DNA from: Zanthoxylum bungeanum
Taxonomy: Eukaryota > Streptophyta > Magnoliopsida > Sapindales > Rutaceae
Assembly (NCBI GenBank): GCA_019454045.1
Contig: SKCR01021357.1
Location: forward strand, 124,001 to 188,000
Length of the DNA stretch: 64,000 bases
Reading direction: 5' to 3'
The notes under the pieces are model-generated. The model worked only from the letters and a program-made list of their open reading frames with translations. It did no database searches and was not told the origin of the DNA. The position numbers and the translations under genes were made by a program. Positions 1 to 64,000 of the stretch are shown here, piece by piece (position 1 is the first letter of the stretch; every line of letters begins with the position of its first letter).

Positions 1-523
1 AAATTCTGACACGTGTCAGCTTGTGATTGGTTGGAAATTCGGTCTAATAGAATGGTGACACGTGGCAAGCTCTGATTCATCGATTATTCGGTCCAATAGG
101 AAGAGGACACGTGGCACGCGCTTGGGTTGGTCGAATAGGATGTTGACACGTGGCGTCCGGCGCACGTTAGTAGAACCGTTGTGATTGTGACACGTGGCAC
201 GGCGCACGTTAGCATGATCGGCGCACGTTAGCAGATTTTGATCAATCAGATTTTGACACATGGTTGACGGCGAACGTTAGCAGATCCGGCGCAGGCTGGG
301 CGTCGCGACGCGCAAGGCTTCAGCGTCGCGACGCCAAAATGACGAAAATGCCCTTTTTGTCCAATTTTGTCCATTTTGCCCCCAAATTGTCTCCAATGCT
401 TTCCAAACTTTATTTATCTGCAAAATAACAACAAAACACATCAAAACGTTCACAAAACTCAAGAAACTATACAAAATATTAGGTTAAATGAGTGGGAAAT
501 AGTGATAGATTTACCACTCATCA
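1..523 (-). repeat. 3' LTR of copy A, partial
   Basis: Bases 1-523 match 7918-8441, the outer part of the 5' LTR, almost base for base. The LTR starts (minus strand) with TGATGAGTGG at 523, next to a polypurine tract. It carries five perfect CACGTG G-boxes at 10, 59, 108, 147 and 191 and two copies of the palindrome GCGTCGCGACGC at about 297-335. The rest of the LTR, including its TATA box, lies left of the window. Confidence 0.9.
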
Positions 524-538
524 CACCCCCAAACCTAA
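524..538 (-). promoter_or_regulatory. Polypurine tract of copy A
   Basis: On minus the tract is TTAGGTTTGGGGGTG, directly followed by the LTR start TGATGAG. The same tract precedes the 3' LTR of copy B at 31258-31272. In LTR retrotransposons this site primes plus-strand DNA synthesis. Confidence 0.85.
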
Positions 539-540
539 CA

Positions 541-1845
541 TTTTGCTAGTCCTCGAGCAAAACATAAAATAACATAAATAAATTAACTAAGCCACTTTCG
601 TAGGGATCACGATTGCATTTAGCGTATGCAACAAGCCTTTAAACCCCTAGGTGTCCCTAGTGGACGAGTTGTAGTCTCGTGAGGGTTTACAGCAACGATA
701 CCCACAAACATTTTACAAAAGTAAAAAGTTAGTTAAAACTAATGCACACAAAAGCAAAAAGACAAGAGAAAAGAGAAAAAAGAAGTTAGTGACTAATCAG
801 GTGAAACTTCTACTCCAAGTTATTAGTTGTTTTGTTTCATTCTAAATTACCGAATAAGTAAATTCTCCGATTATTTTTACCATTCTCCATATACACAGCT
901 AACAAAATATTAATCAATTCATTTTTGCCCACAACAGTCACAAGTGCAGTTGATAAGAAAGTAATATTTTTGTCCTAAAGTTCTATCAGATTTCACACCT
1001 TTTTGTAGCAATGGAATAATTTTTCTGATGATTTCTGATTTTTTTTTGATTTTTCTGAATTTTGACTTTTTATTTATATACAATACTTCCGTCTATGTAG
1101 CGAGTGTTGGGTCGATGGCTCCCAAACCAGTTGGCTTTAGGGCACCAGGTGTTAAGACACCCCTACGGACTTAATTACCCAGACTTCAGATATAGATATA
1201 TTTTTTGTAGCATCTTCGATCCATGTAACGAGCTTTGGGCCAATGACTCCCAAACCAGTTGGTTTTAGGGCACTAGGTGTTAAAACACCCTTACAGACTT
1301 AATAACCCGGATCTTAGATACTTTATTTTTGTACATCAGAATTTTTTTTTTTATTCCATTACTATTTATAGATGCTTCCTCCAATTAAACTAGAGCACGG
1401 AATATTACAAACTTTTCAATTACAGCTCATGTCTGTATGTTACTATGCATATTGATAATACCTGTCAACTGAGCATATGAAGATCCATTTTAGTCAGTAT
1501 AAGGAGAATTCACAAATTAAATAATTTAAAAGGAAATAAACAAAAATTAACTTATTTCGAAATAATGGTTGAAATACGTCTCAAGAGTGGAAACTCCTTA
1601 CTCGGCTATCTCTACCAATTTCACTATTTTAGTCAAAACATAAAAAACACAAATATTTTTGTAATTTTTGAAAATTTTCAATTTTTTTGTATTTTTCGAA
1701 AATTTAGGACTAAAAATAAAAACACAATACAAACAAGTACTATTAACTATACCTCACCCCAAACCTAAATGAGACATTGTCCCCAATGTCTTAAACAGTA
1801 GAAGAAGAGTTTAGAAAATCGTACCTGGTTAGTTGAAATTTTACA
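541..1845 (-). other. 3' untranslated region of copy A with an internal duplication
   Basis: There is no coding signal here. Two roughly 120-bp direct repeats, 1081-1200 and 1205-1320, both contain the phrase CCCAAACCAGTTGG and a following TTAGGGCAC block. The same pair occurs in copy B (about 30480-30720), so the duplication predates the split of the copies. At 1756-1793 lies the inverse of a block reading ACATTGGGGACAATGT, common near the 3' end of plant Ty3 elements; copy B has it at 30029. Confidence 0.75.
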
Positions 1846-1850
1846 GGAAA

Positions 1851-2496
1851 TTAAAGGTTAAGATCCAGATTTATTCGACGCTTCTTACCACGATCGTCAT
1901 CGGACCATTTTATCTTTGAAATGATAGGGTCAACTTGTGGTTCATAGGCTATGAGTTGTTTAATTAGATCCGGAGCAGTTCTGGCAGTAAAGAGGAGTTC
2001 TTTCATAGGTTTCGACACGAACCCATTTCTCCGAGCATCATCAAGAAACACACAAAGAAAATCATAAAATCCATCAACGTTGAGCAGTCCAAGCGGTTTC
2101 TGGTGTATGTTCAGGTTCGCCCAAGATAGTACTATAAATTTCCTCCAATGTGCCCAAGCCACCTGGTAAAGCAATAAAAGCATAGAACGGTTAATCATTT
2201 CTACCAGTCGTTCAGACATACCTGGCCGATCAGTTCCTCTCCGTTTGTGATCCAATAAGATTCGCCTCTGCCAAGGGTTTTGGGATGATTCCCAAAACGT
2301 GACTGCCTCCTCCTGTACGGCCTTTGAAACGATCCCCATAAGTCCAAGATTTCCTCCGCCATATATTAAGTGCATATTCCTTGCGGCTAAGACTCGACCC
2401 CGTTTCTTGCTGCCTCTATGTATTGTGGTTTAGTACCACAGTACTACCGCAAAACCACAGATGTTCTCAACTCGTATCTTCTGAAGTGGCTTCCAT
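1851..2496 (-). pseudogene. LOG: Captured LOG (cytokinin riboside 5'-monophosphate phosphoribohydrolase), decayed copy
   Basis: LOG enzymes release active cytokinin bases from their riboside monophosphates in one step. This copy keeps an ATG at 2496 in the context aaaaATGGAAGCC. The frame meets a stop about ten codons in and then shifts several times. The open part (2375-1851) reads YGGGNLGLMGIVSKAV, then a frame-shifted stretch, then MSERLVEM and VLSWANLNIHQKP, ending in NLDLNL. The PGGLGTLEE active-site motif exists only in another frame. Where alignable it is colinear and highly similar to the open copy at 29315-29968. It has no introns, so it derives from a spliced transcript. It is non-functional as a protein. 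Confidence 0.88.
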
Positions 2497-3018
2497 TTTT
2501 TTATGTATTCTTTCTCAACTATGGATGCCTTCAAAAGTGCAATGACGGGCTGAATTTATAGTACCTGAAAAGGGTGAATACAATAATAGCACAAGTATCT
2601 TCCAGAGGACGATTGTTAGCTAAACAACAAAATAATCGTGAAAGGTCAAAAAGTCTGGATCTGTCTACGAAAATAAAGATAATTACAACAGAAAAGCAAA
2701 TCAAAGCAATAATTAAGGCAACAGAATTGTGTATGCAATACGCCACTCGTTTGGTATATAAATCCATTAGGATGCGTCTTAAGATTTCATTCCTTATTCA
2801 ACCATTGTTAATGAATTGTTTCTCTTCTTTAATTGCCAAACACATTCCTTCTGTCTTAAAATGCTCCATTTGTGCTTTTCCCTACAAAAATAACACACAA
2901 AATTAAAAAGTTCACACTATGTATACATAAAATATGAAAACAGAAATTACAACAAATTGCATGGGTTGCCTCCCTGCTAGCGCTAAATTTTTCGTCTTCA
3001 GCCAGACATGACTGAAAT
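2497..3018 (-). other. Conserved spacer between gag remnant and LOG, copy A
   Basis: It contains the inverse of the block GCTAGCAGGGAGGCAACCCA (about 2957-2998), typical of the gag-pol to 3'-ORF junction in Athila and related elements. The rest matches 28850-29310 of copy B. On minus, several pyrimidine-rich stretches ending in AG look like splice acceptors, so the LOG cargo may be expressed from a spliced RNA. No conserved protein is recognised. Confidence 0.6.
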
Positions 3019-4275
3019 TCATCTGTTAGGAGGTTTCAGCGTCGTTTTGGATGTCCGATTAAAGACAATCCCGTGAGCGTTGCTTTTGAAGGGTCTCTTC
3101 CAACGGTAAAGAGGCAAAAACAATTTTGTCTCATTCAGTGCTCGTGCCACTTTTTTGCTCCTTATTGTTCCAGTGGTTCCTGCAAAGAAAGAAAGAAAAT
3201 CAGGAGGTCTCGTATGATGCTTGACTTGGAATGGAAGTTCCATTCTGTCAAGCTTCTGGTTGATATCTTTATATTGTACTCCCCAAAACAGCGATGTTTT
3301 TCCTGAATGCTCTGGATTTTTAATAAAGTCAGACATTTGCTCCTCCATTTGCTCTGTTTCTTGCTCCACCTTTTCTTCACAGATGTATTTGAAAATTTCT
3401 GCATTCAACTCTTCATCTGTCATCTGTGAAATACATGTTTCAAAATTGTCAACCTGAAAAGAAATGTTAGATTTTAGGTCTTCATCCTCTGATCTGGTTG
3501 AAATGATTGGCTCAGGTAGATCTTCATCAAACATTTGTGCAATGGAATCTCCAAGATCTTCATTTTTAGGATACAGAATTCCATCCTCAATTTTTGATGC
3601 AGTTGGTACAAACAGCTCAGTTTCATCCTCGTCAGAATCTGAATAATAGAAATCAAATCGAGACTTTGTCGGTTCGGGTTCCTGAACTGATACCTCTGGT
3701 CTTTGATTCTCCTCAGCCTCCTCTTCTGTTAAGGTGTCATTGTGGATTTCTGGGTTCTCGAAGGCTTCATCAGTGTCATCTGAAACTGGTTCTTGAGGTA
3801 TGATGTTCTGGTTTTCTATTAATTGTCTGATTTGATCTGTCATTCTCTGTATGGATCCTGCGTTATTCTGAATTTGTGCATCAAATCGAGCTTCCTGTTC
3901 TTTGAACATGTGAATCAATTGATCTTCCTCGGATGGTTCTGGTTCTTGATAAGGATCGAATGAAGATGGTGGATAAGATGGAAAATGTGATGGTTCTGTG
4001 AAATATGTTGGCTCATCATACCATGAAGGATTCTGATAGTTTTGCCACCCTGAATTGTAGTTGTACTCGCAATAATCGCTTGGGTGGTTACCATTACATA
4101 TGTCACATCTCCACATTGAGTTCTGTTGAGCAAAAGTAGTATTACTTGGTTCTGGCATCCAGTGATAGTCATTGGGCTCAACAACAGGCCTCAGAAAACC
4201 GGACTGTTGCTCCCAGATTTGGGGTGTATCTTCTTGTAACGCTCGTGATCTTTCAATCTCCCAATAATGTTCCAT
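3019..4275 (-). CDS. Gag-remnant (nucleocapsid-like) protein of the LOG element, open 418-aa ORF
   Basis: This is one uninterrupted ORF starting MEHYWEIERSRAL, 112 bases after the PBS. A zinc-knuckle-like motif, CDICNGNHPSDYC, lies near residue 55 (C-x2-C-x3-H-x4-C, one residue shorter than the usual CCHC spacing). It is followed by YNSGWQNYQNPSW, which resembles the YNPGW..HPNFSW stretch after the knuckle in Athila Gag. The rest is very acidic (EEEAEENQ, YSDSDEDETE), with a basic C-terminus. There is no capsid (retrotrans_gag) domain and no protease. I infer a truncated Gag kept for RNA binding. The same ORF in copy B is frame-shifted. Confidence 0.75.
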   Translation of the reverse strand: MEHYWEIERSRALQEDTPQIWEQQSGFLRPVVEPNDYHWMPEPSNTTFAQQNSMWRCDICNGNHPSDYCEYNYNSGWQNYQNPSWYDEPTYFTEPSHFPSYPPSSFDPYQEPEPSEEDQLIHMFKEQEARFDAQIQNNAGSIQRMTDQIRQLIENQNIIPQEPVSDDTDEAFENPEIHNDTLTEEEAEENQRPEVSVQEPEPTKSRFDFYYSDSDEDETELFVPTASKIEDGILYPKNEDLGDSIAQMFDEDLPEPIISTRSEDEDLKSNISFQVDNFETCISQMTDEELNAEIFKYICEEKVEQETEQMEEQMSDFIKNPEHSGKTSLFWGVQYKDINQKLDRMELPFQVKHHTRPPDFLSFFAGTTGTIRSKKVARALNETKLFLPLYRWKRPFKSNAHGIVFNRTSKTTLKPPNR

Positions 4276-4386
4276 TTTTTTTTAATGACCTGAAAACAAA
4301 AGAAATAAAAATTACAAAATAAAAGAAAGAAAATTAGATATAAGTAAATTAGATAGTTTCAAAATTAACAACTCAAGAAATATAAG

Positions 4387-4404
4387 TCCCCGGCAACGGC
4401 GCCA
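4387..4404 (-). promoter_or_regulatory. Primer binding site of copy A (tRNA-Asp type)
   Basis: On minus it reads TGGCGCCGTTGCCGGGGA, 18 bases complementary to the 3' end of plant tRNA-Asp, six bases after the LTR end (4411). An identical site is in copy B. The tRNA-Asp primer is characteristic of Athila elements. Confidence 0.92.
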
Positions 4405-5224
4405 AAAACTTGACCGGCGTAAACACACACGTATAACGCAAGCGCACGTATCGTTCAGGTAGTATAAAAATATCGATCCCACGAGGACTTAATTCTTACT
4501 GTTGTTATTAATTATTGAATCTATTTATTTACAGATATCTAATTATAGGGAGAAGGGAATTGATTGCTTTGATTGGTTGAATGTGGAATTGCTTAATAAA
4601 AATAAAATAAACAAAAGAAAATACTAAGGAAAATAAATAAAAAGACTCAAAAGATCTAGGGTTGTGATTCCACACAATACTGTTAAAAGGATGAATTGAC
4701 TCTCTTATTTATGTGTAATAAATTAATTTGTTAACCTGGAACACGATGATATGCAAAAGCCTCTTCCGATGGTCAGACGCAAATACCCAGTATAACCCAA
4801 TTGAACCATATTCCTATGTCAACCACATTACCTGGATTCATTAAGTTTAAGTTCAAATTATGGCTACCCCCGCCCGACAGGTATATTCCTATCCTGTAAG
4901 GAAATCTATTAAAAGGGTTATCTATCCTCAAGGAAGATCGTGGGCTATTGAATCTAAGGCTGAAACCTAAAATCCCTATGTCTAGTTCATTTTAGATTTA
5001 CCCCATCAATCTTATTAATTGCCAGTTAATAAAATAGCATTAAGCTTAAGACTCAATAAACAAATTAAAGAACTACCCATAAAACGAAAATCAATTATTA
5101 AGTGTGTGTATTGTGTTTCATCACTTCCCTAGAATAAAAATAAAATGCTGGGGGTTGGGGATCCACTTTTACTATTTATAATTTAGATATCTCTCTTAAT
5201 ATAATACAGAAATTAAACATGATA

Positions 5225-5415
5225 TTACCGACCAGCCATAAAGGCGGTATTCCTTATTAAGTCAAATTAAGTCCGACCAGCCATAAAGGCGGTAATAGTA
5301 ATGAACATAAACCAGCCATATAGGCGGTAATTACCTGTCACCTAAAGACCAGCAATATAGGCGGTTGCCACATTATGTCAATTAAATAAAACCAGCCATT
5401 TTTAAGGCGGTAATC
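5225..5415 (-). repeat. CCGCC/GGCTGGTTGG repeat array in the LTR
   Basis: Five units contain ACCAGCCATAAAGGCGGTA or close variants. The family recurs in every LTR of this superfamily here: 6405-6600, 26325-26500 and 32205-32385. Unit spacing is irregular, roughly 35-75 bp. Each unit can pair partly with itself. Confidence 0.75.
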
Positions 5416-5449
5416 TTTTTATTATTTTGAATTATAATTCCCATATTAT

Positions 5450-7512
5450 TGATGAGCGGAAAATATATCAATATTTACCGCCCCTTTTACTTAATATTTT
5501 TTTTAGTTTCTCGGGTTTGATGAACGTTTTGATGTTTTTTAGTTTATTTTGCAGATAAAATAATATCGGGACTCAATGAAATCATTTAGGACGAAATGTG
5601 GATCAAATAAGGGCAATTATTGGACTTGATATATTAATTTTGGAGATTGGAAATTTGAAAGGGCGTTTTGACGAAGTGCAGTTTTGGAAATTCCAGTTTT
5701 GCACATCTGTCGTATGTTGGGCATAACTTTTACTCAGATATCGGATTGAGCTGATTCAAGTGCCAGATTAAAGAAGACTCAAAGATCTACAACTTTGAAA
5801 GAGAAAATATGTTCGAATTCTGAAGATTTCATGACCGAAATTGATGAACCATCCAGAAGTGTGTGGAGTGAAATTATTAAAAGTCATATTCAATCATTTT
5901 CAAAGCAAATATTAATTATTAATTATTAAATAAAAAAATTATCAAATCACACCAAACAAGATAAGAAATTATTGGAGCAATTATGGATTGGGGAGTAATT
6001 AGTGGAGAAATTAATAATGTAATTGGTGGAGAATTGATTGATGATTTGATGGTGGCAAAATTTTGCCTATAAATACCAAGCCATTTCATTTGTAAAATTC
6101 ATACTTTCTTCTTTGAAATTCTTAATGAATAAATAAGAAGATTGTATCTAGTTTGTTTATTTTTAGTTTTCAGTAATTAATTTTCAGTTTCGCACTTTCT
6201 TTTCTTTACTTTTCAGTTTTTACTTTCCGCGATTTACTTTTACGCACAGTACTTTTCTTTCTTTAATTTTTCAGTTTTTACTTTTCAGTAATGAGGAGGT
6301 AATTTCCCAAGCTAGGGTGAAAGGTAATTCTTTTACTGTTACTATTTAGATTAATCTCCCTTAAAAATAATATATTCACTATTTAAAATACTGATTAATA
6401 AAGGATACCGCTATATTGGTCGGTTGGCAATTCAATTTAATCTGGTTTAAACCTGACTAATCAAGGATACCGCCAGATTGGTCGGTTGGTAAATTTATTT
6501 TGGTACCGCCTTTATGGCTGGATTATGGAAATATTACCGCCTATATGGCTGGTTGGACTTAATTTGACTTAATCAGGATACCGCCAGATTGGTCGGTTGG
6601 TAATATTATAACAAGTTTATATATTATTTTATGGGAGATTTCTAAATAAGTAGTAGTAAAAGTAATTCCTTTTACCTTAGCATTTATTTTACTTTTTACT
6701 TTATGTCTTTTACTTTTCAGTATTTTTACTTTATGTCTTTTATTTTTCAGTTATTAGTCCTAGTTATGTGTGTTGTAACTAAATAGATATCTGGGGTTGT
6801 GATGAATTTCAATATCACCGGTTTATAAGGGTTAGATTATAGTTTGGGTATTATAAAGATTTATTTATTGAGTCTTAATCTTAATGCTTTTTATTAATTA
6901 GCCATTAATAAAATTGATTAGGTAAACTTAAAATGAACTAGACATAGAGATTTTAAGTTTAAGACCTTAGACTCAATAGCCCACGATCTTCCTGAGGATA
7001 GATAACCCTTTAATAGATTTCCTTACAGGATAGGAATATACCTGTCGGGCGAGGGTAGCCATAATTGGAACTCAATCTTAATGAATCCAGATAATGTGGT
7101 TGACATAGGAATATGGTTCAATTGGGTTACACTGGGTATTTGTGTCTGACCATCGACAGATGCTTTCGCATAATTTCGTGTTCCAGGTTAATAAATCAAT
7201 GTTTTACCCATCTATATAATAATCACTTCATCTTTAAAATGGTATTGGAAGAAATCACAACCCTAGTTCTTTGTGTCTTTTGTATTTTCTTTAGTATTTT
7301 CTTTTGTCTTTTTATTTATTTATTTATTTAGTAAAGCCATTCAACCAATCAAACAAACAATATCTCTCTTATCTATTTAATTAGATATTTGTAAATAAAT
7401 AGATTCAACAATTAATAACAACAGTAGGAATTAAGTCCTCGTGGGATCGATATTTTTATACTACTTGAACGATACGTGCGCTTGCGTTATACGTGTGTGT
7501 TTACGCCGGTCA
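5450..7512 (+). mobile_element. Solo LTR of the LOG/Athila-like family, 2063 bp, target repeat ATTAT
   Basis: It begins TGATGAGCGG at 5450, ends ACGCCGGTCA at 7512 and is flanked by ATTAT (5445-5449 and 7513-7517). It is closely similar to both LTRs of copy B and opposite in orientation to the LTR it interrupts. It arose when a full element inserted and its LTRs recombined. It contains a TATA box, TATAAATA, at 6068-6075 and the CCGCC repeat array at 6405-6600. A 72-aa ORF within it (7113-7331) is chance. Confidence 0.93.
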
Positions 7513-7743
7513 ATTATATTTAAGGAAGATTATTCTAAATTAAAATAATAAAAGTTTCACCTTATCCCCAGCAGAAAATAACTACTAAACATTAAAGAAA
7601 GGTAGAAGAAGAGAACTACTATTACTGAAAATTAAAAGACATAAATTAAAAATATTATTTATATATACAAAACTAGATGCTTCCTATAAAATTAGGGAGA
7701 ATTTCCCAAGGAGAGCATGAAGAAAAATGAATCTGGCGGCCTC

Positions 7744-8113
7744 CTTTTATAGGCAGATTTTGCTCCAGCGTCGCGACACCCAAATTGCACTAGCGTCGCG
7801 ACGCTGACAACAGTTACACGGAGTCCACGCGGAGTCCACGCGGGTTGACCACGCGTCTGTCGGCAGCAATAATTGAGACACGTGTCATGCTCTGGTGGCT
7901 GGCAATGCGGTCGAATGAAATTCTGACACGTGTCAGCTTGTGATTGGTTGGAAATTCGGTCTTATAGAATGGTGACACGTGGCAAGCTCTGATTTATCGA
8001 TTATTCGGTCCAATAGGAAGAGGACACGTGGCACGCGCTTGGGTTGATCGAATAGGATGTTGACACGTGGCGTCCGACACACGTTAGTAGAACCGTTGTG
8101 ATTGTGACACGTG
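7744..8113 (-). promoter_or_regulatory. LTR promoter of copy A: TATA box plus six-fold G-box array
   Basis: On minus a TATA box (TATAAAAG, 7744-7751) is preceded by six perfect CACGTG G-boxes at 7879, 7927, 7976, 8025, 8064 and 8108. They lie about 130-360 bp upstream of the TATA box and are spaced 48, 49, 49, 39 and 44 bp. Four read GCCACGTGTC on minus, the extended G-box/ABRE-like form bound by plant bZIP and bHLH factors. Units share flanking words such as TTCGGTC and CAATAGGA, so the array grew by tandem duplication. Copy B and the solo LTR lack it. Confidence 0.8.
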
Positions 8114-8441
8114 GCACGGCGCACGTTAGCATGATCGGCGCACGTTAGCAGATTTTGATCAATCAGATTTTGACACATGGTTGACAGGCGTACGTTAGCA
8201 GATCCGACGCAGGCTGGGCGTCGCGATGCGCAAGGCTTCAGCGTCGCGACGCCAAAATGACGAAAATGCCCTTTTTGTCCAATTTTGTCCATTTTGCCCC
8301 CAAATTGTCTCCAATGCTTTCCAAACTTTATTTATCTGCAAAATAACAACAAAACACATCAAAACGTTCACAAAACTCAAGAAACTATACAAAATATTAG
8401 GTTAAATGAGTGGGAAATAGTGATAGATTTACCACTCATCA

Positions 8442-9516
8442 ACTGTCGAGGCGAACGGTATCCGACTCATGTTGTCTCTCTCTTCCTGAGTCTTAGGAAC
8501 ATGTCCTTAGACAGAGAGGTACCACGTACCATTGGAACCAATCCCCTCTTGGATTGTTCCATGTTGAATCGCTTCAACACTTTATCAATGTATGTACTCT
8601 GGGAGAGTCCAAGCAGCTTTCTAGATCTATCCCGGTAGATCTTTATTCCAAGAATAAAGGCTGCTTCTCCCAGATCTTTCATGGAGAATTTTAATGAAAG
8701 CCAAGCTTTCACCGACGTTAGCATGGGAATGTCATTGCCTATAAGCAATACGTCGTCGACATAAAGGACAATAAAAGTTAGTGCTCTCCCACTAACCTTC
8801 TTGTATACACAAGGGTCATCTGCGTTTTGCACGAAATCATATTCTTTTATGATCTCATCAAAACGCTGATTCCATGACCGTGATGCTTGCTTCAATCCAT
8901 AAATGGATCGATTTAACTTACAAACCTTGTTTGCAAGTCTTGGTACGATAAAACCGTCAGGTTGTTGCATATAAACATCCTCCAAAAGGTTTCCGTTAAG
9001 GAAAGCGGTCTTAACGTCCATCTGCCATATCTCGAAGTCGAAATATAAATAACACCCAGTGTTTCTAAATACAAAAGTGTAACCCTGCTGGGTTAACAAG
9101 GATACAGATATAATATTCCTAGTTAAACTAGGTACAAAATAACAGTTCAAAAGTTTAAGTACATGCCCTGAGGGCAGTTCTAAAACAAAAGTCCCTACGG
9201 CCAAAACAGCAACAGGTGTTCCGTTTTCGACCCGTAGATCCATCTCCCCCGACGCCAGTACCCTGCTATCCTGCAGATCCTGCACATCAGTACAAATATG
9301 AGCACCACAACCAGAATCAAAAATCCAATTTTTAAAACTAGAAGTATTCATATTTATCTCAATAACAAACATACCAGAGGCGATAGCCTTGCCAGCCTTG
9401 ATATCCTCCCTCTGCCCTATGCCCATTCGGCAGTCACGTTTCCAGTGACCCCTCTTGCCGCAGTTGAGGCAGATGTCGCGAGATTTGTCCTTTGGCTTCC
9501 TAGAAGCCACTGTCAA
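8442..9516 (-). pseudogene. Ty1/copia zinc knuckle-protease fused by deletion to reverse transcriptase
   Basis: One open frame (9516-8467) begins in late Gag with CLNCGKRGHWKRDC. It continues into the aspartic protease (WIFDSGCGAHIC, then NIISVSLLTQQGY) and then jumps at about 9030 to IWQMDVKTAFLNGNL, the copia RT core, with YGLKQASRSWNQRF and the active site YVDD. Integrase and the N-terminal RT are missing, so a deletion of roughly 2 kb happened to stay in frame. The RT is then cut at 8441 by the LTR of copy A, and the remainder lies left of the window. The element is defective. Confidence 0.88.
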
Positions 9517-10220
9517 CTTGCCTTTGCCCTTGTTCTTGAACTTCTTCTTCCTCGCACCTCCAATTGCCTTGGGCCCAGCCCTTGGCGCATGAGAGGTCGA
9601 TGCATAATGCCCTCGCGCTTGCTCCCCTTTAGGAGTTCCTTTTCGGACTCCTTCAGCATGGACAACAACTCTCCAAGAGTGTCGTCAGTGTCCATCAACT
9701 TATAGTTGATGATGATTTGTTTCTAAGTATCGGGTAGCGATTGTAATAGCATATCAATCGTCAGCTCTGCCTCCAAGACAATGCCCATCTTGGCTAACTC
9801 ATCTATGTCAGCGCGATCATTTGAGTCCCGTGGGCCTCAACTGATGCGCCGTCTGTCATTCGGGAGCGGAAGAGTTTCTTTACTAGCTCGTACCTCTCCA
9901 TCCGCTTGTTGGTGCGGTAAGATCTCACGCAATCTTGCCATCATGTTATAGGGATCCAAGTCCCTGTTCTGGCGTCTGAAATGCTGGGTCATTGCAGCTA
10001 GCATAACTGACTGAGCTTGGTCACAATCGTCACTATGAGTCTTCCATAACTCTAGCTCCAGTGGCTCAGTGGGTTTAGGCGGGAGAGGTCTCTGAATAGT
10101 ATACAGCACCCTCTCAGCCCCAAGCACTATCTTGAGGTTCATTTCCCAGTCGGCAAAGTTTGTCCCTTTGAAGACATAATCGCCCATGATTATGTCGCGG
10201 ACATTACCCTTGCCAGTCAT
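9513..10220 (-). pseudogene. Ty1/copia Gag N-terminal part, frame-shifted
   Basis: The stretch 10220-9837 starts MTGKGNVRDIIM and contains NFADWEMNLKIVLGAERV, typical of the UBN2-type Gag of plant copia elements. It is followed by QAQSVMLAAMTQHF and NMMARLREI. A second frame (9698-9513) continues with DTLGELLSMLKESEKELLKG, which normally precedes the zinc knuckle. At least two frame breaks separate the parts. It belongs to the same element as the protease-RT frame to its left and the LTR at 12419-14344. Confidence 0.82.
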
Positions 10221-12400
10221 CTTGACAACTATAGTCCAACTATAAAGTCAACGATGTTATGGGTACAGTCAAACTGTTACAAGCAAAATAACAATATATT
10301 AGTCCAACTAATTATTAAAATATTGACGAAATAATTTTGAAAGACGCGTAAGGCTAAGTATCTGAACGAAATTGCAAATTCAATAATAGCCTCCCACTAT
10401 TTTCTTCAAGTCTCTAACCCTCTGTAGAGAACTCGGGAAATTGAATTTCCTAGTGGGCTAGGATCCCGTTAAATAACACACAACCTTGACTTTGGCCAAT
10501 AAAAGTTGTATGCTATTTAACTTAGGTAGATCTCTATGATCAATTGGATCTCATCCAATTCCTAGATCCGGTTAGGTGGACATCCAAGTCCGAAACATAT
10601 GTATAATGTCAATGTATCTATTACATTTTCCTAACCCTATCCTCCGATCATCTAGGCCTTGGCTTTGGCCAAAAACAAACCTAATGATTCCAGTTAAGCG
10701 GGACCCATTGACGAGGAAAGTTTCGTAATCAATGTCATTGGACAAAAAGTGATCTTGACTTTGGCCAATAAAAATCACGATTTGGACAAGACACCGATAT
10801 GCAACAAAACTCTCATGATTCAAGTACATCTCGATTGACAAAGGTCTTGACTTTGGCCAAACAAACCAATGCCAACTTCGGATCTTGAACAAGAATCATT
10901 CAATGGAAGGATATTTGCTTAATATAAATTGAGGGATTTTCGCGTAATTGGCAACCAATTTATTTATCTTTGTTAGGTCTCATCATCATACACCCTTAAG
11001 CATGCTTCTAAAACATCATAAAGCGCGTAAAGTAAATTAATAGTGATATGCGGATGGATATATAAACAACTTGTTCCTAGAACAAATCAATCCCTTTCCT
11101 CTCCCTGCTAGCACTATCTCTACTTCTACCCATTTACATAATACTATAAGAGAAACTCATTTACATTGAGGGGAATTAGGTGAGAAGAGAATACAAAGAG
11201 ATAAAGAGATAAGGCTGGACACGCAGGTCAATTTATAAATTCCAAATTTACAATAATTTCTAAAATTACCATTTCCCTTCTAATATCCATCCGATATACA
11301 CTATTCATTCATCACATACATATATATTCAAACAAGACATGCTTTTACAACCAATCTAATCCAATTAATTAGTCTTTGTTTAAGTGATCATCCAATGTTC
11401 AAACAACGGTTTGATTTTGCGCGAGTCCAACTCGATTGAGAATAAGTACATAAGGTACGAATTCGCGAATTATATCGAACTACTTATTAAATCTAATTTA
11501 ATTCGTATTCAATACTAATTCAATTATTTAATTCCAAATTAAATGTTTACACTTTTAATGTGCTTTAAAGACTTAGATTCTAAATCTAATTCTATTGGGT
11601 CTCAAAGCCCAACTAACATCCAATGTTTAATTTAATTCAAGTCAAATGGGCTTTCAATTGATTTATTAAGGCTTGGGCTTTGGTCAATGTGGGTCAAACC
11701 AATTACCAAGCCCAAATAAGGAATCACCCTTAAATGCCATAAAACCAATTTTAAGCCCATAAGGCCCAATTAAATTTTTAAAGCCCATTATATTATATTT
11801 GGACTTAATGGAGTGATTTAGGCCCAAATTGGATCCAATCCTTTTGGCCCAATCTACTTGGTCCAACCAAGCCCATTATGCCCAAATACAATATTAAAAG
11901 CCCAATTCACCAATTAAGCCCATTAATTAAATTTTAATATTCCAAACATTAAAGTCCAATTAATTAAAGTGTAAAACCAAGATTAATATATTAAACCAAA
12001 TATTTCAAAAATACCCATTTAATTTATTAATCATCTATTGTTCAAAACATATGTCCAACAAAAATCAAGTCCTTTTCATGTCCATGTTATTCGGCCAATG
12101 TAGTTTTGTGTGATTTTTTGTCGATTTGTTTCAATCCGATTGAATCACTAATCTACGTCCCATATACGTTTTAAGTCATCCAATGATCTTGTACACAAAA
12201 AATTCCAACACATCCCATGGTGACACCCATTCGGCCAAGGTTAAGTTTTTGGGGAAAAATCATCCAATGCATTTTTCTCAAAATTGATTCCATATAATAT
12301 CATTCTTATACATGTAAGCATACTCATTCATCAAATTTCACAAGAACATGCTTCAATCAATTTTACCCAAATTTTAACCTAAAGTATTTCATGCTTAACC
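10221..12400 (-). other. Long untranslated leader of the copia element
   Basis: These 2.2 kb lie between the PBS and Gag and contain no coding signal. Two motif clusters stand out. TTGACTTTGGCCAA or a near variant occurs four times, near 10484, 10660, 10757 and 10850. Some fourteen GCCCA (TGGGC on minus) words occur at 11600-11935, set in AT-rich DNA. Everything else appears unstructured. Confidence 0.6.
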
Positions 12401-12417
12401 ATGGCTCCATGATACCA
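12401..12417 (-). promoter_or_regulatory. Primer binding site of the copia element (initiator tRNA-Met type)
   Basis: On minus it reads TGGTATCATGGAGCCAT, one base after the LTR end. The TGGTATCA start matches the 3' end of initiator tRNA-Met used by nearly all plant copia elements. Confidence 0.8.
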
Positions 12418-12418
12418 T

Positions 12419-14344
12419 TGTAGGTTTTCTATTTATGTCCCAAGGAAAGATTAAGCATATGAAATACAACAAATGAATATATATATATTAAACTTGAAGC
12501 ATGGCGAATCATACTTACAAAGCTTTTGTGATGAAGAATGAACAAAGGTTTGAAGCTCCAAGTTCCTTGTAGTTCGGCCAAGGGAAGAAAAGAGTGAAAG
12601 CTCCAAGCTTTGTGTATTCCAAGCACTTTGATGGTTTCCCTATCACCTCCTTTGATCATAAGATGTGCTAGCATTAATGGAGAAAAGAAAAATAATTTCC
12701 CTTCTTGCCTTTGGAGTTCACGGCAAGTGAACAAAAAAAATGAGAGAGAGAGAGGAGAGTTTAATGATTTTTGTTACAAAAAATCAATTTATATTTATGC
12801 CATAATATCTATTAAATTAATAATAACTTATGACACAAATCATGCAATGGCTTAGAGTGTCAAACACTCAATTTCCATGCAAAACCATTGAGTGCATTGT
12901 ACACTATCTCCATGCAATGCATTAGAATTAAATAATGCATAATATGACATGTGTCATGTGGGCCCCACACGTTTCCAAATGAAAGTGGGCCCACGTGCAC
13001 TCACGCGTTCGGGTTCGATATTTCCGAAATACCGAACTTACGTCGCGACGTTAATTAAATCGAATTTAAATAAATAATTGCGCCTAGCGAAATATTATTT
13101 ACGTCGCTAACGAATTAATTCTAAATTAACTCGTTTGCCCGAATTAAAATCTAATTTTAATTTCGCGTCGAAATCGAATTTCGATTATTATATCGAATAT
13201 AATAATTTTATCGATTAATTCCAAATTAATCGTTCTCTCTCTAAAAGGCACTTTATCCAAGATAAAGTTTTCTCCGCAATTAATCCAAGATTAATTAAGT
13301 CCGAATCAAATATCATAGGTGAATCTTCAGGAAGCGACCCAAGAGATCTCCGGATATGTTGGCAGTAAATACGGTCGTCGGATAATCCGAACACGTACGT
13401 ACCTCGTACTACGTTTTTACCGATTCACAATACAAGGTTGGCTTCTAGCAAAGCGCCATGCCTACCCAATTCTCCAGAAATATTCTTATAGGAATATAAG
13501 ATCTATATCAAGCGTAGTATACCGTAGTATTGCGTACATCGATCCAGTATCGGACGATCACATGTTAGGCCTGGGGCTGGAGATGTGTCTGCCCGTACGA
13601 AACATATATCGGACATCAAGCAACTAGTCTCTTTAAATCGGACAATCCTGACCTGGTCATATTGTCCCGACGGTTGCAACCTTTTATAGAGTACTAGTTC
13701 TGTGTCCTGCGTGATCATCACCTCCATATGTCTGAAGTGATACTTCCATCTCGACATCACATCCAGTACACTACGATTCTCGATAAACCCAGAAGAGGTG
13801 TACACAGAACCGGTTAAGGTCCTCAACCACCAAAACCAAAGTTTACCGATTGTCGCAAGTACTAGCGATGTAAGTCTCAGGTTAAGACCATATACACCTA
13901 CCCTGATGCGGCCTCCCATAGACACGCAGACATACTACCAATGGGATTCCGCGGGGTCTATCCAGAGCGAAGCTGTTTTCCGTACCATCGGTAAAACACA
14001 ACCTCCTATCGCACTTGCATAAGTATCCAATACTTAAATATATGAGAACTATGCCGTTGTGCCCTCACAACGTGCACAAGCGCAATACTAGTCTATTCCG
14101 CATTATCGATGTCCGATCTCGATAATACTCCGACTAGGGATATTTAATGATTAAACCTTTATGGATTGATACTGTCTCATATCATCTCAATCCGGTATTA
14201 ATCATATGGACTTTCGCCATTTATATATCAAAGTAAATAATATTACAAAATGGCAAAAGGCAATTTCATTATCACATAGTTAATTTTGTACAATAATACA
14301 ATATCATTTACAAACAGTGACGCTATGGGACATAATGTCTAACA
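12419..14344 (-). repeat. Copia LTR, 5' LTR of the element above, 1926 bp
   Basis: On minus it starts TGTTAGACA (14344) and ends CTATAGAAAACCTACA-like at 12419; the plus strand reads TGTAGG...CTAACA. It is the same family as 39784-41761 and 61444-63468, sharing CATAGCGTCACT near the start and a long middle section. It sits immediately against the hAT sequence at 14345, so the copia element inserted into the hAT transposon. The 102- and 140-aa ORFs inside it are non-coding. Confidence 0.9.
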
Positions 14345-16053
14345 AAAAATAGAGAAGAATTTGCGAAATTAACTTATATGACACATCTTTCTTTAAGCTT
14401 TGGTGAAAAAATTCATTTTACTAATTACGTGCATAATGCTTTAAATCCTTATGCATGTAGAATGACTCGAAACACAACAAAATGTCATATTTTTAAATTA
14501 TATAAAGATGATAAAATTATTTTAAATGACATATTTAAGGAGATAAAAGGTCGTATTTCTATATGTTCTGATATTTGGAGTGACCATTGGCAAACACACT
14601 CATACATGGTGTGACTTGTCATTGGATTGATGCATCATTTACCATGCAAAAACGACTTCTTGCATTTAGAGTTTTTGATGACCAACATACTGCACAAAAT
14701 ATTTATAGAATGATGAAGGTAATTTTTGATGAATATGGTTTAGTAGATAACATTTTAACAATTGGATTTGATAATGCATCTGCAAATACTGCATCCATCA
14801 ATGATTTAAAATCCTTATGTGAACCAAATTTAGGGGGTCGATTTTTTCATATTCGTTGTACATGTCATGTCCTTAACTTATGTGTTCAAGACGGTCTAAA
14901 ATTATCATCACCTTTCCTTGATCCTATAAAAATGGCACTTAATTGTATTTGGTCATATTCTCAAGTTAGGAGAGAATGGATGAAGTTTTGTAAAATAAAT
15001 GGTATTAAACCGATTAAATTTTCAAGAGATGTTCCAACACGTTGGAATTCAACTTATTTTCTTTTATGTCAAGCATTTCAATACAAAGATGCATTATGTA
15101 GTTTTTTTTTCTCAACATGTTCAAAATGTCACACTTTATCCTAGTCAATGGGATATTTGTGAAAACATTTTAGATATTTTAAAAGTTTTTAATGAAGCTA
15201 CTTTAACTTTTAGCGGTGTTTATTATCCAACAACACATTTATTTCTTCTTGAAAGTTTGAATATTGTTGGTGCTCTCGATGAACATGCTGTGAAAGTAGC
15301 GATCATAATGATATTGTTTTGTTAGAAGCCATTACTGTTATGAATGTAAAATTGTTGAATTATTTTAGAGACATTCCTTTAATTATCTTATTGTTGTTGT
15401 TTTTGATCCTAGATTTGAATTAGAAGGTTTGAATGGTGTTTTATAAGCTTACTATGGTTATTCAGGAATATTAGAAGAAATTGATATTACAAGAATAATG
15501 ATGAAATTAAGAAATGATTTAATTGAGTTATTTAATGATTATATTGTAAGATATAACTTAGGAACATTAGATGAATCTAGTAGTAGCGACCCGGTAATTC
15601 AAACAAGACTTAGCGCATGGGATCGTTGGTTATTGCAACGAAATAAAAAAAAACTAGGGATACGACAACTAAAAACCCCGAATTAGATAATTATTTATCT
15701 ATAAATTTTGAGTTTCCTACTGAAAGTTTAGTTAGTAAAAAATTTAAAATCCTTGACTGGTGGAACCGACATCAAAATATATATCATATTTTATCAATTA
15801 TTGCTAAAGAGATATTGGCAGCACCTATTCCCACCGTTGCGGTTGAGCAAGCCTTCAACTTGGGAGGTAATATATTGGAAGCTAGACGATCTTCACCCTA
15901 GAAGCAACAGCTTGTGTGGATGATTGGACTCGAGCTGATTTGAGACAACAAGAAGATGCCCCCGATGATTTTGAAGATTTGTTCGATAATGCATCTGCAA
16001 CAACAAGTGCAAGCGGAACCGGAGCTGAAGGTTCAACTGATTACGATGATTGA
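14345..16053 (+). pseudogene. hAT-family transposase (RICESLEEPER/DAYSLEEPER type), 3' part, frame-broken
   Basis: The plus-strand pieces read, in order: SICSDIWSDHWQTHSY; then 14587-15144 with VTCHWIDASFTMQKRLLAF, TIGFDNASANTASI and CTCHVLNLCVQDGL; then PTRWNSTYFLL; and a C-terminal piece up to 16053 with LDWWNRHQNIYHILS and AAPIPTVAVEQAFNLGG, the hAT dimerisation domain. It ends in an acidic tail before TGA. Stops and frame changes near 14615, 15144, 15325 and 15686 make it a pseudogene. The N-terminal BED-finger half was separated by the copia insertion and is off the window. Confidence 0.9.
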
Positions 16054-16350
16054 TAATTGTAAAATTGTAAATTTACAAAGGGGAAATGTCTTAAAATTGT
16101 AATGGAATTCCGTGAGCTTTGAATTCACTCACCCCTATAGGATACGTATGCAACTTAAATTTTTAAAAATTTAAGCTCAAGCTCTTCAATATAATAATTT
16201 TATTTATTTATAAAATTAATCTCATTTATTTTAATTTATTTTCGAATTTAACTGTGGAACCGGAACCGGCCGGTTCTGTTTCGGTTCCGAACCGGAACAA
16301 CCGCCGCCGGGTCACTCTCTCAATCTCCCAGGTAAAAAGGGCACATCTGT
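16054..16350. other. hAT 3' flank with AACCGG-rich patch
   Basis: AT-rich DNA is followed by a dense patch of CCGGAACC/GGTTCCGG words at 16255-16300, partly self-complementary. Such clusters occur near the ends of plant hAT elements, but I cannot fix the terminal inverted repeat or the 8-bp target repeat. The segment 16315-16338 is identical over 24 bases to 42262-42285 in the chromovirus LTR. Confidence 0.45.
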
Positions 16351-16419
16351 GGTACCCAGGGGTATGACATACCCCTGGGTACCCCCACCGTTGGATCACT
16401 GTCAAGTGATCCAACGGTG
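16351..16419. repeat. Twin hairpins (two adjacent near-perfect palindromes)
   Basis: Hairpin 1 has arms 16351-16366 and 16368-16383: GGTACCCAGGGGTATG, one spacer base, then its exact complement (16-bp stem). Hairpin 2 has arms 16386-16400 and 16405-16419: CACCGTTGGATCACT, loop GTCA, then its exact complement (15-bp stem). The pair is followed by an A-rich tract. Confidence 0.93.
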
Positions 16420-16422
16420 AGT

Positions 16423-18398
16423 AAAAAAAATATAAAAAAAAATAAGAAAAGAAAATCGGGAAAACCGGTAAATACAAGTAAAAAAAGCCCTCATCTCTCT
16501 CATTTCTCATCTCTCTCATTTCTCTGAAATCCCTCTCTCTCTCAAATCCCTCTCGTCTCTCCCTGTTCTCCTCCCTCTCTCACAAATCCCTCCATCTCTC
16601 ACGAACTATCCCTCTGTCTCACAAATTGTTTGTGGAAGCATCTTACATGAAATCGTTTGTGGAAGCATCCTACATGAAATTTGTGCCCTAAAATCGCCGA
16701 GCACGACGCCAACGCCGACGCCGACGCCTGCTTCTCCATCTCTGATTCTCTATTTTTATGTGATGCCAGAACTTGATTTCCAGGTTTCTTCAAAGCATTC
16801 CACTGTATCTCTTGATTCTCTTTTCTGGGTCTACTGAAATTTGGTTTCTTGTTCATGGATTGGTTAGGAGTTTTGATTTTGGTTTTAGCGTTGTTTTGTG
16901 CGTTGTTTGTGGCTTTTCATTTTGTAAATGGGTTTGTGGGGATTTGTGGTTGTTGGTTATTGAAACCCCCTGTTTGGGGGATTTTTGGACAAGGGTTATT
17001 ATGATAATGGTATGTAGAAGTTTTGTAGTGTTCGGTTGGTGAGAAAACAGAGGAAAAGTAAAGAGAATAAAGATATGAGTCATGTATTTTCGGGTCTATT
17101 ACTTAAACTAATAGTGTAAAATGTATGAGGTTATGTTTTTTTGCGCTTGTTCTGTATTATTTTATCCTCCTTGCTGCTATTTAGATTTCATTTAAATTAG
17201 TTTGGGTTGTGGATAGTGATTGTTCACCCGACAGCATGATAACTAAATGTACTTCCTACGTTATTTATATATTTTATGTGATGCCAGAACTTGATTTCCA
17301 GGTTCCTTCAAAATATTGAATTGTTTCTCTTGATTTTCTGTTCTGGGTATACTTAAATTTGGTTTCTTTTTCATGGATTGTTAGGTTTTTGGCTAAATAT
17401 GCTCCTTTTTTATTTGAATGCAGAAAACTCGCATTCAGATTAGGGTTTTTCAGTAGAAGGATTGGAGGATTGAAGTCGGTTTTTGAGTAGAAGGATTGGA
17501 GGATTGAAGTCGGAATTATTGTAAGGCTCTGAAGATAAATTATGAACCAAATATTTATCATGTTTATAATTTTTATCAATTTCTGCTTTTTAAATTTGGG
17601 GTTTTAAGTACATGATGTGAAGCAAGTTAATTTAAATTGAAATGCCTTATGTCTGCCTTTTTATAACTGAAATTGCTACAAACATTGTAATGTGTTATGC
17701 ATGGAATTTTAATTAGTGATTTCTAACATACTTTACTAAACTTTGCCATTGATGATTATGTTTCTTTGTTTATGAAATATTCTGCTTGGTATTCTGTTTT
17801 TATGAAACATTCTAATGTGTACACGCTTGGTATTCCGTTTTTATGAAATATTGTACTGTCCATATCATTGGAGCATTAGCCTTTTAGTGCTCGCAATCTT
17901 GAATGCTTTTTTTGTTCTATGGTATGCATTGCCCCAGATGGGTAATTTTTTTCAATGAACTGCAAAGGAAGAGAAAATAAACCATATGCGGTAAAGAAGC
18001 AGCTGTGGACTTTCATATTGGAGGTTTGATTGCTAAGTGGTCGTCGATTGCGTAAATATCAATAAGTTTGGGAACATGCATTGGATTAGTTAAATATATT
18101 TATATATGTGTGTGTATGAATGTGGTGATCATGTTATGCATGAATAATCTTGGCTGAATTAAATTTTGGCTTTAGTGTAATCTGTAAGTTTTGTTAATTT
18201 AAGTTAAATCACTTATATTCTAACCTAACCTAATCTTTGATCTTCATGATTCCAATAGAAGAAAAAAAAGATCTTTATTTAAATTAAATTCACCTTTGAT
18301 CTTCGTGGTTGTCAAGCTTTTTTCCAACTTTATTGTAATTTACTTATCATTGTTGATGTATTCGTAGTCCATCATCTCTATCATTGGTTGTAAACATC
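16423..18398. other. Left flank and putative 5' region of the MULE-like locus
   Basis: No gene is recognised. The stretch 16490-16620 is CT-rich, like a plant 5' untranslated region. Local duplications include TTTGTGGAAGCATC at 16628 and 16651. A block of about 110 bp starting TGATGCCAGAACTTGATT occurs at 16760 and again at 17279. The phrase GTAGAAGGATTGGAGGATTG is repeated in tandem at 17453-17510. The remainder is AT-rich. The Ulp1-like gene starts at the right edge, so its promoter and any 5' intron should be here. Confidence 0.5.
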
Positions 18399-21300
18399 AT
18401 GGTTAAACAAAAGAGGATTGAAAAGAACGAACAACCACATGGACCGGGCAAGCACGCATGGTGCTATTATTAGTAAGTTAATAGTTAACCAAATAGTGTC
18501 AATAGTTAAATAAGTTTATTTGATGATGTACATATAAAATTAATTTGACTTGTCTCCACAGCAAGTCTGAAGCAAAGCGGCTGAAAGAAGGTCTTAAAGT
18601 GACCAAAGAGGTATGCAATCAACTATTTAACTTTTCTTTGTTATTTAACTTTATAGTTTGATTTATTAACCTTATATATATTTGTTGATTTCACTATATT
18701 ATTGGGTTATAGATAAAAGGTCACATAGGAACGAATTGGAAGAAAATGACCTTGGAACAGAAAGTTGCTTTTGTCAACAAGTATAATAAGGAATTTGTCA
18801 AGCATGAAAAGTGGCCTCGTGGATTATTACGCGATCCAGTGGATAAGGTAGAAGAGAAAGACCCTGACTACAGAGGAATATCAAGATGCAGTGTCACTCG
18901 CTTCTCGAAAATGGTATCCAAATTTACTGTTGAACAAGAAGAAGCTGTAAGAGAGCTTGGATTTGGAAGCCTCTTGGGTCTCAGATGTGGGAGAGTGCGA
19001 CAAGATTTATGTAGATGGTTGGTTAAACAATGTGACGTGGAGAGAGGGATAATAACACTTAATGGAACTGAATACAGTTTGAATGTTGATACATTTACTG
19101 CAATTATGGGTATTGAGGATGGGGGTTCGAACTTTGAGACTTACGGGGACGACAAGGACATAGCTGAGTTAAGAGCCCGGTATTGTACTAGTAAGAAAGG
19201 GATCCCAATAGCAATTGTGATTGAGAGACTAAGCAGTATTACCACTGCAGATGATGAATTCTCTATTCTTTTCTGTTTGTTTGCTATCAGTACTATCCTA
19301 TGTCCTACTTCTGCCGCGTACATCAACCCATATTACCTGCATGCATTGAAAGATGTCAGCTCCATTAGATTTAAAAATTGGGCAACCTGGTGTTTACAGT
19401 TTTTATGGAATGGAGTGAAGAAGGTCAATGAAAACAAGACTTCTTCAATTAGGATGTGTTTTATTTTTAATGGTATGAAATGAATAACATTTGATCTCTT
19501 TAAATTCGTCATGTTTGTGCTACCACCATGCAGTCCATGTTTATGATTATGACATTTTTTTGTTTCGACAGATTTTCTATATGTCATCTTCTACTTACCA
19601 GCTGTCTTCACCGACGAATGGTTGGCCTATAATGCAGTGGACTGCTGTGGAAATAAAAAAATTTGTTCAATGGGAGAAAACATTTGGTGGTTTCGGGAGC
19701 AATGCGGTATTAAATTAAGTTAATAATTTCCTTTTATGGTATTCGTCAAGTTATCGTTAACAAATTACTTATTATTTGACACATTATAAATAGGTTCCCA
19801 TGAGGAAGGAGAGTGGCCAACAAGAAAGTTTTGTACGTGCGAAAGATTTCGATCCAGTCATGACAATCCTACAAAGAATTCAGGAAACTATAGGAGAAAA
19901 TGCCAAACAAACCTCGCAAGGCATGAAATTGATGGAAAATAAAGTGGACCAATTGACAAAAAAGGTTGATAAATTAGAAGAGTATTTGTTAGAGCTCAAT
20001 TCCCATGTCTATAGAGAACAAGCGCGTCCGACTGATGAACCGACGTCGGTCCCTAACTTTGAAGCTGCACAACCAGTCGATGCTAAGGAAGTAAATGCCC
20101 ATGATAAAAAAACAGCTACCGTTAGTTCGTCCTCTCTTGATGATTCCTTCAAGTTGAAGCAGAAGCTTGCAGCAGCATTTAACGAATCAATGGCCAACCC
20201 TCAACCATGCTCCAATCTTCTAAAGGATGAGGTATGAATACAAGCAATTATATGTTCTATTTTACTGTCATTGTTATTATTTGATTATCATTTATGACTT
20301 ATTTTCTGTCACGTAGTCCTCGATGGATATAGTTGGACATAAGGCAGAGGCTCAAGACTCAGACATGTCTTTAATTCCTAATCGGCCACTGAGAAACAGA
20401 AAGCCAGGCCCTTATCAATTGTCGCCATATGATCTTGTTTCAACAGGCGCAATGTCCAAATTTAAAGCTGGTCCTTTTTTGGTGAACAAGGCAGTCAATA
20501 CTGATCATTTGAAGATAATTCAATATTGTTTTAATCAATTCGCTGAGAAAAGGTACCAAATCATTTACCACCATAGACGGACTTATTTTCAATATATCTA
20601 TATTGGAATGAAAATTTTTTTAATTCCTGTTCGGGTTGCTTGCAGTGATATTATTGTCCGAACAAGTCATGAGCATATCACACGGGGTAGCTTGTTGTCA
20701 CTTTTGCCTGGTGAACCAGTTCAAGGCGAGGTTGTATCTATTGATTTTTACTGATTTTTTCGTATAAGTAGGTAATAATAACTTTCCTATTCCTCAGGTC
20801 ATTTGCATGAAAGCTGAGTACCTCACCATAGAGGAGTCTTTGAAAAGAACTACTGAACCAATCAATTGGTTTTTACCGACAACCTTTGCTGTTAGTATTG
20901 TTGTTGTACCATTAAAGCTGATTATTGTAATTTCATTGGTTTTTTTTATCTCATTCCAAGTCATAATATTTTTATCTCGATTCCATAATTGAATATGTAG
21001 CAAATGGCACTAGAGCGAAATGCACAATATGATTCGTTTCGTAGAGCTTCCCAATTGAAAGATCATTATATGTGTGATCTGCAAAGATGCCAACAGGTAC
21101 AATATATATTTTTCTTTATGCTTCATTTATAATTTTTACGTTACTATTTCTTAATTGCATCCTTATATCTTCTTTACTTGTCACTAGATATTCGTGCCCA
21201 TCCACGACGGAGATTTCCATTGGTATATGTTATTGGTTAAGGTTAAAGAAAAAGTTTGTGAGATTTGGGATTCTTTACGGAGTGGTCGGCGAGCGCGTAA

Positions 21301-22248
21301 ACGACAAAATCAAGTGAATATTATTGTAATTCCATCTTACTTTTTTTTTGTTTATTATTTATTTGATTATGTTGTTGTATAGCCAATGATTGCAGAATTT
21401 TCTATTTATGACCAGTTTATTTTCTCATTTAGTTGCAAGCGCTGGATGTTATCCACCGCAGTTATGTACTGAATACATTCCCAGAACCTTGGAGCTTCCT
21501 GTCTTTCCAAGTGTGCAATGGTATAGGAGTTCCAACCCAACCCAACGGGTATGATTGCGGGATTTATGTTATTACATTTATGGACACTCCGGGAGTCGCC
21601 ACCAGCACAACTTATCTGGTACGTGATGGGACTTCATATATTTACTGACTTAATCATTTTGGATGCAATAATCACATTCAGTTGAGGTTCTTGGTTGCTC
21701 TGTCTGGTTACAAGTTTTTGGTGTTTATTTCCTGCTACTTGATAATCTATCAACATCATTTCACTTTCTTTTGCTGCTGAAATATTTGTATGTTAAGCAA
21801 CACTATTGTAGTTACCATCATGACGAGTACAATCATGACATGTAGAAAATAAACTGTGTTTTGAGTGTTTTTGGTACATGATACCAGAACAGATCTTTAG
21901 ATACTGAACATTGGATTAGTGATAGAATTTTACTGACTTTATTGTGTTTCGATGCTATAACTATATTGAGTTGAGGTTAATGGGTGGTACATATATTGAC
22001 TAGTTTGCCTTATTTTATATCATTTGGAGCAGCATGACTCCCAGGAAGCAAGAGTGACAATAGCACTGCAACTGATTGACTCTCCATTAAATGATAAACG
22101 CGATGAGGTCTTAAAGTTAGCAATGGGAGAGTATAACACACATCAGCAGCTGATTTCAATGCAAACACCAAGAGGGAAACCTCCGAAGTTATCAGTAAGA
22201 ATCGAAAAGAACAGTCAAAAGAAAGGTCGTTTACGGAGAAAGGCTTAA
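18399..22248 (+). CDS. Ulp1/SENP-type cysteine protease gene (KAONASHI-like, MULE-associated), 12 exons, intact model
   Basis: Ulp1 (C48) proteases cleave SUMO or related modifiers. Exons read here: 18399-18472, 18562-18610, 18713-19472, 19534-19706, 19794-20231, 20317-20552, 20646-20730, 20798-20890, 21001-21096, 21188-21313, 21433-21618 and 22033-22248. Every intron is GT-AG and all phases match, giving 2532 nt and 843 residues. The N-terminal half holds a domain of the sort found in MULE-borne Ulp1 proteins; exon 5 has a coiled coil (VDQLTKKVDKLEEYL). The catalytic set is complete: His679 (DFHWYML), Asp696 (IWDSL), Gln746 and Cys752 (TQPNGYDCGIYV), with H-17-D and Q-6-C spacing as in yeast Ulp1. 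The C-terminus is basic. It is convergent with the transposase. First-exon choice is the weakest point. Confidence 0.85.
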
Positions 22249-23146
22249 CGTATGCGTTATTAAAATAGTTAGTTATGTAGTCAATGCATTTTGTATATCT
22301 TTTGAAACTGTGCAATGTAGCTGAATGCATTTTCTACATCTTTTGAACAATTCATTAATATGCATCTTAATGCATTTTGTATAATATGAGAAACTGTGAA
22401 ATGTAGCTGGAAATCACTGGATGAGTGTTGCAATGCTGTAAATGCACCAGTGCATGATGAATTGGGGTATTTGGGCGATTGTTTTTGGTCATCAGTTTAG
22501 ACTTTTATTGACTTTATTGTTTTATCTGGTTTTTACTGCTGTTTTGTTAACTGTTTTGGGGGCTTTTTCTGAGCTGTTTTGGTCGTATCAAAGGGGCTGG
22601 TCTGCAGGGGTATTTGGTCGTGTTCAGGGGCTGGTTGAGGGCAGTTATGGGCGTGGCTTCGGACGTTATTTGTGAAGGGTGTGCATGATGAATTGGGGCA
22701 TTATTTTTTGGTCATCAGTTTAGCTTTTGTTGTAAGAAAATTAAATCATTCCAAAAAAGTTAAATCATTCCAAAAAAATTATACATAAACTCAGGTGCAA
22801 TAAAAACATTTCCAAAAGTATGATACATTTGCCATTACAACATTCAACAGCACTGTGAATAGGTTCCAAAAAAATTGCCATTACAACATTCAACATCACT
22901 TTCAATAGGTTCCAAAAAAGTTGTCATTACAACATTCAACAGCACTGTTAAGAGGTTCCAAAAAAATTGTCATTACAACATCCATCATGCTTATTACGTA
23001 CTAATTACAACAAAAATGTCATCCAATAACGAAATAAAAGACTACATGGAGTAAGGCCACCATGTACAGTTTTCGTAACAGCATTGTGAAGAGGTTCCAA
23101 AAAAATTATTGTCACTACCGAAACCTGCAAAAGTATTTATGTGCAT
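22249..23146. other. Spacer between convergent MULE genes with 46-bp repeats
   Basis: A direct repeat of about 45 bp beginning GTGCATGATGAATTGGGG occurs at 22450 and 22681. At 22800-23000 there are about four units, 46 bp apart (anchors GGTTCC at 22862, 22908 and 22954), sharing CATTACAACATTCAACA. These may be the 3' ends of both genes. No coding signal. Confidence 0.6.
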
Positions 23147-25375
23147 TCAGTTCGGTCTATCATAAATTATGAAATTCATTTGTAAATTAATACCTGCAAA
23201 TGCTTCCGAAGTCGATGGCGTTGGATACGTAGATGACGTTAGATTGTCACTTGCAAAACCTACAAATATTGACTGACCAATTATTCTTTGCAGGAACCGA
23301 ATTCTGTAACACAAAAAATTAATTTCATACAAATAAACAACTATATTCAATTATTCCCCTTGCAATTTTCTGAGTTCTTAATACCTGATGAACATTCTGG
23401 TGTGGATGGCATCCAATATGTTTGTGATGAGACACTAGTCCCACTGATACTACTTCCACCTTCATCATTAGCAGTAACAACTTTTATTGAACAATTCCTT
23501 TTGTTGTGCCCTGTTTGCTGACATTGGCTACATTTTCTAATTTTAACTACGTCATTCTTTGACCTTTTACCACATCCTTTTGTAATAATTACAGTAGGGT
23601 TTTTGACTTGTATGCCCGTATCACAACCCATAACATTACCAAGTATTCCATCTTCTTCAATACCAATAACTTGCTCAAATTTTCTTGTGAGCCGTTGAAT
23701 CTCAGATACAGCTTCGGTGTAAGCATGCTCATTTTTTGATGCAATAAAAAACAAATTATTACATGCTGCTGCCAAAGAACCAAATTTGGCAACCTCCATA
23801 AGGTGCTTGTCCATGTGAGGAGGTGCAATATCCACAATATAATTTGCTGACTTCTTTGTGGATTTCGTCCACCGCTCTATAATCAACGTAGGCGGTATAC
23901 GAACCATTTGCTCCAATTTCATAACATGAAAACTATGAGAACATGGAATACCTGAAGATTCTAGCATCTTACAAGAACACGCAATGTGCACTCTTTCAAC
24001 ATCAAAAACAACTCTCCATCTAAGGCTCGGGTGCTGGAACTTAGTAATTGTATAGATATTCAAACCGATGGACTTATCACAACTCACCATAATTAACGAT
24101 GACTCACAAGCTATCTCTGCGCGAACCCATTGAAATACATTCTTCGTATAAACTTCAGAAGAATGTTTTTCGATGCTATGTGGATGTGTCGTTAAAACTG
24201 GACTACTGTAGGTCGAATCAAACTCATCTTTAGATTCTTTATGTCGTATGCAGTACAATGCACGATATATTTGTCGAATAAAATCATACAATTTCAACTT
24301 CACCTTAAGGAACCGAGACAAGTATGAATTTAAACTCTCACACCTTTGCGTCGTTCGCATTCCACCAAAAAAAATTCCTTTCAGATAAGCCTCAGCCCAT
24401 TTGCCACGTTTCTGGTAAATCTTTTGAACCCATTCATTTTCTCTAACCCCATCTCAGAAACTAAAGCAGCCCATTGTCTTTCAAATTCATCTATGGAAAA
24501 CGGCTTCAACATGAATGAGCTAAATTTTTTGGTGAATTCTTCTTTTTTGATATTTGCTTGAGCATTTCTTTGAAGATGCCAACAACACAAACGATGTGAA
24601 CAGCCTCCCATAACTGTTTTTATTGCCTTTGACATTGCCTTGTCACCATCAGTTATGACTGACTTAGGTTGTTTATTATGCATTGCAGTCAGAAATGTCT
24701 GTAGCAGCCAAATATATGAGTCAACTGTTTCATCACTGAGTAAAGCAAAACCGAAAATAGTTGTTCTTCGATGGTGATTTACCCCAACCAACACAACTAA
24801 AGGTAGGTTGTATGCATTTTTCTTGTATGTCGCATCAAATGCCAAAACATCACCAAAACATTCATAATCATGTCGTGCAACAGTGTCAGTCCAAAACAAG
24901 TTACGTAATATATTATCCTCAGTCAACGTATATTCGAAATACACACCAAGATCAGAATCGGCTTTTGCAGACAAATATGCAATTGCGGCTTCAGAATCCG
25001 TCTCAGATAAATCTGCACGTCGACTAGCATCGAGTTTATTCTGCAAATCTTTACCCACGAACCCAACATTATGAAAACCTCCTACCTGGTCAGATTTAAA
25101 ATCCATGAATTGACAGACTTTAACCCCTACATGTTGCAGTGCCTGAGCATGTGCTAAATCAGCATTACTTACATGTCTGTGGGAACGAAGAAATTGTGTC
25201 TCATATGGGGATGCCAACATGTGACTGTGGTCATCAATGAATTTTACAACAACATATTTATGTCTGGAATGATTAAATTTGATATGGAGTTCCGCTGGAC
25301 AACCGTTACGAGTAATGCCCTTTGGTTCCCTCACTCGATTAGTTCGCTCCAAATATTTTTTTCGACCTATAACCC
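23147..25375 (-). pseudogene. FAR1-related MULE transposase, main part
   Basis: Minus-strand frames 25400-24381 and 24360-23347 follow each other with one single-base frame change near 24450. Order: end of the FAR1 DNA-binding domain (ERTNRVREPKGITRNGC); MULE transposase core with FDATYKKNAYNLPLVV and ITDGDKAM, two of the expected acidic catalytic residues, and RLCCWHLQRN; a SWIM zinc finger CSCKMLESSGIPCSH (about 23985-23930); and a C-terminal knuckle CSQCQQTGHNKRNC (about 23545-23500). Two or three short 3' exons probably follow, as a splice donor is seen at CATCAG|GTATTAAG. Copy B cuts the gene inside the FAR1 domain at 25375/25376. It is close to the FHY3/FAR1 and Jittery type. Confidence 0.9.
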
Positions 25376-27396
25376 TGATGAGGCGGAAAAGATAAATCAA
25401 ATTTACCGCCCCTTTTCTTGAATATTTTGTTTAGTTCTAATGCTTTGTTTAGTTTCTCGGGTTTGATGAACGTTTTGATGTGTTTTGGTTTTTTTGCAAA
25501 AAATATATTGGGACATAATGAAATCATTTAGGACGAAATGTGGGTCAAATAAGGGCAAAAATTGGACTTGACATATTAATTTGGAGATTGGAAACTTGAA
25601 AGGGCGTTTCAACGAAGTGCAGTTTTGGAAATTCCAGTTTTGCGCATCTGTCGTATTTTGGGCATAACTCTTTACTCCGATATCGGATTGAGCTTATTCA
25701 AGTTCAAGATTCAAGAAGACTCACATATCTACAACTTTGAAAGACAAAATAATTTCGAATTCTGAAGATTTCATGCCCGAAATTGATGAACCATCTAGAA
25801 GTTGTTGTGTGTAATTATTAAAGTCATTTTCAAAGCCAAATAAATTAATAAATAAATAATAAAAATTATCAAATCATCACCAAACATGATAAGAGATTAG
25901 TGGAGCAATTAATAATGGATTTGGTGGAGTAATTAGTGAGCAATTAATAATGATTTGGTGGATGATTTGATGGAGGCAAAAGTTTGCCTATAATACCAAG
26001 CCATTTCATTTTTAAAATTCATACTTTCTTCTAAGGAATTCCTTAAGAATACTAAGAAAATTGTATCTTGTTTGTTTATTTACAGCTTTTAGTAATTAAT
26101 TTCCGCTTTCGCACATTCTTTTCTTTACTTTTCAGTTTTTACTTTCCGCAATTTACTTTTACGCACGTACATTACTTTACTTTCTTACTTTTTACAGTTT
26201 TTACTATTCACCATGAGGAAGTAACTTCCCCAGTTAGGGTGAAAGGTAATTCTTTTACTGTTACTATTTAGATTAATCTCCCTTAAAAATAATATATTCA
26301 CTATTTAAAATATTGACTTAAAAATGATACCGCCAGATTGGTCGGTTGGTAATTCAATTTTAATCTTTTTAAACCTGACTATAAAGGATACCGCCAGATT
26401 GGTCGGTTGGTAATTAAATTTTGGTTCCGCCTTTATGGCTGGTTGGATTTAATTTGACTTAATCAGGTTACCGCCTATATGGCTGGTTGGTAAAAATATC
26501 ACAAGTATAATATATTTTATGGGAGATATCTAATTAGTAGTAGTAAAGTAATTCCTTTTACCTAGCATTTTATTTTACTTTTCAGTTTTTACTTTATGTC
26601 TTTTACTTTTCAGCATTTTTACTTTATGTCTTTTACTTTTAAGTTTTTACTAGCCCTAGTTATGTGTTAGTTATCTAGGGTTGTGATGACTTTTAATATC
26701 ACCGGTTTATAAGGGGTAGATTATAGTTTGGGTACTATAAAGATTTATTTATTGAGTCTTAATCTTAATGCTTTTTCATTAACTGGCCATTAATAAAATT
26801 GATCTGGTAAATCTAAAATGAACTAGACATAGGGATTTTAGGTTTCAGCCTTAGACTCAATAGCCCACGATCTTCCTTGATGATAGATAACCCTTAATAG
26901 ATTTCCTTACATGATAGGATATACACCTGTCGGGCGGGGGTAGCCTTTATTGGAACTTAATCTTAATGAATCCAGATAATTTGGTTGACATAGACATATG
27001 GTTCAATTAAGTTAAACTGGGTATTTGTGTCTGACCATCGACAGAGGCTTACACATAATTTAGTGCTCCAGGTTAATAAATCAATATTAACCAACTTTAA
27101 GATAACCACTTCATCTTTAAAATGATATTAAAATGAATCACAACCCTAGATCTTTGTGTCTTTTGTTATTTTCCTTAGTATTTTCTTTTGTCTTTTTATT
27201 TATTTATTTATTGTGCAAAACCACATTCAACCAATCAAACAATCATTCTCTTCTCCATTTAATTAGATATTTGTAAATAAATAGATTCAATAATTAATAA
27301 CAACAGTAGGAATTAAGTCCTCGTGGGATCGATATTTTTATACTACTCTTGAACGATACGTGCGCTTGTGTTATACGTGTGTGTTTACGCTGGTCA
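25376..27396 (+). repeat. 5' LTR of copy B, 2021 bp
   Basis: It begins TGATGAGGCGG and ends ACGCTGGTCA. Compared with the 3' LTR it has an extra 16-20 bp near 25432-25450, and a mutated TATA box near 25989 (TATAATACC against TATAAATACC). The CCGCC repeat array is at 26325-26500. Confidence 0.92.
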
Positions 27397-27402
27397 AGTT
27401 TT

Positions 27403-27420
27403 TGGCGCCGTTGCCGGGGA
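27403..27420 (+). promoter_or_regulatory. Primer binding site of copy B (tRNA-Asp type)
   Basis: It reads TGGCGCCGTTGCCGGGGA, six bases after the LTR end, and is identical to the site in copy A. Confidence 0.93.
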
Positions 27421-27527
27421 CTTATTTTTCTTGAGTTTATTAATTTGAAGCTATCTAATTTACTTGTATCTAATTTTCTTTATTTTTATCTGTAATTTTT
27501 ATTTCTTTCTTTTCAGGTGATTAAAAA

Positions 27528-28740
27528 ATGGAACACTACTGGGAGATTGAAAGATCACGAGCTTTACTAGAAGATACACCCCAAATCTGGGAGCAACAGT
27601 CCGGTTTTCTGAGGCCTGTTGTCCAGCCCAACAATTATCACTGGATGCCAGAACCAAGCAATACTACATTTGCTCAACAGAACGAGATGGGGAGATGTAT
27701 GATATGTGATGGTAACCACCCGAGCGATCAATGTATATACCGTTCAGGGTGGCAGAGCTATCAAGATCCTTCATGGTATGACGAGCCATCACATTTCACA
27801 GAACCACATTTTTCATCTTATCCACCATCTACCTATGATTTCCATCAACAATCAGAACCATCAGAGGAAAATCAGTTGATTCACATGCTCAAAGATTGGC
27901 TCGAAGAACGGGAAGCTCAATTAGATGCACAAATTCAGAGACAATCAGAAATCCTTCAGAGATGACAGATCAATGAGACAATTAACAGAAAACCAGAACA
28001 TCATACCTCAAGAAGAATTATCAAATGAAACTGACAAAGCCTTCGAGTACCCAGAGATCCACAATGACACCTTAACAGAGGAGGAGGCTGAGCAGTATCA
28101 ACAACCAGAGGTATCAGTTCAGGAGCCCGAACTGGCAATTCTCGATTTGATTTTTATTATTCTGACTCTGACGAGGATGAAGCTGATCTGTTTGTACCAA
28201 CTGCATCAACACTTGAGAATGGAATTCTGTATCCTCAAAATGAAGATCTTGGAGACTATTTTGTAATTATGTTTGAAGAAGATCTACCTGAGCCAATCAT
28301 TTCACCCAGATCAGAGATGAAGACCTAAAATCTGACATTTCTTCACATCCTCAGGTTGATAATTTTGCAGCATGCATTTCTCAGATGACAGATGAAGAGC
28401 TGAATGCAGAATTTACAAATCATCTGTGAAGAAAAGGTGGAACAAGAAGCAAAGCAAATGGAGGAGCAAATTTTTGACCTTAATAAATCCAGAGCATTCA
28501 GGAGAAACATCGCTGTTTTGGGGAAGTACAATCAAAGATATCACCCAGAAGCTTGACAGAATGGAACTTCCATTCCAGTCAGCACCATACAAGACCTCCT
28601 GATTTATTTCTTTCTTTGCAGGAACCACTGGAACAACAAGGAGCAAAAAGGTGGCGCGAGCACTGAATGGGAACAAAACTCTTTTTGCCACCTTACCGTT
28701 GGAAGAGACCCTTCAAAAGCAACGCTCACGGGGTGGTTTT
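27528..28740 (+). pseudogene. Gag-remnant ORF of copy B, frame-shifted
   Basis: It is colinear with the open 418-aa ORF of copy A. The first frame (27528-27965) starts MEHYWEIERSRALLED and keeps the knuckle CMICDGNHPSDQC. The frame changes near 27960 after ILQR, runs on in a second frame to about 28266, and breaks again several times before the basic C-terminus near 28700. It therefore cannot give the full protein. Its decay contrasts with the open LOG frame downstream. Confidence 0.85.
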
Positions 28741-29314
28741 GTTTCGGATCTATCTTCTAACGACAAACGACATTGAACCTCCTTAACAGATGAATTGCAA
28801 TCACGTCTGGCTGAAGACGAAAAATTTAGCGCTAGCAGGGAGGCAACCCATGCAATTTGTTGTAATTTCTGTTTTATATTTTGTGTATACATGTTTTGTA
28901 GAATTTTTTTTAATTTTGTGTGTTATTTTTGTAGGGAAAGCACAAACAGAGCATTTTTAGACAGAAGGAATGGTGTTTGGCAAAATGTGCAAGCTAATTC
29001 ATTAGCGATGCTGAATAAGGAATGGATTCTTGAGACGCATCCTAATGGATTTATATACCAAACGAGTGGCGTATTGCGTACACAAGTCCGTTGTCTTAAT
29101 TATTGCTTTGATTTGCTTTTCTATTGTATTATCTTTATTTTCGTAGACAGGATCCAGACTTTTTGACCTTTCACGATTTCTTTTGTTGTTTAGCTAACAA
29201 TCGTCATCTGGAAGATATTAGTGCTATTATTACTCACCCTTTTTCAGGTACTATAAATTCAGCCTGTCATTACACTTTTGAAGGCATCCTGATTTGAAAA
29301 GAAATACATAAAAA
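28741..29314 (+). other. Conserved spacer between gag remnant and LOG, copy B
   Basis: It starts with the junction block containing GCTAGCAGGGAGGCAACCCA at 28831-28850, which in Athila-type elements separates gag-pol from a 3' ORF. Several T-rich runs ending in TTTGTAG or TTTTCAG (for example near 28935, 29145 and 29247) could be splice acceptors. A short open stretch (28795-29166) shows no known domain. Confidence 0.55.
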
Positions 29315-29968
29315 ATAGAAGCCACTTCAAGAAGACGAGTTGAAAACATCTGTGTGTTTTGCGGTACTAGTATTGGTACTAAGCCACAATACGTAGAGGC
29401 AGCACAGGAATTGGGTCGAGTCTTAGCTGCAAGAAATATACACTTAGTATATGGCGGAGGCAATCTTGGACTTATGGGGATCGTTTCAAAAGCTGTACAG
29501 GAAAGAGGCAGTCACGTTTTGGGAATCATCCCAAAACCCTTGCCAGAGGCAAATCTTATTGGATCATCAAACGGAGAAGAGCTAATCGTGCCAGGTATGT
29601 CGGAACGATTGGTAGAAATGATTAACCGTGCTGATGCTTTTATTGCTTTGCCAGGTGGCTTGGGTACATTGGAGGAAATTTTTATTGTGCTATCTTGGGC
29701 GAACTTGAACATACACCAGAAACCAATTGGGCTATTTAACGTTGATGGTTTTTATGATTTTCTTTGTGTGTTTCTTGATGATGCCCGAAGAAATGGGTTC
29801 GTGTCAAAACCTTTGAAAGAACTCCTATTTATTGCCAGAACTGCTCCGGATCTAATAGACCAACTCTTAGCCTATGAACCACAAGTTGACCCTATCCTTT
29901 CAAAGATAAATTGGTCCGAGGACGATCGTGGTAAGAGGCGTCGGATTAATCTGGATCTTAACCTTTAA
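29315..29968 (+). CDS. LOG: Captured LOG (cytokinin-activating phosphoribohydrolase), open frame without ATG
   Basis: The frame is open for 217 codons, the usual LOG length. It reads ENICVFCGTSIGTKPQYVEA, LVYGGGNLGLMGIVSKAV, HVLGIIPKPL, MSERLVEMINRADAFIA and PGGLGTLEE (residues 113-121, at 29651-29677), then SWANLNIHQKPIGLFNVDG, ending RRRINLDLNL. The PGGxGTxxE motif, the YGGG nucleotide-binding loop and the Arg of MSERL are all present. Plant LOG genes have several introns; this copy has none, so it was captured from spliced RNA. Where copy A has the start ATGGAAGCC, this copy has ATAGAAGCC, and an in-frame TAA lies two codons upstream. Translation would need a non-AUG or internal start, or another fusion. 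It is near-intact but probably not translated as is. Confidence 0.88.
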   Translation: MEATSRRRVENICVFCGTSIGTKPQYVEAAQELGRVLAARNIHLVYGGGNLGLMGIVSKAVQERGSHVLGIIPKPLPEANLIGSSNGEELIVPGMSERLVEMINRADAFIALPGGLGTLEEIFIVLSWANLNIHQKPIGLFNVDGFYDFLCVFLDDARRNGFVSKPLKELLFIARTAPDLIDQLLAYEPQVDPILSKINWSEDDRGKRRRINLDLNL

Positions 29969-31257
29969 TTTCCTGTAGAATTTCAACTAACCAGGTATTA
30001 TCCTCTAAACTCTTCTTCTACCGTTTAAGACATTGGGGACAATGTCTCATTTAGGTTGGGGGAGGGAATTAGTTGATTAATATATTTTTTAGTTGTGTGT
30101 TGTTTTTATTTTTAGTCCAAAATTTTTCGAAAAATACAAAAAAAAATTGAAAATTGAAAAAATTACAAAATATTTTGTGTTTTTGTTTTGACTAAAAAGT
30201 TGAAATTGGTAAGAGAGTAAGGAGTTTCCACTCCTGAGACGTATCTCAAACCTATTTCGAAACAAGTTAATTTTTGTTTATTTCCTTTTGAATTATTTAA
30301 TTTGTGAATTCTCTATAATACTGATTAAAATGGATCTTCATATGCTCAGTTAGCAGGTATTATCAACATACATAGTAACATACGTACATGAGCTAAAATT
30401 GAAAAGTTTGTAATATTCAGTGCTCTAGTTTAATTGGAGGAAGCATCTCAAAAATCAATGGAGTAAAAAAAAACTTCTGAGATCCGAGTTATTAAGTCTG
30501 TAAGGGTGTTTTAACACCTAGTGCCCTAAAGCCAACTGATTTGGGATTCACTGGCCCAAAGCTCGCTACATTGATCAAGGATGTTGCAAAAATATATATA
30601 TATGAAGTCTGAGTAATTAAGTCCGTAGGGGTGTCTTACCACCTGGTGCCCTAAAGCCAACTGGTTTGGGAGCCACCGACCCAACACTCGCTACATAGAT
30701 GGAAGATATTGTATATAAATAAATAAAAAATCAAAAAAATCAAAGAAAAAATCAGAAAAATGAGAAAAATTATTCCATTGCTACAAAAAGGTGTGAAATC
30801 TGATAGAACTTTAGGACAAAAATAATACTCTCTTATCAACTGCACTTATGACTGTTGTGGGCAAAAATGAGTTGTTTAATATTTTGTTGCTGTGTATATG
30901 AAGAATGGTAAAAATAATCGGAGAATTTACTTATTCGGTAATTTAGAATGAAACAAAACAACTATTGACTTGGAGTAGAAGTTTCACCTGATTAGTCACT
31001 AACTTCTTTATTCTCTTTCTCTTGTCTTTTTGATTTTGTGTGCATTAGTTTTATTATCTTTTTACTTTTGTAAACCGTTTGTGGGTATCGTTGCTGTAAG
31101 CCCTCACGAGACTATAACTCGTCCACTAGGGACACCTAGGGGTTTAAAGGCTTGTTGCATATGCTAAATGCAACTGTGATCCCTACGAAAGTTTCTTAGT
31201 TTAATTTTAATTACTTCTTATTTTATTTTGTTGTTTTGCTCGAGGACTAGCAAAATG
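29969..31257 (+). other. 3' untranslated region of copy B
   Basis: It includes ACATTGGGGACAATGT (30029) followed by a TTTAGGTTGGGG stretch, and the duplicated GCCAACTGGTTTGGGA-type blocks at about 30480-30720, both shared with copy A. The remainder is AT-rich and non-coding. Confidence 0.75.
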
Positions 31258-31272
31258 TTAGGTTTGGGGGTG
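31258..31272 (+). promoter_or_regulatory. Polypurine tract of copy B
   Basis: TTAGGTTTGGGGGTG lies directly before the 3' LTR start TGATGAGCGG and is identical to the tract of copy A. Confidence 0.88.
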
Positions 31273-33285
31273 TGATGAGCGGAAAATATATCAATATTTA
31301 CCGCCCCTTTTACTTAATATTTTGTTTAGTTTCTCGGGTTTGATGAACGTTTTGATGTGTTTGGTTTATTTTGCAGATAAAAAATATTGGGACATAATGA
31401 AATCATTTAGGACGAAATGTGGGTCAAATAAGGGCAAAAATTGGACTTGACATATTAATTTTGGAGATTGGAAACTTGAAAGGGCGTTTTCAACGAAGTG
31501 CAGTTTTGGAAATTCCAGTTTTGCGCATCTGTCGTATTTTGGGCATAACGCTTTACTCCGATATCGGATTGATCTGATTCAAGTTTAAGATTAAAGAAGA
31601 CTCAAATATCTACAACTTTGAAAGACAAAATAATTTCGAATTCTGAAGATTTCATGCCCGAAATTGATGAACCATCTAGAAGTGTGTTTGTGTGTAATAT
31701 TAAAGTCATTTTCAATCATTTTCAAAGCCAAAAAAAATTAATAAATAATAAAAAAATATCAAATCATCACCAAACATGATAAGAGATTAGTGGAGCAATT
31801 AATAATGGATTTGGTGGAGTAATTAGTGGAGCAATTAATAATTGATTTGGTGGATGATTTGATGGAGGCAAAATTTTGCCTATAAATACCAAGCCATTTC
31901 ATTTGTAAAATTCATACTTTCTTCTAAGGAATTCCTTAAGAATACTAAGAAATTGTATCTTGTTTGTTTATTTACAGCTTTTAGTAATTAATTTCCGCTT
32001 TCGCACTTTATTTTCTTTACTTTTCAGTTTTACTTTCCGCAATTTACTTTACGCACAGTAATTTACTTTCTTACTTTTTACAGTTTTTACTATTCACCAT
32101 GAGGAAGTAACTTCCCCAGTTAGGGTGAAAGGTAATTCTTTTACTGTTACTATTTAGATTAATCTCTCTTAAAAATAATATATTCACTATTTAAAATATT
32201 GACTTAAAAAGGATACCGTCAGATTGGTCGGTTGGTAATTCAATTTTAATCTGGTTAAACCTGACTAATAAAGGATACCGCCAGATGGTCGGTTGGTAAT
32301 TAAATTTTGGTTCCGCCTTTATGGCTGGTTGGATTTAATTTGACATAATCAGGTTACCGCCTATATGGCTGGTTGGTAAAATAATCACAAGTTAATATAT
32401 TATTTTATGGGAGATATCTAAATTAGTAATAGTAAAAGTAATTCCTTTTACCTTAGTATTTTATTTTACTTTTCAGTTTTTACTTTATGTCTTTTACTTT
32501 TCAGCATTTTTACTTTATGTCTTTTACTTTTAAGTTTTTACTAACCCTAGTTATGTGTTATTATCTGGGGTTGTGATGACTTTTAATATCACCGTTTTAT
32601 AAGGGGTTAGATTATAGTTTGGGTACTATAAAGATTAATTTATTGAGTCTTAATCTTAATGCTTTTTCATTAACTGGCCATTAATAAAATTGATCTGATA
32701 AATCTAAAATGAACTAGACATAGGGATTTTAGGTTTCATCCTTAGACTCAATATCCCACGATCTTCCTTGAGGATAGATAACCCTTAATAGATTTCCTTA
32801 CATGATAGGAATATACCTGTCGGGCGGGGGTAGCCTTTATTGGAACTTAATCTTAATGAATCCAGATAATTTGGTTGACATAGACATATGCTTCAATTAA
32901 GTTAAACTGGGTATTTGTGTCTGACCATCGACAGAGGCTTACACATAATTTAGTGCTCCAGGTTAATAAATCAATATATTACCCAACTCTAAGATAACCA
33001 CTTCATCTTTAAAATGATATTAAAAGGAATCACAACCCTAGATCTTTGTGTCTTTTGTTATTTTCCTTAGTATTTTCTTTTGTCTTTTTATTTATTTATT
33101 TATTGTGCAAAACCACATTCAAACAATCAAACAATCATTCTCTTCTCCATTTAATTAGATATTGTAAATAAATAGATTCAATAATTAATAACAACAGTAG
33201 GAATTAAGTCCTCGTGGGATCGATATTTTTTATACTACTTGAACGATATGTGCGCTTGCGTTATACGTGTGTGTTTACTCCGTCA
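31273..33285 (+). repeat. 3' LTR of copy B, 2013 bp
   Basis: It begins TGATGAGCGG and ends TACTCCGTCA. The TATA box TATAAATA is at 31881-31888 and the CCGCC repeat array at 32205-32385. It is followed by the target repeat ATAACCC. Confidence 0.93.
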
Positions 33286-33591
33286 ATAACCCTGGAAAGA
33301 GCAAAAAAAAAACCCAAGAACGAAATACTATTTTGCCACTTTTAGTATCTCTACGAATCTCATCTTTCCTCGTGGAGAATCCAACAAACTGTGAATGCTT
33401 TTTATACCATGCCTCCGCATCTTCGACTGAATCAAATTCTGAACCAACAGTTATTGATGCAGTGAAGTCATATGTACATGTGTTCTTTGGAGGTTGAAGT
33501 GGCTGATATATCCCCAAAATATTGGCTGGAATCTTCTTCATTGAGGTCGAACCCCCAAGCTGCAATACTTCCAGTTGCTGATGTTGAAGTC
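33286..33591 (-). pseudogene. FAR1-related MULE transposase, N-terminal part
   Basis: On minus it carries the start of the FAR1 DNA-binding domain: GSEFDSVEDAEAWYKKHSQF, then VGFSTRKDEIRRDTKSGKIV. It continues into the copy B insertion and resumes at 25375 on the other side. A possible start, MTSTSATGSIAAWGFDLNEE, lies at 33591 in a different frame, which suggests one more frame break near 33470. Upstream (right), a pyrimidine tract ending in AG may be an intron acceptor. Confidence 0.82.
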
Positions 33592-33699
33592 ATTAGTACA
33601 GCTGAATCAAAAATGAGAAACCAAGTAAATAATCCGACTTATCGAAACAAAAAATCATTTGATTAAAGTTGATGAAAGCTGTTGATGAAACAAGGCAGT

Positions 33700-33850
33700 G
33701 AAATCTTTGGAGGTTGACACACGGCAGTGAACAAGAACAAGGCAGTGAACAAGAACAAGACACAAGGAAGTGAACAAGAACAAGACACACGACAGTGAAC
33801 AAGAACAAGGCAGTGAACAAACTGGTGAAACAAAGCATTGAATAAACTGA
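33700..33850. repeat. Minisatellite with GTGAACAAGAACAAG units
   Basis: Five or so copies of AGTGAACAAGAACAAG are spaced 18 or 27 bp apart, multiples of 9. They produce long overlapping minus-strand ORFs rich in LFTALF, which I regard as artefacts. Confidence 0.8.
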
Positions 33851-35169
33851 TGAACAAGCTGCACCGAGCTTCCTGTTGATAACCAGAACCAAAGAACAAG
33901 TTGATGGAATTTACTTACTGCTCATGGAAGAACCGAACTTTCTCTTGCAACCAGAAAGACTGAACAAAATGGTGAAACAAGGCTCTGAACAAGCTGCACG
34001 TATGTTGAAACTGTGGTAGAATGATTTTGCTTGCTTGTGGTGGTTGGTGAAGAGTAACTCCTTCATGAAGCTCACCCACCAACGTGGACTTGACAAAACA
34101 TTCATAAAAATTTCATTTTCCATTAATGAAGTTAGTTGAAAAGCATAGGAGGCCCATGCTATGTATTTGGGCTACATTTTCTTTTTGAGAAGCCCATCTC
34201 ACAAATGTGGGAGTAAATGATCATTAAATTAACTAAATTATAAAATTTAAGGCAAAAAATATAATTAAAAAAATTCTAATCTGTTGTAATTAATAAAAAA
34301 ATCATTTTCATGCAAATTACCGTTCATAATTTTATAATAGTTAGTTATAAAATTAAGTCGAATCAAATTTTCCTCCATGCTCATTAACTTTAGTTAATAT
34401 CTGAAATAATATTTTTTTCAAAGGTAATTAGCCATAATTACTGGAATCTTAACTGAAAAATACCAATAACTGATAAAAAAAACAATAAAATGAATCATAC
34501 ACGAAAAACTAATAAAAATTAATTTTCATAGTAAATACTTTTCATATGAGGGATATGAAATACAAATTATTGTATAAAAAAATTATAACAAATTCTACTC
34601 CATGCTCATTAACTTTAGTCAATATTCGAATTAATTTTAGCTATAACCGAATTTAATATTTACATAAATAAATAAGTAGAAAATTAATTAATTTATACGA
34701 ACCATTAGCCATAATTACTCAAATCGTAACTGAAAAATAATTGGTCAAAGAAAATAATAAAACGATTCAGTAACGAATAAACGTATTCATGATGTTAAAT
34801 TTATATTCCATGACTGTAATAAACGCTTTCACTCGAATCGACCCATTGATTAAACGAAAACATTGTTTGAAACTCACATTCGCTTTAAAGCGAATTGAAT
34901 CGGATAAATAAACGAAATCCTTACCAAAAATTGCCACCCCTAGTCGTAATGAATAAAAATTGTAAGCGAAAACAATAAGTATAAAACTCGTATACATGCT
35001 AAATTAACATATGTAATTAACGAAAAATATAAATAGATATCAATATTAATAATTTGTGCTCATTATTTGTGATGTTTAAGTGAATTGTATTAACTTATAA
35101 TCATTACACACGAAATCGAGATCGAATCGAAGTAATAAACATGACATTGAATAATTTGTAATTGTTAGA
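33851..35169. other. AT-rich intergenic DNA with a diverged duplication
   Basis: No gene is recognised. Two blocks, about 34365-34470 and 34595-34750, both contain TCCATGCTCATTAACTTTAG followed by GCCATAATTACT, so they are diverged direct repeats about 230-280 bp apart. I could not find MULE terminal inverted repeats here matching the left side of the locus. Confidence 0.5.
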
Positions 35170-37248
35170 TATAACCAATACATGCAACTTCACACCATCA
35201 ATATGCAATTTCACCATTAAGATGCAACTTTCAACCTTAAAAGATGCAACAAATATTTTAAACTTGAAAAACAAACAATTAAACTTGTGCTAGGGCGCAT
35301 AAATATGACCATTGAATATGCAACAACTACCATTAAACTTGCAACTTTCACCAATAAATATGCAATATTTCAAAGATGAAATTTTTAGCAATAAACATGC
35401 AAAATGAAACCATTGGACTTGAAATTTTAGCAATAACATGCAATTGTATCTGCCTTGAAAATCGCACTTGCAACAACGACCGTTGAATATGCAACCTATA
35501 CCATCATACATGCAACTTTTACCAATTAATATGCAATATTTCGAAGATAAAACCTTTAGCAATAAACATGCAAAATGAAACCGTTGGACTTGAAACTTTA
35601 GCAATAACATACAACTGCATCTCCCTCGAAAATCGCACCTGCAACTATTACCGTTGAATATGCAACCTCTAGCAATTAACGTGCAACTTTCACCAATAAA
35701 TATGCAATATTTCGAAGATGAAACCTTTAGCAATAAACATGCAAAATGAAACCGTTGGACTTGTAACTTTAGTAATAACATGCATCTACATTTGCCTCGA
35801 AAATCGCACATGCAACTATGACCGTTGAATATGCAACTTCCACCATTAAACTTGCAACTTCCACCATTAAACTTGCAATATTTCGAAGATGAAACCTTTA
35901 GCAATAAACATGCAAAATGAAACCGTTGGACTTGTAACTTTAGCAATAACATGCAACTACATCTGCCTCGAAAATCGCACATGCAACTATGACCGTTGAA
36001 TATGCAACTTCCACCATTAAAATTTCAACTTTCACCAAAATAAATATGTAATATTTCAAAGATGAAACCTTTAGCAATAAACATGCAAAATGAAACCGTT
36101 GGACTTGTAACTTTAGCAATAACATGCAACTACATCTGCCTCGAAAATCGCACCTGCAACTATGACCGTTGAATATGCAACTTCCACCATTAAACTTGCA
36201 ACTTTCACCAATAAATATGCAATATTTCGAAGATGAAACCTTTAGCAATAAACATGTAAAATGAAACCGTTGGACTTGTAACTTTAGCAATAACATGCAA
36301 CTACATCTGCCTCGAAAATCACACCTGCAACTATGACCGTTGAATATGCAACTTCCACCATTAAAATTTCAACTTTCACCAATAAATATGCAATATTTCG
36401 AAGATGAAACCTTTAGCAAAAACATGCAAAATGAAACCGTTGGACTTGTAACTTTAGTAATAACATGCATCTACATTTGCCTCGAAAATCGCACATGCAA
36501 CTATGACCGTTGAATATGCAACTTCCACCATTAAACTTGCAACTTTCACCAATAAATATGCAATATTTCGAAGATGAAACCTTTAGCAATAACATGCAAA
36601 ATGAAACCGTTGGACTTGTAACTTTAGCAATAACATGCAACTACATCTGCCTCGAAAATCGCACCTGCAACTATGACCGTTGAATATGCAACTTCCACCA
36701 TTAAAATTTCAACTTTCACCAATAAATATGCAATATTTCGAAGATGAAACCTTTAGCAATAAACATGCAAAATGAAACCGTTGGACTTGTAACTTTAGCA
36801 ATAACATGCAACTACATCTGCCTCGAAAATCGCACCTGCAACTATGACCGTTGAATATGCAACTTCCACCATTAAACTTGCAACTTTCACCAATAAATAT
36901 GCAATATTTCGAAGATGAAACCTTTAGCAATAAACATGCAAAATGAAACTGTTGGACTTGAAACTTTAGCAATAACATGCAACTGCATCTGCCTCGAAAA
37001 TCGCACCTGTAACTATGACCATTGAATATGCAACCTCTAGCATTAAACGTGCAACTTTCACCAATACATATGCAATAATTCAAAGATGAAACCTTTAGCA
37101 ATAAACATACAAAATAAACCGTTGGACTTGAAACTTTAGCAATAACATTCAACTGCATCTGCCTCGAAAATCGCACCTGTAACTATGACCATTGAATATG
37201 CAACCTCTAGCATTAAACGTGCAACTTTTACCAATAAATATGCAATAT
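35170..37248. repeat. 171-bp tandem satellite, about 12 copies
   Basis: The anchor ATCGCAC (or its one variant) occurs at 35461, 35632, 35803, 35974, 36147, 36318, 36488, 36658, 36829, 37000 and 37170, so the period is 170-173 bp, mostly 171. Monomers carry internal words ATGCAACTT, CCGTTGGACTTG and CTGCCTCGAAAATCG. Central copies are very similar and edge copies more diverged. Because 171 is divisible by three, minus-strand ORFs with a 57-residue repeat appear; they are a consequence of the period and not evidence of a gene. Confidence 0.95.
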
Positions 37249-37425
37249 ATTTTTATATTATTTTATTTTATCAGTATTATAAAAAAATAAATTTTTATAT
37301 TGTTTTATTTTTTCCGTATTTTTTAAAAATAAATTTTTAAAAACTTACAATAAATTTTTTTATAATTTTATTTTTATTAATATTTTATATTTATATAATA
37401 AAAAATTATTTTTATAATTTTTTTT

Positions 37426-37506
37426 GAGAGTAATCGGTTACAACCAGTTACTCTCATTTTTTTTTTTTAATACTACCAACCCACCAAGGGTATTGTAGCA
37501 ATACCC
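37426..37506. repeat. Twin hairpins in AT-rich DNA
   Basis: Hairpin 1: GAGAGTAA (37426) pairs with TTACTCTC (37448), with an inner GGTT/AACC stem. Hairpin 2: GGGTATTG (37488-37495), loop TAG, CAATACCC (37499-37506). They are followed at once by GGTAAAAAAAACG, where the chromovirus LTR fragment begins. Confidence 0.85.
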
Positions 37507-37508
37507 GG

Positions 37509-38010
37509 TAAAAAAAACGTTCTTATTCTTATGATAATTGGTTATACTTTCACCTTAATCAATTTTGTACTGATATTAGTAAAAAGTAGGGTTGATGTTG
37601 ATTGTTGATTGTTGGATTAAATAAACAAATAATCCCATAATTCTTTTGATTTAAAGAGGCGAAATCAGTAGCTGACAAAGTAGGGTTGATGTTGATTGTT
37701 GAATTAAATAAACATATTGCCTTTGACTGAAAAAAAAAAAATAAAATAAAAAATGAAGAAGCAGTGTGATGGACACGGCACTGTTCCTTTAGAACAGTGT
37801 CGTGCCCATCAATGGAGCCAGCAGCGCCTGCTGCTGGTTCCAGGCGATTGGCTGATGGCGTCACACACAAAAAAATAAAATAAAATAAAAATAAATAAAT
37901 AAATATTTATAGTAATAATAGATAAAATAAATTAATATAAAAATAAAATAAAATAATGGTTAATGCTAAATAAGTAATAAATAAAAATCAATAAATAAAA
38001 TAATCGTTAA
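37509..38010 (+). repeat. Internal fragment of the chromovirus LTR
   Basis: It matches about 42280-42835 of the complete LTR at 42050-44290, including the hairpin pair at 37779-37841. It starts and ends inside the LTR and joins directly to RT/RNase H sequence at about 38011, so both the LTR and most of the internal region have been deleted. Confidence 0.8.
37779..37841. repeat. Hairpin pair in the LTR fragment
   Basis: CACTGTTC (37779-37786), loop CTTTA, GAACAGTG (37792-37799); then GGAGCCAGCAGC, loop GCCT, GCTGCTGGTTCC (37814-37841). The pair is flanked by A-rich simple sequence and repeated at 42620-42682. Confidence 0.88.
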
Positions 38011-39783
38011 TGCTAAGAAGAATTCAAGATTCTTATGGAATGAAAAGTGTGAAGAGAGCTTCCAACAACTCAAGGAGCGGTTAGTGTCTGTCCCAATATT
38101 GTCATACTAGATGACTAAGGCAGATTCGTGATGTACAATGACGCCTCGAAAAATAGATTGGGAGTGTGTACTAATGCAGAATGGTAAGGTATATCGCATA
38201 TGTCGAGAGCAACTGAGGAGTACGAAAAGAACAATCCAACTCATGATCTGGAACTAGCATCGGTAGTATTTAACGAAAAATATGGAGACACTACTTGTAC
38301 GTGGAGGAATGTGAGAGTTATACGGATCAAAAGAGCCTCAAATATTTCTTCACTCATAATGAGCTGATTATAAAGGAGATGGTTAGAATTGGTAAAATAG
38401 TACGACTGCACGATCAATTACCACCCCGCGAAGCAAATATAGTAGCAGACGCATTGAGCAGAAAAACAGCACTGGCTCCGCTGATCATACAACCAGTAAT
38501 ATTGAGGGATATATAAGAATTAAGGTTAGAGATAATACTCATGGAACAAGAACACAAGCTAACATCTATAAGTGCCCAACTAGTATTGTTTAAAAGGATA
38601 AAGAAAAAATAATTGGATGATGCAGGGCTAATGAAACAACGGAAAAATATGGAAGCAGACAAGAATACTGACTTTTCGTTTGATAATGACGGTACAATGA
38701 GATTCAGGGAAGGCTGTGCATTCCCAATGACCCATAGATTAAGGAAGAAATTATTGTGGAAGCCCATAACACCCCATATTCGGTACACCCCGGAGGCACG
38801 AAGATGTATCGGAACCTGAAGCTACATTACTGGTGGCCAAATATAAAAAGTCACATCGCAGAGTTGTGGCAAAATTTTTAACATGTCAACAAATTAAAGC
38901 TGAACATCAACGGTCATCAAGGACATTACAGCCATTAGAAATCCCACAGTGGAAATAAGAGCACATAACTATGGATTTTATAGTGGGACTAGCGAGTTAG
39001 AAAGAGGGAATAATTCAATCTGGGTGATAGTAGATCGACTCACTAAAACATCGCACTTTCTCGGAGTAAAAACCACGTTTAGTATTGAACGGTACGCCGA
39101 CCTATTCGTCAAAGAGATAGTAAGGCTGCACGGAGTCCTTGTCTTTATGTGCCAAACCGTGACCCCAGATTTACTTCAAAGTTCTGGAAAAGTTTCCACG
39201 AAGCCATGAGAACCAAATTGGAGTTTAGGACATCATTTCACCCAGAAAGTGATGGACAGTCAGAAAGGGTGGTAATATAGATAGTGGAAGACATGTTAAG
39301 GGCTTGTGTAATGGACTGGTCAGGGAAATTGGAGCGATACTTACATTTAGTGAAATTTTCTTACAATAACAACTACCAAGCAACCAATGGCATGGCACCA
39401 TACGAGGCGTTATATGGTAGAAAATACAGATCACCTGTTCATTGGGACGAAGTGGGCGAGACTAGGTACCTAGGAAGGCAAGTGATTAAACCAGAGGTAT
39501 TCCAAGAAACTAAGAGGGTGGTCGAGAGCATCCGGGCAAGGATGAAGATAGCACAAAGCCGACAAAAAAGCTATGCCGACAGAAGAAGGAATGAGCTAAA
39601 ATTTGAGGTGGGAGACCACGTGTTTTTTAAAGTGGCGCTTATGAAATGAGTGATGAGATTAAGAAAAAAAGGGAAACTAAGTCCACGATACATAGGACCA
39701 TTTGGGATACTCGAAGAGGTTGGTGGCATAGCATACCGTCTGGCTCTACCATCGTCTCTGGCAGGAGTTCACAATGTTTTCCA
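38011..39783 (+). pseudogene. Ty3 chromovirus (Tekay/Del-like) RT-RNase H end and integrase, broken
   Basis: The frame-broken pol order is: RT end/RNase H (CEESFQQLKERLVSVPIL, SRATEEYEKNNPTHDLELA, ANIVADALSRK); the integrase zinc region with the H half and CQQIKAEHQ; the core with MDFIVG and DRLTKTSHFLGVKTTF; KFSYNNNYQATNGMAPYEAL; and YGRKYRSPVHWDEVGE. It is followed by KGKLSPRYIGPFGILEEVG and VHNVFHV. Many stops and frame changes are present. A copia solo LTR interrupts it after VFHV at 39783, and it resumes at 41762. Confidence 0.9.
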
Positions 39784-41761
39784 TGTTGGGTTTTCTAGGT
39801 CAAACCAAGATCAATTAAGCAATGAAACATGTGAATACAACAAAGTAAGAATGCGAAAAATACTCACTTTGATCGGATTTTGGATGCGTTGAACACAAAA
39901 ATTTTCCTCCTTGAGTTTCGGCCAAGCTCTTTATTATGCTCCTTGTGTTGATCTTCAAGCTCCAAGCTTTGAGTGTTGATTCCAAGCTCAAGGATTGGTT
40001 TCCTTATCACCTTTGAATGACTCTTTGATGTGTGCTAGCACTTGTGTTTTTGAAAAAAAATCACTCAACATGAACCCTAGGTTCACGCCAAAGTGAAGAA
40101 GAAAAAAGGGGAGAGTTTCGGTCTTGATGAAAGAAAAGGAGAGAATGAATGTTGTGGGTTGATTTCAAAAATCAAGTAACCTAATACCAAAAAACAAAAA
40201 TTAGTAAAAGGTCTTTCACACATCAATGAAATAAGCTTGTGTGTTTCACAAGTTTCCAATAACCCAACCACTTCCATCAACCAAAAGTAGATGAGATGGA
40301 CTAGGTGATGTGACTTGTGTGGGCCCCACTTGATTCAAAATCCGAGTGGGCCCGCAACACATCCCGGACTCGGGTTCGCTAATTTCGAATTAACGAATTT
40401 TCCGTTGCGACGTAATTAAATCAAATTTAATTAAAAAATTATGCCTAGCAAAATTACTATTCACGTCGCTAGCGAATTAATTCTAAATTAATTCGTTTGC
40501 CCGAATTAAAATCTAATTTTAATTCCGCGTCGAAATCTAATTTCGTTTAATATATCAAATTTATTATTTTATCGATTAATTCGAAATTAATCGTTCTCTC
40601 TCTACAAATAGTATTTTATCTCAGATAAAATCTCTCCGCAATTAATCCTAGATTAATTTTCTCTATATTCTAATTAATCCAAGATTAAATATATCCGAGT
40701 CATACGTCATCGGTGAATCTTCGGGAAGTGACCCATGAGATCCTTGGATATGTTGGCAGTAAACCCGGTCGTAGGACTATCCAAACACGTACGTACCTCG
40801 TACTATGTTTTTACCGATTTACAAGACATGATTGACTTCTAGCAAGACATGGTTGACTTCTAGCAAAACATCGTGCCTACCCAATTCTCCAGAAATATTC
40901 TTAAAGGAATATATAATCTGTATCAGGCGTAGTATACCTAGTATTGCGTATTGCGTTTTGCGATCCAGTATCGGATGTCACATGCTAGGCCTGGGGCTGG
41001 AATTGTGTCTGCCCCGTACGAAGCATATATCAGATCTCTGGTAACTAGTCTCTACAATCGGATAATCATGACCTAGTCATATTATCCCGATAAATTCAGT
41101 ACATAAGAGTACTAGCTTCGTATCCTACGTGATCATCATATCCATATGACTGAAGTGATACTTCCCATCTTTACATCATACCCAATACACTACGATTCTC
41201 AATAAACCCAGAAGAGGCGTACACAGAACCTGTTAAGGCCCCGGACGACCAAAACCAAAGTATATTGATTGTCGCAAGTATTAGCGATGCAAGTCTCAGG
41301 TTAAAACCAAATACATCTACCCTGATTCGGACTTCCATAGACACATAGCCATACTACCAATGGAATTCTGATGGGTCTATCCAGAGCGAAGCTGTTTCCG
41401 TACCATCGGTAAACACAACCTCCTATTACACTTGCATAAGTATCCAATACTTAAATATATGAGAACTATGCCGTTATGCTCCCACAACGCGCACAAGTGC
41501 AATACTAGTCTATTCCCCATTATCGATGTCCAGTCTCGATAATACTACGACTATAGATATTTTAATGATTAAACCTTTGTGGATTAATACTGTCTCATAT
41601 CTTATTAATCCAGAACTAATCATATGGACTTTTATCATTATGTATCTTGGTAATCCAATTACAAATGATAAAAGAGCAATTTCCTTTGTCATATAGTTAA
41701 TTTGTACAACAACACAATTTTCTGTACAAATAGTGATGTTATGGGTCATAATTGTCCAACA
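39784..41761 (-). mobile_element. Copia solo LTR, 1978 bp, target repeat TTCCA
   Basis: The plus strand reads TGTTGGG...GTCCAACA, flanked by TTCCA at 39779-39783 and 41762-41766. Excising it restores the integrase reading HNVFH then ISMLWKY. It is the same family and the same orientation as the LTRs at 12419-14344 and 61444-63468. No internal region is present, so it is an LTR-LTR recombination product. Confidence 0.95.
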
Positions 41762-42035
41762 TTCCACATATCAATGTTATGGAAATACATGGAGGACTCG
41801 AGTCATGTGCTGAATTATGAACCCCTGAAGCTAACCCCGAACTTGACCTGTGAAGAGAAACCAATCTGGATTCTAGCAAAAGAGGTGAAGCAACTTCGAA
41901 ATAAAGAAATAGCCCTCGTGAAGGTTCTATGGAGGAACCAGACGTTTGAAGAAGCGACATGGGAAACAGAGGAAGAAATGAAAGCTACATACCGAGAGTT
42001 GTTCAGGTAAAGAAATTTCGAGGACAAAATTCTTA
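41762..42035 (+). pseudogene. Chromovirus integrase C-terminus with chromodomain
   Basis: It reads MLWKYMEDSSHVLNYEPLKL, PIWILAKEVKQLRNKEIALV and KVLWRNQTFEEATWETEEEM, ending YRELFR. This is the chromodomain-bearing tail of plant Tekay-type elements, normally continuous with the sequence before 39784. A polypurine tract (AAGGGGGAGAC, 42039-42049) follows. Confidence 0.9.
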
Positions 42036-42619
42036 TAAGGGGGAGACTGTAACGCCCCGCTATAAGCTGTATGATTGAATAATGATTTGAATAAATGATT
42101 GAAAAATTTTAGGTACGTTACCTAATTGTCCAAATTAGGGGTTAAATAATAAATATCAAAATTTTCACTATAAAAAGGAGGGTAGGGTTATCAAACCCTA
42201 AACTTTAAAATCTCTCTCTCCTCCCTTGGCCGTCCGGTAGTAAAAGCAACAACCTTCTAGCCTCTCTCAATCTCCCAGGTAAAAAACGTTCTTATTCTTA
42301 TGACCATTGGTTATTACTTTCACCTTAATCAATTTTGTACTGATATTCGTAAAAAGTAAGGTTGATGATATTCGTAAAAAGTAAGGTTGATGTTGATTGT
42401 TGGATTAAATAAACAAATAAATCCATATTTGTTTTTGTTGTGAGAGAGAAGACATATACACCCGGCATATAATATAATTTTCGGATTGAAAGAGGCGAAA
42501 TCAGTAGCTGACAAAGTAGGGTTGATGTTGATTGTTGAATTAAATAACATATTGCCTTTGACTGATAAAATAAAAAAAATAAAAAAATAAAAAATGAAGA
42601 AGCAGTGTGATGGATACGG

Positions 42620-42682
42620 CACTGTTCCTTTAGAACAGTGTCGTGCCCATCAATGGAGCCAGCAGCGCCTGCTGCTGGTTCC
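42620..42682. repeat. Hairpin pair in the complete chromovirus LTR
   Basis: The arms are identical to those of the pair at 37779-37841: CACTGTTC with GAACAGTG, then GGAGCCAGCAGC with GCTGCTGGTTCC. It lies between two A-rich simple-sequence tracts. Confidence 0.88.
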
Positions 42683-43234
42683 AGGCGATTGGCTGATGGC
42701 GTCACACACAAAAAAATAAAATAAAAATAAATAAATAAATATTTATAGTAATAATAAGATAAAATAAATTAATATTAAAAATAAAATAAAATAATGGTTA
42801 ATGCTAAATAAGTAATAAATGAAAATCAATAGTTTTTATTTTATTTTTTATTTTTTATTTTTTATATATTAACACGCCCGGTTATGTATTGCAGGAACAA
42901 ACTAACATTATAGAACAGTGCGTAAAATTCTCGTAGAGGTAAATAATTTTCCATCTATACCACAAGACTTATGTATTGAATTAAATGATATGTGTGTCGT
43001 GATGGTTGACTGATGATTAGAGTCGATTATGTTTGGTGTAATTATATGTGTTTATTGTAAAATGTATGTTGATTGTTTATGGTTATTATGCATATGATTT
43101 ATATTTATTGCGTCGCTCATATCATTATTAATGCACAAATTATTTGAGTAATGGCATGTATTGTGTCATGGTTTTAAAGTTTACTGGAAATGATTTGAAA
43201 TGAATTTTATGAGGACTTGGTATAATTGCTACAT

Positions 43235-43680
43235 GGGGGTATATGGTAATGGGTTGCCGTAGGTAATGATTTAGTAATGGGTTACCTGCGGTAACGTTTT
43301 TTTGGTAAAGGAAAATGGTAATGAGTTACTGTAGGTAATGATTTGGTAATGGGTTATCTGTGGTAACGTTTTTGGTAAAGAAAAAGGGTAATGGGTTACC
43401 GTAGGTAATGTTTTGGTAATGGGTTACCTGCGGTAACGTTTTTGGTAAAGGAAAATGGTAATGAGTTATCGTAGGTAATATTTTGGTAATGGGTTACCTG
43501 CGGTAACGTTTTTGGTAAAGGAAAATGGTAATGAGTTACCGTAGGTAATGTTTTGGTAATGGGTTACCTACGATAACGTTTTGGTAAAGGAAAATGGTAA
43601 TGGGTTACTATGGGTGATGATTCGGTAAAGGGTTACCTGCGGTAACGTTTGGTAAAGGTTACTGGTAAAAGTTACTGGTA
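43235..43680. repeat. 70-bp tandem array with GGTTACC/GGTAACG dyads
   Basis: The anchor GTAACG occurs at 43291, 43363, 43433, 43503, about 43573 and 43642, so the period is 69-72 bp with about six units. Each unit contains GGGTTACCTGCGGTAACG and GAGTTACCGTAGGTAATG, both near-palindromic. Confidence 0.9.
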
Positions 43681-44290
43681 AAGGAACCATTAATGGTAAT
43701 GGTTAAATATGTTCTAAATTAGAACATCAAAATCCCGACCGGTTGCCCTGTAGCGTATACCACGACCGATGGCCCATTTTACTGTATATGTTTTATCGAT
43801 TGGTAAAGGTTTATGTTAAAATCAAAGTTTTCAACAATCTGCATTTTTTTCAAAAAAGGAACGTCATTTCATTCATGCATGAAAATTCCTTGCTGGGCTT
43901 AAGCTCATTGTATCCTGTGGTGTAGGTAATCATCTTTTTGAAGAATATGTTGATTTAATGGTCGGAGGTTGCGCGACAGATCCATGATGGTGACTCATGT
44001 GACAAGGAACCATGTCTATTTCTTTTAATTACCAATTTAGAGCATTAGGGTAATAAGTCTCCAGGATTGTTAGGTCTTGGAGGAAACTAGTGTGTTACTT
44101 TAGTTTTACATTACATTCGTTTTGACATTTGGTTTATAGTAAGAGATAATTGACTTTTTGGATGATTATCAATTTTGTATGTTTAGTAATCTTGCATAAA
44201 TGTCATGGGAATGTAAATTTAGAGTAGAATTTGGTAGCGTTCTGACTCTATACCCCTTTGGGTAAGGTGGTCATTGGTCGGGGCGTTACA

Positions 44291-45350
44291 TCCCTTTGCA
44301 TATATTTTTCGTTTAACCTTTAAACGACTTATAAATAATCAGTATTATTCATAAAAGTTGCCCTAGTACTCTACGAGTATATTTCACTAGTGAGACTCTC
44401 TAGATTCTTGCATATTCGTCACGAAATCCAATTTCGTGTCCATAATTTACCCACCCGTTAATTATGATGACCACAGATAATTATGATGACCACGGATAAA
44501 CTCGCTGAATCATACAGGTCGAGATCATGGCATATTTTAATTCTTCCGTCACTGGTATCCGGATATATCCCAGAGATATAGATGTAAACATCAAATCTCT
44601 ATAGGGACAATCTCGTCGACGTCTCTATTAACAATCTCTAAAAGAGCACTTAGAACTTACTTCTAAAGTATACCACGGGCCCATTGTTTTTTTTATCTGA
44701 TTTCTAATCATATATGGACTACCTATGCTCTGTACACAGAACTGACGGATCCTATCTTGACACACAGGACACCTTGAGGATCTGTCCACACCCAACGAAC
44801 AGGTGGAGGTCTGATCTAAATAGATCGGTGTCGTGACTGCCATCTAAGTTTGGAAGATGTCTCATGTGCCCACAATGATATCTCAAGTCGAAGAATCACA
44901 AATGCTACTCAACCCGAGAAGATTCTTATTAACGTTGGTGTACCATCTATTAAGAATTTTTGGTGAGTTGTTCAGTGTTTATCCGCTATAAACACCTACA
45001 CGTCTATACGAGTCTCCAACAGTCATGGTTCATTGAGAAACCATTGGAATAATATATTCCAGTATACAGCATGTACCAATCTCAACAGGTTTACTTTACT
45101 GACCAAATAATGTAAGCTTCGACCAGGAACAGTCTAAGAATGACAACATCGTGATACAACTCAATGTCAGTTGTGACGCTTTTACAACTGCATCATGACT
45201 AATCATTCTAAGGTCAATTACGTCTTTACCATATTAAAAGATATATTATATTATAGAAATTGTTTATTTTATTCATAATAAAATGTTTACAAGAGTATTT
45301 ACAAGGAAATACAACAGGGAATTGACGCTCTGAGCACCAACCCTAACAGA
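44291..45350 (-). repeat. Second copia LTR family, fragment
   Basis: On minus it starts TGTTAGGGTTGGTGCTC at 45350. Its style is like the other copia LTRs here but it is not close in sequence. Its distal part is missing where the chromovirus LTR ends (44290), so the chromovirus probably inserted into it. Confidence 0.65.
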
Positions 45351-47324
45351 TATGCCAAGCCTAAATTAAATTGATTAATTAATCATATTTTATATATAAT
45401 AATGTGTGTTTATAAGACTGAAAATCTGATGAGGGTTGCTAAATTGATTGTATTGAGTAAAGCGGCGATTAAGTAAGGAAGCGAGCTCGATTTGTGATGC
45501 TTTTTGGACAGGTTGTAAAAAGTCACTTATAAGTTGTGTTTTAGACGTCTGATTGATTAATCGTAAATTTTTAAATAAATAAAACACATGAAGGAGTGAC
45601 ATATTCAAAATTCAGAATTCTTGTAGTTAAGATGTGGCCAAACAAAAATTTTGAAGTTGGATATTCTGCACTCACTACATCCGGTTTTTCTCTCGGAACA
45701 ACCTCTAAATTTTGGTTTATAACTTGAGTTTCCATAATCAAAATTGAAATCTGTAAAAATCGACATAAACTAGACACCTAAGGTAAATTATATTTAAATT
45801 TCAGCCTCCGATTCATTCCCAATAATTATACCGAATTTTCAAAATTAGCTATTAAGTAGTGAATTTTTCAACGGTAAGGTTAAGCTTAAGTTTTCGCGAC
45901 CGTACTTGCGAAACCTTCAAACCCAAGTCTGTAAAATTCATAGGCTCCCAAAATATTCCCAATATCCAGTGAGATTGAGAGTCCATGCATTGCATATTTT
46001 ATTGTCCTTTACGTAAAACTATCCGAATTATAGAATCTAACAATTGTCTTGACTTTAGATCGACGTCAGTATTCTCGAAGATTGCCTATGTCGGGATGCG
46101 CTCTAGATTCATCATAGCACTATGGGTGGAGTACTTGTTTTAAAATTTACTTATTTAAACTTTTATCTAATTATTATTGATAACTTTATTCTTTTATATG
46201 ATTTTGCTAAAGCTTTACTGAAATATCGATTTATGTGATTTGAAATAGCTATGAGATTTATATAAGACTTATGATTTAAGCATGAACGGTTTTAATAAGT
46301 TCTTGATTATATATATTTGATGATGACATATGATTTTGATAGTTATAATTTAAGTTTTGATTTTGGAATTGATGGAAATAGTTGGAATTGACGGATATAG
46401 AGAACATGTGCACATGTAGTGTTATAAATATGGGACCAGAGGGACGGTGATACGTAACGCCCATGAATCCCTACCTGTCTCAGATGGGACATTCTTGAGT
46501 GCAGTTCCAGTGATATGGGGATGGTGATACGTAACACACCATTGTACTAGTTAGGTGTTTAAAAGGACGATGATACGTAACGTCCTTAAACATCAGAGAC
46601 CAGTCGAGCGATTCATGGATTCGTCCAATTGATTTTGGTCCAGGAAGAGAGATATCTTTCATATAGTTGAATTTTCAAATATGTTTTCTGATCGGTTTAC
46701 AGTTTAGTTTTCATATGAGTTTTCAAATGCCAGTTTTTCAAATAAGATTTTTTTTGTTGATACTTGGATTTCATATTGATATTTCTGATGATTGATTTCT
46801 TTTAAGAATTCTGGTGATACTATAAAAGTTTGAGTATGAGCTTTATTGATTTGATTTCATGGACTGTTCGAAAAGTTTATATGATTTTTTTCTTAAATAA
46901 ATGTGTCATTGTTTTATATATAGTTTCATTCACTAGGTTCTCAAAACTCACTATTGTCCACTTCCAACTTTTGTAGGTAGATACATCTCAGGAGCTATAG
47001 GTGTTCAGGAGTCTGGGGTCAAGAAAAATAAAATTATTGCAGTCACTAAAATGTGGGTTTGTCAGTGGCATTCACCTAGAATGCATATATGTTGGTAGAG
47101 TCAAGTCTAGTAGTATATAACTAAAGATATAGTGTATAAATTTGTCATAATCTTAATAAAATCGTTCTTGTACTACTGATTGGAATATGAAATAATCAAG
47201 TAAGAGTCAGTCTTGTTAATATGATATAAAGCATATTAGATGAAGTTATGTAGTAGTCAGAGGCTCAGGGTGGTGATGAGGATCCATCACCTACCGATAG
47301 CATCTCTTGGAGGGGGATGTTACA
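45351..47324 (+). repeat. Ty3-like LTR fragment with GGTGATACGTAAC repeats
   Basis: The segment ends GGGGGATGTTACA at 47324, a typical plant Ty3 LTR end. It carries three copies of ACG(G/A)TGATACGTAAC near 46444, 46523 and 46565. I could not find the LTR start, so the left boundary is uncertain. No coding signal. Confidence 0.55.
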
Positions 47325-47326
47325 AA

Positions 47327-47343
47327 ATTGGTATTAGACATGG
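47327..47343 (+). promoter_or_regulatory. Probable degenerate initiator tRNA-Met primer site
   Basis: TTGGTATTAGACATGG follows the TGTTACA LTR end by a few bases and resembles the TGGTATCAGAGC-type site of chromoviruses, with mismatches. Confidence 0.55.
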
Positions 47344-47934
47344 TATAAGGGTCAGTGATTGCAGTAGAACGGTTTTAGTGTCTTGTATATGTGGTATGCT
47401 CGGGGTACTCATATATAAGGGGCTACCTCCTGAATCATCAATCCTTTAGTATGTCTGCATTTACCTTAGTATAAAATATTCCATAGAGATACACAAGTTC
47501 ATCTATATATAACTTTCCAGCTAGAGATATGAGTCAAACAAGAGAACACATGGCAGTGTACGAATTATATTGAGAATTAGCTATACTATTCATTGAGGAA
47601 TAACGGGATAGCAAGCTGAAATTGCTTAGGAACAGAAATAAAGAAATAACCTAATAAGCATAATGTAGGAAACAACTTTCCTTAGCGCGGCAGATGTTGC
47701 TGGTGGTGGCACCGGCTCCGGTATGGATCTTTAAGATTTTCTTTGCCTTCTCCATTTGTTGTAGTAGCCGAAATCAATTCTTTGGTGTCCAACGCTTGGA
47801 ACAACCACTCGATCTTCCGAACTATGACTCGAAACCAACAAACCTGAAGTGTGGGATTCACTCACAAAGATCAACTCTAAAAAATTTAGATAATTAAGAT
47901 GTCACAATGGTGTTTGGCTTTTGGAATTTCAAAC
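47344..47934. other. Remnant of a retrotransposon internal region
   Basis: I recognise no domain in any frame. It lies between the primer-like site and the start of a copia LTR, so it is probably the decayed beginning of a Ty3 internal region. Confidence 0.4.
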
Positions 47935-49870
47935 TGTTGGGTTTCTAAGCATTCCCCAAGATTGATTAAGCAATGAAAATACATGTTAATAATACACAAG
48001 AAGTACGGCGGAATCATACTTACTGTAGGCACTACATTTTTGCATATAAGTCCCTATGATGAGTCTCATTTAGAGGCACTACCTTTTATGTCACAGAAGT
48101 CGCGGGAAACGGACGTCGGAAGGGGAAATTCAGAATAAGTATGTCATCAGATTCATTTCACAAATTCACTGTTTTCATTCGTGCTGCGTTCGCAACCATG
48201 TTCGAACGTCAAGCAGATTGCGGGAGTTCGTGTAGCGTTCGAATCGGCGTTCGAACGGTGTCGGTATTTCTGGTTTTGCTGCTAAACACAGACCTAGCCC
48301 AAGCCCATTAAATCACAATTAAAACATTTAAAACACATGTCACAAATTAAATTAAAACCAATTAAATTGAAATTAAATTAAAACTAAATCCAATTATTAA
48401 TCTAATTAAATTAAATTCCAAAAATTAAAATAAATCCATTCCTAATTTAAATAATTCACTCACCAAATTTAATATATTTACCCACCTAAAATACAAATAT
48501 CATTTCCTTTAATAAACTAAATAAAATACACATCCCTATTTAATTGATCTCTTTCCTTATTCAAAAAACCATGCACAACCCTAACCCTAATACCCTACTA
48601 TAAAATATGACATAAACCAACCCCATTCCTCTAGACCATTCACGGCATACAAACACAAACAAAAAGAATAAACCATGCAGCGCTCATACGCCCTCTCTCT
48701 CTATAAAGAAAACACTGCCCACAAACCCTAAAGGCACTCCTCACGACTAACCGAATAAACAAAACACCAAATCCTCAAGCACAGTCCGAACCCTAACCTC
48801 ATCCCTCCTCTCACTCTCGTTCATGGCAATGACCATTAAGCCAAATACCCACTGACCGAAGATTCAATAACAAACCCTCAGCCTCTGCCCCACGAACAAG
48901 CTCAAGCCTCACGCCACATACTGCCCCTCAAGCCACCTCAAAAGCCTCAAACCACGACAACTCAACGAGCCCACAAATACCAAACCCATAGCACAACACG
49001 TAACCTTCACATAGCCTCACTCCTCACAACCAGCCACTACCCATACACTCGCGCCACAAGCCTTCTTCCCTGCATGCCTAAAATAGCCAGTAAACTACCA
49101 TTAAACAGCCGCAAAAAACCCCCGCAGAACTAGCCCTCGCTGCACGCCTAAAGCCCTTCCATGCACACTCAAATACAACCGTAGAACACCAAAACTGCCC
49201 AGCCCTCACTGCCACAAATCACACCACTGCACTGCCCAGTTCGCCACATATTTGACCCCTGAAAATGACCCCAAATAGTCCCGAAAACCACACAGAAACA
49301 GCCCCTACACACAGCCAAAACAGTGAGCAATACACCCATAAAAAACAGTCCCCGAATCTCTGAAAATAGTCCATAAATAGTGAACAAATTACCCTGAAAC
49401 AGTAACCAGAAAATAAAGCGAAAACAGCAGCAAAATGGAGTGAAAACAGCAGCCAGAACAGTGAAGGAAAACGTTGAACCAGTGAACCGGAGGAGTTGCG
49501 GATCATCAACCCTTCCGACGACCGTGTACCGTTCTTCCGAAAGACGATTTTAAAAGGTTAGACCTGAGGGCACTTTTTCTATTTATTGTCATTCGTTTTT
49601 TTTATTGTTTATTCGCATGAGAGTCGTTTGTGGATGCATGTTGTGGCTTTGAATAAAATGGAAAATGTGTAGCCTCTTGTGGTATATAAGATGGAAAGCC
49701 GGACATAAATTTCATAGCCGATTCCGAATGGACGTAGTATGATCTGTACTCGGGATACAACTCCATATACCACTTGAGTAAACATCGCATATTTCGTTTT
49801 ATGTTGTTGTGATTTGTTATTCGCTACTCGATTGCCGCATGTTATTTATTTATGTAATGATGAGATAAAG

Positions 49871-50450
49871 CGCATGGGCTTAGTAAGTGCGATTAAAGGT
49901 CCTCTATTTTGAGAGGTTAAAATCATTTACCACGATGCTTTGCCGCGACGGATAATGTATATTCGATTGGATGCGAGATATGTTCAATCAGATACACGAA
50001 GTCCGATATCGTTGTCTTTACTTTTTATATATGTCTTGTGTTGTTTGCGCATGGGCTTAGTAAGTGCGATTAAAGGTCCTCTATTTTGAGAGGTTAAAAT
50101 CCCTTACCACGATGCTTTGCCACGCCGGATGATGTATAGTCGGTTGAATGTGAGATATGTTCAATCGGGTACACGAAGTCCGATATTGTTGTCTTTATTT
50201 TTATATGCATTATGATGTGATGCGCATGGGCTTTGTAAGTTCGATTAAGGGTCCTCCATTTCGAGGGGTTAAAGAACCTTTACCACGATACTTCGCCGCG
50301 CCTTTTATTTCGTTATTCGCTTTTCTCTGTATGTCATCTTCTTGCATAATAATGCATAATGTTGCAATGCGCATGGGCTCATCGAGTTGGATTAAAGGTC
50401 TTCCATCTTGAGGGATAAAAAGCCTAAGGGCTACCTTTGCCACAACGATT
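49871..50450. repeat. Array of about 175-bp units in the solo LTR
   Basis: The anchor CGCATGGG occurs at 49871, 50048, 50223 and 50370, giving spacings of 177, 175 and 147 bp. Units share AAAGGTCCTC and CACGATGCTTTGCC. The inverse of the same array is in the minus-strand LTRs at 52011-52470 and 58295-58740. Confidence 0.88.
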
Positions 50451-51439
50451 TACAGCGCCTTTTAGTCCGTTATTATTGATTAGGTGTAATCTATTCATCT
50501 GTTCACGTATGTGTCATTTTTTTTACTATTTTTGGGGGTCACTGTTGTAACCCCGTTCGAGCACGTTTCAGAACGCCGTACGAACGTGAGCATTCTGTTT
50601 CATTTCTGTTCGAACGCGTTTACGAACGCTACTCGAACGCGAAACTTCTGTTTACTGTTCGAACGCGTTTACGAACGCTACTCGAACGTGCATGCATTTG
50701 TTTCATCAGGTCTGGTCCCGTTCGAACGCGTTATCAAATGCCACACGAATGAGAACCTTCTTGTGGGACACAGAAACTGGACGACGCATGTTGTCCCGGG
50801 CTCGCAGCCCGGTCGGGAGTATGGAGTAGCCACGGAGGACTAAACCGGAGAATAATGGAGTCGCCACCCGGTGTGAACCAGGAAAATGAGATTTAAGGCC
50901 GCACTCACCCCTCGCAAGGGAAGACCTCAAACCGTTGGGTTCGGAATGGTCCCTTACTTATGCCACTTGTAATGAAAGGATTTATGTAATAATTTAATCA
51001 GGCTTAAGTAGCACTTATTTCCAAGAGTATCATGCTTCTAAATTCACATGTACAAAATAAAACTTACACCTAAGTTTACATATATTTCACATCTAAGATT
51101 GAATGCTTGAAAGTACATCAAAAGAGCAACAAACATACAACTTCACTGGCATATTATATTCAAGAAAACACAAGCACACATACTAACCACACAAGCACAC
51201 ATGTGAGCACCTACTCAAGTGGTACGTGGAATTGTATCCCAAGTACAGACTGTACTACCGTCCATTCGGAATCGGCTACGGAATTTATGTCTGGGTTTCC
51301 ATCCGATATACCATAAGAAATAATACTCAAATGTTATCATGACATAGGTATATGAATTGTAATACATTAAACACATTGTATTCATACATGTGGGGATAGC
51401 TACTAGGAAAACTATGTATCAAATCTGATGAAAAGGACT

Positions 51440-51930
51440 CAGTTCAGTGGGTGCGCGTTCGCATAGCATTTGAAAACGCGTTCGAATGGTAAACAGAAGG
51501 TTCGCATTCGTATAGCGTTCGAGAACGCGTTCGAATGGAACCAAACCTGATGCATGATAAGACTAAGAAAGTGTGTGTGCGTTCGTGTAGCGTTCGAGAA
51601 CGCGCTCGAACGGTAAACAGAAGGTTCGCATTCGTATAGCGTTCAAGAACGCGTTCGAACGGAACCAGACCTGATGCATGATGAGAATAAGAAAGTGCGT
51701 GTGCGTTCGCGTAGCGTTTGAAAACGCGTTCGAACGGTAAAGAGAAGGTTCGCGTTCGTATAACATTCGAGAACGCGTTCGAACGGAACCAGACCTGATG
51801 CATGATGAGACTAAGAAAGTGCGTGTGCGTTCGCGTAGCGTTCGAGAACGCGTTCGAACGGTAAACAGATGGTTCGCGTTCGTGTAGCGTTCGAGAACGC
51901 GTTCGAACGGAACCAGACCTGATGCATGCA
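51440..51930. repeat. CpG-rich 124-bp tandem array with TTCGAACG palindromes
   Basis: The anchor CCTGATGCATG occurs at 51546, 51670, 51794 and 51918, each 124 bp apart. Every unit contains two copies of GCGTTCGAGAACGCGTTCGA or close variants, so GAACGCGTTC and CGTTCGAACG palindromes recur about every 60 bp. The second copy of the array is at 57730-58210 (anchors 57828, 57954, 58078 and 58202). Confidence 0.93.
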
Positions 51931-52010
51931 ACACAAAGAATAAAGACAACAATGTCAAGCTCAGTATGTCCGATTAAACGTATCTTGCATTCAACCAAAC
52001 ACACATCAAC

Positions 52011-52470
52011 CGGCGCGGCAAAGCATCGTGGTAAAGGGCTTTAACCCCTCCCCATAGGGGATCTTACATTGCACTTACTAAGCCAATGCGCTCGATTGAA
52101 TCATGCATACAAAGAATTAAAAACAATAATATCAGACTTAGTATGCCCGATTGAACGTATCTTGCATTCAACCGAACACACATCAACCGGCGCGGCAAAG
52201 CATCGTGGTAAAGGGCTTTAACCCCTCCCCATAGGGGATCTTTCATTGCACTTACTAAGCCCATACGCTCGATTGAATCATGCATACAAAGAATTAAAAG
52301 CAATAATATCAAACTTAGTATGCCCGATTGAACGTATCTTGCATTCAACCGAACACACATCAACCGGCGCGGCAAAACATCGTGGTAAAGGGCTTTAACC
52401 CCTCCCCATAGGGGATCTTTCATTCCACTTACTAAGCCCATGCACTTGATTGAATCATACATAAATAAGC
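52011..52470. repeat. 177-bp tandem array, three units
   Basis: The anchor CGGCGCGGCA occurs at 52011, 52188 and 52365, exactly 177 bp apart. Units include GGGCTTTAACCCCTCCCC and CATTCAACCGAACACACATC. The same array in the 5' LTR has anchors at 58295, 58472 and 58649, also exactly 177 bp apart. Confidence 0.92.
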
Positions 52471-52794
52471 AACATGCAGAATTCAAGTGACGAAAAATAA
52501 ATAAACCAAAGCAACACAAACAAAAGAAGGTGCCGTTTACTCAAGCGGTACGTGGAGTTGTATCCCGAGTACAGATCATACTATCGTCCATTCGGAATCG
52601 GCTATGAAATTATGTCCGGGTTTCCATCCGATATACCGCGAGAGTTGACACATCTCTCATTTTATTCCACAGCCACAACATACAACATCTCATAATTCAT
52701 GCATATTTATCTACTCAAGGGCCACAACATGCATTTCAATGACAATCATGCAAGCAATACTCAATAAATAATACAAATAAAAATACAACTTCCA

Positions 52795-53597
52795 TCTCTT
52801 CGTCTGGAAATTCAAACTTATACTGATCCCCCTCAACAGGTTGCAATGCCAGAAACTCTGCTACTGCTCGCCCTTTGATCACTTTGGAGGTGAGATACTC
52901 AATGTCAAACTCTGCTACTGCTCTGACTTCTTTTTTCTGTCTTCGGTACAGGCATTTCTGTGATTGCCTTGATCTTTTCAGAGTCTACCTCTATTCCGCC
53001 CATTCCCACTGTATGACCAAGCAATTTCCCTGATGTCACCCCAAACACACATTTCTTGGGATTAAGCCGCATGTTGTATCTGTCAACTCTCTGAAGGAAC
53101 CTTTCCAGTGCTTCAATATGCCCAACTCTTGTCTCTGATTTTACCATCATGTCATCCACATACACCTCAATCTCTTTATGCATCAAGTCGTGGAAAAGTG
53201 TAGTGGCCATCTGCTGATAAGTAGCCCCCGTATTCTTAAGCCCAAACGGCATAACCTTGTAACAATAAGTACCCCACTCAGTAACAAATGCAGTCTTATG
53301 TTTGTCTTTCTCAGCCATGAGAACCTGATTGTAACCTGAAAATCCATCTGCAAATGAATACATAGCAGATAAAGCCGCACTATCAACCAGAACATCTATA
53401 TGCGGCAGAGGAAAATCATCTTTCGGACAAGCCTTGTTGAGATCTCTGTAGTCTACACACATTCTGACCTTCCCATCTTTCTTCGGCACCGGTACTATAT
53501 TAGCCAACCACTCAGGATATTTTACTACTTCCAAGAACCCCACATCTATCTGTTTCTTAACTTCCTCTCTGTCTTTCTCAGCCCATTCTGGTCTCAT
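52795..53597 (-). pseudogene. Ogre/Tat reverse transcriptase and RNase H fragment
   Basis: RT (53597-52905) reads KKQIDVGFLEVVKYPEWLAN, IVPVPKKDGKVRMCVDYRDL, NKACPKDDFPLPHIDVLVD, the active site VYVDDMMVKS, and LNPKKCVFGVTSGKLLGHTV. After MPVPKTEK the frame is cut and joins an RNase H tail (52905-52795) with YLTSKVIKGRAVAEFLALQP and FEFPDEE, so the RT connection and most of RNase H are deleted. A 17-base direct repeat (52853-52869 and 52907-52923) lies at this junction. The sequence then runs straight into LTR. Confidence 0.92.
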
Positions 53598-55135
53598 CCG
53601 TCAGAGTTTCTGTTTTACTGGCCTCATATTCGGATAAGTTGGTATTGTGTGTTGGGCAATGTTTCTGTCTACCCCAGGCATGTCCTCATAGGACCAAGCA
53701 AACACTTTGGCAAATCTGACCAACACTTCTTCTAGTTTCTCCCTCTCTTCGGAGGTTACTTCACTTGCAATCAGAATTTCCTTGGGGTTCTCAAGTGTAC
53801 CCAAGTTAAATGCAATAGTTCTGGCTGAACTGATGTCAAATATGCTTGATTCGTGCAGTGTAAATGGAAATGACTCAGGCAAGTAAGCAAAAGAGATGTC
53901 TTTATTATTGGATAATGCGGAAGTACATTCAAACAAATCATGAAGGTAAATGTCTTCATCATCTATAGACACTTCTTCCTCTGCAATCAGGTCTTCCTCA
54001 GGCTTTTCGTCCTCTCCAGAGTCAGGCTCTCTAACTTCATCAGTTCTTCCTCCCAATTCTCTTCTTCTTTCTCCATAATTTCTTCAACTATCAGCTTCTT
54101 ACCCAACATATCCTGGAAGATCTCAAACCCAGGTACCACAATTCCATTAACTTCCACAGGTTCAGGCTCCCCTTGATATCCTGAAGCTTTCACAAAACAT
54201 TCCATCAGTTTTAGGCCCTTTTTCGTGACCTTTGGCTTTTCTTCATCAGACTTGTACCCCAAACCCTTCCGAGTAGTCTGTCCTCTGAAATCTGGTAATT
54301 TTGAACCCTTACCCGGCTCAATCTTCATTTTCTCCATAATCCTAGCCACCCTAGGATCCACCCACTCCTCAAAAGTAGCTGACACCTGAAACCTCGTGAA
54401 AGGTTGTATCTCCAAGGCAGCCACGGCATTATCTAACTCAGACCGGATGGTAACAACGTCTCCCTCATACGGGAACTTGATCATCTGATGCAAAGTGGAA
54501 GGCACGCCCCCAAGTTTGTGAAACCAAGGCCTTCCCAACAATAAGGCGAAAGTAGCCGGGATGTCTAGTACCGTGAACTCAACCTCATCTTCAATCGGTC
54601 ATACCTTGACCACAGCCACAAAGGTACCCTCAACTCCCCTTTTACTGTCATCATAAGCCTTAATAGTCATACTGGAGGGGTCCAAGTCTGTTGCTTTCAT
54701 ACCCAATCTCGCCAGAATTTTCAGCGGGCACACATTGATGGACGAACCGTCATCCACCATCACACATGAAGTTCTCTTGCCCCTCACCTCGGCCCTGATA
54801 AATAGAGGCCTGTTATGATTTCTCCCCTCTGCTGGGAGTTCATCCTCAGAAAAAGATATCTGCAAAGCTTCTTTCTGAACTGACCCAACAAACATTGCAG
54901 GGTTGGCGTCTTCCGGTACCACAATCTTGCTCAAGGCTTCAACCAAAGCCTGCCTATGCTCCCGAGATGCACATAACAGTTCCCAGATACTCACTTGTGC
55001 TCTAGTCTTCCTCAATTGCCTCAGCACTATATCCCCCTTAGTGTTTTCTGCAGTCTCAACCACTTCTCTACCATCTGTCAAAACTTCCTTACCCTTATCT
55101 GCCATATCATTGTAAAAACGACCACTGCGCGTCAT
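53598..55135 (-). pseudogene. Ogre/Tat protease region and connector to RT
   Basis: The piece 55135-54599 contains the aspartic protease start RTSCVMVDDGSSINVCPL, with DDG in place of the commoner D-T/S-G. The piece 54541-53987 continues with LGRPWFHKLGGVPSTLHQ, conserved at the end of the protease in this lineage, then a linker. The piece 54056-53601 leads to VDRNIAQHTIPTYPNMRPVK, which directly precedes RT. At least three frame breaks or stops separate the pieces. Confidence 0.85.
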
Positions 55136-56667
55136 TCCCCTTACTTCTTCCTCGTCACTGCTAGAGAAATCAAGCCAAAAGTTTTTTCCCTGCTCAGTTT
55201 CATCTTCACTAGTACTATCCTAGATTCCCAGGCAAAAGGCTAGAGGGTGAAAGGATTTTAGGACAAGGTCTCCTGGGAGGCCAGAATTGATCATGTAGGC
55301 TGGTGGTGGTACGGCATGGTAATTGGGTAAGGGGTTTCTGTGTGTGTCAGGCTTTTCTGTTTCTGGGTCAGGTATTTTCTTGGAGTCTATCAGGTCTTGG
55401 ATTTCATGGCGGAGTCGAGCAAAATTGTCAGTGTCATGGCCCTTTTATTGGTGAAAGTGACAGTAAAGGCTTAGGTTATAATGTGATGGTAGGGGATTGG
55501 GTAATGGTTTGGCTTCCAAGGGTTTTAAAAGCCCTTGTCTCTTCAGTTTCTCTAGCACCTTTGACAGGGGTCTTCCTAAGTTGGAAAATCTCCGGTTCCG
55601 GATAGCGGAAATCTCAGTTGAAACGGGCTTTGTTCCCGATGTTCCCCCAATACGCCTCATGTTCAGACCATAGAACTTTCTATTCTCGGCCTCTTCCTCT
55701 TCAATATCCATGACAGTTACCCTCAACTGCCGAAAGTTTGCAATCATGGAGGTCATCCTCCTCAACTTGCTGTAAATGGAGGGCTTGGTGCCCTTGATAA
55801 TCATCTTAATCTGATCCTTCTCCGAAGGCCTAGTCTGCATCTTCAACAACTGACCCCTCCATCGGTCCACATACTCCTTAAAACTCTCCTCCGATTTCTG
55901 CCTAACATTTTCCAGATCACGGAGTGACAGATCGATCTCTAGGTCAGTGACATACTGCTTCAGGAAAGCATCAGCCAACTCCCTCCAATCTTCCTTCACT
56001 TTCTTCTCCAAACTGTGGTACCACACCACGGGAGCTCCTTAAAGCGACATTCCAAACATTTTCTGCACTTGGCGCTGAGATAAGCCAACTGAACTCATGA
56101 CTGATACAAACTGTCAGAGATGCACCCTTGGATCCCCATTCCCGTTAAACTTAGCCATATCAGGCATCTTGAACTGTGCCGGCAACTGTTCCTCGAAAGT
56201 CAGTGTGTCATAATCCAGCAAATCCTCATTCTTACCCCTCATCTTGCGGGTAACCGACTCAACCTGATCCCGGAGCTTCTGTAACTCTACCTGAGACCCA
56301 GATACTCTGCCATATCATCATCAAAAGTGGGGATATCATCCCCCAATCTGTTCGGAGGTTCCTCTTGTCTTACATCCCCAGAACTACCCCCAACACGAGA
56401 CCCGGCTATGCCAGCCATAGCAGTAGTCAAAGCCTGCAACTGTTCAGTGATCTTGGCTAGACCGTTCTCTAACTGATCCATACGGGACACCTCATTATCG
56501 GATTCACTCATACTTGTTCTTTTAGTGAGTCTTGTCCCTTCTCTAACCCAAACGATATCTATGATGTCTTTTTGAGACATAGATGGTGTTAACATGATAT
56601 ATGTATGTATGAGGTGCATGAGATGCATGTAACATATATAACATACTAAATCAATTAAAACTTTCAA
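55136..56667 (-). pseudogene. Ogre/Tat Gag
   Basis: A start at about 56510 gives MSESDNEVSRMDQLENGLAK, with a coiled-coil look. Downstream frames read FKMPDMAKFNGNGDPRVHL, then GAPVVWYHSLEKKVKEDWRE, FLKQYVTDLEIDLSLRDLEN and FKEYVDRWRGQLLKM, a typical retrotrans_gag capsid domain. Stops occur near 56040 and 56115, and the frame breaks near 56300. From 55445 to 55136 no clear domain is seen. Confidence 0.85.
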
Positions 56668-57061
56668 ACAAATCGGCCCGTTATCATTTTAGAATCTTTC
56701 GGGCTAATTGTCATAGGAGTGAACCATCCCAGTTTAAATGGCCCAACGAGTTCACATCTCATGACAAGGAGCCCAACTAAATCCAAATGGTAATGTTCCG
56801 AACACAAGCACAAAGTGGCCCATCAACACCTAGACGCCTTTGGCCCAATCGTCATGAAATACGTTCTTGTCCCAGTTTAAATGGCCCAACAAGCCCATAT
56901 CCCATGACAAGTGGTCCAAATGGATCCAAACGACGATGTTCCCAAACACAAGCATAGAAGAAAGATAATGCAAACATAACGTAATAATTTCTACAGAATG
57001 GCCCATCAATATTTCAGGAGCTTTGGGCCCAATGGACATAAGGTACGAACTCGCCGGGCTC
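56668..57061 (-). other. Leader of the Ogre/Tat element with a 142-bp duplication
   Basis: CCCAGTTTAAATGGCCCAAC occurs at 56729 and 56871, each followed by CCCATGACAAG-like sequence, so the leader contains an imperfect tandem duplication. It is rich in GGCCCA words. The expected primer site next to the LTR is not recognisable. Confidence 0.6.
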
Positions 57062-60000
57062 GCGGAGGCATGCTGTCCCGGGCTCGCGGCCCGGTCGGGA
57101 GTACGGAGTAGCCACAGGGGACTAAACCGGAGAATAATGGAGTCGCCACCCGGTGTGAACCGGGAAAATGAGATTTAAGGCCGCACTCACCCCTCGCAAG
57201 GGAAGACCTCAAACCATTGGGTTCGGAATGGTCCCTTACTTATGTCACTTGTAATGAAAGGATTTATGTAATAATTTAATCAGGCTTAAGTAGCACTTAT
57301 TTCTAAGAGTATCATGCTTCTAAATTCACATGTACAAAATAAAAGTCACACCTAAGTTTACATATATTTCACATCTAAGATTGCATGCTTGAAAGTACAT
57401 CAAATGAGCGACAAACATACAACTTCACTGGCATATTATATTCAAGAAAACACAAGCACACATACTAACCACACAAGCACACATGTGAGCACCTTCTCAA
57501 GTGGTACGTGGAATTGTATCCCAAGTACAGACCGTACTACCGTCCATTCGGAATCGGCTACAGAATTTATGTCTGGGTTTCCATCCAATATACCACAAGA
57601 AATAATACTCAAATGTTATCATGACATAGGTATATGAATTGTAATACATTAAACACATTGTATTCATACATGTGGGGATAGCTACTAGGAAAACTATGTA
57701 TAAAATCTGATGAAAAAGACTCAGTTCAGTGGGTGCGCGTTCGCGTAGCGTTTGAAAATGCATTCGAACGGTAAATAGAAGGTTCGCGTTCGTATAGCGT
57801 TCGAGAACGCGTTCGAACGGAACCAGACCTGATGCATGATAAGACTAAGAAAGTGCGTGTGTGTTTGCGTAGCGTTCGATAAAACGCGTTCGAACGGTAA
57901 ACAGAAGGTTCGCGTTCGTATAGCGTTCGAGAACGCGTTCGAACGGAACCAGACCTGATGCATGATGAGACTAAGAAAGTACGTGTGCGTTCGCGTAGCG
58001 TTTGAAAATGCGTTCGAACGGTAAACAGAAGGTTTGCATTCGTATAGCGTTCGAGAACGCGTTCGAATTGAACCAGACCTGATGCATGATGAGACTAAGA
58101 AAGTGCGTGTACGTTCGCGTAGCGTTCGAGAACGCGTTCGAACGGTAAATAGAAGGTTCGCATTCGTGTAGCGTTCGAGAACGCGTTCGAACGGAACCAG
58201 ACCTGATGCATGCAACACAAAGAATAAAAACAACAATGTCAAGCTCAGTATGTCCGATTAACCGTATCTTGCATTCAACCGAACACAAATCAACCGGCGC
58301 GGCAAAGCATCGTGGTAAAGGGCTTTAACCCCTCCCCATAGGGGATCTTACATTGCACTTACTAAGCCCATGCACTCGATTTAATCATGCATACAAAGAA
58401 TTAAAAACAATAATATCAGACTTAGTATGCCTGATTGAATGTATCTTGCATTCAACCGAACACACATCAACCGGCGCGGCAAAGCATCGTGGTAAAGGGC
58501 TTTAACCCCTCCCCATAGGGGATCTTTCATTGCACTTACTAAGCCAATGCGCTCGATTGAATCATGCATACAAAGAATTAAAAGCAATAATATCAAACGT
58601 AGTATGCCCGATTGAACGTATCTTGCATTCAACCGAACACACATCAACCGGCGCGGCAAAACATCGTGGTAAAGGGCTTTAACCCCTCCCCATAGGGGAT
58701 CTTTCATTCCACTTACTAAGCCCATGCGCTCGCTTGAATCATACATAAATAAGCAACATGCAGAATTCAAGTGACGAAAAATAAATAAACCAAAGCAACA
58801 CAAAACAAAAGAGGGTGCCGTTTACTCAAGCGGTACGTGGAGTTGTATCCCGAGAACAGATCATACTACCGTCCATTCGGAATCGGCTATGAATTTATGT
58901 CCGGGTTTCCATCCGATATACCGCGAGAGTTGACACATCTCTCATTTTATTCCACAGCCACAACATACAACATCTCATAATTCATGCATATTTATCTACT
59001 CAAGGGCCACAACATGTATTTCAACATGACAATCATGCAAGCAATACTCAATAAATAATACAAATAAAAAAACAAAAAAATGAGTGTGAAAAAACCCTCA
59101 GGTCTAATCTTTTTGCCAACTTTCAGGCTTGCGTTTCACGGACGTCGGAAAGGGTACAGCTCCTCAACTTCTATGGTTCACTGGTTTAGCGTCCTAGCTT
59201 AATGTTTTGCTGTTTTGCTTGCTGTTCGAACTCCGTTCTGCTACTGTTTGGCCTCTGTTTTGCTGCTCTCTGTTCAGGTCACCTATTTTGACGTTTCCAC
59301 GGACTGTTCCGAGTTTTTTTGTGGGTTTTTAGTGTAGTCTTGTGTGATTATTTTAAGGATTATGAATGCAGTTTTTATGTTACTGTTTTGAGGATTTTTG
59401 TGGGTTTTTAGTGTAGTCTTGTGTGATTATTTTAAGGATTACGAATGCAGTTTTTATGATACTGTTTTGAGGATTTTTGTAGGTTGTTGTTTCGGTGATG
59501 TAGGGAGGCTTATGGGCTGTGTTTTTCGGTCAAGTAGGGGAAGGAGATGAAGAGAAATTTGTTATATTTTTTTGTGTAATATGCGTGAATGGAGAGCTTG
59601 GAGAGGGGGGTTGGAAATTCTTTGCTTCTTTTTTCTTGTGATGGGCGTAAATTAGGAGGGGTGAATGCCTTGGAGAGGTGTGGTTTATATAGAGAAAGGC
59701 TAGGGCTTCAACTTGTCTCACAAGGAAGGGATTTTGGCATTAAAAGGAGGATTTGATTTGGTATTCAACAAGGAAAGGATTAGATTGAGGGGGGACAAAT
59801 ATTGGCTAGATTAGAAATGCAAAATATTTAATTTGTTATGATTGATTTTAATTAGGCATGATATTTGTTAAGTTTGGTATATAATATATTTGATTTATCT
59901 TTATTAGGTATGATTATATTTTATGTTTATTTAATTGGTAAATGGTTTAATTATTTTATTTAATATTTAATTTAATTTCCCATGTGTTTTAAATGTGTTT

Positions 60001-60317
60001 TATTAATTGGAATGTGTTTTATGGCTTTGGGGGGCTAATTGAGCTGGGGTGCGAGGCTAGCAGAAAACCAGAAATACCGACTCCGTTCGAACGCCCATTC
60101 GAACGCTACACGAACGTCCGCAATCTGCCTGACGTTCGAATGAAGTAACGAACGCAGCACTAACGAAGACAGTGAACTTGTGAAATGAACTTGATGACGT
60201 ACTTATTCTGAATTTCCCTTTCCGACCTCCTTTTCCCGCAATATCCTTAGCTAAAAAGGTAGTGCCTCCAACTGAGACTCATCATCGGGTTTCACATGCG
60301 AAAATACAATGCCTACA
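57062..60317 (-). repeat. 5' LTR of the Ogre/Tat element, about 3.26 kb
   Basis: On minus it starts TGTAGGCATTG at 60317 and runs to about 57062. It matches the solo LTR along its length in inverted orientation and matches 50762-52790 directly. The segment 59090-59700 corresponds to the transcript-like part of the solo LTR. It holds the 124-bp and 177-bp arrays at 57730-58740. Confidence 0.88.
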
Positions 60318-61443
60318 CTTCTGTTTACCGTTCGAACACGTTTTCGAACGCTACACGAACGCACATACACTGAACTGAGTCATCTTCATCATATTTTATG
60401 CATAATTTCCCCTATTGGTTATCCCTTTGTATTACGAACCTGATTGCTTCTCTTTAATATGCATGCTTGTATAATTATTGCATGTTTGCCCTTCCATGAT
60501 TATCAATGCAATGTGTTTGTGAAATTATGAGTTTGCCATTATTCTGATTCAATTTTATGCATGCTTGTATGATTATTGTTTGCTTGCGTTTCCGTATCCA
60601 TGAATATAATGTGCTTATGAATTTGCATGCTTGCCGTATTTCAATTTACTTTTATGCATGCAATTTCGGACATAGATTCTATGCAAATAGGTTGTATGTA
60701 AATATGAAAATGTGTTACATGTGAATTTGATGAACCTTTGATTTATGCATATGAACTTGGAAATAGATTATCCTTGGAAATATGTTGCTTAGGCTTGGTT
60801 AGATTATTGCACAAATCATTTTATTATAAGTGACATAAGTAAGGGACCATTCCGAATCCAACGGTTTGAGGTCTTCCCTAACGAGGGGTGAGTGCGGCCT
60901 TAAATCTCATTTTCCCGGTTCACACCGGGTGGCGACTCCATTATTCTCCGGTTTAGTCCCCAACGGGCTACTCCGTACTCCCAACCGGGCCGCGAGCCCG
61001 GGACAGCATGCGTCGCCCGATTTCTGTGTCCTACACTTACATTGAGCGGTTTTGCGATGCGATGAACACAAGCCCTTTGTTCCCATGAAGCTCTCGGTTT
61101 TCTCCCATTGGTGTGCTCCATTTCGGTCAAGCTCCATGGATGGATCTCCAAGCTCCAAGCTTTGTGATTCCATGCTCACAAGTCGGTTTCCCTATCACCT
61201 TCGAAAGACCCTAAAGCGTGCTAGCACTCCGTGAAAATTTGCAACAAATCCTCACATTTGCTTCTTCCATGCTCACTGCATTTTGAAGAAATTTGGAGAG
61301 AATATGGCCCTTGGCCGATTCTATGAGAGGGGAGAGTAAGAGAGATGGTGTTGTGTGTAATGTATATCTAATACCAAAAATTAAAAGTCAAATACCAATT
61401 AATAAAATAATGGTATATGTCTTTCAATCACACTTGAGTGTCT

Positions 61444-63468
61444 TGTTGAGTTTTTCTAAGGTCCAGAGATCAAACAAGACATGAAAACATGCGTGAATAC
61501 ATCAACGGAGGTAGCGGAATACTCACATTGATCGGTTATGTCGATTTGGAGACGATTCGAAGCCAAAAACGAACTGCCTTTGTGCGCCCACTGCAGCAGC
61601 CCATGCTCACTGTCTTGGCAGTTTCGGGTCTCAAAACGAAGCTCCAAACTCCGTCGGATGAGTCCCGCCTCATGGGTGAACCTCCCTAACACCTTCGCAA
61701 GACTCGTAAGTGTGCTAGCACTTGAATTTTCACCATGAAAACCCACTCTTGGCTTCCCTATTGCTCACGTTTTTCTGGTTCAAAACCAGTGAGTTTTGCC
61801 CCATTTTGGGCGTGAGAGAGTGGAGAGAAATGAGAGAGTTAAAAATATGATTTTTGTTACAAAAAATCAATTTATATTTATGCCATAATATTTATTAAAT
61901 TAATAATAAACTTATGACACAAATCATGCAATGGCTTAGAGTGTCAAACACTCAATTTCCATGCAAAACCATTGAGTGCATTGTACACTATCTCCATGCA
62001 ATGCATTAGAATTAAATAATGCATAATATGACATGTGTCATGTGGGCCCCACACGTTTCCAAAGGAAAGTGGGCCCACGTGCACTCACGCGTTCGGGTTC
62101 GATATTTCCGAAATACCGAACTTACGTCGCGACGTTAATTAAATCGAATTTAAATAAATAATTGCGCCTAGCGAAATTATTATTTACGTCGCTAACGAAT
62201 TATTTCTAAATTAACTCGTTTGCCCGAATTAAAATCTAATTTTAATTCCGCGTCGAAATCTAATTTCGTTTAATATATCGAATATATTAATTCACCGATT
62301 AATTCCAAATTAATCGTTATCTCTCTCTAGACGATATTTTATCCTAGATAAAATATCTCCGTAATTAATCCTAGATTAATTTTCTCTCTCATCTATATAA
62401 TCCCAGATTATTCAAGAGTGCAAGTTGTGCGTCATCGGTGGATTATCGGGAAGCGACCCATGAGATCTCCGGATAAGTTGGCAGTAAATACGGTCGTCGG
62501 AGTATCTGAATCACGTACGTACCAAGTACTACGTTCTACCGATTTACGAGACAAGGTCGACTCCTAGCAAAGCACCAAGTCTACCCAATTCTCCGGACAT
62601 ATCCTTATAAGAATATTAAGATCTGTATCAAGCGTAGTATACAATTGTATTGTGCATATCGGCCCAGTATCGGATAATCACGTGCTAGGGCTGGGGCTGG
62701 ATAAGTGTCTGCCCCGTCCGAAACACATATCGGATGTCTGGTAACTAGTCTCTATAATCGGATATTCATGACCTGGTCATAATATCACGATTGGATGCGC
62801 ATCACTTAAGAGCACTAATACCGTATCCTGTGTGACATCATCTCCACTATGACTGGAGTGATACTTCCGTCTCGACATCACATCCAATACACTACGATTC
62901 CTGATAAACCCAGAAGAGGTGAACACAGAACCAGTTAAGATCCCCCAACCACCAAAACCAAAGTTTACCGATTGTCGTAAGTATTAGCGATGCAAGTCTC
63001 AGGTTAAGACTATACACACCTACTTGATTTCAGCCTCCCATAGACACCTAGTCATAATACCAATGGGATTCCGAAGGGTCTATCCAGAGCGAAGCTGTTT
63101 CCCGTACCATCGGTGAAACACGACCTCCTATCGCACTTGCACAAGTATCCAATACTTATATATATGAGAACTATGTCGTTGTGCCCTCACAACGCGCACA
63201 AGTGCAATACTAGCATATTCCGCATTATCGATGTCCAGTCTCGATAATACTACGGATAGGGATATTTAATGATTAATCCTTCGTGGACTGATACTGTCTC
63301 ATATCATCTCAATCCAGTAACTAATCATAGGGACCTCTCTTCATTTGTATATCTATGGTGATCTAATCACAAATGACGAGAGTGCAATTTCCTTGTTACA
63401 TAGTTAATTTGCTACAACAACGTAATAATCTGTGCAAATAGTGACGCTATGGGTCATTTTGTCCAACA
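61444..63468 (-). repeat. Copia 3' LTR, 2025 bp, of an element extending right of the window
   Basis: The plus strand reads TGTTGAGTTTTTC...GTCCAACA. It is the same family as 12419-14344 and 39784-41761. A polypurine tract adjoins its right side, so it is the 3' LTR of a minus-strand element. It is inserted in another LTR of the same family (left flank up to 61443). Confidence 0.92.
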
Positions 63469-63481
63469 ATCTCCCACTTGG
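63469..63481 (-). promoter_or_regulatory. Copia polypurine tract
   Basis: On minus it reads CCAAGTGGGAGAT immediately before the LTR start TGTTGGACA, the common plant copia arrangement. Confidence 0.85.
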
Positions 63482-64000
63482 CACATAGCGAGTCACTCAA
63501 GTGTCCTACACCTGAACTATGTACGGTTCGCTCAAATTTATGAGGAAAGGTTTTCGTCAGCGGATTTGTTCGATTATCGTTTGACGGGATTTACACGATT
63601 ATCACATCGCCACGATGTATGATCCGAACGAATCAGATGATATAGAAGTATATATCTGGATCGTCGATGAGACCTTTAATTCCTTAGCTTGTGCTGACGC
63701 CTAGCTCAGCTGCTAACAGAACTATATCTAATCTAATTAGATTTATTTTTGATCCAAATGGCTTCTATTGCTGCCTCAGCTGCAGCAATAATCCGCATTT
63801 GTTGTTTATTCGGCAACAGTTATCTTGCTAGGAAGATTTCCAGCTCACTGTCCCGTTATTCAAACTTTATAGTACCGCAGTATTTAATTGTTTGGAGACT
63901 TGCTGCAGTGATCCCAGTCACTTCAAGTTCTCCTTCTCCATAGTAAAAGATAGCATCTTTAGTTCTCAGAGATACTAACAGATGTTCTTAACTTCAATCC
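63482..64000 (-). pseudogene. Copia pol C-terminus (RNase H), partial
   Basis: On minus, scattered frames give AEAAIEAIWIK (RNase H), RGDVII and NPLTKT, the run near the end of copia RNase H (normally ADPLTK). Frame breaks are present. The rest of the element lies right of the window. Confidence 0.75.

What the first reader, a model, noticed from the sequence alone, without database searches (positions are those of the whole stretch)
29315..29968. A cytokinin-activation gene (LOG) carried as cargo by an LTR retrotransposon
A full-length, intronless LOG frame lies between the gag remnant and the 3' LTR of a complete element with LTRs, PBS, PPT and target repeat. The YGGG loop and PGGLGTLEE motif are intact. 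Plant LOG genes have introns, so the cargo came from spliced mRNA. LOG makes active cytokinin in one step, so expression from LTRs could alter cell division near insertions. It occupies the place of the extra 3' ORF of Athila elements.
Basis: partly seen in the sequence, partly recalled or inferred. Interest (0 to 1): 0.93.

Follow-up and report, generated by a model that had tools for sequence, protein, structure and literature searches.

The report
LOG-like gene kept by plant retrotransposons
A gene related to the enzymes that activate the plant hormone cytokinin rides inside jumping elements that have spread it through one plant genome thousands of times, and selection seems to have kept the gene intact while the elements were jumping, although its hormone pocket has changed.

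Summary
Window 29315-29968 is an intronless LOG-type frame (PF03641, 9e-36) in an LTR element with PBS, purine tract and target repeat. This copy lost its start codon (ATA; 31 of 35 S1-type copies, window included, have ATG). It is no private passenger: a 42-nt LOG probe finds 14,888 places in the 3.96-Gb genome (control 0) and a second subfamily, S2, adds 830. Among 27 copies, shared variants are poor in amino-acid changes (ratio 0.32) while private ones look neutral (0.97; p=2e-6): LOG is constrained while the element replicates and drifts after insertion. Relatives carry pol, a carlavirus-NABP-like ORF, then LOG; the window element is a short pol-less derivative. That it makes active cytokinin is doubtful: catalytic Arg/Glu are mostly kept, but the prenyl-pocket His, Lys and Glu, present in all four host LOGs sampled, are replaced, and six relatives have Gln for the catalytic Arg. 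TE-LOGs also have a basic LxLxL tail and a TATA-like module upstream. LOG (YgdH) domains in Citrus and Populus Ty3/gypsy elements are already in print (PMC9289625), so this is a new variant of a known kind. Host: probably Rutaceae, near Zanthoxylum.

The parts
25369..25375 (.). 5' copy of target repeat ATAACCC
   Evidence: read directly
25376..27396 (+). 5' LTR (last 8 bases by eye)
   Evidence: BLASTN to 3' LTR, 94.0%, 51 mismatches and 71 gap positions in 2,045 columns
27403..27420 (+). PBS TGGCGCCGTTGCCGGGGA (tRNA-Asp type, recalled)
   Evidence: read directly
27528..27965 (+). ORF1, frame-shifted here; 419 aa in L011, L013, L020, with a CX2CX3HX4C motif (gag-like, inferred)
29029..29085 (+). 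remnant of the carlavirus-NABP-like ORF (LETHPNGF...LRTQ)
   Evidence: tblastn of the L094 ORF to the window, weak alone (E 0.029) but in place
29233..29263 (+). module CTCACCCTTTTTCAGGTACTATAAATTCAGC: TATA box or splice acceptor for LOG
   Evidence: conserved in LOG subfamilies
29315..29968 (+). LOG-like ORF, 217 codons, start codon ATA in this copy
29933..29965 (+). C-terminal basic + LxLxL tail (KRRRINLDLNL)
31260..31272 (+). G-rich polypurine-tract-like stretch
   Evidence: read directly
31273..33285 (+). 3' LTR (last 7 bases by eye)
33286..33292 (.). 3' copy of target repeat ATAACCC
1851..2496 (-). copy A LOG, 90% identical, frame-shifted

Best explanation
The frame is a decaying copy of an accessory gene that a lineage of plant Ty3/gypsy retrotransposons has kept under purifying selection. 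Shown: fold homology, copy number, the shared-versus-private substitution contrast, the pol-NABP-LOG order in relatives, and the remodelled pocket. Inferred: LOG is expressed from its own conserved promoter-like module or from a spliced RNA. The protein goes to the nucleus through its basic tail, and the LxLxL end may recruit TOPLESS-type corepressors. Its phosphoribohydrolase site acts on a purine monophosphate, which may or may not still be a cytokinin nucleotide, in the cell where the element replicates. It thereby favours the element rather than the plant, and the gene drifts once a copy has landed. The window element is a short derivative that lost pol and nearly all of the NABP-like ORF but kept LOG.
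Against: No transcript, protein or enzyme data. dS near 1.3 is close to saturation. The S2 copies were chosen with open frames. In the 25 short-type copies chosen on the 5' region alone (186 nt of LOG) the contrast is not significant (1.643 v 0.602, p 0.17). An earlier count on the first 438 nt of ORF1 in the window's shifted frame gave 0.858 v 0.393, p 0.12, so part of ORF1 may be constrained, and LOG and ORF1 were compared in different copy samples. Shared variants in short elements could have arisen in pol-bearing masters. The pocket changes and Gln at the catalytic Arg speak against a common cytokinin role. The tail is modelled with pLDDT under 50; nuclear import and corepressor binding are motif readings only.
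Confidence: 0.62

Rival explanations
1. The element makes ordinary active cytokinin through a fully functional LOG, pushing cells near insertions to divide, which helps the element reach dividing or germline cells.
For: LOG fold and PGGxGTxxE motif; catalytic Arg and Glu kept in 34 of 35 S1 and 19 of 19 S2 copies.
Against: Prenyl-pocket His, Lys and Glu replaced (mostly Ser; always Leu; Ile or Thr) in the 35 S1 and 19 S2 copies, whereas 4 host, 2 Arabidopsis and 1 bacterial LOG keep them; 6 of 42 relatives have Gln at the catalytic Arg.
Confidence: 0.25
2. The protein is a LOG-derived regulator without cytokinin chemistry: a nucleotide-binding or dominant-negative partner that pairs with host LOGs, whose pocket is completed across the dimer interface.
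For: PMC4979012 (passages) places Glu125 and Trp129 from the neighbouring molecule in the pocket; TE-LOGs of this genome keep Trp in 34 of 35 and 18 of 19 but lost Glu; 8 of 42 relatives lack the catalytic Arg.
Against: Catalytic Glu kept in 42 of 42 relatives; no dimer test was made.
Confidence: 0.2
3. Passenger: LOG was captured once and is merely copied with the element; apparent constraint reflects a few masters.
For: Only 9 of the 27 full-length copies chosen on the 3' region are open, as expected of decay after insertion; private changes look neutral.
Against: Shared variants and the S1-S2 comparison are constrained, while the full ORF1 of the short elements shows no contrast.
Confidence: 0.08

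Closest known systems
YgdH/LOG domains in Ty3/gypsy consensus sequences of Citrus sinensis, C. clementina and Populus trichocarpa (Alvarado-Marchena 2022, PMC9289625: passages and section 12 read; Steinbauerova 2011 cited there, not held)
   Same: LOG-family domain in plant Ty3/gypsy elements, also in Rutaceae
   Different: The parts read give no selection test, active-site analysis, NABP-like neighbour, tail motif or short pol-less derivative
Canonical plant LOG genes (At2g37210, At5g11950; host loci L090-L093)
   Same: Same fold and PGGxGTxEE motif
   Different: The four host loci have introns, the MH-RK-EE-E-W pocket signature and C-termini without LxLxL
Athila-type extra 3' ORF (recalled)
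   Same: Sense ORF between pol and 3' LTR, tRNA-Asp-type PBS (recalled)
   Different: Here the ORFs are NABP-like and LOG-like, not env-like; RT lineage not tested
Phalaenopsis Ty3/gypsy AlkB (2-ODD) elements (PMC9289625, abstract and passages)
   Same: Host-type enzyme retained by a plant LTR element
   Different: RNA demethylase with in vitro data; here a LOG-fold protein without assay

Membership tests
LOG phosphoribohydrolase (PF03641/TIGR00730) | Profile match over curated cut-off | tested here: met
   PF03641 123 v 27 bits; TIGR00730 174 v 96 bits
LOG phosphoribohydrolase (PF03641/TIGR00730) | Catalytic Arg and Glu | tested here: met
   S1 34 of 35 each, S2 19 of 19 each; among 42 chosen relatives Arg in 34 (Gln 6, Cys 1, Met 1), Glu in 42
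Cytokinin-type LOG | Prenyl pocket Met, His, Lys, Glu, Trp | tested here: not met
   Met and Trp mostly kept; His, Lys and Glu replaced in 35 S1 and 19 S2 copies; NF058542 equivalog 118 v 300 bits
Cytokinin-type LOG | Releases active cytokinin from riboside monophosphates | not testable with these tools
   needs an assay
LTR retrotransposon (Ty3/gypsy order) | LTRs, PBS, PPT, target repeat | tested here: met
LTR retrotransposon (Ty3/gypsy order) | RT-RNaseH-INT order in a related element | tested here: met
   S2 stretch L094; integrase end also upstream of NABP in S1 loci L007 and L008; no pol match in window 27397-31272
Athila lineage | RT phylogeny within Athila/Tat | not tested
   no RT tree made
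EAR-type repressor tail | LxLxL motif that binds TOPLESS | tested here: inconclusive
   strict motif in 30 of 42 rows; binding untested, motif meaning recalled

The most novel reading that the evidence does not exclude
A widespread lineage of eudicot retrotransposons carries a two-gene host-manipulation module: a carlavirus-type nucleic-acid-binding protein and a nuclear, LOG-derived enzyme whose substrate has shifted away from cytokinin nucleotides, for instance to a signalling or silencing-related purine nucleotide. Selection acts on it for the element's own propagation.
Probability: 0.3. Interest if true: 0.92.

Novelty: new variant of a known kind. Interest (0 to 1): 0.74.

Why it matters
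Captured host genes in retrotransposons are often taken for passengers. Here thousands of copies give a built-in experiment: private changes look neutral, shared ones constrained, which says the gene serves the replicating element. A hormone-enzyme fold with a changed pocket, beside a viral-type nucleic-acid-binding ORF, would show that plant LTR elements carry accessory genes in the way viruses do, and gives a concrete enzyme to assay.

Tried and rejected
Viral contigs: 2 scans found no encoded relative (records near this genome may be left out there). A canonical LOG peptide query was swamped by TE copies, 150 of 150 scored rows at 56-61% identity, so host genes were found with a degenerate motif. 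Bacterial origin: plant LOGs score higher by sequence, and the tree puts 6 plant LOGs and 22 TE-type rows on two sides (87/91), but the bacterial row is long and the root is not settled. That short elements are the main carriers was rejected: the ORF1 probe finds 219 places against 14,888 for LOG, though diverged short copies may be missed. Papers: LONELY GUY + LTR retrotransposon gave 2; YgdH + retrotransposon 1; none; one search listed 20 of 35, of which I looked at passages of PMC10606437 and PMC13317346, without a LOG-carrying element; PMC7264820 holds no YgdH, LONELY or cytokinin in its main text (term count); two searches served host and active site.

Full report

How many. A 42-nt LOG probe with up to 3 mismatches finds 14,888 places, its reversed control none. 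Of 29 other copies chosen by similarity of the 3' region, 20 would be caught by it, so about 20,000 is a rough guess; haplotigs in the 51,709-contig assembly may inflate it. Subfamily S2 (about 76% protein identity) gives 830; the 19 S2 copies lie 9-13 mismatches from the first probe. An ORF1 probe typical of the window's short type finds 219; diverged short copies such as copy A may be missed.

What carries it. Of 30 loci chosen on the 3' region (window included), 21 have NABP-like coding remains upstream of LOG, 7 are short-type and 2 unclassed; of 30 chosen on the 5' region (window included) 29 are short-type and 1 has both. The 5 kb upstream of one S2 LOG (L094) holds RVT_1 (9.4e-31), RNase H and integrase core (3.5e-16) matches, then a 183-aa ORF matching Carla_C4 (2e-5, over cut-off) and Viral_NABP (1.2e-4, just under cut-off). 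In the S1 loci L007 and L008 the end of the integrase half of pol, 54-56% identical to that of L094, lies upstream of the NABP-like ORF and LOG; the window element, 27397-31272, has no pol match. The NABP-like ORF has 383 relatives at E up to 0.001, of which 120 were listed; named ones are from Xanthoceras, Populus, Rhamnella, Acer and Orobanche. Of five tested, Carla_C4 passes its cut-off in 5 and Viral_NABP in 4.

Selection. Between 21 S1 gap-free copies (window included, some with stops) and 19 S2 copies chosen for open frames (399 pairs), median dN is 0.18, dS 1.34 and dN/dS 0.136; on 100 of those pairs pooled pN/pS is 0.243 with codon bootstrap 0.186-0.309. Within groups the pooled ratios are 0.33-0.38 for S1 and 0.48 for S2. 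Of the 29 other loci chosen on the 3' region, 27 hold full-length LOG (L053 and L068 dropped as partial). There, variants seen once are 49 synonymous, 142 amino-acid changing and 8 stops (ratio 0.973); shared variants are 73, 70 and 4 (0.322); Fisher p 1.7e-6. S2: 0.815 v 0.407, p 0.028. 36 short-type copies (L014 and L032, with a divergent LOG, dropped): 0.901 v 0.229, p 1e-5; the 25 of these chosen on the 5' region, with 186 nt of LOG, give 1.643 v 0.602, p 0.17. 23 NABP-type copies: 0.896 v 0.331, p 1e-4. NABP-like ORF, 24 partial rows: 1.165 v 0.421, p 0.018. Full ORF1 of the short elements, 29 copies (window included, L032 dropped): 0.755 v 0.727, p 0.91, open in 4 of 29. A first count on 438 nt of ORF1 in the window's shifted frame gave 0.858 v 0.393, p 0.12. 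The Fisher tests treat sites as independent and copies are related, so they are guides. LOG is the clearly constrained part of the short element.

Active site. By the residues named for Corynebacterium LOG (PMC4979012, passages), the catalytic Arg and Glu correspond to R98 and E121, each kept in 34 of 35 S1 and 19 of 19 S2 copies. Met is kept in 35 of 35 and 18 of 19, Trp in 34 of 35 and 18 of 19. The position of His is Ser in 33 of 35 and 16 of 19 and His in none; that of Lys is Leu in 35 and 19; that of Glu is Ile or Thr in 35 and 19. Four host, two Arabidopsis and one bacterial LOG have the full set. Among 42 proteins (the window's own included) that I picked from it and the 120 listed of 7,787, His is kept in 11, Lys in 4, Glu in 4 and Arg in 34 (Gln 6, Cys 1, Met 1). 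So the hydrolase chemistry is plausible in S1 and S2; its cytokinin specificity is doubtful.

Tail and upstream module. A strict L.L.L end is found in 30 of the 42, most with basic residues before it. Read to their stops, the last exons of the four host LOGs end without it. Of 21 S1 gap-free copies the tail L-D-L-N-L is unchanged in 16. The 12-mer CTATAAATTCAG upstream of LOG is exact in 5 of 7, 22 of 27 and 8 of 28 measured S1 loci (nearest by LOG; chosen on the 5' region, 29 tried; chosen on the 3' region, 29 tried), and within 2 mismatches in 7, 26 and 28; in 8 of 9 S2 copies it is exact; random 140-nt window stretches reach 2 mismatches in 4 of 300. It is also in L088, L014 and L032. The box lies about 57-67 bases before the start codon in the copies I read. 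It may be a TATA box, or the TTTTCAG before it a splice acceptor; I cannot tell.

Origin. Four host LOG loci, of 17 motif places, are split into six or seven coding blocks. The 22 TE-type rows and 6 host rows fall on two sides of a branch supported 87/91. Rows from Xanthoceras, Populus, Paulownia, Reevesia and Diplodiscus were counted as TE-type on similarity (and, except Xanthoceras, the tail); that they lie in elements was not checked here. Xanthoceras rows branch first and keep the full pocket, which suggests that pocket and tail changed inside this clade.

Host. A maturase-K fragment, probably a nuclear copy, is nearest Zanthoxylum calcicola (86% over 62%), followed among named records by other Rutaceae and Sapindales. 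The published Z. bungeanum genome is 4.23 Gb (PMC8417289, passages). Rutaceae near Zanthoxylum is likely.

Against print. PMC9289625 (passages; section 12) reports the YgdH domain, linked there to LONELY GUY, in Ty3/gypsy consensuses of two Citrus species and, with a looser filter, Populus trichocarpa, citing a 2011 report that is not held. The kind is therefore known. Constraint, pocket change, tail, upstream module, NABP-like neighbour and short derivative did not turn up in the searches made.

Noticed in passing
L094:4110-4661 and L007:710-1186: ORF between pol and LOG resembles carlavirus cysteine-rich nucleic-acid-binding proteins (Carla_C4, Viral_NABP); relatives in several eudicots, up to 566 member sequences in one cluster.
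   Followed up: partly
L014, L032: Short elements whose ORF1 start is about 98% identical to the window's but whose LOG is only 76-79% identical over the part held: probable chimeras with another LOG subfamily.
   Followed up: no
23347-25400 (-) and 33275-33565 (-): The element lies beside a MULE/FAR1-type frame (MULE 1.8e-28, FAR1 1.4e-6) and may have inserted into it; the 33275-33565 frame has no Pfam match.
   Followed up: partly
35304-37248: Tandem array of a 171-bp unit, 11.4 copies, 93% matches.
   Followed up: no
50783-52739 and 57065-59024: A second direct repeat pair about 6.28 kb apart, 96-98% alike in the best blocks, with internal 124-bp and 177-bp tandem units, and a pol match at 52932-53660 between: probably another LTR element.
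   Followed up: no
P0011, P0014, P0015, P0017, P0019, P0026: LOG relatives with Gln instead of the catalytic Arg.
   Followed up: no
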